From: Acholeplasma sp.
GTDB taxonomy: Bacteria; Bacillota_I; Bacilli_A; Acholeplasmatales; Acholeplasmataceae
DNA: 32,936 bases
NCBI GenBank assembly: GCA_003605085.1
Contig: QZKD01000010.1
Span: 1 to 32,936, forward strand
Direction of reading: 5' to 3'
Shown here: positions 1-32,936 of the stretch, in pieces
How positions within the stretch are numbered: the first letter of the stretch is position 1
How the letters are laid out: each line of letters opens with the position of its first letter
Notes under the pieces: generated by a model
The model's input: the letters and a program-made list of their open reading frames with translations, nothing else
Databases searched by the model: none
Told to the model about the DNA's origin: nothing
Position numbers and translations under genes: made by a program

Positions 1-5
1 CTTTC

Positions 6-1145
6 ATGCATACTGACTTAATCAAGATACTTATAGGTGTTAGAAGATCAGGAAAATCTACGTTACTTAAACAAATTATTGATGAGTTGAAGACTACACA
101 TATACACGAAAACCAAATTATTTATTTGAACTTTGAAGACTATGAGATTAGAAAATATAAGGATGAGAGCTTATTATACGACTATTTGGTGAGTAGATTA
201 GCTAAAAATAAGAAAACGTATATTTTTTTAGATGAAGTGCAAGAAGTTAATCACTTTGAAAAAGTTGTTAACTCTCTTAATGCGACAAAAAATGTTGATA
301 TTTATCTTACTGGATCAAATTCTAAAATGTTATCAGGAGAATATGCAACACTACTAACCGGTAGATATAAAAGTTTTAATATCTTTCCGTTTTCTTTTAA
401 AGAGATGAAGGCATATCATGATGATTTAAATGATAAAAGTTTGTTTAATCTATATATAGCATATGGGGGATTTCCCGTCATTCAAATGTTTAATCAAGCA
501 GATCAAAAGTTAGCTATTTTGAGGGATCTCTACGATTCTGTCGTGATTAGAGATATTGTTCAACGACACAACTTAAATAACGTTGATACTTTAGATAAAT
601 ACATGAGTTATTTACTCAACACGATTTCTTCACAGTTTAGTGCCCAAAATATCATGAACTACTTCAAGAACGAGGGTAGATCAATCAGCAAAGAGACTTT
701 ATATAATTACATTGATTATGCAAAAAACGTGTTATTGATATATTCTGCAAAAAGATTCGACATGAAAGGCAAGAAACTCTTAACAACGAATGAGAAATAC
801 TTTGTTAATGATCAAGGATTTAGAGCGACAAAATTTGATAATGTAAAAGATATTGAAAAAATACTTGAGAATATTGTTTATTTTGAATTGCTAAGAAAAA
901 ATTATGATGTTACTGTTGGCAACATTGACGATAAAGAAATAGATTTTATAGCAACTAAAAATGGTGCTATTGAGTATTATCAAGTTACATATATAATGAG
1001 TACACCAAAAACGAGAGATAGAGAGTTTGGTTCATTGCTGCAAATTAGAGATCAATTTCCTAAATATGTATTATCGTTAGATGATTTTGATTTCTCACAA
1101 CAAGGTGTTATACATAAAAATTTGATTGATTTTTTACTTGAATAA
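6..1145 (+). CDS. AAA-type ATPase, DUF4143 family (5' partial)
   Basis: This is a P-loop ATPase of the family with an N-terminal AAA-type domain and a C-terminal DUF4143 region; the cellular role of these proteins is not established. The Walker A motif GVRRSGKST lies only about 11 residues from the first ATG. A Walker B-like YIFLDEVQEV follows near residue 75, and a sensor-like LTGSNSKML near residue 103. The C-terminal half (YFELLRKNYDVTVGNIDDKEIDFIATKNG) resembles the restriction-endonuclease-like fold with an E/D-x-D core typical of DUF4143 proteins. Family members usually have 15-25 residues before Walker A, and the frame stays open to the left edge, so the true start is probably outside the window. 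It ends at a TAA, and no partner gene is visible. Family assignment is secure, function is not. Confidence 0.85.
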   Translation: MHTDLIKILIGVRRSGKSTLLKQIIDELKTTHIHENQIIYLNFEDYEIRKYKDESLLYDYLVSRLAKNKKTYIFLDEVQEVNHFEKVVNSLNATKNVDIYLTGSNSKMLSGEYATLLTGRYKSFNIFPFSFKEMKAYHDDLNDKSLFNLYIAYGGFPVIQMFNQADQKLAILRDLYDSVVIRDIVQRHNLNNVDTLDKYMSYLLNTISSQFSAQNIMNYFKNEGRSISKETLYNYIDYAKNVLLIYSAKRFDMKGKKLLTTNEKYFVNDQGFRATKFDNVKDIEKILENIVYFELLRKNYDVTVGNIDDKEIDFIATKNGAIEYYQVTYIMSTPKTRDREFGSLLQIRDQFPKYVLSLDDFDFSQQGVIHKNLIDFLLE

Positions 1146-1193
1146 CGCATAAATAACGGTCTCGAAATATATACAGGGAATAAAGATGTCCAT

Positions 1194-1209
1194 ATCAGTC
1201 TAGACTGAT
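1194..1209. repeat. 16-bp perfect palindrome
   Basis: ATCAGTCTAGACTGAT reads identically on both strands. It lies about 50 bp after the ATPase stop codon. With no loop it is more like a protein-binding dyad than an RNA hairpin, but no flanking promoter elements could be identified. Confidence 0.6.
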
Positions 1210-1271
1210 TGACACCGAAAAAAACGTGAACCCCTATGGGTCACCAATAAAAATATAAAACGCTCTTCTCA

Positions 1272-1360
1272 TGATATGATCCCCTTAAAGTAGACACTGC
1301 AAATAATTAATTGTAGATGTTTATAGAAAGGGGACTTTTTCTTTTATGGGAAGAAATCAT
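1272..1360 (+). mobile_element. IS-like left-end remnant, copy A
   Basis: This stretch starts with TGATATGATCCCCTTAAAG and is closely similar for about 85 bp to the segment at 17758-17847. Both copies carry CCCCTTAAAGTAGACACT, then GTAGATGTT, then AGAAAGGGG followed by a T-rich tract. Copy A ends with ATGGGAAGAAATCAT, which looks like the first codons of a lost transposase (M-G-R-N-H). CCCCTT and AAGGGG can pair ahead of the T tract, giving a terminator-like hairpin, as some IS ends have to block incoming transcription. A 10-nt inverted match to the end, AGTGTCTACT, occurs at 1379-1388. From memory the sequence resembles ends of IS3-family elements; the family is an inference. No transposase gene remains. 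Confidence 0.6.
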
Positions 1361-1615
1361 AGTATATAAAATTGATCTAGTGTCTACTAAACTCTACTAG
1401 TACCACAGGACTAAAACATAGTTTTTGTGGAGCAATCAGGTATACGGAGGAAAAGTCATCTAAATTAATCAATGATAGACATCTACAGACTTTAAAAACG
1501 TCACATAACTAGCCTTCAAAAAGAAACTTAACTCACATTATATGCAACTCAGTGAGGTTTTACATGTGTATCGATAAAACATAATGTATGATGTTATGTG
1601 AAAGGTGTGTTAACA

Positions 1616-2599
1616 ATGAAAAAAGTGCTTCTTTTACCTATATTAGGAATTCTAATAATTCTTACAGCATGTGGAAATACAAATAGTATATTTAGTCAAT
1701 CCATTCAAGATACAAGTTATGAAATCGAAACATATGTCTATAAGCAATCCTATGGAGAAAATATTGAATTAGATATTGTGTATCCTTTTGAATCAACGTA
1801 TGATAAGTATCCGGTGGTAGTTTATATTCATGGTGGAGCATACAAGGGTGGAGATAAAAGTTTTGGATTTGAAAAAGGATTTTTTTGGTACCTCAATCAA
1901 ATGTTTTTAGAAGCTGGATATGCAGTTGTAAGTGTGAATTACACACTCGCTGATCAAGACAAGGGAACAACCATGGAGGATTGTTTCATCGATGCAAAAG
2001 ATGCAATTCGATGGCTTCATAAAAATTCATCCGATTTAGGAATTGATGCAGCAAATATTGGGCTTTTTGGCAGCAGTGCAGGTGGGGGAATTGTCACGAT
2101 GTTAGGGTATACAGAAAACGATGATTTTATCGGGGATCCAGAACTTAGTCTATACAATAGCGATGTTTCATTTGTCATCAATATGTACGGTGGTGACACT
2201 CGAGACTATTTATCCCTATTAGAGGGGTACTCAACAATCAACGAAGTTCCCAATGATTTACTCGATGAAATGTATCAAGAAGGCTATAAAATCGGCATAA
2301 CAGAAGACGATAGTTTACTTGAAATCATCGAAAGAATGAATAAGTTTAATTCATTAACCTATCTGGATGGAAATGATACACCGACGATAACATTTCATGG
2401 CACAGAAGATACGACGGTCAACATACAAAGTTCAGTTATGTTGCACGAAAAACTTGACATGCTAAATATAGTCAATCAGTTTTATAGGATTGAAGGTATG
2501 GGGCATAGTTTTGTATCCAAAGCTTTAACGGATAGCGAACGAATTGAATATGCAAAGTTTGCCTTTAATTTTGCAGCTGGATATTATGTGGGTAAATAA
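1616..2599 (+). CDS. Lipoprotein alpha/beta hydrolase (esterase-like)
   Basis: This is a predicted membrane-anchored esterase or carboxylesterase of the alpha/beta hydrolase fold (Abhydrolase_3/BD-FAE-like), 327 residues. The N-terminus is a lipoprotein signal: MKK, a hydrophobic core and the lipobox LTAC with Cys19, so it should sit on the outer face of the cytoplasmic membrane. The oxyanion-hole HGGAY is at 72-76, the nucleophile elbow GSSAGG has Ser154, and the likely acid and base are Asp265 (HGTEDTTV) and His297 (GMGHSF). The frame also opens at a GTG at 1598, but AAAGGTG at 1601-1607 is correctly spaced for ATG 1616, and only that start gives a normal signal peptide. The gene appears monocistronic with a terminator downstream. 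Substrate is unknown; family members often deacylate acylated sugars or small esters. Confidence 0.85.
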   Translation: MKKVLLLPILGILIILTACGNTNSIFSQSIQDTSYEIETYVYKQSYGENIELDIVYPFESTYDKYPVVVYIHGGAYKGGDKSFGFEKGFFWYLNQMFLEAGYAVVSVNYTLADQDKGTTMEDCFIDAKDAIRWLHKNSSDLGIDAANIGLFGSSAGGGIVTMLGYTENDDFIGDPELSLYNSDVSFVINMYGGDTRDYLSLLEGYSTINEVPNDLLDEMYQEGYKIGITEDDSLLEIIERMNKFNSLTYLDGNDTPTITFHGTEDTTVNIQSSVMLHEKLDMLNIVNQFYRIEGMGHSFVSKALTDSERIEYAKFAFNFAAGYYVGK

Positions 2600-3195
2600 A
2601 AAGTTACTTTTTTAACTCCTATAGATTTTCTTTTTGTAGGGACCGAAAATAAATCCTTGAAATTAGTTTTTTTAAATCAATGAAGTTTTTGAACATTTAA
2701 CCTACACAAATACCACACAATTTAATTAAAAAAACACAAAGATCATCAAAAATACCAGTACAGGTAACTAGTATTAGTATGAAACGCTCTTCTCACCCGT
2801 GAGAAGGGCTTTTTTTCTTGATATCTATACATAGTATGGATTTTAATTTTTACCATATAATCAGTAAAAGTTATACGTGAGACCAATTTAAAGTAGTAGA
2901 CAAATATAAAAATTCATGTCTGTATAAGCATAATTATATTAATTAAAGGAAGTCCATACTTAGTTTTCAATTTAGAACAAAATAGTTTATTTATGTCGAT
3001 ATTAGTTTTGATGCTTTTGTTAACACATGAATATTCGTAATACAATAAAAAGAAACCGTGATAGAATTAGACTATCAAAGGCGATTTAACTCTCTGATTT
3101 ACATATAAAATCTTGATCACTAAAATTAAGTTACTTGATACTAATATGTTTAGATATTGTAAAACATTGATGATTAACTATGGAGGATATAGAAA
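2600..3195. other. Intergenic region, AT-rich
   Basis: This 596-bp gap holds a strong terminator (2786-2817) and otherwise AT-rich sequence with no ORF that has a ribosome binding site. I looked for a cyclic-di-GMP riboswitch ahead of the HD-GYP gene and saw none of its conserved core. Confidence 0.5.
2786..2817 (+). terminator. Rho-independent terminator
   Basis: GCTCTTCTCA pairs with TGAGAAGGGC (10 bp, one G-U pair) around a CCCG loop and is followed by a run of eight T. It lies about 190 bp after the lipoprotein gene. Nearly the same hairpin occurs at 10054-10083, and its left arm alone at 1262-1271. Confidence 0.85.
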
Positions 3196-5349
3196 ATGAA
3201 CGTATCCACTAAAGAAAAAAACAGAAAAAGTGTCGATTGTGTGAATAAATCATTTGACGAATGTCTAGATGATTTTGCAGTCTTTGCTGAAATGATTCAT
3301 GAATCCATTTATTTCATCAATATGGATGGACACATTTTATATGCAAACTCCGCTGCAAGGAATTTATATGGGTATTCCATTGATGAATTTTTAACCATGA
3401 GTGTATTTGATCTTCGACGTGAAATCAATAGGGAATCCATTAAACAACAAATGAAGGTCGCATCCATGGAGGGCATTTTAATAGAGACGAAGCATTACAA
3501 AAAAGATAACTCGGTTATCGACGTACTCGTGAGTTCAAAGGGAACCACTTTCGGACATGAAAAAGTACTTATCAGTATTGTGCGTGATATCACAGAAAGA
3601 AAAAGAACACAATCTTTATTGAAAGAAAGCGAATCCAAGTTTAAAGCAGCTTTCATGACTGCACCTGATGCTTTTTTCTGGGCAACACTGCCCGAAGGCA
3701 AAATATTAGAAGTGAACGATAATTTTGAATCCGTCTTTGGCTATACTCGAGAAGAAGCCTTAGGTAAGACATCATCAGAATTAGGTTTATATGCAAACAT
3801 CGATGATCGAAAGAAAATGGTTGAAGAACTCCAGAATAATGGGTTCGTCAAGGAATTAGAATTACAGGGTAGAAAAAAGAATGGAGTTCTGTTTTCAGTC
3901 TCACTTTCAATTAGAAAAATCGAAATAGATCATCATGTTTTTACCATGGGTGTTGTTAAAGATATTTCTGATAGAATAAATGCAGAAACCGAACTTCGTA
4001 ATAGGGAAATCAAATACCATACACTCTTTGAAACTGAGGAAGATTGTATTTTGCTTTTCACTGAAGGTCATTGGGTAGATTGTAACAAAAAAGCATTGGA
4101 GCTATTTGGTTGCACTCGCGATCAGATTATAGGTGAACATCCAATAACTTTTTCACCCCCAAAACAACCCGATGGTCGTTTATCTGATGAAGAAGCAATC
4201 AAATTAATTAATCTGGCGTATGCAGGTGAACCCCAACTGTTCAAGTGGGAACATTGTCGAGCAGACGGTACCCCTTTTGCTGCTGAAGTTAGTTTAAAGC
4301 GACTTGATTTAAGTGGAAAGCCATATATTCAAGCCATTATACGTGATTTATCTGATTTGAAGAATACACAAGATGCACTAGCTTATAGTCAAGAGTTATT
4401 TGCTAAAATCGTTGAGAGCACTTCCGATATGATATGGTCAGTTGACTCAAAGAATTTTGGTCTTCTGACATTCAACAAAGCTTTATCAGAATATTTCCTT
4501 CAGTCGAATATTCAACTTAAGTTAAATATGAGACCCGAAGATATGCATCCAGGATTAGACTTTAAAGAACAATGGCACACATTCTATCAACAAGCACTGC
4601 TAAATGGACCTTATAGTACTGAGTATTCGAGATATGATGGAAAAGCTCAAATGATATTGACTTTTGGATTATTAAAGAATAGAAATGGAGATATCTACGG
4701 CATTTCTGTTTTTGGTAAAGACATAACCCAGAGAGTTTTACTTCAGGAAGAATTGAAAAAAAGCAGAGATGAAATTAAACTAAAATTGGAACAAACCGTA
4801 AATTTGATCGCCAAAATGGGAGAAATCAGAGATCCCTATACTGCAGGGCATCAATCTAGAGTAACACAATTAGCTTGTGCCATCGCTGAGGAATTGAAAC
4901 TATCAAAAGAAAAAATAGAATTGATCAAATATGGGTCAACAATACATGATATCGGGAAATTTTTTATACCTACAGATATCTTAAACAAACCAGGGAAATT
5001 GAATGATATGGAGTTTGAACTGATCAAAACACATCCATTAGAAGGTTATAGTATTATTTCTGGCATTGGGTTTGCTCCAGAAATTCTTGACATGGTCTTA
5101 CATCATCATGAAAGACTCGATGGAACGGGCTATCCTGAGGGTATCTCTGGTGATAAAATCACTATTGAATCGAGAATTTTAGCAGTGGCAGATGTTATTG
5201 AAGCCATGAATTCGCATAGACCTTATCGACCTGCTTTGGGTATAGATGAAGCATTAGCAGAAGTCCATAGATTTAAGGATATAAAGTATGATGCTGAAGT
5301 TGTTGAGGCTAGCTTTAGACTTTTTAAAGAGAAAAATTTCACGTTTTAA
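3196..5349 (+). CDS. PAS(x4)-HD-GYP cyclic-di-GMP phosphodiesterase
   Basis: This is a soluble signal-transduction protein of 717 residues with four PAS sensor domains (roughly 25-135, 140-265, 270-390 and 395-515), a short charged helix, and a C-terminal HD-GYP phosphodiesterase domain (about 545-715). Typical PAS ends (VRDITER, VKDISDR, IRDLSD, FGKDITQR) mark the boundaries. The HD-GYP domain carries the expected ligands: AGH with His552, HDIGK with His584-Asp585, and HHHERLDGTGYP at 636-647, so it is probably active in hydrolysing cyclic-di-GMP. There is no membrane segment. The start is supported by GGAGG at 3182-3186. The next gene begins about 40 bp downstream and has a closely related HD-GYP domain, pointing to a tandem duplication and likely co-transcription. 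The ligands of the PAS domains are unknown. Confidence 0.92.
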   Translation: MNVSTKEKNRKSVDCVNKSFDECLDDFAVFAEMIHESIYFINMDGHILYANSAARNLYGYSIDEFLTMSVFDLRREINRESIKQQMKVASMEGILIETKHYKKDNSVIDVLVSSKGTTFGHEKVLISIVRDITERKRTQSLLKESESKFKAAFMTAPDAFFWATLPEGKILEVNDNFESVFGYTREEALGKTSSELGLYANIDDRKKMVEELQNNGFVKELELQGRKKNGVLFSVSLSIRKIEIDHHVFTMGVVKDISDRINAETELRNREIKYHTLFETEEDCILLFTEGHWVDCNKKALELFGCTRDQIIGEHPITFSPPKQPDGRLSDEEAIKLINLAYAGEPQLFKWEHCRADGTPFAAEVSLKRLDLSGKPYIQAIIRDLSDLKNTQDALAYSQELFAKIVESTSDMIWSVDSKNFGLLTFNKALSEYFLQSNIQLKLNMRPEDMHPGLDFKEQWHTFYQQALLNGPYSTEYSRYDGKAQMILTFGLLKNRNGDIYGISVFGKDITQRVLLQEELKKSRDEIKLKLEQTVNLIAKMGEIRDPYTAGHQSRVTQLACAIAEELKLSKEKIELIKYGSTIHDIGKFFIPTDILNKPGKLNDMEFELIKTHPLEGYSIISGIGFAPEILDMVLHHHERLDGTGYPEGISGDKITIESRILAVADVIEAMNSHRPYRPALGIDEALAEVHRFKDIKYDAEVVEASFRLFKEKNFTF

Positions 5350-5390
5350 AGATATTCAAAGAATCCTTAAGTCGAAAAGAGGTGGTTTTA

Positions 5391-6653
5391 ATGCTAGACA
5401 TGAGAACATTGATGATCACATTTGTTGGTAATGCTTTGATTAATACCATCGTGATGTTCGTCTATTGGCGGCAAAATAAAAAGTATGTCAAAGGGATTGG
5501 TTACTGGGCTACAGCCTTATTGTTACAAACTTTTGGATTTTTATTGATAGGCATTCGTGGAATATTACCCGATTTTATCACCATTGTTTTATCAAATGTC
5601 TGTATAGTATTTGGGATTTTCCTCATGCATCTCGGATTTAAAGTCTTTGTAGAACATAAATCAACGAATATCTACAATTATTCATTGATTATTCTCTATG
5701 GTGTGCTTCAATACTATTTTACTTTTATAGAAGAATCTACATCGATTCGAATTATTTTAATTTCTGTTTTTGTTTCACTTATATTTTTACAGTCAGCCCT
5801 ATTATTATTAAGTCCAAAAGTGATTGAAAGACGTATATTTACGAAACTTCTAGGTTTCATGAGTTGCGTATATATCTCGATACAAATATATCGAATAATC
5901 ATAGAAATTATAACGCCAACTACCGATTATTTTAGTGCTGGTCTAGCAGCAACAGTTGCTCAACTGTTGAATCAATTTATGACTATTTTCATTGTCTTTG
6001 CGTTCATCATCACAATTAATCGTGTTAATTTGCATGATTTAATTGAAAATGAAAAATTGAAATTACAAAGAGATAATATGAAGTTAAGGCTTAATCAAAC
6101 CATCAACGCAATGGCTAAGATTGTCGAACTGAGAGATCCTTATACTGCAGGTCATCATCAAAAAGCGGCAAAATTGGCATCTGCGATAGCAACTGAATTG
6201 GGATTACCCAACGAAAAAATAGAACTCATAGATTTAGGTGCAAGAATATATGATGTCGGGAAAATTTTCATTCCTACAGATATTTTAAATAAGCCAGCAC
6301 AATTATCTCGAATTGAATTCAATATTGTTAAAATGCATACAGTGGAAGGATTTAAGTTGCTTAGTGATGCGGAATTTCCAAATATCATAGGGGATATGGC
6401 ACACCATCATCATGAAAGACTTGATGGTTCGGGTTATCCCGATGGTATCTCTGGCGAGGAAATTACGATCGAATCTCGAATACTAGCAGTCACTGATGTA
6501 GTTGTAGCTATGAACTCACACCGTACCTATAGATCAGCTTTTAATATAGATCAAATTTTAGAAGAGATTAACAAAGATCGCGATATAAAATTTGATGCCC
6601 AAGTGATTGATGCTTGTTTGAGATTATTTAGGGACAAAGGTTTTAAATTGTAA
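5391..6653 (+). CDS. Seven-helix membrane protein with degenerate HD-GYP domain
   Basis: The N-terminal ~220 residues contain about seven hydrophobic helices and look like a membrane sensor module; the C-terminal ~190 residues are an HD-GYP domain closely related to that of the preceding gene. The HD-GYP domain keeps AGHH (His255), HHHHERLDGSGYP (338-350) and the Asp of the HD dyad, but the dyad histidine is replaced: GARIYDVGK has Tyr287-Asp288 where HDxGK is expected. The downstream DVxEAM motif is also altered to DVVVAM. Loss of a metal-ligand histidine suggests weak or absent phosphodiesterase activity and possibly a binding or regulatory role; this is inference. A GTG at 5382 is in frame, but AGAGGTGG at 5378-5385 is best spaced for ATG 5391. 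It lies 41 bp after the previous gene and is probably in the same operon. Confidence 0.88.
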   Translation: MLDMRTLMITFVGNALINTIVMFVYWRQNKKYVKGIGYWATALLLQTFGFLLIGIRGILPDFITIVLSNVCIVFGIFLMHLGFKVFVEHKSTNIYNYSLIILYGVLQYYFTFIEESTSIRIILISVFVSLIFLQSALLLLSPKVIERRIFTKLLGFMSCVYISIQIYRIIIEIITPTTDYFSAGLAATVAQLLNQFMTIFIVFAFIITINRVNLHDLIENEKLKLQRDNMKLRLNQTINAMAKIVELRDPYTAGHHQKAAKLASAIATELGLPNEKIELIDLGARIYDVGKIFIPTDILNKPAQLSRIEFNIVKMHTVEGFKLLSDAEFPNIIGDMAHHHHERLDGSGYPDGISGEEITIESRILAVTDVVVAMNSHRTYRSAFNIDQILEEINKDRDIKFDAQVIDACLRLFRDKGFKL

Positions 6654-7309
6654 AAACACATACTATTTATAAGGAAACTCCGTTCCCCTGTGTATGATTA
6701 TTTCGGTTTTAATATGTCAATGAAACGATAGTAATAATCAGCATGACCCAAATTACTTTTGAAATAAGCACTCCTATCCAGATATTGCCCAAGTTACTCG
6801 GGAAAAATTGTGAAACCCTACTGTCACCATCATATTTAGTGCCTTCATTTCACATTGAAATGAGGGCTTTTTATCTTCTTAAGCTATTGTTAGCAGAGGT
6901 TCAAAAACAAGGACACAAAGTTTGAAACAAAATATTTATAAAATCAAAAATACTAATTTGAAATAAAACTTAAAACGCATACTGATAGAAGGTTGAGACG
7001 CTTATCAAAATAAAGGTGCTACATATAGTGAATATAGTCAAACTAAGTAAAAGATTAAGAGAAGATCTAGCAAGATTTACTTGGAAATTGAATTCCATAA
7101 TGGTGAAGAATTACGAACTTATCATACATAGAACAAGTAAATTTAATTTTCTAAATAGAAAAGCGAGTAAAAAAAATACCTCCCTATCCTTTATTTTGTA
7201 GTATAATTAGGGCAATTAAGAACATTTCTATGAGCAGATTTCAACACATATAAAGATTTGTGGCTTTCTTTACTTAACCTAATAACAAAACTAAATGGGG
7301 TGCTGGAAA
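6654..7309. other. Intergenic region with one terminator
   Basis: This 656-bp gap contains a terminator at 6841-6872. A possible -10 box TATAAT at 7202-7207, about 100 bp ahead of the next gene, has no good -35. Two 60-residue open frames (6743-6925 and 7016-7201) lack a ribosome binding site and any recognisable motif, and I do not call them genes. Confidence 0.5.
6841..6872 (+). terminator. Rho-independent terminator
   Basis: GCCTTCATTTCA pairs with TGAAATGAGGGC over 12 bp (one G-U pair) around a three-base loop, followed by TTTTTA. It probably ends the HD-GYP operon, although it lies about 190 bp past the stop codon. Confidence 0.85.
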
Positions 7310-10003
7310 ATGAAAAAAGATATATTGAAATATATCGATTTTAATAGATTTAATATTTTGTTAGAAGGGTTTAATAAGTCGACTGGATTTGTAACTGCTA
7401 TTTTGGATGTTGAAGGCAATATCATCTCTAAATCAGGATGGAGACATATCTGCACAGATTTTCATCGCGTTAATGCAGAGACCATTAAAAACTGCAAAAT
7501 CAGTGATACAGTTTTAGCAAACAATGTCAGCAAAGATAAAAAATATAGCATCTATAAATGTCATAATGGTTTAATTGATATTGCAGTACCCATTATCATT
7601 CAAGGAGAACACATAGCCAATCTTTTTACTGGACAATGTTTTTTAGAAAAGCCAAACATTGATTTTTTTATTGATCAAGCCAAAAAATATGGTTTTGATG
7701 AAAAAACATACTTAAAATCACTTGAGGAAGTTCCCATAGTTACCGAGGAACAAATAGAAGATATCATTGATTTTTTATTAAATCTCACTCAAATGATTGT
7801 TGATTTGACGATTGACAGAATTGAAAAAGAAAATTCTGAGTTGCTGCTGAAATCTAGTTTAGAAAGCCCTACAGATTTCATCATATTGGCGATAGATAAG
7901 GACTACAATTACCTATATTTCAATAAAGTACATAAAGATGTGATGAAATACGCATACAATGTAGATATCAAAACCGGTTCAAATTTAATGGATGCTATAT
8001 CATCTGATGTAGATAAAGAAAACGCTAAAATCAACTATGATTTGGCATTATCAGGTAAATCACACAAAACCATTCAAGAGTATGGTGATATTCATATTCG
8101 ATATTATGAGTCGATATATAATCCAATATATAACGACAATCAAGAGATTATTGGAGCTTCTGCATTTGCAAGAGATATCACTGATAGAATAGAAGCAGAA
8201 CATGAAATCAATTATCGAAAAGAATTATTGCAGTATATCATTAGTCGTAGTAACCAAGGGATAGCTGTTCACGATAAAGATTTAAATTATGTTTATGTCA
8301 GTGATCGATATTGTGAAATGTATAACGTAAGCAAAGATATTATTGGGAAACATCATTATGAAGTTTTTCCTGACCTCCCACAAAAATGGAGAGATGTGCA
8401 TCAAAGATGTTTGAAAGGTGAAACTGTTTCCGGTGATCGCGATGATTTCATACGATTAGATGGAAGTATTCAGTATACACGCTGGCTTGCTCAACCTTGG
8501 TATGATGTCAATGGTGAAATTGCCGGTATCATTATTTATACTGAAGTCATTAATGATTTGATTGAAACAGAACTACAACTTAATGAAACACTCGATCGTT
8601 TAAAACTTGTAATGGATAATCTTATTATTGGTATCGCAGTTAATTCAGTTGATCCTGAAGTCAATTTTGAATATATGAATAGCAATTTCCCCAAATTTTA
8701 TGGAACGACTAAAGAAGCATTGATGAAACCAGATTCATTTTGGGATGTGGTTTACGAAGATGAAACATTTAGAAAAGAAATTAAAGAAAAAGTATTAACA
8801 GGATTAGCTAGTAATGATCCTAAACTGAAAAGATGGGAATATGTACCGATTACTAAAAATGGTAAAATCGAGCGTTATGTTACAGCTCAAGGTGTGAATG
8901 TTCCTAACTCACCACTCATTATTTCGATGGTAATGGATGTAACCGAGCAAAAACGTAAGGAAGAAGATATTATATACACAAGTAATCATGATTATCTTAC
9001 AGGACTTTCGAATCGTAAATATTTTGAAGAGAAACTTTTAGAACTGGATCATGAGAATTATTATCCACTTACGGTTGCTATGATTGATTTAGATGGGTTG
9101 AAACTTATTAATGATGCCTACGGGCATGATTTAGGTGATGCAGTTCTTATCAAGGTCAGTAGTATATTAACAAAACATATCAGAGAAAATGATTTTCTTG
9201 CAAGAATTGGTGGTGATGAATTTGTAATGATCTGTCCCAATACAAATGAAAAAGATTTCGAAATCATACGTAATTCCATCTCGAATGATAATTTATCTTT
9301 CGAATATAACGACTTTAAGTTTTCTATATCCATAGGTCATGATGTTAAAATCGATTCATCTATCAATATGAAAGATGTTTTGAAGAATGCAGAAGATAGA
9401 ATGTATGCAAACAAAATTCTACATGGACAAAGCGCTCGCAACGAAACGATTATGACTCTTTTTGAGACATTAAAAGAGAAATACGAAGAAGAAAAATTAC
9501 ATTCAAATCGAGTGAGCGAATACTGTAAGATGATGGGTGAAAAACTTGATTTAAGTGAAGATCAAACGAAAGAGTTAGAATTCGCGGGTCTAATGCATGA
9601 TATAGGGAAAATAACCATACCCGATCGGATTTTAGATAAACCCGGGAAGTTAACGAATGAAGAATGGGTGATTATGAAAACTCATACGATTAATGGTTAT
9701 CACATCTTGCGCTCCGCAGATAAATATTCTAAACTCGCTGAATATGCTCTAACTCATCATGAAAGATGGGATGGGAAAGGGTATCCTAATGGGCTTAGAG
9801 AAGAAGAAATACCATTATTTTCAAGAGTAATTAGCATTTGTGATGCCTATGAAGCAATGACTGCGGATCGACCATATAGAAAAGCTTTAGATTATAAAGT
9901 TGCAATTGCAGAACTAAATCGATGTGCTGGTACTCAATTTGATAAAGAATTAGTTGCGATCTTTATAAATGCAGTTACCGAAAAGGAGCATATGATGTCA
10001 TAA
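7310..10003 (+). CDS. PocR-PAS(x3)-GGDEF-HD-GYP bifunctional cyclic-di-GMP protein
   Basis: This 897-residue soluble protein combines a sensory PocR domain (about 1-165; motif GWRHICTDFHRVN), three PAS domains (about 180-290, 300-420 and 425-550), a GGDEF diguanylate cyclase domain (about 565-705) and an HD-GYP phosphodiesterase domain (about 710-890). The cyclase site is intact (GGDEF at 634-638), with an RxxD inhibitory-site motif (Arg625-Asp628) at the canonical distance. The phosphodiesterase site is intact too: HDIGK with His763 and HHERWDGKGYP from 816. It could therefore both make and break cyclic-di-GMP under sensor control. PocR domains are known from propanediol regulators and are thought to bind small organic ligands. 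ATG 7295 is in frame, but GGGGTG at 7297-7302 fits ATG 7310 better. It is a single gene, with a terminator 50 bp after the stop. Confidence 0.9.
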   Translation: MKKDILKYIDFNRFNILLEGFNKSTGFVTAILDVEGNIISKSGWRHICTDFHRVNAETIKNCKISDTVLANNVSKDKKYSIYKCHNGLIDIAVPIIIQGEHIANLFTGQCFLEKPNIDFFIDQAKKYGFDEKTYLKSLEEVPIVTEEQIEDIIDFLLNLTQMIVDLTIDRIEKENSELLLKSSLESPTDFIILAIDKDYNYLYFNKVHKDVMKYAYNVDIKTGSNLMDAISSDVDKENAKINYDLALSGKSHKTIQEYGDIHIRYYESIYNPIYNDNQEIIGASAFARDITDRIEAEHEINYRKELLQYIISRSNQGIAVHDKDLNYVYVSDRYCEMYNVSKDIIGKHHYEVFPDLPQKWRDVHQRCLKGETVSGDRDDFIRLDGSIQYTRWLAQPWYDVNGEIAGIIIYTEVINDLIETELQLNETLDRLKLVMDNLIIGIAVNSVDPEVNFEYMNSNFPKFYGTTKEALMKPDSFWDVVYEDETFRKEIKEKVLTGLASNDPKLKRWEYVPITKNGKIERYVTAQGVNVPNSPLIISMVMDVTEQKRKEEDIIYTSNHDYLTGLSNRKYFEEKLLELDHENYYPLTVAMIDLDGLKLINDAYGHDLGDAVLIKVSSILTKHIRENDFLARIGGDEFVMICPNTNEKDFEIIRNSISNDNLSFEYNDFKFSISIGHDVKIDSSINMKDVLKNAEDRMYANKILHGQSARNETIMTLFETLKEKYEEEKLHSNRVSEYCKMMGEKLDLSEDQTKELEFAGLMHDIGKITIPDRILDKPGKLTNEEWVIMKTHTINGYHILRSADKYSKLAEYALTHHERWDGKGYPNGLREEEIPLFSRVISICDAYEAMTADRPYRKALDYKVAIAELNRCAGTQFDKELVAIFINAVTEKEHMMS

Positions 10004-10053
10004 TGGATTCCTGTGCTTTTAACTGCTTAGTGTCATCAATATAGATATGAAAC

Positions 10054-10083
10054 ACTCTTCTCACCCGTGAGAAGGGTTTTTTA
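10054..10083 (+). terminator. Rho-independent terminator
   Basis: ACTCTTCTCA pairs with TGAGAAGGGT (10 bp, one G-U pair) around a CCCG loop, followed by a T run. It is almost identical in stem and loop to the terminator at 2786-2817. Confidence 0.85.
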
Positions 10084-10092
10084 TAGATATTC

Positions 10093-10121
10093 ATGCCAGA
10101 TTGATTGCAATCATGTATAAT
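10093..10121 (+). promoter_or_regulatory. Probable promoter of the pseudouridine synthase gene
   Basis: TATAAT at 10116-10121 is preceded directly by TG, with a weak -35 (ATGCCA, 10093-10098) 17 bp upstream. It lies inside the longest open frame and so excludes the upstream ATG at 10105 as a start. Confidence 0.5.
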
Positions 10122-10173
10122 AATGCATAGATTTATAACACACACTACAACCACTAAGCGAGGTCAACTTTAC

Positions 10174-10869
10174 GTGGAAACTAGAATAAATAAATACTTA
10201 AGTGAATCAGGCTATTGTTCAAGAAGAGAAGCTGACAGGTTGATTGAACAAAAGCGTGTCAAAATCAACGGCGAACTTGCTTTAATAGGTTCAAAGGTTA
10301 CAGATCAATCAAAGATTACTGTTGATGATAAACCTATTAGTAGACAAAACGAGTTTGTTTATTTAGCGTTCAATAAACCCATTGGGATTACCTCAACTAC
10401 AGATCAAACTATCAAGGGTAATATCGTAGACTATATCAATTACCACCAACGTATTTTTCATATAGGAAGACTTGATAAAGATAGTGAAGGTCTAATTCTC
10501 ATGACCAATGATGGAGATATCGTTAACCAAATTCTTCGCACTGAGAACAATCATGAAAAAGAATATATGGTTGCAGTAAATAGAAAAATCACGCAAGATT
10601 TTCTTACGAACATGTCTAAAGGTGTCCCCATTTTAGATACAATAACAAAGCCATGCCATATCCAACAAACAGGAGAAAAAACATTCAAAATCATTTTAAC
10701 CGAAGGATTAAATCGACAAATAAGACGTATGTGTGATTATTTTGGTTACCAAGTTGTCTCCTTAAAACGCATCAGAATCATGCATATTCATTTAGATGTT
10801 CCCACAGGGAAATATCGAGAATTGACGAAAAAAGAGCTTGATCAATTGTTTAAGTTGATAAGAAAATAA
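10174..10869 (+). CDS. rluF: 23S rRNA pseudouridine synthase, RluF-like (RsuA family)
   Basis: This 231-residue enzyme would isomerise a specific uridine in rRNA to pseudouridine. An S4 RNA-binding domain (about 3-60; INKYLSESGYCSRREADRLI) precedes the RsuA/RluB/E/F catalytic domain. The catalytic motif GRLDKDSEGL holds Asp101, and the conserved KEY (around KEYMVAVN) and LNRQIRRMCDYFGYQV motifs follow. The combination points to RluF, which modifies U2604 of 23S rRNA in E. coli; RsuA or RluB specificity cannot be excluded. I chose the GTG at 10174 because GCGAGG stands about 10 bases before it, the protein then begins at the S4 domain as usual, and the promoter lies upstream. It is a housekeeping gene unrelated to its neighbours, with no clear operon partner. 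Confidence 0.88.
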   Translation: METRINKYLSESGYCSRREADRLIEQKRVKINGELALIGSKVTDQSKITVDDKPISRQNEFVYLAFNKPIGITSTTDQTIKGNIVDYINYHQRIFHIGRLDKDSEGLILMTNDGDIVNQILRTENNHEKEYMVAVNRKITQDFLTNMSKGVPILDTITKPCHIQQTGEKTFKIILTEGLNRQIRRMCDYFGYQVVSLKRIRIMHIHLDVPTGKYRELTKKELDQLFKLIRK

Positions 10870-10946
10870 AAAACGAATGATAAAAACTTCTTATTTTCCA
10901 ACAACACATTCATGATTTTTGTTTGGGTCATCCAAAATCATTTTAT

Positions 10947-11005
10947 ATCAACTCCAATGCGAGTTGATTCAACCCTGAATCATGATCAATTCTCTTTGAG
11001 TTGAT
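10947..11005. promoter_or_regulatory. Possible operator: repeated ATCAACTC/GAGTTGAT half-sites
   Basis: A perfect 8-bp inverted repeat (ATCAACTC 10947-10954 and GAGTTGAT 10961-10968, 6-bp spacer) is followed by a third copy of the half-site at 10998-11005. The third copy abuts a TATAAA (11007-11012). It lies about 90-145 bp ahead of the serine hydrolase gene and lacks a T tract, so a protein-binding site is more likely than a terminator. The binding protein is unknown. Confidence 0.4.
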
Positions 11006-11092
11006 GTATAAATACACTCAAAAGGAAAGCGACTGAAGTATTCAAATAGAATTTTTAAAGCATAAAACGCAACTTAAAAAAAGGAAAAATAT

Positions 11093-12103
11093 ATGAACAG
11101 TCAAAAATATGAACAACTCACAAAAATGGCCAACGAAAAGAAATTTTCAGGTTTAATTCAAATTGAAGAAAATAATACCTTAGTTTATCAATATATCCAA
11201 GGTTTTGAGAATAGAGAAAAGCATATTCCAATCACTAAAAATACACTGTTTGCTATTGCATCTGGGACGAAGTTTTTAACCGCACTTGCCATAGGCAAAT
11301 TGATTGATGAAAAGAAGTTCACACTGGATTCTAAAGTTAAAGATCTATATGACTTGAAAATAGAAAGCATAGATCCAAAGATTACCATCAGACATTTGCT
11401 TTCCAATACATCAGGGATGGCAGATTATTTAGATGAGGATTTACTCGATGATTCAGTACCTATACACTTTGATGTGCCATTTAAAGACTTAATCAATCCC
11501 AAAGATTTTATACCGATCTTTTCGAAGCGGGAACAAAAATCAACGCCTGGAGAAATATTCAACTATAACAATCAAGGATTTGTTTACCTAGCCATTATTA
11601 TTGAAGAGATCTCAAAAATAGCATACAAAGATTATATCAATCAAAATATCTTGAAACCATTAGGTATATTTAGAAGTGGAATTTACCATTTGGATGACTA
11701 TCCACAAGGTACAGCATTGGGATATCTGAATAATAAAGAAGATTCACCAACTAATATAGGTTTACTACCTTATCAATCCGGTGGCGATGGAGGGGCAATC
11801 TTTTCTTTTGATGAATTGAGAACACTTTGGAAATCATTCTTTGATTATAAAATTATCTCTAAAGAATTGGTGAATGAATTTATAAAGATTCACGCAGCCA
11901 TTGATGAAAAAACAAATAATTTTTACGGGCTTGGCTTATGGCTAAAAAAGAAAGATGATGAAATCACTCCTTATTTACTTGGTGGAGATCCAGGAATATC
12001 ATTTAGTTCTAGTTATTCACCATTCACCCAAAAATATACATGTGCAGTATCAAATACATCCCACGGTGTTTGGGACATATTTGGTATCTATAAGGATGTA
12101 TAA
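11093..12103 (+). CDS. Serine hydrolase, beta-lactamase/PBP-like fold
   Basis: This 336-residue protein belongs to the serine beta-lactamase-related family (class C beta-lactamase/esterase/D-peptidase-like). The SxxK motif is Ser57-Gly-Thr-Lys60, the YxN motif is Tyr158-Asn-Asn160, and the third-motif region near the C-terminus is LGGDPGIS (GGDPG at 297-301) rather than KTG or HTG. The HLLSNTSGMADY segment near 101-112 is also characteristic. There is no signal peptide or membrane helix, so it should act in the cytosol, where a role in peptidoglycan or antibiotic hydrolysis is unlikely; an esterase or peptidase role is more plausible. The start has AAAGGA about 8 bases upstream. The AlkD-like gene follows after 54 bp and may be co-transcribed. 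Substrate is unknown. Confidence 0.82.
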   Translation: MNSQKYEQLTKMANEKKFSGLIQIEENNTLVYQYIQGFENREKHIPITKNTLFAIASGTKFLTALAIGKLIDEKKFTLDSKVKDLYDLKIESIDPKITIRHLLSNTSGMADYLDEDLLDDSVPIHFDVPFKDLINPKDFIPIFSKREQKSTPGEIFNYNNQGFVYLAIIIEEISKIAYKDYINQNILKPLGIFRSGIYHLDDYPQGTALGYLNNKEDSPTNIGLLPYQSGGDGGAIFSFDELRTLWKSFFDYKIISKELVNEFIKIHAAIDEKTNNFYGLGLWLKKKDDEITPYLLGGDPGISFSSSYSPFTQKYTCAVSNTSHGVWDIFGIYKDV

Positions 12104-12157
12104 ATATCAGACGTATCTAGCCAGAAGTGTGAACTTAAATTCACAGGAGGATATGAC

Positions 12158-12874
12158 ATGGAATTGAACAAAATGGAATGGATGATAAGTGATCGAGCAT
12201 TTTTTTCAGATTATCTCAAAACCTTTCAACAAAAAGATAAAGAAGCTTGGTCAAGGAACATCCTCCAGACCAAGCTTGATTTGTTATGCATTCCAACGAA
12301 AGTATTGTCTTCTATCGCGGATGAAATATCCAAAGGGAATTATCGTGCATTCTTAGATTTGAAAATCTTTGATTCCTATGAATCGATTGCTATTTATGGA
12401 AAAATCATATCAAAGATAAAAGACTTTGATGAGATGGTTCATTATTTAACTGTTTATTTGGATGTTATGGAGAATTGGGCACACTGTGATTTGTTATCCT
12501 TTAAGATAGATCAATCAAATAAAGATAAGTTTTTAACATTATCAGAACTATATCTTATGGACACAAGAACATTTGTGAGAAGATTAGGTTTAATGATTCT
12601 ATTTCAGATGGTCAAAGATCGGTCGGTGCTACCGATCATCTTTGATAGCATAAAGAAGCTTAAAGGTGAGAATGAATACTATGTCATCATGATGGCTGGA
12701 TGGCTTTTAAGCGAGTGTATCATACAGTATAGAGAACAAACACTTGAATATATGAGTTATGAGAAAGAACTAAATCAAAGAATAGTAAACAAGGGCATAC
12801 AGAAATGCAGAGAAAGTAGAAGGATGACAGAGATTGAGAAGGATCAACTTCTTTCATATAAAAGAAAACATTGA
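12158..12874 (+). CDS. AlkD-like DNA alkylation repair glycosylase
   Basis: This is a 238-residue all-helical HEAT-like repeat protein of the DNA alkylation repair family, which excises N3- and N7-alkylated purines. The residues matching Bacillus cereus AlkD Trp109, Asp113 and Arg148 appear as Trp107 and Asp111 (ENWAHCDLLS) and Arg141/Arg142 (FVRRLGLMILF); the later GWLLSECI motif fits the family as well. The strong ribosome binding site AGGAGG at 12145-12150 places the start at ATG 12158. It lies 54 bp after the serine hydrolase gene with no terminator between them, so they may share a transcript, though no functional link is evident. The stop codon is TGA. Confidence 0.82.
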   Translation: MELNKMEWMISDRAFFSDYLKTFQQKDKEAWSRNILQTKLDLLCIPTKVLSSIADEISKGNYRAFLDLKIFDSYESIAIYGKIISKIKDFDEMVHYLTVYLDVMENWAHCDLLSFKIDQSNKDKFLTLSELYLMDTRTFVRRLGLMILFQMVKDRSVLPIIFDSIKKLKGENEYYVIMMAGWLLSECIIQYREQTLEYMSYEKELNQRIVNKGIQKCRESRRMTEIEKDQLLSYKRKH

Positions 12875-13247
12875 TCTTCTTCGTAGTGTGATGTTTTGGG
12901 ATTGATTCCATCACTTACCCCATCTAAGTAGATGCAAAGCATGCCCATACTAATCCCATTTCACGTGTTTTTGGTGAAGCATGTGAAGGATTATTAATAA
13001 TTTGGCTTTATTAAGTCATCGGATATCATTGAGCATAACAAAATCGATTGGACTTATTTTGAAGTAATATAAATTAGATCAGTGAATGTCAATGATAATT
13101 TAACCGTATTTTGTTTGTTATGTCCTTTAAACAACTAAGATATCGTTATCACTCGTAAATCAAGATACCATGCACAATTATCGAGTTCACATACAAGAAC
13201 ATTGTGTTATAATGAGTGAAGAATTTACGAAACAAAGGATATTATGT
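12875..13247. other. Intergenic region
   Basis: This gap has no convincing gene. It holds an imperfect hairpin without a T tract (TTCACGTG 12960-12967 with CATGTGAA 12980-12987) and, at its right end, the promoter of the next gene. The remainder is AT-rich and featureless to my reading. Confidence 0.45.
13186..13213 (+). promoter_or_regulatory. Promoter of the YwaF-like gene
   Basis: The extended -10 TGTTATAAT (13205-13213) has a -35-like TTCACA at 13186-13191, spaced 16 bp. The -10 overlaps an in-frame ATG at 13212, which rules out the longer open frame beginning at 13170. Confidence 0.65.
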
Positions 13248-14054
13248 ATGCAAAAACTACTAGATTTTTTAAATGGACAAATGAATCAACCTGCGCTTTA
13301 TGGGAATTTACAATCTTCATGGTTTCACTATCTTGCGGTTATTTTAGTGATTATAGGATCTATCATCTCAGTGACTCGATTAAAGGGAATGGATGAGAAG
13401 AAATTAGACAAAGTCTTGATCATCTTTTCTATTATCTTATTAACACTCGAACTCTATAAGCAACTGATCTTTAGTTATCAAGCCAATTGGGATTATCAAT
13501 GGTATGCTTTTCCTTTTCAGTTTTGCTCAACACCGATGTATATTGCTTTAGCTGCAGGGTTAACCAAAAACAAAGTGATCAAAGAAGCGATGATTAGTTT
13601 TCTAGCAACATTCGGTTTGTTCGCTGGTGCAGCGGTGATGATCTATCCTGCAACTGTGTTTGTCCAAACAACCGGGATTAACATTCAAACCATGGTGCAT
13701 CATGGGGGAATGACTATTCTTGGTGTAGGTTTATTAGCAAATCATGTCAAACTTAAGTGGTCTTCTGTGCTTAAGGCATCGGTTGTTTTTGCTTCATTGA
13801 TGGTTATCGCAATGGTAATGAATGGAGTATTTAATGCGTTCATTCAAGATGGCACCTTCAATATGTTTTTTATCAATCACAAATTTGATAATGGAATTCC
13901 CGTTTTAATGATATTTCAACCTTTAGTCCCACACATCGTTTTTCTTTTGATTTATCTGTTTGGATTTATGCTCTGTGCAAGCATTGTCTTTGGAATTCGT
14001 TATGGAATAGATAAAATTGACTTTCACAAAAAGCCGGTATATCAACGAGCTTAA
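13248..14054 (+). CDS. YwaF-family (TIGR02206/TMEM164-like) integral membrane protein
   Basis: This 268-residue protein has about seven hydrophobic helices and no catalytic domain outside the membrane. The segment WYAFPFQFCSTPMYIAL and the helix ending MVHHGGM resemble the YwaF family (conserved LPFQ/HxC and HH), related to eukaryotic TMEM164, which has been described as an acyltransferase; no bacterial function is established as far as I know. AAAGGA at 13235-13240, seven bases ahead, supports ATG 13248, and the promoter lies just upstream. The next gene starts about 60 bp downstream with no terminator between, so the two are probably one transcript. Family assignment is moderate; membrane location is secure. 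Confidence 0.68.
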   Translation: MQKLLDFLNGQMNQPALYGNLQSSWFHYLAVILVIIGSIISVTRLKGMDEKKLDKVLIIFSIILLTLELYKQLIFSYQANWDYQWYAFPFQFCSTPMYIALAAGLTKNKVIKEAMISFLATFGLFAGAAVMIYPATVFVQTTGINIQTMVHHGGMTILGVGLLANHVKLKWSSVLKASVVFASLMVIAMVMNGVFNAFIQDGTFNMFFINHKFDNGIPVLMIFQPLVPHIVFLLIYLFGFMLCASIVFGIRYGIDKIDFHKKPVYQRA

Positions 14055-14113
14055 CCACTTTTTTCGTTAATAAATTATGTGCTTCATCAACCTCTTTCAG
14101 GGGGATCAATCTA

Positions 14114-14584
14114 TTGGAAAACATGCAATTCGACAATAAAATGAAATCATTGGCGATCGATTTTTTCAAAGCCGGAGCAGTCATGACAGGCGCAATTTTT
14201 GTGATTAGCCTGATCATTTATTTGTTTGAAGGTATAGAGTTACGCACCGTTTTCATCATCACAGCATTGATTTTCTTCATATTTTATGTTTTTGGAGTAA
14301 CATTTCTATTACAACAAAAAGTAATGACGTTTCATCATTCCACCGTTGAAATCATGTCAATATTGAAACGAAAAACTAAAGTGATCAATCTTTCCGATAT
14401 TAAAGAAGTAAAAATTATCCATATCGGCAATTATCAGCCTAAAATTGTGATCAAGACACATGTGTGGAGATATGTCATCAATTGCATAAATACAACCCCA
14501 AATCAAAGTATAATAAATATCAAAACCTATTTCAAAAGTAAAAAGATTCCAACAAAGTATAAAGATCACGGAATTCGATGGTGA
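14114..14584 (+). CDS. Small membrane protein, two helices plus soluble C-terminal domain
   Basis: I do not recognise this 156-residue protein. Two hydrophobic helices (about 20-37 and 45-66) are followed by a beta-rich soluble segment (KVMTFHHSTVEIMSI, then LSDIKEVKIIHIG) that resembles the bacterial PH-like (YdbS-type) layout of helix hairpin plus PH domain. That resemblance is weak. The start is a TTG preceded by GGGGGAT at the right distance; the ATG at 14123 is possible but badly spaced. It follows the YwaF-like gene by about 60 bp and ends at a terminator 58 bp downstream, so these two genes likely form an operon. The stop codon is TGA. Confidence 0.6.
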   Translation: MENMQFDNKMKSLAIDFFKAGAVMTGAIFVISLIIYLFEGIELRTVFIITALIFFIFYVFGVTFLLQQKVMTFHHSTVEIMSILKRKTKVINLSDIKEVKIIHIGNYQPKIVIKTHVWRYVINCINTTPNQSIINIKTYFKSKKIPTKYKDHGIRW

Positions 14585-14641
14585 TCATTTCTTCGTTGAA
14601 TGAGATTCATTGAATAGGACTTTCTAATTATGAAATCATCC

Positions 14642-14669
14642 AACCTTCTCACGAATGAGAAGGTTTTTT
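14642..14669 (+). terminator. Rho-independent terminator
   Basis: AACCTTCTCA pairs with TGAGAAGGTT (10 bp, perfect) around a CGAA tetraloop, followed by TTTTTT. It ends the YwaF-like transcript. Confidence 0.9.
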
Positions 14670-14795
14670 GTTGATGTTTTCTAAGCTACTTTATAATCAT
14701 TTAAATATTGAAAAGCGATTTTATACTCATCAACTTCACCTTGAATGCACCAGATCAAACCACTATGTCAAATGCTTTTCTCTAGACAGCAAAAG

Positions 14796-14804
14796 TGTTA
14801 TAAT
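14796..14804 (+). promoter_or_regulatory. Extended -10 promoter of the anchored hydrolase gene
   Basis: TGTTATAAT at 14796-14804 matches the extended -10 consensus; no convincing -35 was found. It lies 75 bp before the chosen ATG at 14879. Confidence 0.55.
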
Positions 14805-14878
14805 TTTCAATAGATTTATGAATATCTTAGCCATTAAGCAAATTGACTTCATTGGCAGAAGGCGTGGGTATATTACAC

Positions 14879-15598
14879 ATGAAAAGAGCATTGAAGAAAG
14901 TAAAAGTTATCGCAATCATCCTATTATCATTATTACTGACCATGGTATTAGGGTTATTTATCTACACCTTAGATTCCTATGGACCATCACAGGAGATGTA
15001 TGATGCGATTGATGCATTAACCTTAGACGATTTACAGGTGGTTAATGATTTCGATCAAATCAGTTATTTTGTCGATCAACCAAAGAAAAACATCGTTATC
15101 ATTCCAGGGGGTAAGGTAAAACCCGAAAGTTATACGTATCTTGCTATCATGCTCGCATTAGAAGGTTATGATGTTACGATTGTCAAAACAGTATTTAATT
15201 TAGCCATTCTTACCCCAAATTATGGCTCACGATTCCTAAAAGAGGGTATCGATAACGTGGTTATCGGCCATTCTTTAGGCGGCACAGTAGCGAGTATGTT
15301 TAGTAGTGGTGACGATCGCGTGAGTGACATCATCTTTTTAGCCAGTTACCCGATTGCTGATGTTAAGGATAAAGATGTATTAGTCATCACGGGTCAATTT
15401 GATCTTGTATTAGACCTTAACGATTTAGAGGATAGTGAAGATTTATTACCCGATGATCGTATTCTTTATGAAATACTTGGTGGGAATCATGCTCAATTTG
15501 GCTGGTATGGTAATCAAAAAGATGATGGAGCAGCAACCATGTCCACCAAGGAACAACAAGACATCATCAAGGATCAGATCATTGATTTTATTGAATGA
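14879..15598 (+). CDS. Membrane-anchored alpha/beta hydrolase
   Basis: This 239-residue protein has one N-terminal helix (about 8-29) that should anchor it with the hydrolase domain outside, and an alpha/beta hydrolase domain of the Abhydrolase_5 type. The nucleophile elbow GHSLGG holds Ser132; the likely acid and base are Asp175 (TGQFDLV) and His204 (GGNHAQFG). The C-terminal pattern GNHAQFGWYGNQxxDGxA is characteristic of this hydrolase group. The frame opens at a TTG at 14843, but the first ATG that gives a normal anchor is 14879; ribosome binding is weak there (GTGGG, about 10 bases ahead). The heliorhodopsin gene starts 105 bp downstream with its own promoter. Substrate is unknown. Confidence 0.8.
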   Translation: MKRALKKVKVIAIILLSLLLTMVLGLFIYTLDSYGPSQEMYDAIDALTLDDLQVVNDFDQISYFVDQPKKNIVIIPGGKVKPESYTYLAIMLALEGYDVTIVKTVFNLAILTPNYGSRFLKEGIDNVVIGHSLGGTVASMFSSGDDRVSDIIFLASYPIADVKDKDVLVITGQFDLVLDLNDLEDSEDLLPDDRILYEILGGNHAQFGWYGNQKDDGAATMSTKEQQDIIKDQIIDFIE

Positions 15599-15669
15599 GG
15601 ATCTACTGCTTGGGTGTTCTTATGGCATAAAATGATTCAATCATCATAACGCATGTTTTAATCAATCAA

Positions 15670-15678
15670 TGATATACT
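15670..15678 (+). promoter_or_regulatory. Extended -10 promoter of the heliorhodopsin gene
   Basis: TGATATACT at 15670-15678 fits an extended -10 (TGnTATACT). No good -35 was seen. It would give a leader of about 20 bases, which carries the AAAGGAAG ribosome binding site at 15687-15694. Confidence 0.5.
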
Positions 15679-15703
15679 TTAAGAGTAAAGGAAGTGATTA
15701 TTT

Positions 15704-16468
15704 GTGAAAAATACGTTGATTTCGTTTAATTTGAAGATGGGTTTTCTCCATCTTGTTCAAGGCACAATTATTTTAATATTGTCATTAACCGTGGATGTTT
15801 TCAGGGATTTTAAGCCCACGATCTACGGTCGATTTTTCGAAGTCTTTGAAGGTGGGTTATATGGTCCTGGAACACAAGAATTATTTACACTACCCTTCGG
15901 AATATTGGTTGCACTCTTCTTGTTGTTAAGTGCTGGTTTTCATTTCTTGATTGCGATTCCCCTTAAGAATCGCTATCTTTCCTCGATTGAACGAGGAATC
16001 AATCCTTATCGTTGGTATGAATATGCACTTTCATCATCCATCATGATTGTCTTGCTTTCTGCTATGTTTGGTTTACTGACAATAGAAGCAGTTATTCTAA
16101 TCTTTGTGCTGAATGCTGTTATGAATTTATTGGGCTTGTTAATGGAAAAAATGAACCCACTGCTGCGCGAAAGTACAGATTGGACAGCTCATTTTTTTGG
16201 ATGGATAGCAGGTTTAGCACCGTGGATAATGATTGTCATTTACATGTTTAATAGTGGCGATTTATCAAAACTTCCATGGTTTGTTATTCCAGGCCTTATC
16301 TTCTATTTCTTAGTGTTCAATCTTTTTGCATTTAATCAAATTCTACAATATAGAAAAGTGGGACCTTGGAGTTCATATATTTATGGAGAAAAAATGTATG
16401 TGTGGCTTAGTTTAATTGGTAAATCTGCTCTTGCATGGTTCATTTTCATAGGTATACTTCTAGCATAG
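15704..16468 (+). CDS. Heliorhodopsin (retinal-binding photoreceptor)
   Basis: This 254-residue seven-helix protein is a heliorhodopsin, the rhodopsin class with inverted membrane topology (N-terminus inside) known to bind all-trans retinal and to show slow photocycles without clear ion pumping. Visible signature features are FN-x-MGFLHLVQG in helix 1 (His16), GFHFLIA with His80, NPYRWYEYALSSSIMI with the counterion Glu106 in helix 3, an AG-x-xPW motif, NQILQYRKVG, and LIGKSALAW with the Schiff-base Lys240. Lys240 and Glu106 correspond to Lys241 and Glu107 of the founding protein HeR-48C12, and the length matches. The start is a GTG with AAAGGAAG nine bases ahead. It follows a membrane-anchored hydrolase and precedes degV. 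No retinal synthesis gene lies in the window, so retinal must come from elsewhere in the genome or from outside. Signalling partner unknown. Confidence 0.93.
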   Translation: MKNTLISFNLKMGFLHLVQGTIILILSLTVDVFRDFKPTIYGRFFEVFEGGLYGPGTQELFTLPFGILVALFLLLSAGFHFLIAIPLKNRYLSSIERGINPYRWYEYALSSSIMIVLLSAMFGLLTIEAVILIFVLNAVMNLLGLLMEKMNPLLRESTDWTAHFFGWIAGLAPWIMIVIYMFNSGDLSKLPWFVIPGLIFYFLVFNLFAFNQILQYRKVGPWSSYIYGEKMYVWLSLIGKSALAWFIFIGILLA

Positions 16469-16642
16469 TCAATATTTTCATTGTTTGAATAATGCAGATT
16501 GGAATCATAGTATTCTCGATTTCTTGTTGCAATAGTTTTGATTGAAACCAATTTTCCCCACAGGATAAAATAACAATTCACATATTGATTTATCCATGGT
16601 TAAAGTATAGAATATAGACGAAGAGAAAGAGAATATATATTT

Positions 16643-16677
16643 ACGCAACGAGAGGTTTGTCTCTTGTTGCGTTTTTC
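16643..16677 (+). terminator. Rho-independent terminator
   Basis: ACGCAACGAGAG pairs with CTCTTGTTGCGT over 12 bp (one G-U pair) around a six-base loop, followed by TTTTTCTTT. It stands 175 bp after the heliorhodopsin stop codon. Confidence 0.9.
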
Positions 16678-16791
16678 TTTATGTTCCTACAATGAAATAA
16701 GAAGTAGTTAATATTATGACTTTACCTATTTGAATAAGCAATCAGATGACCTAATATAAATTAAATAAATAATGGGGAAAATCACATTTAT

Positions 16792-16818
16792 TTGATTAAA
16801 ATTGTTACATGATATAAT
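16792..16818 (+). promoter_or_regulatory. Promoter of degV
   Basis: TTGATT (16792-16797) and an extended -10 TGATATAAT (16810-16818; TATAAT 16813-16818) are separated by 15 bp. The start codon of degV follows about 80 bp downstream. Confidence 0.65.
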
Positions 16819-16898
16819 GAATGAGTAAAGATTGACAATCCTTTGTCAAAATCTCTTGGTATGGCACGAAAATACAAAAGAAAATATAGGAGAAAAAA

Positions 16899-17750
16899 AT
16901 GAAAGTAGCCCTTATTACGGATTCTGGAGCTAATTTATCAAAAGAGTTTATTGCAAAGCACAAAAATTTGTATGTGATTCCATTAATGATTATTATCAAT
17001 GGAACCTCATATCGTGATCAAATTGAGGTCACAGCAGAAGAGGTTTATCAACAGATTGATGAAAAACAGATGACAACATCATTGCCCAACATGGATGATT
17101 TAAAAGATGTATTTGATAATATTCAAGCCAAAGGAATTAAGGATGTTTTAGTTATCAATATTTCATCGGGTTTATCAGGGACGTACAATGCATTTCGATT
17201 AGCATTTGAGACGTATCAACAATCTTTTAACATTACTCATTATGATTCAAAAACACTCGGTGGTGCACAGGGGTATTTGGTTGAAGAAGCTTTAGAATTA
17301 CTCGCAAAAAATGTTGCCATTCCTGAGATTATCAAAGCTTTAGATCAGCAACGTTATCATGATTCTCTCGCCATTTATACCATCAACACGCTAAAGTACT
17401 TAAAAAGAGGTGGACGTATTGGGAAGGTGGAAGGTACCATTGGTGACATTTTAAAAATCAAACCTGTCATTACAGTGAATGACGAAGGTGTTTATGTCAC
17501 GCTATCAAAAGGTTTTGGTTTGACACGATCATTATTGAAAATGAAAGATTTAATGGTGGAAAAATTTGGTGATCATGCCATCGATCTTACCGTGCATTAT
17601 GGGGATGATCTAGAAAAGGCAGAATCACTTTCACAAACATTAACAAAAGTATTGAATGTAAGAAATATCATCTTATCACCTTTAACTCCAGTTTTAGGCA
17701 TCCACACAGGTCCGATGATGTTTTCATTTATAGCAAGAAAAGTTAAATAA
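16899..17750 (+). CDS. degV: DegV family fatty-acid-binding protein
   Basis: This 283-residue cytosolic protein belongs to the DegV family (two alpha/beta domains with a buried fatty acid; in Gram-positives related FakB proteins present fatty acids to the kinase FakA). Visible family motifs are ITDSGANLS at the N-terminus, MTTSLPNMDD near 58-67, the lipid-head-group loop ISSGLSGTYN near 87-96, the TLKYLKRGGRIG segment and the terminal GIHTGP. The last motif is followed by MM where GA is usual, a minor departure. An AGGAG sequence seven bases upstream supports ATG 16899. It is a single gene with its own promoter, and an IS-like end fragment begins only 7 bp after the stop codon. No fakA gene is in the window. 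Confidence 0.9.
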   Translation: MKVALITDSGANLSKEFIAKHKNLYVIPLMIIINGTSYRDQIEVTAEEVYQQIDEKQMTTSLPNMDDLKDVFDNIQAKGIKDVLVINISSGLSGTYNAFRLAFETYQQSFNITHYDSKTLGGAQGYLVEEALELLAKNVAIPEIIKALDQQRYHDSLAIYTINTLKYLKRGGRIGKVEGTIGDILKIKPVITVNDEGVYVTLSKGFGLTRSLLKMKDLMVEKFGDHAIDLTVHYGDDLEKAESLSQTLTKVLNVRNIILSPLTPVLGIHTGPMMFSFIARKVK

Positions 17751-17757
17751 TGTAGAA

Positions 17758-17847
17758 TGATATAATCCCCTTAAAGTAGACACTACAAGTAGTCCAAGGT
17801 GTAGATGTTAACAGAAAGGGGATTTTTTCTTTTGGTAAGAAGCCATC
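17758..17847 (+). mobile_element. IS-like left-end remnant, copy B
   Basis: This is the second copy of the element described at 1272-1360. It begins TGATATAATCCCCTTAAAG, right after the degV stop codon, and runs parallel to copy A through the hairpin arms CCCCTT (17767-17772) and AAGGGG and the T-rich tract. The putative transposase start codon of copy A is lost here (TTTTGGTAAGAAG in place of TTTTATGGGAAGAAA). No right end was found. The hairpin plus T tract may act as the terminator for degV. Confidence 0.6.
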
Positions 17848-17946
17848 AATTTAGCACAGAAATAAAGCATGTATTCATTCATCCGTATCAAATCTATGAG
17901 TTAGATAACTCAAATGCTTGAATATGCACAATTCATCTCATAGTGG

Positions 17947-17975
17947 TTGACAAAAACGAATGATTCATGTAAAGT
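17947..17975 (+). promoter_or_regulatory. Promoter of the ABC-F gene
   Basis: A consensus -35 TTGACA (17947-17952) is 17 bp from TAAAGT (17970-17975), which is preceded by TG. Initiation would fall near 17982, giving a leader of about 60 bases. Confidence 0.6.
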
Positions 17976-17988
17976 GTTAGAGGTGATG

Positions 17989-18019
17989 TGGCCAAAAAAT
18001 CATACATTGGCCATTTTTG
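17989..18019 (+). terminator. Leader terminator or attenuator ahead of the ABC-F gene
   Basis: TGGCCAA (17989-17995) pairs perfectly with TTGGCCA (18007-18013) and is followed by TTTTTG. It lies between the promoter and the start codon, so it can stop transcription before the gene. ABC-F resistance genes are known to use leader attenuation; whether this hairpin is regulated is an inference. Confidence 0.55.
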
Positions 18020-18041
18020 TTTGTAAAGGGGTTATCAATTC

Positions 18042-19667
18042 ATGATTACTGTATCGAATGTAAGTTTAATATTCTCGGATAAGAAATTATTTGAAGATGT
18101 CAATTTAAAATTTTTACCAGGAAATTGTTATGGAGTGATCGGTGCGAATGGTGCTGGGAAATCCACATTCTTGAAATTACTTTCTGGAGAAAAAGAACCA
18201 AGCCCAGGTGAGATTATTATCGAAAAAAATAAACGTCTTGCTGTCTTAAGTCAAAATCAAAACGCATTTGATGAATTTACTGCAATAGAAACTGTTTTTA
18301 TGGGACACAAAAAGTTGTTTGAAATCATGCAAGCCAAAGAAAGAATTTACCAAAAAGAAACCATCACAGATGAAGAGGGCTATGAGCTTTCCCACTTAGA
18401 AGCAGAATTTGCAGAACTCAATGGATGGGATGCGGATTCTGATGCAGAAAAATTACTCAACGGATTAAATGTTCCATCAAGTGAGTTCAATAAAAAAATG
18501 AGCGACATACTCCCCAAACATAAAGTTAAAATTTTGTTAGCTCAAGCTTTATTTGGCAATCCAGACATTTTACTCCTTGATGAACCTACCAACAATCTGG
18601 ACTTTGAAGCGATCGATTGGCTTGAAGATTTTTTAACTGATTATCCAAATACCGTGATCACTGTTTCCCATGATCGCCACTTCCTAAACAACATATGTAC
18701 ACACATGGTGGATATTGATTATAATCAAGCGAAGATGTATGTGGGTAATTATGATTTTTGGATGGAGTCCTCACAACTCATTCAAAGATTGATGGCAGAT
18801 AAAAACAAGAAAAAAGAAGAACGAATTCAAGAGTTGAAATCATTTATTGCACGCTTTAGTGCTAATCTTTCTAAATCTTCTCAAGCGACTTCACGGAAAA
18901 AAGCCTTAGAGAAAATTCAATTAGATGAGATCGTTCCCTCGACAAGAAAATATCCGTTTATCGGATTTGAGATTGAAAAGGCATTAGGTAAAGATGTCCT
19001 TGAGGTTGATCGTTTAAGCGCTTCAATCGATGGAATAAAACTCTTTGAAAATGTTTCATTTGTCATCAATCGTGGTGATAAAGTGGCTTTATTGGGCGAT
19101 AATGACCTTGCTAAAACGGCATTGCTAAAGATCCTTGCAGGCGAACTAGAGCCTGAATCTGGAAGCATTAAATGGGGACAGACTGTCGTAAAATCATATT
19201 TCCCCAGTGATAATGATGATTATTTTATGGGTAAAACTATGAACTTAATCGATTGGTTAAGACAGTATTCAAAAGAACCTGCAGAATCGTATATTCGTGG
19301 CTTCTTAGGAAGAATGTTATTTAGTGGAGATCAACCTTTAAAGGAAGTTAAGTTTCTATCGGGTGGTGAAAAGATGCGCTGCATGTATTCGAAACTGATG
19401 CTTTCCCAAGCCAATACACTACTTATCGATTCTCCCACCATTCATCTTGATCTTGAAGCAATTCAAGCGGTAAACAGAGGACTAGAAGAATATAAAGGAT
19501 CACTTATAGTTGCATCACATGATCATCAGTTATTGCAAACGGTGTGTAATAAAGTCATCGAGATTGCTGATCTGGGCTCGTACTCTTATGAAGGTGCACT
19601 GGATGAATACATCGGTAATAAAGAAATTAAACAAAGGACACAGTTGCTTTATAAAGATGATATTTAA
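18042..19667 (+). CDS. ABC-F protein (YbiT/YkpA-like) with one degenerate ATP site
   Basis: This 541-residue soluble protein has two ATP-binding cassettes joined by a charged linker (about 240-300), the layout of ABC-F proteins that act on the ribosome. Cassette 1 has an intact Walker A (GANGAGKST, 34-42), Walker B with catalytic glutamate (LLLDEPT, Glu181) and H-switch (SHD, 209-211), but its signature LSGGE is replaced by ILPKH (156-160). Cassette 2 has an intact LSGGE (439-443) but a damaged Walker A (GDNDLAKTA, 352-360) and Ser464 where the catalytic glutamate should be (LIDSPT). Since each ATP site uses the Walker motifs of one cassette and the signature of the other, one site is whole and the other has lost all three elements. 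AAAGGGG upstream supports ATG 18042. The best guess is a YbiT-like translation factor; antibiotic resistance is not indicated. Confidence 0.88.
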   Translation: MITVSNVSLIFSDKKLFEDVNLKFLPGNCYGVIGANGAGKSTFLKLLSGEKEPSPGEIIIEKNKRLAVLSQNQNAFDEFTAIETVFMGHKKLFEIMQAKERIYQKETITDEEGYELSHLEAEFAELNGWDADSDAEKLLNGLNVPSSEFNKKMSDILPKHKVKILLAQALFGNPDILLLDEPTNNLDFEAIDWLEDFLTDYPNTVITVSHDRHFLNNICTHMVDIDYNQAKMYVGNYDFWMESSQLIQRLMADKNKKKEERIQELKSFIARFSANLSKSSQATSRKKALEKIQLDEIVPSTRKYPFIGFEIEKALGKDVLEVDRLSASIDGIKLFENVSFVINRGDKVALLGDNDLAKTALLKILAGELEPESGSIKWGQTVVKSYFPSDNDDYFMGKTMNLIDWLRQYSKEPAESYIRGFLGRMLFSGDQPLKEVKFLSGGEKMRCMYSKLMLSQANTLLIDSPTIHLDLEAIQAVNRGLEEYKGSLIVASHDHQLLQTVCNKVIEIADLGSYSYEGALDEYIGNKEIKQRTQLLYKDDI

Positions 19668-19693
19668 ATGACTTAGTGTTCGATATTTATCAA

Positions 19694-19747
19694 AAAAGAG
19701 TATGTCCACCATAGATATCTTTATGGTAAATACATGCTCTTTTAATT
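19694..19747. terminator. Bidirectional terminator between convergent genes
   Basis: AAAAGAGTATGT (19694-19705) pairs with ACATGCTCTTTT (19732-19743), and an inner ACCATA/TATGGT extends the stem. T runs at the right end, and A runs at the left read as T runs on the other strand. It can serve both the ABC-F gene and the convergent nitronate monooxygenase-like gene. Confidence 0.8.
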
Positions 19748-19821
19748 TTATGAATGAACACAGCATTTAATTTTATGATCAAAGATGTTAAACAATGTTT
19801 AGTTTATACATGGATCGTTCT

Positions 19822-21252
19822 TTATACCAAGCCGAATAAAACACGAATGACATCACTTGCTCGATAGATAGTAGATCCTTTTTTAAGAAATCTAGCGATG
19901 AATTTTAAATCATCACCCGCTGTGACGATCGGTATTTCATGATCGCCATTCTTTCTCTTTTGACCTAGCCCAAGGGTAGCTACAAGACCATTGCACAAAC
20001 ATTTTCTTCCCTTTGTGTCTTCAATCTTTCCGCCCTTCTTGACGTAATCATCTATAGGTTCAGAAGGACAACGATAGCCAATCTTACCATTTTCTTTTCG
20101 ATAGGCTTCTCTTAGATATCCGATATCACAGATACGGTTTCTCTTTAAGTACGTTTCTTCCATAGCAGTTGTATCTTCCACCTCAACGACTTTAAAGGGA
20201 AATCCAGTAGGAGAGGCAAGCGGATCTGTCTTCACTCGTCCCAACCCCTTTAAAACTGCATTTATTATTCTTTCTTTAAGTGATTTTTCCATTCCCGATT
20301 CTTCACTGAAGGCGAAAGCAGTTCCTACCTGAATACCAGTAGCTCCCAAAGATAGTGCACGTAAAAAATCTTCACGACTACCAAATCCACCAGCGAGCCA
20401 AAAAGGTAAACCAATATTCTTAACAACTTCTAAATCAACCTCATCTCGAGTACCGTAGATGGGTTCACCATCATCATTAAGCATGACTTTACCTCTTGGA
20501 TTTGCATTATGGCCACCCGCAACAGGCAATTCAATCACAAAACCATCCGGTGAACCAAAATCACTGCGCGAGAGATGAAGTGCTAAAGTATGCGATGAGA
20601 CAATGGCTAAAAACTTAGGTCTCTTTAATTTGGGAAGAGGGTGACCTTTGGCAAATTCTTTGGGGGAAAATGTCATGTCAACAGGTTCATTGGTGACATT
20701 ATCCAAAACCTTCAAAGGTAAGGATGCATCTTGGTTTTCGGCGAATTTATCGAGTATCATCGGTATTTTGATTGGAATACCTGCACCCATCAATATATAG
20801 TCCACACCTGCAAGCATAGCCCCATAGATGGAAGGTAGTGTCGGTAACTGAATCTTTTCTAATAAATTCATACCCACGACACCTTGATGCCCTTTTTTAG
20901 CCAAGTATACTTCGACATAACAGGCGATGACCATAAGTTCTGTAAGTAAATATGACCGTTCTAAACTAGGCATGGGGACTGCTTTATATGCGCCTTTTCC
21001 GTCTTCAGTAGTCACATTCAAACGATACGTATCAAGGACTCTTTCTGCCATTTCAGGATAAGGAAAAGATAAGATCGCATCGATGATGTCCTGACTGCAT
21101 TCTTTTTGTTGCAACTTTCTTGCCAGAGTTAGTGCAAGTGCGGTTCCTGAAATCACACCGAGTTGTCCTTGCATAGAGACACTACGGGCGAGAGCAACAC
21201 TGGATACACCTACGCCCATACCGCCTTGTATAATCTGTGGTAAATGATTCAT
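19822..21252 (-). CDS. Nitronate monooxygenase-like FMN flavoprotein (NPD/PfaD-like)
   Basis: This 476-residue protein is a TIM-barrel flavoprotein of the 2-nitropropane dioxygenase/nitronate monooxygenase group, longer than the usual 310-360 residues. Motifs include IIQGGMGVGVSS at 7-18, GMNLL at 127-131, PVAGGHN (243-249), the phosphate-binding AGGFG (287-291) and IQVGTAFAF (307-315). The C-terminal extension (about 360-476) contains four cysteines, Cys375, Cys395, Cys418 and Cys420, whose spacing could suit metal or disulphide binding; this is an inference. A strong AAAGGAG precedes the ATG on the minus strand. It is the only minus-strand gene I accept here and is monocistronic. Natural substrate is uncertain: relatives act on nitronates, while PfaD relatives are enoyl reductases. 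Confidence 0.85.
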   Translation of the reverse strand: MNHLPQIIQGGMGVGVSSVALARSVSMQGQLGVISGTALALTLARKLQQKECSQDIIDAILSFPYPEMAERVLDTYRLNVTTEDGKGAYKAVPMPSLERSYLLTELMVIACYVEVYLAKKGHQGVVGMNLLEKIQLPTLPSIYGAMLAGVDYILMGAGIPIKIPMILDKFAENQDASLPLKVLDNVTNEPVDMTFSPKEFAKGHPLPKLKRPKFLAIVSSHTLALHLSRSDFGSPDGFVIELPVAGGHNANPRGKVMLNDDGEPIYGTRDEVDLEVVKNIGLPFWLAGGFGSREDFLRALSLGATGIQVGTAFAFSEESGMEKSLKERIINAVLKGLGRVKTDPLASPTGFPFKVVEVEDTTAMEETYLKRNRICDIGYLREAYRKENGKIGYRCPSEPIDDYVKKGGKIEDTKGRKCLCNGLVATLGLGQKRKNGDHEIPIVTAGDDLKFIARFLKKGSTIYRASDVIRVLFGLV

Positions 21253-21317
21253 TGAAAATCTCCTTTATTCATTGTTTTTATAAATATTTTGATATTCAAA
21301 CCATTTGGATTAAATCA

Positions 21318-21323
21318 ATTATA
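21318..21323 (-). promoter_or_regulatory. Probable -10 box of the nitronate monooxygenase-like gene
   Basis: On the minus strand TGTATAAT places a consensus TATAAT at 21323-21318, about 65 bp ahead of the ATG. No good -35 was found. Confidence 0.45.
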
Positions 21324-21446
21324 CATGAGAATCGAATAAAGGATTAAAAAAACGTCATGATTACGTTTTCATGATGTCTATAGGTCATTCATACGTTGGA
21401 TATCAGGTATTTATAAGAGTTTAATGATTCGATAAGTTGTGAAGCA

Positions 21447-21474
21447 TTCATGAGTATTTTGATTATGTTATAAT
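21447..21474 (+). promoter_or_regulatory. Promoter of the membrane-anchored hydrolase gene
   Basis: The extended -10 TGTTATAAT ends at 21474 and a weak -35 TTCATG (21447-21452) lies 16 bp upstream. The start codon follows about 37 bp downstream. Confidence 0.6.
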
Positions 21475-21511
21475 AAAACATAGAAACATAATACAAGCAC
21501 ACGGAGCATAT

Positions 21512-22891
21512 ATGTATATTTTTGATGGTATATTGATTCTCACAACACTCGTTTCAACGATTTTCTACATGTCGAAAGATAAAATTGATAAGAAATATAT
21601 CGCTTATGCGATACTTTTTAATTTACTTGTCATTGTCATACATAGTTTTATCGGTTATATAAAATGGCAAATCATCCCCATCTATGTTCTAGGCTTTCTA
21701 TTGGTTTTATTGGGGAATGTAAAATTATCTAAAAAACTTCTTAGAATTTTGTTTATCAGTTTCTATACATTCATACTGATTGCATCGATGGCTTTACTTT
21801 ATGTGTTCCCTATGTCGGATATCCCCAATCCCTCTGGTCAATATATAATTGGTACTAGAGATTTTATTATCGAAGATCAAGACCGACTAGAACTATATAC
21901 AGAAGATTCCCTTGATACGAGAGAGTTTGCCTTTAGAATGTGGTATCCAACAGATTCTACTAGTCAGCAAGTCGTCTCCAAATGGATTGGAAATCTTTCG
22001 GTTTCAAGAGGACTTGCTGGTAGTATTGGATTACCCTCGTTTATTTTAGATCAGATTAGTCAAATTAACTCGAATTCATATGTCAATGCACCTTTGAGTC
22101 TCCAAGAAGATAGTTATCCCGTGGTGATTATCTCACATGGTTGGGGTGGATTTATGAGTCTTCACACAGACCTAGCTGAAGAACTTTCCAGTCGGGGCTA
22201 TGTTGTTGTATCCATCGATCATACCTACGGCTCTGTAGCGACAAATTTAGGGGACAGAATTGCTATACAGAATCAGGATGCATTACCTGATCGAAGCGAA
22301 GCCAACTTCCTGAGTGCAGCCAACCAACTCGTGTACACTTATGCAGGAGATATATCTAAAACACTGGACTATCTCGAATCAGAAAACGACATAACCTCTG
22401 ATGCATTTTTCAAAGGCAAACTGGATTTAGATCATATCGGACTTATTGGGCACTCAACAGGTGGAGGAGCTGATGTTGCTGTTGCATTAAACGATGACCG
22501 TATCACTGCACTTCTTGGTCTTGATGCATGGGTTGAACCCATCTCTAGCGAAGAGATAGAAAAAGGGTTAAGCATTCCAGCTATTTTTCTAAGAAGTGAG
22601 ACATGGGAAGAGGGATTGAATAATGCTAATCTCTATGACTTAATTCTAAATAGTGATCAAGCAGAACTCTACCAAATCGATGGAACCACACATTCGGATT
22701 TCTCTATGGCATACATGTTTTCTCCTCTTATGAGCATGATTGGATATACGGGATCCTTGAATAGCGATTACCTCTTGCAGATGCAAAAAGATGTGATGAA
22801 TGTATTTTTTGATCAACATCTGAAAGGAATCATAGATCAAAATATAGATTTATCCTTGTATGAAGAACTCAAAAATATAGAATTATCTTAA
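21512..22891 (+). CDS. Membrane-anchored hydrolase, PAF-acetylhydrolase-like
   Basis: This 459-residue protein has about four N-terminal membrane helices (roughly 2-20, 28-50, 54-70 and 78-99) followed by an alpha/beta hydrolase domain resembling platelet-activating-factor acetylhydrolase/chlorophyllase-like enzymes. Motifs are VVIISHGWGG (204-213), the nucleophile elbow GHSTGG with Ser315, LLGLDAW with Asp338 as likely acid, and GTTHSDF with His394. PAF-acetylhydrolase relatives split short acyl chains from phospholipids, but the bacterial substrate is unknown. A modest CGGAG lies about nine bases ahead of ATG 21512. It has its own promoter and a terminator 26 bp after the stop. Confidence 0.82.
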   Translation: MYIFDGILILTTLVSTIFYMSKDKIDKKYIAYAILFNLLVIVIHSFIGYIKWQIIPIYVLGFLLVLLGNVKLSKKLLRILFISFYTFILIASMALLYVFPMSDIPNPSGQYIIGTRDFIIEDQDRLELYTEDSLDTREFAFRMWYPTDSTSQQVVSKWIGNLSVSRGLAGSIGLPSFILDQISQINSNSYVNAPLSLQEDSYPVVIISHGWGGFMSLHTDLAEELSSRGYVVVSIDHTYGSVATNLGDRIAIQNQDALPDRSEANFLSAANQLVYTYAGDISKTLDYLESENDITSDAFFKGKLDLDHIGLIGHSTGGGADVAVALNDDRITALLGLDAWVEPISSEEIEKGLSIPAIFLRSETWEEGLNNANLYDLILNSDQAELYQIDGTTHSDFSMAYMFSPLMSMIGYTGSLNSDYLLQMQKDVMNVFFDQHLKGIIDQNIDLSLYEELKNIELS

Positions 22892-22916
22892 CAATTAATA
22901 ATCATAAGTTATACTG

Positions 22917-22946
22917 AACTCTTCCATTATCGGAGGAGTTTTTTAT
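22917..22946 (+). terminator. Rho-independent terminator
   Basis: AACTCTTCC pairs with GGAGGAGTT (9 bp, one G-U pair) around a six-base loop, followed by TTTTTT. It ends the hydrolase transcript. Confidence 0.88.
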
Positions 22947-22972
22947 ATGTGTTTAACCTTTTTTAGTCTAAC

Positions 22973-22999
22973 TTGAATACACCAATTTGGGATTATAAT
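22973..22999 (+). promoter_or_regulatory. Promoter of the AraC/GyrI-like regulator
   Basis: TTGAAT (22973-22978) and TATAAT (22994-22999) are separated by 15 bp. The regulator starts about 66 bp downstream. Confidence 0.6.
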
Positions 23000-23065
23000 A
23001 AAAGAGAACAAATTCGGTCAAGTAAATGAACTAAGTCATCTATATAATGGATATGTGGTGAGAAG

Positions 23066-23959
23066 ATGAATGAATCTATCAAAGAAATAGCAAAGCTCCA
23101 GCAATATATCGAAGACCACATCCACGATGAAATTACTCTTTTGAAGCTAGCACGAGAGAGCAACTATTCACCTTGGTATGTGGACAAACTATTCAAAAAG
23201 CACGTAAATAAATCACCAATGCAATACATCAAAGAGCGAAGATTAACCTTAGCAGCACTTATGTTAAGAGATCATCCCATGAAAGTGATGGATGTAGCTT
23301 TAGAGTTCTTATTTGACTCACATGAAGGATTTACCCGTGCTTTTTCAAAACATTTTGGGATTAGTCCCTATCGATATAAGGTTGAGACTCCAGCCATTCG
23401 ATTGTTTTTACCATATATCGTCTCTGACTACAAATCATTTGAACAAAGGAGAACAGAATCAGTGGAAACACAAGCCATTCCCATTTTTACTCAAGTCATC
23501 GAAAGACCCGAACGAAAACTCATTCTAAAAAGAGGAGAAAAAGCGAAACATTATTTCGCTTATTGTGAAGAAGTAGGGTGTGATATTTGGGGAATTTTAA
23601 CCTCTATCAAAGAAGCTTTATATGAACCTGTAGGTTTATGGTTACCCAATAAGCTAAAGGCAGGAAAATCGACGTATGTTCAAGGGGTTGAAGTTCCTTT
23701 AACGTATGATAAATCAATTCCAGATGGATTCGAAATCATCACTTTAAAGCCACAGTTTTACATGATATTTCAAGGGCCTAAATATGATGATTGTGATTTC
23801 ATGGAAGCCATCGATAGATTCAATCAAGCAGTTTCAACGTTCGATCCCACAGTTTATGGATATGAATTTGATCTTGATGAAGCCCCAGTATTTCAGCTTG
23901 AACCACGAGGTGAACGAGGATATATCGAAGCTAAACCTATACGAAAGATAAATCTATAA
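23066..23959 (+). CDS. AraC-family regulator with GyrI-like effector domain
   Basis: This 297-residue transcription regulator has an N-terminal AraC-type double helix-turn-helix domain (about 5-108; LAREsNYSpwYvDKLFKKHVNKSP, then FGISPYRYK) and a C-terminal GyrI-like/Rob-type ligand-binding domain (about 130-295). The order, DNA-binding first, is that of Rob and related MDR or stress regulators that sense hydrophobic or cationic compounds. The start has GTGAGAAG just ahead. It has its own promoter and terminator, so it is not in the following uronate operon, although it is immediately upstream of it; a regulatory role there is possible but unsupported. Targets and ligand are unknown. Confidence 0.87.
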   Translation: MNESIKEIAKLQQYIEDHIHDEITLLKLARESNYSPWYVDKLFKKHVNKSPMQYIKERRLTLAALMLRDHPMKVMDVALEFLFDSHEGFTRAFSKHFGISPYRYKVETPAIRLFLPYIVSDYKSFEQRRTESVETQAIPIFTQVIERPERKLILKRGEKAKHYFAYCEEVGCDIWGILTSIKEALYEPVGLWLPNKLKAGKSTYVQGVEVPLTYDKSIPDGFEIITLKPQFYMIFQGPKYDDCDFMEAIDRFNQAVSTFDPTVYGYEFDLDEAPVFQLEPRGERGYIEAKPIRKINL

Positions 23960-23995
23960 CTGAATTACTTATTGATCTACAAAGATATTTTAAAG

Positions 23996-24030
23996 GGCAC
24001 TCTTCTCATCGTGAGTCGAGTGTCTTTTTA
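23996..24030 (+). terminator. Rho-independent terminator
   Basis: GGCACTC and CTCA pair with TGAG and GAGTGTC across a 2x2 internal loop, followed by TTTTTA. It separates the regulator from the uronate operon. Confidence 0.8.
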
Positions 24031-24172
24031 ATCTATAAGCACATGATAATTTGACAGGCAAGATATTTCACTAGCATAAAATATTTGCATATTCATAGAT
24101 AGAGGTAACGAAGTATGTCTAAGTATTTTCAATTGATACCAAAAAAATAACAAAAACTCAACATTTTTCCGA

Positions 24173-24178
24173 TATAAT
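24173..24178 (+). promoter_or_regulatory. Probable -10 box of the uronate operon
   Basis: A consensus TATAAT lies 33 bp ahead of the first start codon of the operon, with no convincing -35 at the expected distance. No clear catabolite-response element was seen in the 250-bp gap; absence of a good -35 may mean activator dependence, which is an inference. Confidence 0.5.
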
Positions 24179-24211
24179 AAGGATAAATACATCATATACG
24201 AGGAGATTCTT

Positions 24212-26374
24212 ATGAAAAAATGGGTATTGATTATTTTAGGTGTCCTGTTAGCCTTTTTAGGTAGCATCGGTATTCAGTTTGCAATTAACATGGGCATTGA
24301 TCCGATACCCTCTAGACCATCAGGTGAGTATAACTCAGGTGGTGCCGATCGATTGCTTTATTATTTCTATCAAGAGGAACTTGGTCAACCTGTGGATGGA
24401 ATCACACTTAGTGATGATTTCATCGATGCTGAATTAGAAGGAACCTTTGATTATATCAATGGTCGCTATGATGTGGCTGATTTCAGAGTGAATGCACTCA
24501 TAAGACTCTATCTCTCTTATAAAGACTTAATGGCAGAACATACACAAGATGCCATTCAAGATGTCTTACTGGGTTTTAAGTATTGGATGGATCAAGGTGG
24601 CGAAGATTCGATGTGCTTCTGGTCAGAAAACCATCAAATCTTATTTGCCTCAGAGGAATACTTAGTGGGACAAACATTCCCAGATCAAATCTTTTCTGTG
24701 GACGGAAAGACGGGTTTAGAACACATGGCGATGGCAAAAAATCGCATCGATGCATGGCTATATCAACGCTTTACCTATGGTTACACGGAATGGTACTCCA
24801 ACAATTATTATCCTGAAGACATCGGACCATTATCCAACTTGATTCAATTCGCTGAAGATGATGATTTAGTGCTTCGTGCCAAGATGGCCATGGATTTATT
24901 GTGGTATGATATGGCTTCACAAAGTTATCGATACGAAGGTGTTGATGACCTTGGATCACCACGTATTTATTACATTTTCAATTCTTCATCAGGTCGAAGC
25001 TATTCGGATAATCGAATGAGTGATGATACGGGCAATCGGATGAGAGATTACATTGATTATATCATTCAACCCAATGAAACCGAAGATTTAGTTGATGGAT
25101 GGGGATCATCAGCGAATGGATTTTTCAATGCATTTCGTCAAATGATGGATGCCAGAGATATAGAAGGAGATCCTTACTATCAAGTCCCTGAAGTTATTAA
25201 AGCTATATTTAATGACCCCGCAGAGGAAAAAGTCATTCGTGCATCACAATCATTAAATGTAGAAGAACTAAAGGATGAGGGATTACTGGGACAAGAAGAT
25301 CATCAAATCATGATGCAATGGGCAATGGAAGCATTTAGTAATCCTGAAGTCGTGAATAATACCATTAAGTATATGGATACAAACAATATGTTTACGAATG
25401 AATTTTTGAATGATTTTAAACTAGTTAATCTTTGGCCACTTCGTGCATTTAACCTTTTGGGCATGGTGAGTAGAACCCTTAAACCATCAACCAATGGAGT
25501 AGCTATCGAACGTGCAAATGTCTATACGTATAAAAACGATCACTTCCTGATGTCTACAGCGCAAGCGTATCAAATGAATGAATACGCGGATCAACATGCA
25601 GTGCATCAATTCAATCTTTCCAATGAGGTATCTGTGTTCTCTACACAACCCGCCAAAATTCAACGACGTTCTGGAACGCCGACGTACTGGGTAGGTAACG
25701 GAAGACAGCCGATGAGTGTTCAAGAAAAGAATGTAAACATCTCCATCTATCAACCCCCAACAGAAGTGGGCTTTATGGAACCCATGATAATAAAAGAAAC
25801 GACGCACGTCTTCTTCCCACAACAACTCTTTGATGAAGTCAATATGGATTATCTTGATCAAGGGATGATCTTTGGACGTGTCAACTCATCCTATATTGGG
25901 ATTCACGCACGCTATGCCTTAGTCTTCACGCCATTTGAAACATCCAATAAAGAAGGCGATCAAGACGATATGCTTAAACGAGGATCCGTAGGAACAATCC
26001 TTACCGATGATTATGATTTGGTACAAACAGGCGTCGGCGATCACTATTACGTGACTGAGATGTCATCTTCTGAGATTGAAACTTTTAATGGATTTGTTGA
26101 TCGTATGATGGCAAATACATTGGTCTATAACGAAGAGAATCATGAAGTGATTTATTCGACAACGATGTATTTAGAATCCAGTATCACTTCGTTAAAAGCC
26201 AATATGCAAGGATCCTTTTGGGTGGATGATGTATTACAAGATCTTGAATATCCTCGGTTCTATTCACCATATGTCGATGGTGCAATTGCAAGAAAACCCG
26301 AAACAATCACTTTTAGTTTTGAAGGACATCAACTCACCTTAAATTTTGAGCAAAAATCACGGGTTATGTCATGA
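24212..26374 (+). CDS. Exported or anchored member of an unrecognised polysaccharide-degradation family (paralogue 1)
   Basis: I do not recognise this 720-residue protein. It starts with a basic and hydrophobic signal or anchor (MKKW, helix about 4-27) without a lipobox, so it should act outside the cytoplasm. The region about 75-470 is helix-rich and the rest is richer in beta strands, a layout seen in (alpha/alpha)-toroid plus beta-sandwich polysaccharide lyases. The best-conserved stretches shared with the paralogue at 28514-30379 are FKYWMD, MCFWSENHQ (SENHQ 138-142), TEWYSNNYY (192-200), SSSGRSY, WAMEAF, GVAIERANVY and YWVGNG; Asn/His/Tyr/Arg clusters of this sort are candidate catalytic residues. 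AGGAG six bases ahead supports ATG 24212. It overlaps the next gene by 4 bp (ATGA), placing it first in the uronate operon. A lyase or hydrolase acting on the polymer outside the cell is inferred from context. Confidence 0.72.
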   Translation: MKKWVLIILGVLLAFLGSIGIQFAINMGIDPIPSRPSGEYNSGGADRLLYYFYQEELGQPVDGITLSDDFIDAELEGTFDYINGRYDVADFRVNALIRLYLSYKDLMAEHTQDAIQDVLLGFKYWMDQGGEDSMCFWSENHQILFASEEYLVGQTFPDQIFSVDGKTGLEHMAMAKNRIDAWLYQRFTYGYTEWYSNNYYPEDIGPLSNLIQFAEDDDLVLRAKMAMDLLWYDMASQSYRYEGVDDLGSPRIYYIFNSSSGRSYSDNRMSDDTGNRMRDYIDYIIQPNETEDLVDGWGSSANGFFNAFRQMMDARDIEGDPYYQVPEVIKAIFNDPAEEKVIRASQSLNVEELKDEGLLGQEDHQIMMQWAMEAFSNPEVVNNTIKYMDTNNMFTNEFLNDFKLVNLWPLRAFNLLGMVSRTLKPSTNGVAIERANVYTYKNDHFLMSTAQAYQMNEYADQHAVHQFNLSNEVSVFSTQPAKIQRRSGTPTYWVGNGRQPMSVQEKNVNISIYQPPTEVGFMEPMIIKETTHVFFPQQLFDEVNMDYLDQGMIFGRVNSSYIGIHARYALVFTPFETSNKEGDQDDMLKRGSVGTILTDDYDLVQTGVGDHYYVTEMSSSEIETFNGFVDRMMANTLVYNEENHEVIYSTTMYLESSITSLKANMQGSFWVDDVLQDLEYPRFYSPYVDGAIARKPETITFSFEGHQLTLNFEQKSRVMS

Positions 26375-27075
26375 GACAGATTGGACTTCAAACATATACG
26401 GTTCGAAAGTTGATGAAAGAAGACCTAGAATTGACATTCTCTGAACTCAAGTCGATGGGTATTCAGCAAATTGAAGTTTCACGAATGCCCATTAATGATG
26501 ACACTGCACAAAAAATAAGTGAGTATCAATTTGATGTGTGTTCTTTACAGATCACGATGAAAAAGTTGTTTAATGATGCAGAAGAAATCATTCGTTTTGC
26601 ACGAACGGTCAATGCAAATCATGTCGTCGTCTCAGTGTTGCCGTGGTGGGGGCATATCCCTGTGATAGGCATCAAGCGATTTGTTAAGAAGATGCATGAA
26701 TTACAGCGTATCTATGAAAAAGAAGGGATCATCCTTTCGTTTCATCACCATGCTTACGAGATCAAAAACGATATCTTACCTGTACTCGATAAATGGTTAG
26801 ACAAAAAAATAGGCTTTATTATCGATACCTACTGGATTACTTTCTCGAAAAAGGATCCGTTAGAGGTGTATCAAGACTTCAAACATCGTGTTAAAGGCAT
26901 TCATTTAAGAGACTATGTGGATGGTCATGATATCACACCGGGTAAAGGCAACATTGATTTTAAACGTATTTTTGGCCAAGTGCCAGATACGGTCTATACT
27001 GTAATTGAAGAAAATGCGAAAGATCCATTGATTGCAATTAAAGAAGCAAAACACTATTTGGAGGGACTTCTATGA
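26371..27075 (+). CDS. Sugar phosphate isomerase/epimerase (xylose isomerase-like TIM barrel)
   Basis: This 234-residue cytosolic protein has the xylose isomerase/AP endonuclease 2 TIM-barrel fold. Typical pieces are QIEVSRM (33-39), LSFHHHAYE (122-130), FIIDTYWITFSKKDPLE (149-165), KGIHLRDYVDG (175-185), PGKGNIDF (190-197) and YTVIEEN (209-215); Asp152, His178 and a glutamate of the IEE motif (Glu213 or 214) are likely metal ligands. It is somewhat shorter than most relatives (about 260-290 residues). It overlaps the previous gene and the following transporter gene by 4 bp each (ATGA), so it is translationally coupled to both. The sugar is not predictable from the motifs; context suggests a breakdown product of a uronic-acid polysaccharide. 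Confidence 0.85.
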   Translation: MRQIGLQTYTVRKLMKEDLELTFSELKSMGIQQIEVSRMPINDDTAQKISEYQFDVCSLQITMKKLFNDAEEIIRFARTVNANHVVVSVLPWWGHIPVIGIKRFVKKMHELQRIYEKEGIILSFHHHAYEIKNDILPVLDKWLDKKIGFIIDTYWITFSKKDPLEVYQDFKHRVKGIHLRDYVDGHDITPGKGNIDFKRIFGQVPDTVYTVIEENAKDPLIAIKEAKHYLEGLL

Positions 27076-28502
27076 CACAAAAACCGTTTAGCAACAAAGA
27101 AAAAATGTTATTCGCTTGGGGTGACGTCTTTGGTGGTGGTTCACAAGCCATGATTGGCGTACTCTATTTAATTTTTCTAACAGACATTATAGGTATTAAT
27201 CCTGCACTGGCAGCAACAGCAATCATGATTTCCAAGGTGTGGGATGCCATCAGTGATCCATTGATGGGGGTCATCAGCGATAATACCCGCACTAAATTTG
27301 GTCGAAGAAGACCTTACATTTTCGCGGGTGGGTTGATGGTACTTATTGCCTATCTGCTTATGTGGTTTCCTCTAGGTAGTGGTTTAACAGAAGGTGTTAA
27401 AGTCTTCTATGCGATTGCGACATATCTATTTTATAGTACAGTGGCAACGATTGTCATGGTACCTTATAGTTCACTTTCGGCGGAAATCACCACGGATACT
27501 AAACAGCGTAATAGCGTTAACCTAATTCGTTTGATCATCTCTACGGTCGCGAGCGCAGTATGTACCCTTGTTCCTTCGATGCTATTAGAACAATTCAAAG
27601 CAGGAGCATTTGGCATTAATGTCTTTTATGTTGTTGTGGGTATTGGTTTTGGTATCTTCTTCGCCCTTCCCCTTGTTCTTATTGGTTTTTTTACAAGGGA
27701 AAGAGCCAACCTTCCTGAAGAAAAATCTGTTTTCTCGATGAAAACATTTGTTAAGCCCTTACGGATTCGTGCGTTTCGTGGTTTGGTATATATGTATTTA
27801 TGCCAAAGCATCTCGATGGATATCTTGTCTGCGGGAATCATATTCTTCACCACATATGTATTAATCTCGGGATCATCTACCGTCTTTTTAGGAATCTTTA
27901 TCGGGGTTCAACTCTTGATGTTTCCCTTAATCAATTCACTTGTCAATAAAATCGATAAGAAGAGAGTTTATTATTACGGATTACCTTTAGCGGTAGTGGC
28001 ATTTCTCTTTGTAGGGTTGTATCCTGAAGAATGGCCGATCATAGGTGCATATGCATTAACTGGACTCACTGCACTTGGTTTTGCGGGAGCTCAATTGATG
28101 AGTTGGATTATTTTCCCAGATACTGTGGATGCGGGTGAACTTGTGTTAAATGAACGTCCCACTGGATCGTTTTCTGGAATCATGACCTTCATCAGAAAGA
28201 CAGCATCTGCAATCGCTATTCAGATTTTTGGTATTATGCTCGCTGTATCAGGATATATTCAACCCACTGAGTTGATTCCCTCACCTACACAACCCGAAGC
28301 TGCTGTTTGGGGAATTCGTCTAGCGATGTCACTCTCTTTCGTCATCTTGATGACGGTAGGATATTTCCTTGCAAGACGTTTTGTGTTGACCAAAGCACTG
28401 ACACTAGAAATTTCATCATTCCTTGATAAACGTGAAAAACGAGTCGAACTATCAGATGATGAAAACAAGCGATTGATTGAGATAAAACAAATCGTCGGTT
28501 AA
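27072..28502 (+). CDS. GPH-family sugar:cation symporter
   Basis: This 476-residue, about 12-helix transporter belongs to the glycoside-pentoside-hexuronide:cation symporter group of the major facilitator superfamily (MelB/XynB/UidB-like). Supporting features are the N-terminal FAWGDVFGGGSQA, the KVWDAISDPLMGVISDNTRTKFGRRRPYI block near 55-85 that is the family hallmark, and the cytoplasmic KIDKKRVYYYGL. It would import oligosaccharides or uronides with a proton or sodium ion. It begins within the stop codon of the isomerase gene and is followed 12 bp later by the cytosolic paralogue, which carries its own AAGGAGAAGG. It supplies the uptake step of the operon. Confidence 0.9.
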   Translation: MTQKPFSNKEKMLFAWGDVFGGGSQAMIGVLYLIFLTDIIGINPALAATAIMISKVWDAISDPLMGVISDNTRTKFGRRRPYIFAGGLMVLIAYLLMWFPLGSGLTEGVKVFYAIATYLFYSTVATIVMVPYSSLSAEITTDTKQRNSVNLIRLIISTVASAVCTLVPSMLLEQFKAGAFGINVFYVVVGIGFGIFFALPLVLIGFFTRERANLPEEKSVFSMKTFVKPLRIRAFRGLVYMYLCQSISMDILSAGIIFFTTYVLISGSSTVFLGIFIGVQLLMFPLINSLVNKIDKKRVYYYGLPLAVVAFLFVGLYPEEWPIIGAYALTGLTALGFAGAQLMSWIIFPDTVDAGELVLNERPTGSFSGIMTFIRKTASAIAIQIFGIMLAVSGYIQPTELIPSPTQPEAAVWGIRLAMSLSFVILMTVGYFLARRFVLTKALTLEISSFLDKREKRVELSDDENKRLIEIKQIVG

Positions 28503-28513
28503 AGGAGAAGGAC

Positions 28514-30379
28514 ATGGCTACAGAAGATGTTGGTATGGCCATCAAAATGAATACGAAGTGTTTTCCTGAGATCGTGGATTTAGATCAAGAGAAGACAATC
28601 GATGAAACCAATCTTTTATCATTGGTAGATTTTGTGAATGCACGTTATGACTGTGCAGATTTCCGCATGCTTGTCTTGATAAAAACTTATAAGGACTACA
28701 AGAAACTTTTAACAGATACAACGATCCAAAAGATTAAAGAAGCCATCCTCAATTTTAAATATTGGATGGACGAACCTGGCGATGATGGGATGTGTTTTTG
28801 GTCGGAGAATCATCAACTCATCTTTCATACATGTGAATATTTAGCAGGATTAATATTTCCAGAAGCTGTTTTTACTAATGATGGGAAAACAGGAAAAGAA
28901 CATGTAGAAAAAGCAAAGATAAAAATCGAGCACTGGTTGAATGATCGGTTTATGTATGGCATGACTGAATGGCATTCCAACACCTATTATGAAGAAGACA
29001 TCGCACCACTAACTCTTTTAATCGAACAAGCAAAAGATCAAAAGATAGTCGTTCGTGCAAAAATGATGTTGGATTTACTTCTTTTAGATATGGCACTCTA
29101 TTCATTTGAAGGTTATTTTGTCACCTCATCTGGACGTGCTTATGAGAAACAAAAGAAGCGCGGAGCGGATGCCGATGTCAATGATATACTAAAAAAAGCT
29201 TTTGGTATTTTAAACCATGAGTATGATTACACGAGATTATCAACACTCTTTCTTCTAACAAAGAATTATCAAGTCCCTGACGTGATTCATTTGATTGCAC
29301 AACAACGTGAAAAGGGCATTATCAAGGCATCTAACGGTTTGAATCTCTCTGAAGTCAAACATGAAATCAGAGAGAAAACCAATGATCGACAAGGCATGTA
29401 TTTTTGGGCGATGGAAGCTTTTACGAATCCTGAGTCTATCATGATGACGATGAAAATCTACAATGATTGGCATTTAGAAGAAAACAATTTTTTACGCGAC
29501 CTTAAAATGATTAACGCACCGGTTTTAAGAAAGTTAAAACTTCTCCCACTATTGGTAAAAATCCTTAATCCAGCCACTCGAGGTGTTGCTATTGAACGTG
29601 CGAACACCTATGTTTATCATACAAAACATTATATGCTAACAACAGCACAAGCCTATCATCCAAAGGATTTTGGTGATCAACAACATCTATGGCAAGCTTC
29701 ACTTCCCGGAGATATTCATCTCTTTTCAACCCATCCAGGATCACCGATGTTCGATGATCCAGCAAGAAATTTCTCGCCATCTTATTGGGTCGGTAATGGT
29801 ATTAATCCTTTGGTGGTGCAACACGAGAATCGAGTATTTATTCTCTATAACCTCACCCCTCGTAAAGGATTTTTAGAAAGAAAAAGACAAACATTTATCC
29901 ATATCAATCTACCTTTTGATGTGTTTGATGAAGTGATTGAAATGGAGAAGACAATCTTCCTAATGAAGAAAAAGACATACTGTGCACTTCAATTCTCCAA
30001 AGTCTATGAGAAGAAAAATGATGAAGTCATGGTGCACGGTAAGCACATCCAAATGGTCGTGACCATGGGATCATCTGAACAAGATGGATCATTTAAAGAG
30101 TTTATAGCCAAGAGAGAAACTGAAGAACTTTTAATGACACGCTTTGGTATCTATTTAGAAGATATAGAGCATTCATATCGTATAGGTTGGAGTATACCAC
30201 TCATGATTGACAAGACATACGTGCCTTTAGAATATCCAAGGTTAGAATCCAACTTTGCCCAGATTGAACGAAAACCAAAATCCATTGACATACAGTTTAG
30301 CGGTCATGGACTTACATTGGATCATGATGCATGCACAAGGGAGGTTTGGACGAATGAACGTTATCGAAAAGATCAATAA
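28514..30379 (+). CDS. Cytosolic member of the unrecognised polysaccharide-degradation family (paralogue 2)
   Basis: This 621-residue protein is homologous along most of its length to the product of 24212-26374 but has no signal or membrane helix, so it should act in the cytosol. It keeps the same marker motifs: FKYWMD, MCFWSENHQ (SENHQ 97-101), TEWHSNTYY (151-159), SSGRAY, YQVPDVI, WAMEAF, GVAIERANTY, YWVGNG and the C-terminal LEYPR plus GHGLTLDH. Compared with paralogue 1 it lacks the first ~45 residues and one central insert (about 240-290 of paralogue 1 is much shorter here). AAGGAGAAGG just ahead of ATG 28514 supports the start. The next gene overlaps its 3' end by 26 bp. Its role is inferred as cleavage of imported oligosaccharides. 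No EC number can be assigned from the sequence. Confidence 0.72.
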   Translation: MATEDVGMAIKMNTKCFPEIVDLDQEKTIDETNLLSLVDFVNARYDCADFRMLVLIKTYKDYKKLLTDTTIQKIKEAILNFKYWMDEPGDDGMCFWSENHQLIFHTCEYLAGLIFPEAVFTNDGKTGKEHVEKAKIKIEHWLNDRFMYGMTEWHSNTYYEEDIAPLTLLIEQAKDQKIVVRAKMMLDLLLLDMALYSFEGYFVTSSGRAYEKQKKRGADADVNDILKKAFGILNHEYDYTRLSTLFLLTKNYQVPDVIHLIAQQREKGIIKASNGLNLSEVKHEIREKTNDRQGMYFWAMEAFTNPESIMMTMKIYNDWHLEENNFLRDLKMINAPVLRKLKLLPLLVKILNPATRGVAIERANTYVYHTKHYMLTTAQAYHPKDFGDQQHLWQASLPGDIHLFSTHPGSPMFDDPARNFSPSYWVGNGINPLVVQHENRVFILYNLTPRKGFLERKRQTFIHINLPFDVFDEVIEMEKTIFLMKKKTYCALQFSKVYEKKNDEVMVHGKHIQMVVTMGSSEQDGSFKEFIAKRETEELLMTRFGIYLEDIEHSYRIGWSIPLMIDKTYVPLEYPRLESNFAQIERKPKSIDIQFSGHGLTLDHDACTREVWTNERYRKDQ

Positions 30380-31403
30380 ATTAGCACGTGATATCGTAGA
30401 AACTTGGGATCCTAAGATGAAGTGGATGTGGGGTGAAGCTCTTTTGGGGTATGCGCTCTCCCTTTTGGATGAACATCAAAAGACCGATCAGTTTACACCA
30501 TTCTTGAAAGCATACTGTGACTACTATGTCGCAAATTCCCCTCGTGTTGACCAAAGTGATACCTCTGCTCCTGGACTTATTACGTATTACATGTGGAAGA
30601 AAACGAAGAATGAAGACTATAAGACATTGACTGATCGCGTGATTCACTACATCATGAAAGAACCACGACTTATCGAAGACTCCGTTAATCATCTGGGAAA
30701 TTCACTCGAAGGCAAGTTTTACCCTAAATCGATTTGGGTCGACAGTCTCATGATGTTTTCTGTTTTTCCAGCAAGATACGCGAAAGAACAAAATGATCAA
30801 GAGATGATGAAGGTTGCTGCTAGACAACCCCGCATCATGGCTAAATATATGCAAGACCCTAAAGATCACCTTTGGTATCACAGCTATTGGACCACGTGGA
30901 AAACACACTATCCAAAGAGAAAGATCTACTGGGGACGGGGCAATGGATGGGTCATTGCTGCTCTACCCATGATCTTAGAATCCATTGGTGATCATGAAGA
31001 AAAGGATCAAATCATCACCATCTTCCAAAAAACTGCGCAAGCATTATTACCTTATCAACGCTCAGATGGTGCTTTTGAAACAGTAATTAACAAAGTGGGT
31101 AAGACTTATCGTGAATTATCCTTTACTGCACTTGTCGCTTCAGGGTTTCTCCAAGGTTTCCGTTTAGGACTTCTCGATGAATCCTTTAAAGTCGCAGGAG
31201 AAAAAGCATTATTTGCCGTCATCAATGCTCTATACGAAGAAAATGGAAGACTCTTTATGCCTGAGATCAGTGGACCGACCATACCGATGCCACTATTTCC
31301 GTACTTGGGCTATAAGCTGATTCCCAAAAATAAAAATTGGTCCTATGGACTCGCAGCATTAATCTTTGCTGGTATTCAATACGATTTGCTAAATCAACAA
31401 TAA
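30354..31403 (+). CDS. GH105 unsaturated uronyl hydrolase (YteR/YesR-like)
   Basis: This 349-residue cytosolic enzyme belongs to glycoside hydrolase family 105/88, which releases delta-4,5-unsaturated uronic acids from the ends of lyase-made oligosaccharides by hydration of the double bond. The (alpha/alpha)6-barrel motifs are visible: a VDQSDTSAPG loop near 65-74, SIWVDSLMMF with the likely catalytic Asp130 (Asp143 in YteR), the hallmark WGRGNGW (193-199) and QRSDGAFETVI. The frame also opens at 30255, but GGGAGG at 30338-30343 and the family length fit ATG 30354, which overlaps the preceding gene by 26 bp. Its presence strongly implies that a polysaccharide lyase produced its substrate, which bears on the two unknown paralogues. 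Subfamily specificity (galacturonyl or glucuronyl) is not decidable here. Confidence 0.9.
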   Translation: MNVIEKINKLARDIVETWDPKMKWMWGEALLGYALSLLDEHQKTDQFTPFLKAYCDYYVANSPRVDQSDTSAPGLITYYMWKKTKNEDYKTLTDRVIHYIMKEPRLIEDSVNHLGNSLEGKFYPKSIWVDSLMMFSVFPARYAKEQNDQEMMKVAARQPRIMAKYMQDPKDHLWYHSYWTTWKTHYPKRKIYWGRGNGWVIAALPMILESIGDHEEKDQIITIFQKTAQALLPYQRSDGAFETVINKVGKTYRELSFTALVASGFLQGFRLGLLDESFKVAGEKALFAVINALYEENGRLFMPEISGPTIPMPLFPYLGYKLIPKNKNWSYGLAALIFAGIQYDLLNQQ

Positions 31404-31419
31404 AAGGTAGGATACAACA

Positions 31420-32808
31420 ATGAAAATGGTAAAGATTGCCTACATTGGTGGTGGATCTCGGCTATGGGCTCGTGGATTGATGAGCGATTTAGCCCTTGAA
31501 AAAGAAATAGGTGGCGAAGTCTCTTTATATGATATCGATCTAGAGGCTGCTGAAAATAATGCCATCATTGGCAACAAGATGATGGCACTCGATCAAACTG
31601 TTGGAAAGTGGATCTTCACGGTTGCAAAAACACTTGAGGAATCACTACAAAACGCAGACTTTGTGTTCATTTCCATATTGCCGGGGACATTTGATGAGAT
31701 GGAAACCTATGTCCATGCACCTGAAAAATGGGGCATATATCAAACGGTAGGTGATACGACAGGACCCTCAGGGATATTCCGCTCATTGATCATGATGCCT
31801 ATCTATGCAGAGTTTGCCGAAAAGATTAAACGATTTGCCCCCAATGCATGGGTCATCAATTTTACTAACCCGATGACGATGTGTGTACAAATGCTTTACC
31901 ATGTATATCCAAAGATTAAAGCATTTGGTAATTGTCATGAAGTTTTTCATGTCCAAATGATTCTCGCTAAAGCACTAAAAGAAGTGAAAGGCATTGATGC
32001 GACCCGTCATGAGATAAAGATTAATCCTCAAGGGATCAATCATTTCACGTGGATCAATTATGCATCTTATAAAGATATGGACTTAATGCCTATCTATAAG
32101 ACATATGTCGATAAATACTATAATGCAGGTGTTCATGGAGAAAATTGGATTCATGTAGGACCTTTTGGCAGTTCTGAACGAGTCAAGTTTGATCTTTTTA
32201 AACGTTTTGGAGTCATTGCAGCAGCAGGCGATCGCCACTTGGTTGAGTTCTTACCTCATGAATGGTATACAAAAGATAAAGAAACGATTGATAAGTGGCG
32301 CTTCTTTCTCACTCCTGTAAGTTTGCGGAAGCAAATTAAGGAAAGAGGAAATGCATCAGCAAAACGCATTATCGAAGGCAAAGAAAACGTTGAAATTCAT
32401 GGATCTGGAGAAGAAGGCATTCTGCAGTTAAAAGCTATTTTAGGGTTAACAGAGCTCATCACGAATGTCAACATGCTCAACTATGGTCAAATCCCCAATT
32501 TACCTTTAGGACATGTTGTCGAAACCAATGCGTTATTTCGCAGAAATGATGTTAAGCCTATCTATTCTGGAGAAATGCCAGAACTTCCTGCCGAAATGAC
32601 ACGACCCCATGTAATGAATCATCAACGGTTGCTCAAAGCGTTTGATCAAAAAGATTTGACGTATGCACTTGAAGCCATGTATCATGATGTATCATTAAGT
32701 CATCTATCCAAAGAAGACATTAAAGCTATGTTTATCTATGTGATCGAAAGAATCAATGAGTATCTTGGATACTATACACATACACCTAAAGAGTTGTTTG
32801 ATAGATAA
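31420..32808 (+). CDS. GH4 NAD-dependent alpha-galacturonidase/glucuronidase-like enzyme (LplD-type)
   Basis: This 462-residue cytosolic enzyme belongs to glycoside hydrolase family 4, which uses NAD+, a divalent metal and an oxidation-elimination-addition-reduction mechanism. An N-terminal Rossmann motif YIGGGSR (8-14), NFTNP (147-151), and the metal ligands Cys172 in NCHE and His208 in GINHF are visible. The VGDTTGPSGIFRSL segment (110-122) resembles LplD/galacturonidase-type members rather than maltose-6-phosphate enzymes. A uronide substrate fits the adjacent GH105 gene; alpha-glucuronidase or another glycoside remains possible. AAAGGTAGGAT ahead of ATG 31420 is a good ribosome binding site; the gene is 16 bp after GH105. 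It is followed by a terminator at 32880-32910. Confidence 0.88.
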   Translation: MKMVKIAYIGGGSRLWARGLMSDLALEKEIGGEVSLYDIDLEAAENNAIIGNKMMALDQTVGKWIFTVAKTLEESLQNADFVFISILPGTFDEMETYVHAPEKWGIYQTVGDTTGPSGIFRSLIMMPIYAEFAEKIKRFAPNAWVINFTNPMTMCVQMLYHVYPKIKAFGNCHEVFHVQMILAKALKEVKGIDATRHEIKINPQGINHFTWINYASYKDMDLMPIYKTYVDKYYNAGVHGENWIHVGPFGSSERVKFDLFKRFGVIAAAGDRHLVEFLPHEWYTKDKETIDKWRFFLTPVSLRKQIKERGNASAKRIIEGKENVEIHGSGEEGILQLKAILGLTELITNVNMLNYGQIPNLPLGHVVETNALFRRNDVKPIYSGEMPELPAEMTRPHVMNHQRLLKAFDQKDLTYALEAMYHDVSLSHLSKEDIKAMFIYVIERINEYLGYYTHTPKELFDR

Positions 32809-32879
32809 ACAAGTTTAAGGCAAAAGAAAGAGCCCTGCGAGAAAGTATTTGATTAAAACGGACAATAAAATAAAAAGAG

Positions 32880-32910
32880 TAGAGTTATGTGTATTCATAG
32901 CTCTATTTTT
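32880..32910 (+). terminator. Rho-independent terminator of the uronate operon
   Basis: TAGAGTTATG pairs with CATAGCTCTA (10 bp, one G-U pair) around a six-base loop, followed by TTTTTG. It lies 70 bp after the GH4 stop codon. Confidence 0.85.
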
Positions 32911-32927
32911 GTTATATAAGAGTATTG

Positions 32928-32936
32928 AGAGGAGGT
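32928..32936 (+). promoter_or_regulatory. Ribosome binding site of a gene beyond the window
   Basis: The window ends with AGAGGAGGT, a near-perfect Shine-Dalgarno sequence, so a plus-strand gene probably starts within about ten bases past the edge. The terminator just before it suggests a separate transcript. Confidence 0.6.

Follow-up and report, generated by a model that had tools for sequence, protein, structure and literature searches.

Gene content of the locus

The window analyzed here is the whole stretch of 32,936 nucleotides from an Acholeplasma sp. contig. An ORF check of the window finds the six open reading frames, all on the + strand, at the positions assigned to them in a sequence-only reading, and their coordinates bear out its description of six genes joined by ATGA overlaps or short spacers. 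The operon and its surroundings comprise the following features:

23066..23959, + strand: AraC-family regulator upstream of the operon (HTH_18, 3e-19)
24212..26374, + strand: U1, 720 aa, unnamed lyase-like family (ORF, N-terminal helix, fold matches, motif)
26371..27075, + strand: xylose-isomerase-like TIM barrel, putative sugar isomerase/epimerase (PF01261, AP_endonuc_2, 4.3e-11)
27072..28502, + strand: GPH-type sugar:cation symporter (MFS_2, 1.7e-63)
28514..30379, + strand: U2, 621 aa, predicted cytosolic member of the family of U1 (ORF, 39% identity to U1)
about 30354..31403, + strand: GH88/GH105 unsaturated uronyl hydrolase (PF07470, Glyco_hydro_88, 3.1e-54)
31420..32808, + strand: GH4, LplD-type alpha-galacturonidase (Glyco_hydro_4, 2.8e-49; PDB 3fef)
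32881..32904, + strand: possible hairpin, then a T-rich stretch, 3' of GH4 (by eye)

ATGA overlaps join U1 to the TIM-barrel gene (26371-26374) and the latter to the GPH gene (27072-27075). Gaps of 11 and 16 bases separate GPH from U2 and GH105 from GH4, and the U2 and GH105 genes share 26 bases. The mechanical ORF start of GH105 is 30255, and the ATG at 30354 is preceded by GGGAGG. The AraC-family regulator is only a candidate member of the operon, and the upstream side differs in other members of the genus, which carry other genes there where their contigs reach that far. The hairpin at 32881..32904 is absent from the computed terminator list. Terminator-like sites number 9 versus 5.8 in shuffles, while promoter-like sites (27 versus 35.7) are rarer than expected and were set aside. 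An Rfam scan of positions 22800-32936 gave no match at gathering scores.

Conservation of the gene order

The order U1-TIM-GPH-U2-GH105 recurs in other genomes, where the sequence-only reading had proposed to look for it. It is unbroken in 7 of the 12 U-carrying members of the genus (in G010, one of the seven, U1 is split between two frames), compatible with this order but interrupted by contig ends in 3, and separated into U1-TIM and GPH-U2-GH105 in 2. This conserved order is not chance. The genome of Peloplasma aerotolerans M4Ah also has the operon (L046). What had been read as a six-gene operon is thus a conserved core of five genes, to which GH4 is a lineage-specific addition, as it follows GH105 in just 2 of the 10 genus members whose contig runs past GH105 (the window and G011).

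Partner enzymes

Pfam matches agree with the earlier isomerase/epimerase, GPH symporter, GH105, and GH4 labels. The TIM-barrel protein has no PDB relative at E ≤ 1e-5. The transporter scores 208.6 bits with TIGR00792, below the cut-off of 231.35, and 215.1 bits with MFS_2, above its cut-off, and is therefore a GPH relative at least. GH105 enzymes act on lyase products; the protein encoded here scores 184.7 bits with Glyco_hydro_88 (cut-off, 26.6), and its PDB relatives include 4wu0, described as "similar to yteR" (the best, 6.3e-18), 3qwt, and 1nc5. The assignment of GH4 to the LplD type is upheld by a match to LplD itself (3fef) at 3.5e-125, against 2.5e-20 for the next PDB match. Across the 79 U loci that hold the best 80 of 252 stretches encoding U relatives, homologues of GPH are present in 41, GH105 in 37, and the TIM-barrel protein in 20. 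In one relative (L069), U is fused to GH105.

U1, U2, and their relatives

The first and fourth genes had been considered homologous, and alignment of U1 with U2 at 39% identity confirms this. Neither protein reaches the cut-off of any Pfam or NCBIfam family, and the further U family members tested likewise match no Pfam model above cut-off. U2 finds nothing in Pfam at E ≤ 1, neither protein matches PF07940 at E ≤ 1, and a profile of 80 rows finds none of 177635 PDB sequences at E ≤ 10. Candidate matches that were rejected are those of U1 to polyhedrin (PF17515; 1.1e-4, below cut-off, 35 residues only, and taken as chance), and of U2 to ribosomal L11 among PDB sequences (E 0.6); PHROGs matches at E 0.02 to 0.2 were likewise rejected.

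The Kyte-Doolittle 17-residue maximum is 2.82 in U1 and 0.64 in U2, and the N terminus of U1 is modeled as a single helix (residues 3 to 27) in which no Cys lipobox was seen by eye. On the basis of this hydrophobic helix without a Cys lipobox, we describe U1 as probably membrane-anchored and facing outward, whereas U2 is predicted to be cytosolic. The first enzyme had been called exported; the outward placement is retained, with anchoring in the membrane preferred over export.

Relatives of U are encoded by 252 stretches in one genome scan and are found in 199 plasmid records, and none is encoded by the 24 pattern stretches in viral contigs. The genome scan kept the best 80 of the 252 confirmed stretches (79 loci), picked via two motif patterns. 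Alignment A3 has 80 rows, comprising U1, U2, and 78 of 84 listed relatives; loci L069, L041, and L096 and ORFs shorter than 580 residues had been removed before listing. U copies are annotated "hypothetical protein" in the rows examined, including those on plasmids of nodule rhizobia, and no description of the family appears in the literature among the matches listed (titles and opening lines of abstracts). The family comprises two old subfamilies, the outside enzyme belonging to one and the inside enzyme to the other. In the Bacteroidota loci fetched, the exported form occurs without a cytosolic partner, and the cytosolic form often lies beside a GPH carrier and GH105 in loci without an exported U.

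Predicted fold and putative catalytic motif

The U1 model (pLDDT 92.7, pTM 0.93) is mostly helical, with a few strands, to about residue 430 and mostly strands thereafter. Comparison with the PDB by Foldseek yields ten matches at E < 0.005, namely, nine uronate lyases (a PL17 lyase, alginate lyase Atu3025, heparinase III, a chondroitinase, GAGase VII, GAGase II, two entries of Dp0100 alginate lyase, and chondroitin ABC lyase) and one epimerase of that fold, the human dermatan sulfate epimerase 1, as second match. All ten are in the toroid plus antiparallel beta-sheet fold group or are that epimerase, at low TM-scores (0.17 to 0.35) and large rmsd. The poorer U2 model likewise has the Agrobacterium alginate lyase as its first match. 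At the level of sequence profiles, hhalign of U against 30 PF07940 (heparinase-II/III-like) proteins gives an E of 0.008 and a probability of 4.9%, and separate runs, against each of the two subgroups of PF07940 and against the lone protein from G005, give 0.1 to 0.4%, hardly exceeding the GH105, GPH, and TIM controls (0.1 to 0.2%). As only the pooled set rises, no homology of U to PF07940 is claimed.

Residues N140, H141, E193, S196, and Y199 are kept in 80 of 80 A3 rows and in 12 of 12 tblastn relatives found without motif selection. Because the A3 rows were picked via motif patterns (78 of 80 fit WSENHQ), the invariance of Asn-His in A3 is largely by construction, and the motif is freely tested only by the 12 pattern-free rows, many of which are closely related. 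These derive from Rhizobium, Sinorhizobium, Neorhizobium, and Phyllobacterium, with several near-identical rhizobial proteins, and from Gemmobacter, Pseudosulfitobacter, Subdoligranulum, Haladaptatus, and one genome of the order of the window. The spacing from Asn to Tyr is 59 in 92 of 92 rows (A3 and pattern-free), compared with 53 to 63 in known lyases as derived from Table 4 of PMC12088678; the spacing list of PF07940 proteins covers the 10 of 30 that fit the search pattern. Candidates for a third catalytic His, that of the beta domain, are H462/463 (77/80) and H532 (75/80), at a distance to the Tyr that differs from known lyases. Tyr200 was rejected as an alternative catalytic residue since, despite its invariance in A3, 4 of the 12 pattern-free rows have Phe or Leu at this position.

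Uronate catabolism and other lyases in the genome

The six genes had been read as a complete route, with kdu/kdg genes to be sought downstream. Genes of this kind are indeed present in the same genome, but on another contig, where locus L126 encodes KduI/IolB, SDR, PfkB, and KDPG-aldolase domains and a GH28 nearest to exo-polygalacturonases. Judging from domain matches and context, the former are probably kduI, a kduD-like SDR, kdgK, and eda. The route is not complete within the operon. In one relative, both loci are found together with all parts on an 18.5-kb contig (L053), and kduI directly precedes U in Pseudosulfitobacter, Phyllobacterium, and Gemmobacter. Within the genus, KduI is present in 11 of the 12 U-carrying genomes and in 1 of the 8 that lack U (Fisher p 0.0008, shared ancestry ignored); G014 has U and no KduI match.

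Known lyases that supply GH105, together with inactivity of the U pair on all uronate polymers, had been named as the case that would speak against a lyase role for the pair. The genome of the window, which is 85% complete, has no match to PF07940 or to PF00544, PF22842, PF18370, and PF14583, which we take to be models for PL1, PL9, PL11, and PL22, so that none of these five families was found. A PL1-type pectate-lyase match is present in 8 of the 12 U-carrying genus genomes, where U need therefore not be the sole lyase, and absent from this and three others. One U-carrying genome (G005) has one PF07940 protein.

Proposed function and alternatives

We consider it probable that this is a galacturonide (pectin-fragment) operon and that U1 and U2 represent an undescribed polysaccharide lyase family of predicted toroid plus beta-sheet fold. 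The sequence-only reading had attributed the lyase step to the unknown pair, a proposal supported by the fold, the motif in pattern-free relatives, the U-GH105 fusion, and the finding that kduI and partner genes are linked to U in several phyla. We infer beta-elimination, the substrate, the compartments, and every step of the following flow. U1, which its N-terminal helix would anchor on the outside of this wall-less cell, would cut uronate chains by beta-elimination, in which Asn140 may neutralize the carboxylate and His141 and Tyr199 may act as base and acid. The GPH symporter would bring in short products, which cytosolic U2 would cut again to give 4,5-unsaturated uronyl ends. GH105 could then free unsaturated uronate, to be converted by KduI, the KduD-like SDR, KdgK, and Eda to pyruvate and glyceraldehyde 3-phosphate. 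In this lineage only, GH4 (LplD type) might take off saturated alpha-galacturonyl residues.

Pectin, rhamnogalacturonan, ulvan, and glycosaminoglycan-like glycans had all been put forward as substrates. The LplD-type GH4, the exo-polygalacturonase-like GH28 of the kdu locus, and the U-GH88-GH28 operons of Rhizobium make pectic galacturonides the likeliest, which narrows this range; the loci with sulfatases, 9 of the 79 that hold the best 80 of 252 stretches, fit other glycans, and the U family may have further uronate glycans among its substrates. It is accordingly conceivable, if rather less than likely, that U1 and U2 are lyases acting on rhamnogalacturonan I, arabinogalactan rhamnose-glucuronate caps, or ulvan-like sulfated glycans. 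The 4,5-unsaturated lyase product loses the C4 stereochemistry, so the same GH105 and kdu genes would serve. The nearest relatives of this GH105 are YteR-like, which would suit such a substrate, as would the sulfatases, the alpha-L-rhamnosidase domains in 2 of 73 hand-chosen U-locus neighbors, and the occurrence of cytosolic U with GPH and GH105 but no exported U, an arrangement suited to short imported oligosaccharides. (The neighbor tallies use hand-chosen rows, 73 and 85 of 229 same-strand neighbors, from a list without loci L041-L057, L060, L062, L071, L073, L077, and L079.) The GH28 and LplD-type GH4 here and the GH28 of the Rhizobium operons point instead to alpha-galacturonides.

The second place of human dermatan sulfate epimerase 1 among the fold matches raises the question of whether U1 and U2 could be uronyl epimerases, or other non-eliminating uronate enzymes of the same fold, that ready chains for a separate lyase. 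The PL1-type matches in 8 of 12 U-carrying genus members could supply such a lyase, but this genome and three others have no PL1 match, U is fused to or overlaps GH105, an enzyme of lyase products, and nine of the ten fold matches are lyases, making this explanation unlikely. The same PL1-type matches would be called upon if U1 and U2 were (alpha/alpha)6 hydrolases and known lyases elsewhere supplied GH105. An earlier, poorer model did match GH92, GH146, and GH95 (E 0.016 to 0.06); with no hydrolase among the ten best matches of the better model, a motif of lyase type, and no match to the five searched lyase families in this genome (85% complete), a hydrolase function seems improbable. A division of labor in which U2 alone is an enzyme, while U1 binds at the surface without catalytic activity, would be in keeping with the predicted membrane anchor of U1 and with its standing apart from U2 in G006 and G007. 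We regard this as very improbable, as the motif is kept in exported and cytosolic rows alike (the A3 rows being pattern-selected) and exported members occur without a cytosolic one in the Bacteroidota loci fetched.

Beyond the lyase assignment, there is a somewhat better than even chance that U1 and U2 are founding members of a new family of polysaccharide lyases, as set against Pfam, NCBIfam, and the PDB, that extends from Mollicutes to archaea through Bacillota, Spirochaetota, Bacteroidota, Verrucomicrobiota, Planctomycetota, Chloroflexota, and Pseudomonadota. Its exported and cytosolic branches would have split early, the cytosolic one as an oligosaccharide lyase coupled to GH105, and would have been rejoined in one operon, so that one family performs both the outside and the inside pectic cuts. 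If true, a family of "hypothetical proteins" gains a testable function in breaking plant and algal uronate chains, and wall-less, free-living members of the Acholeplasma group would appear to use pectic fragments.

Comparison with known systems

U shares its predicted fold with lyases of PL8, PL12, PL15, PL17, PL21, PL23, PL35, and PL39. It also resembles the toroid/beta-sheet lyases in the order Asn/His...Tyr, with an N-to-Y spacing of 59 against 53 to 63, and its adjacent Asn-His is found in PL39 and the PL15 exo-heparinase. Unlike these lyases, U has no sequence match to solved chains or PF07940, and its counterpart to their third catalytic His is represented by candidates only.

An operon on plasmid pRL12 of Rhizobium johnstonii strain 3841 (U-GH88-GH28-UgpC-permeases, RL_RS36345-RL_RS36370) similarly places a U homologue with the motif kept beside GH88, and also GH28, but relies on ABC import where the window has GPH. 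The match of U2 to this homologue begins about 350 residues into the protein, and a middle stretch of U1/U2 is missing from it; it is annotated "hypothetical protein."

Bacterial pectin and rhamnogalacturonan pathways employ GH105 YteR, GH4 LplD, GH28, and KduI-KduD-KdgK-Eda. The same downstream enzyme families are present in this genome, whereas U stands where a lyase would be expected and the PL1, PL9, PL11, and PL22 models are unmatched. The possibility that Agu genes import alpha-galacturonides was set aside, as it found no support among the literature matches listed.

A parallel in logic is the oligo-alginate system, which, as described in PMC12336832 and PMC11921355, combines outside lyases with inside PL15/PL17 oligo-lyases and, as proposed for the window, proceeds by outside cut, import, and inside cut to unsaturated monomers. 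The window differs in that a single family, through two old subfamilies, provides both the predicted outside enzyme and the predicted inside enzyme, and in that GH105 follows.

Operon layout and conservation

The open reading frame calls bore out the placement of the six genes proposed by the sequence-only reading, all of them on one strand:

24212-32808, + strand: U1 (720 aa, probably membrane-anchored and outward-facing), a xylose-isomerase-like TIM barrel, a GPH symporter, U2 (621 aa, predicted cytosolic), GH105 (GH88 family) and an LplD-type GH4

Successive junctions are overlaps of 4 and 4 bases, a gap of 11, an overlap of 26 and a gap of 16. Pfam gives clear families for four of the six genes; U1 and U2, which belong to one unnamed lyase-like family (U) and share 39% identity in an alignment spanning their length, match no Pfam or NCBIfam family above cut-off. 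Searches of PDB sequences with U2 and with the U-family profile found no relative; a ribosomal L11 (E 0.6), the sole match of U2, was not counted as one, and PHROGs matches of U1 and U2 were judged to be chance only. The window is the entire contig C21 of a 1.72-Mb assembly estimated to be 85% complete, and near relatives among the fetched loci carry the names Acholeplasmataceae, Tenericutes and Peloplasma aerotolerans. Other features of the window are as follows:

6-1145: ATPase with AAA_14 and DUF4143, at the contig start
3196-10003: HD_5 (HD-GYP-like) domains encoded by three adjoining genes, of which one (902 aa) has the order PocR-PAS-GGDEF-HD
13170-14054: membrane protein matching TMEM164 (PF14808, 2.5e-21)
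32909-32936: AGGAGG-like sequence at the contig end, past a possible hairpin; a further gene may begin just outside

The HD_5/GGDEF cluster suggests that this small genome of a wall-less bacterium encodes cyclic-di-GMP signalling. TMEM164 is the name of an animal gene.

U is present in 13 of the 61 genomes searched, namely 12 of 20 members of the genus and one genome from another family of the same order. The comparison of gene order that the sequence-only reading had proposed finds the core U1-TIM-GPH-U2-GH105 contiguous in seven genomes of the genus (G000, G001, G002, G003, G005, G010 and G014) and GH4 exceptional, following GH105 only in the window and in G011, two of the 10 loci whose contig continues beyond GH105. 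Three genomes (G004, G011 and G019) have a compatible order interrupted by contig ends. As two others (G006 and G007) carry separate U1-TIM and GPH-U2-GH105 pieces, a distant relative (G043) has GPH-U2-GH105 with no U1 within the fetched stretch, and GH4 is rare, the operon can be described as two modules and one local addition. In G010, U1 (L026, 3342-5482) is spread over two frames, with U2 retained; misassembly or decay of the U1 gene may account for this.

Spread of the family and its neighbours

Scanning genome contigs once yielded 252 stretches encoding U relatives, the best 80 of which (79 loci) form the family set. The kept loci come from Mycoplasmatota, Bacillota, Spirochaetota, Bacteroidota, Verrucomicrobiota, Planctomycetota, Chloroflexota, Actinomycetota, Pseudomonadota and one Lokiarchaeote. 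A plasmid protein search added 199 records, including 123 from Rhizobium, 40 from Pseudosulfitobacter and 3 from the haloarchaeon Haladaptatus; where a product is given among the matches listed, it is hypothetical protein. A simple hydrophobicity criterion assigns an N-terminal membrane segment to 45 of the 80 aligned members and none to the other 35. On the tree, two changes suffice for these labels, compared with about 26 in shuffles (none of 500 reached so low a number), so the external and internal forms look, from sequence, like old subfamilies rather than a recent duplication within this operon; the tree is of a quick kind, with 20 of 77 inner branches weakly supported and one row (L098) on a very long branch.

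Local HMMs place GPH at 41 or more of the 79 loci, GH105/GH88 at no fewer than 37, and the TIM barrel, SDR and sulfatase at at least 20, 11 and 9, followed by IclR (at least 6), KduI (at least 5), KdgK and Eda (at least 4 each) and GH28 (at least 2); these raw counts, without background control, are lower bounds, many contigs being short. Pfam tallies of selected neighbours (GH88 7/73 and 11/85, MFS_2 15/85, KduI 4/85, sulfatase 4/73) agree with them. One locus (L069) encodes U and GH88 (residues 637-967) in a single 974-residue ORF. On one 18.5-kb contig (L053), U1-TIM-GPH-U2-GH105 faces SDR, KduI, IclR, KdgK, Eda, GH28 and transporter-like genes. On Rhizobium plasmids, GH88, GH28 and genes for an ABC transporter follow U. 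The gene immediately before U is kduI in Pseudosulfitobacter, Phyllobacterium and Gemmobacter, where GH88 also lies nearby, as does a transporter of TRAP or ABC type. The Haladaptatus neighbours listed include isomerases and oxidoreductases, and no GH88 or kdu gene is named among them.

The kdu/kdg genes expected by the sequence-only reading are present in the same genome, but on contig C29 (L126) rather than that of the window: an ABC ATPase and others, GH28, Eda, KdgK, IclR, TIM barrel, KduI and SDR stand in a row. A second GH88/GH105 with a stronger Pfam score (305 bits) lies away from U on contig C6 (L040, 10763-11896). In G011, a second kduI/SDR pair beside a regulator that is LacI-like by eye, more genes and a GH88 fragment (L127, contig C48) hint at another uronate locus.

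Within the genus, KduI occurs in 11 of 12 genomes with U (all but G014) and in 1 of 8 without (Fisher p 0.0008, kinship ignored), the latter being a partial match of 57 bits in G016. A GH28 of about 515 residues is found in 10 of 12 and 2 of 8 (G008 and G016), again ignoring kinship.

Predicted fold and putative active site

The initial model, built for U2 from 13 sequences, is of fair quality (pLDDT 78.6, pTM 0.85), and its three PDB matches with E<=0.001 are all Agrobacterium alginate lyase (Atu3025, PL15). A second (U1, 80 sequences) was good (pLDDT 92.7, pTM 0.93), with seven matches at E<=0.001 and 10 at E<0.005, each one a uronate lyase or else dermatan sulfate epimerase 1. Since its TM-scores are low (0.17-0.35), the modelled likeness to uronate lyases is one of fold kinship and not a close match.

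In the 80-row alignment, N140, H141, E193, S196, Y199 and Y200 (U1 numbering) are invariant. Its loci were picked through the patterns [FY]WSENHQ[LI] and [HY]SN[TN]YY[EP]E, and because the first matches 78 of 80 rows, Asn-His was nearly fixed by selection. The second matches 39; in the 41 rows with the first alone, Tyr199 could vary freely, yet it is constant. This bias led us to a tblastn set of 12 proteins found without motif selection (11 plasmid proteins, several of them close rhizobial kin, and one genome of the order), in which N140, H141, E193, S196, Y199, D203, R262, Y264 and Q461 are constant, with W137 in 7 and Y200 in 8. The N140-Y199 distance is 59 in 92/92 rows. Thus the argument from Asn-His invariance is weakened, while that from Tyr199 and the fixed spacing is strengthened by the proteins found without motif selection, and confidence in the overall reading is unchanged. 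Candidates for the third catalytic His, that of the beta domain, are H462/463 (77/80 rows) and H532 (75/80).

By subtraction in Table 4 of PMC12088678, the Asn-Tyr distance is 53 in PL39, 54 in PL12, PL35 and PL15 exo-heparinase, 57 in PL17, 59 in PL8 (1RWA) and 63 in PL23. The same table gives Arg or Glu as neutraliser in PL15 3A0O and PL21 (first His 54 and 55 before Tyr), Asp 63 before Tyr in PL8 2Q1F, and adjacent Asn-His, in that order, in PL39 and PL15 exo-heparinase. Ten of 30 PF07940 proteins fit E.(S/A)..Y after DG, with Asn 53-55 residues upstream of Tyr. A weak pooled profile-profile alignment of U with these 30 is collinear over 562 columns (E 0.008, probability 4.9%) and sets the U motif N-H on a PF07940 Asn; alignment with PF07940 subgroups gave nothing. 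G005 also encodes a heparinase-like member of PF07940, roughly 580 aa long (L144, contig C34, ~31049-31702), that has the N-H ... E.S..Y motif with a spacing of 54.

Proposed lyase step, substrate and route

A less likely alternative is that known lyases elsewhere supply GH105. None of the five Pfam models searched (PF07940, PF00544, PF14583, PF18370 and PF22842) matches the 85%-complete genome of the window. PL1-type matches occur in 8 of 12 genus genomes with U and 1 of 8 without (p 0.03, kinship ignored). PF14583, PF18370 and PF22842 match none of the 20 genus genomes and each matched one or two of 14 controls. The PL1-type matches, in G014, G005, G002 and other genus genomes, lie in very long frames (~1070-1670 aa) or in frames of ~300-500 aa, and may represent pectate lyases of the cell surface. 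What the computation shows is the order and families of the genes, the conservation of the motif, the predicted fold, the fusion and the co-occurrence, and the boldest claim of the sequence-only reading, that the U pair supplies the lyase step, now has good support as a predicted activity.

For GH4, the LplD alpha-galacturonidase is by far the nearest relative; GH28 is closest to exo-polygalacturonases and GH105 to YteR-like proteins. These sequence affinities point to pectic galacturonides as the substrate. Sulfatases and rhamnosidases occur in some other U loci, suggesting that across the family the substrates may include several uronate glycans. The genome of Peloplasma aerotolerans carries the operon (L046); the paper on this organism lists simple sugars, and "pectin" is absent from its main text (PMC11122141). 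It can be hypothesized that U1 would cut outside the cell, the GPH symporter import the products, U2 cut inside, GH105 release unsaturated uronate and Kdu enzymes perform the final steps. Asn140 would be the carboxylate neutraliser, and His141 and Tyr199 could be base and acid by likeness to PL15 and PL21, for which Table 4 of PMC12088678 gives His and Tyr in these roles. Toroid lyases and the Kdu route are known in kind; relative to Pfam, NCBIfam and solved structures, the U family itself appears to be new.
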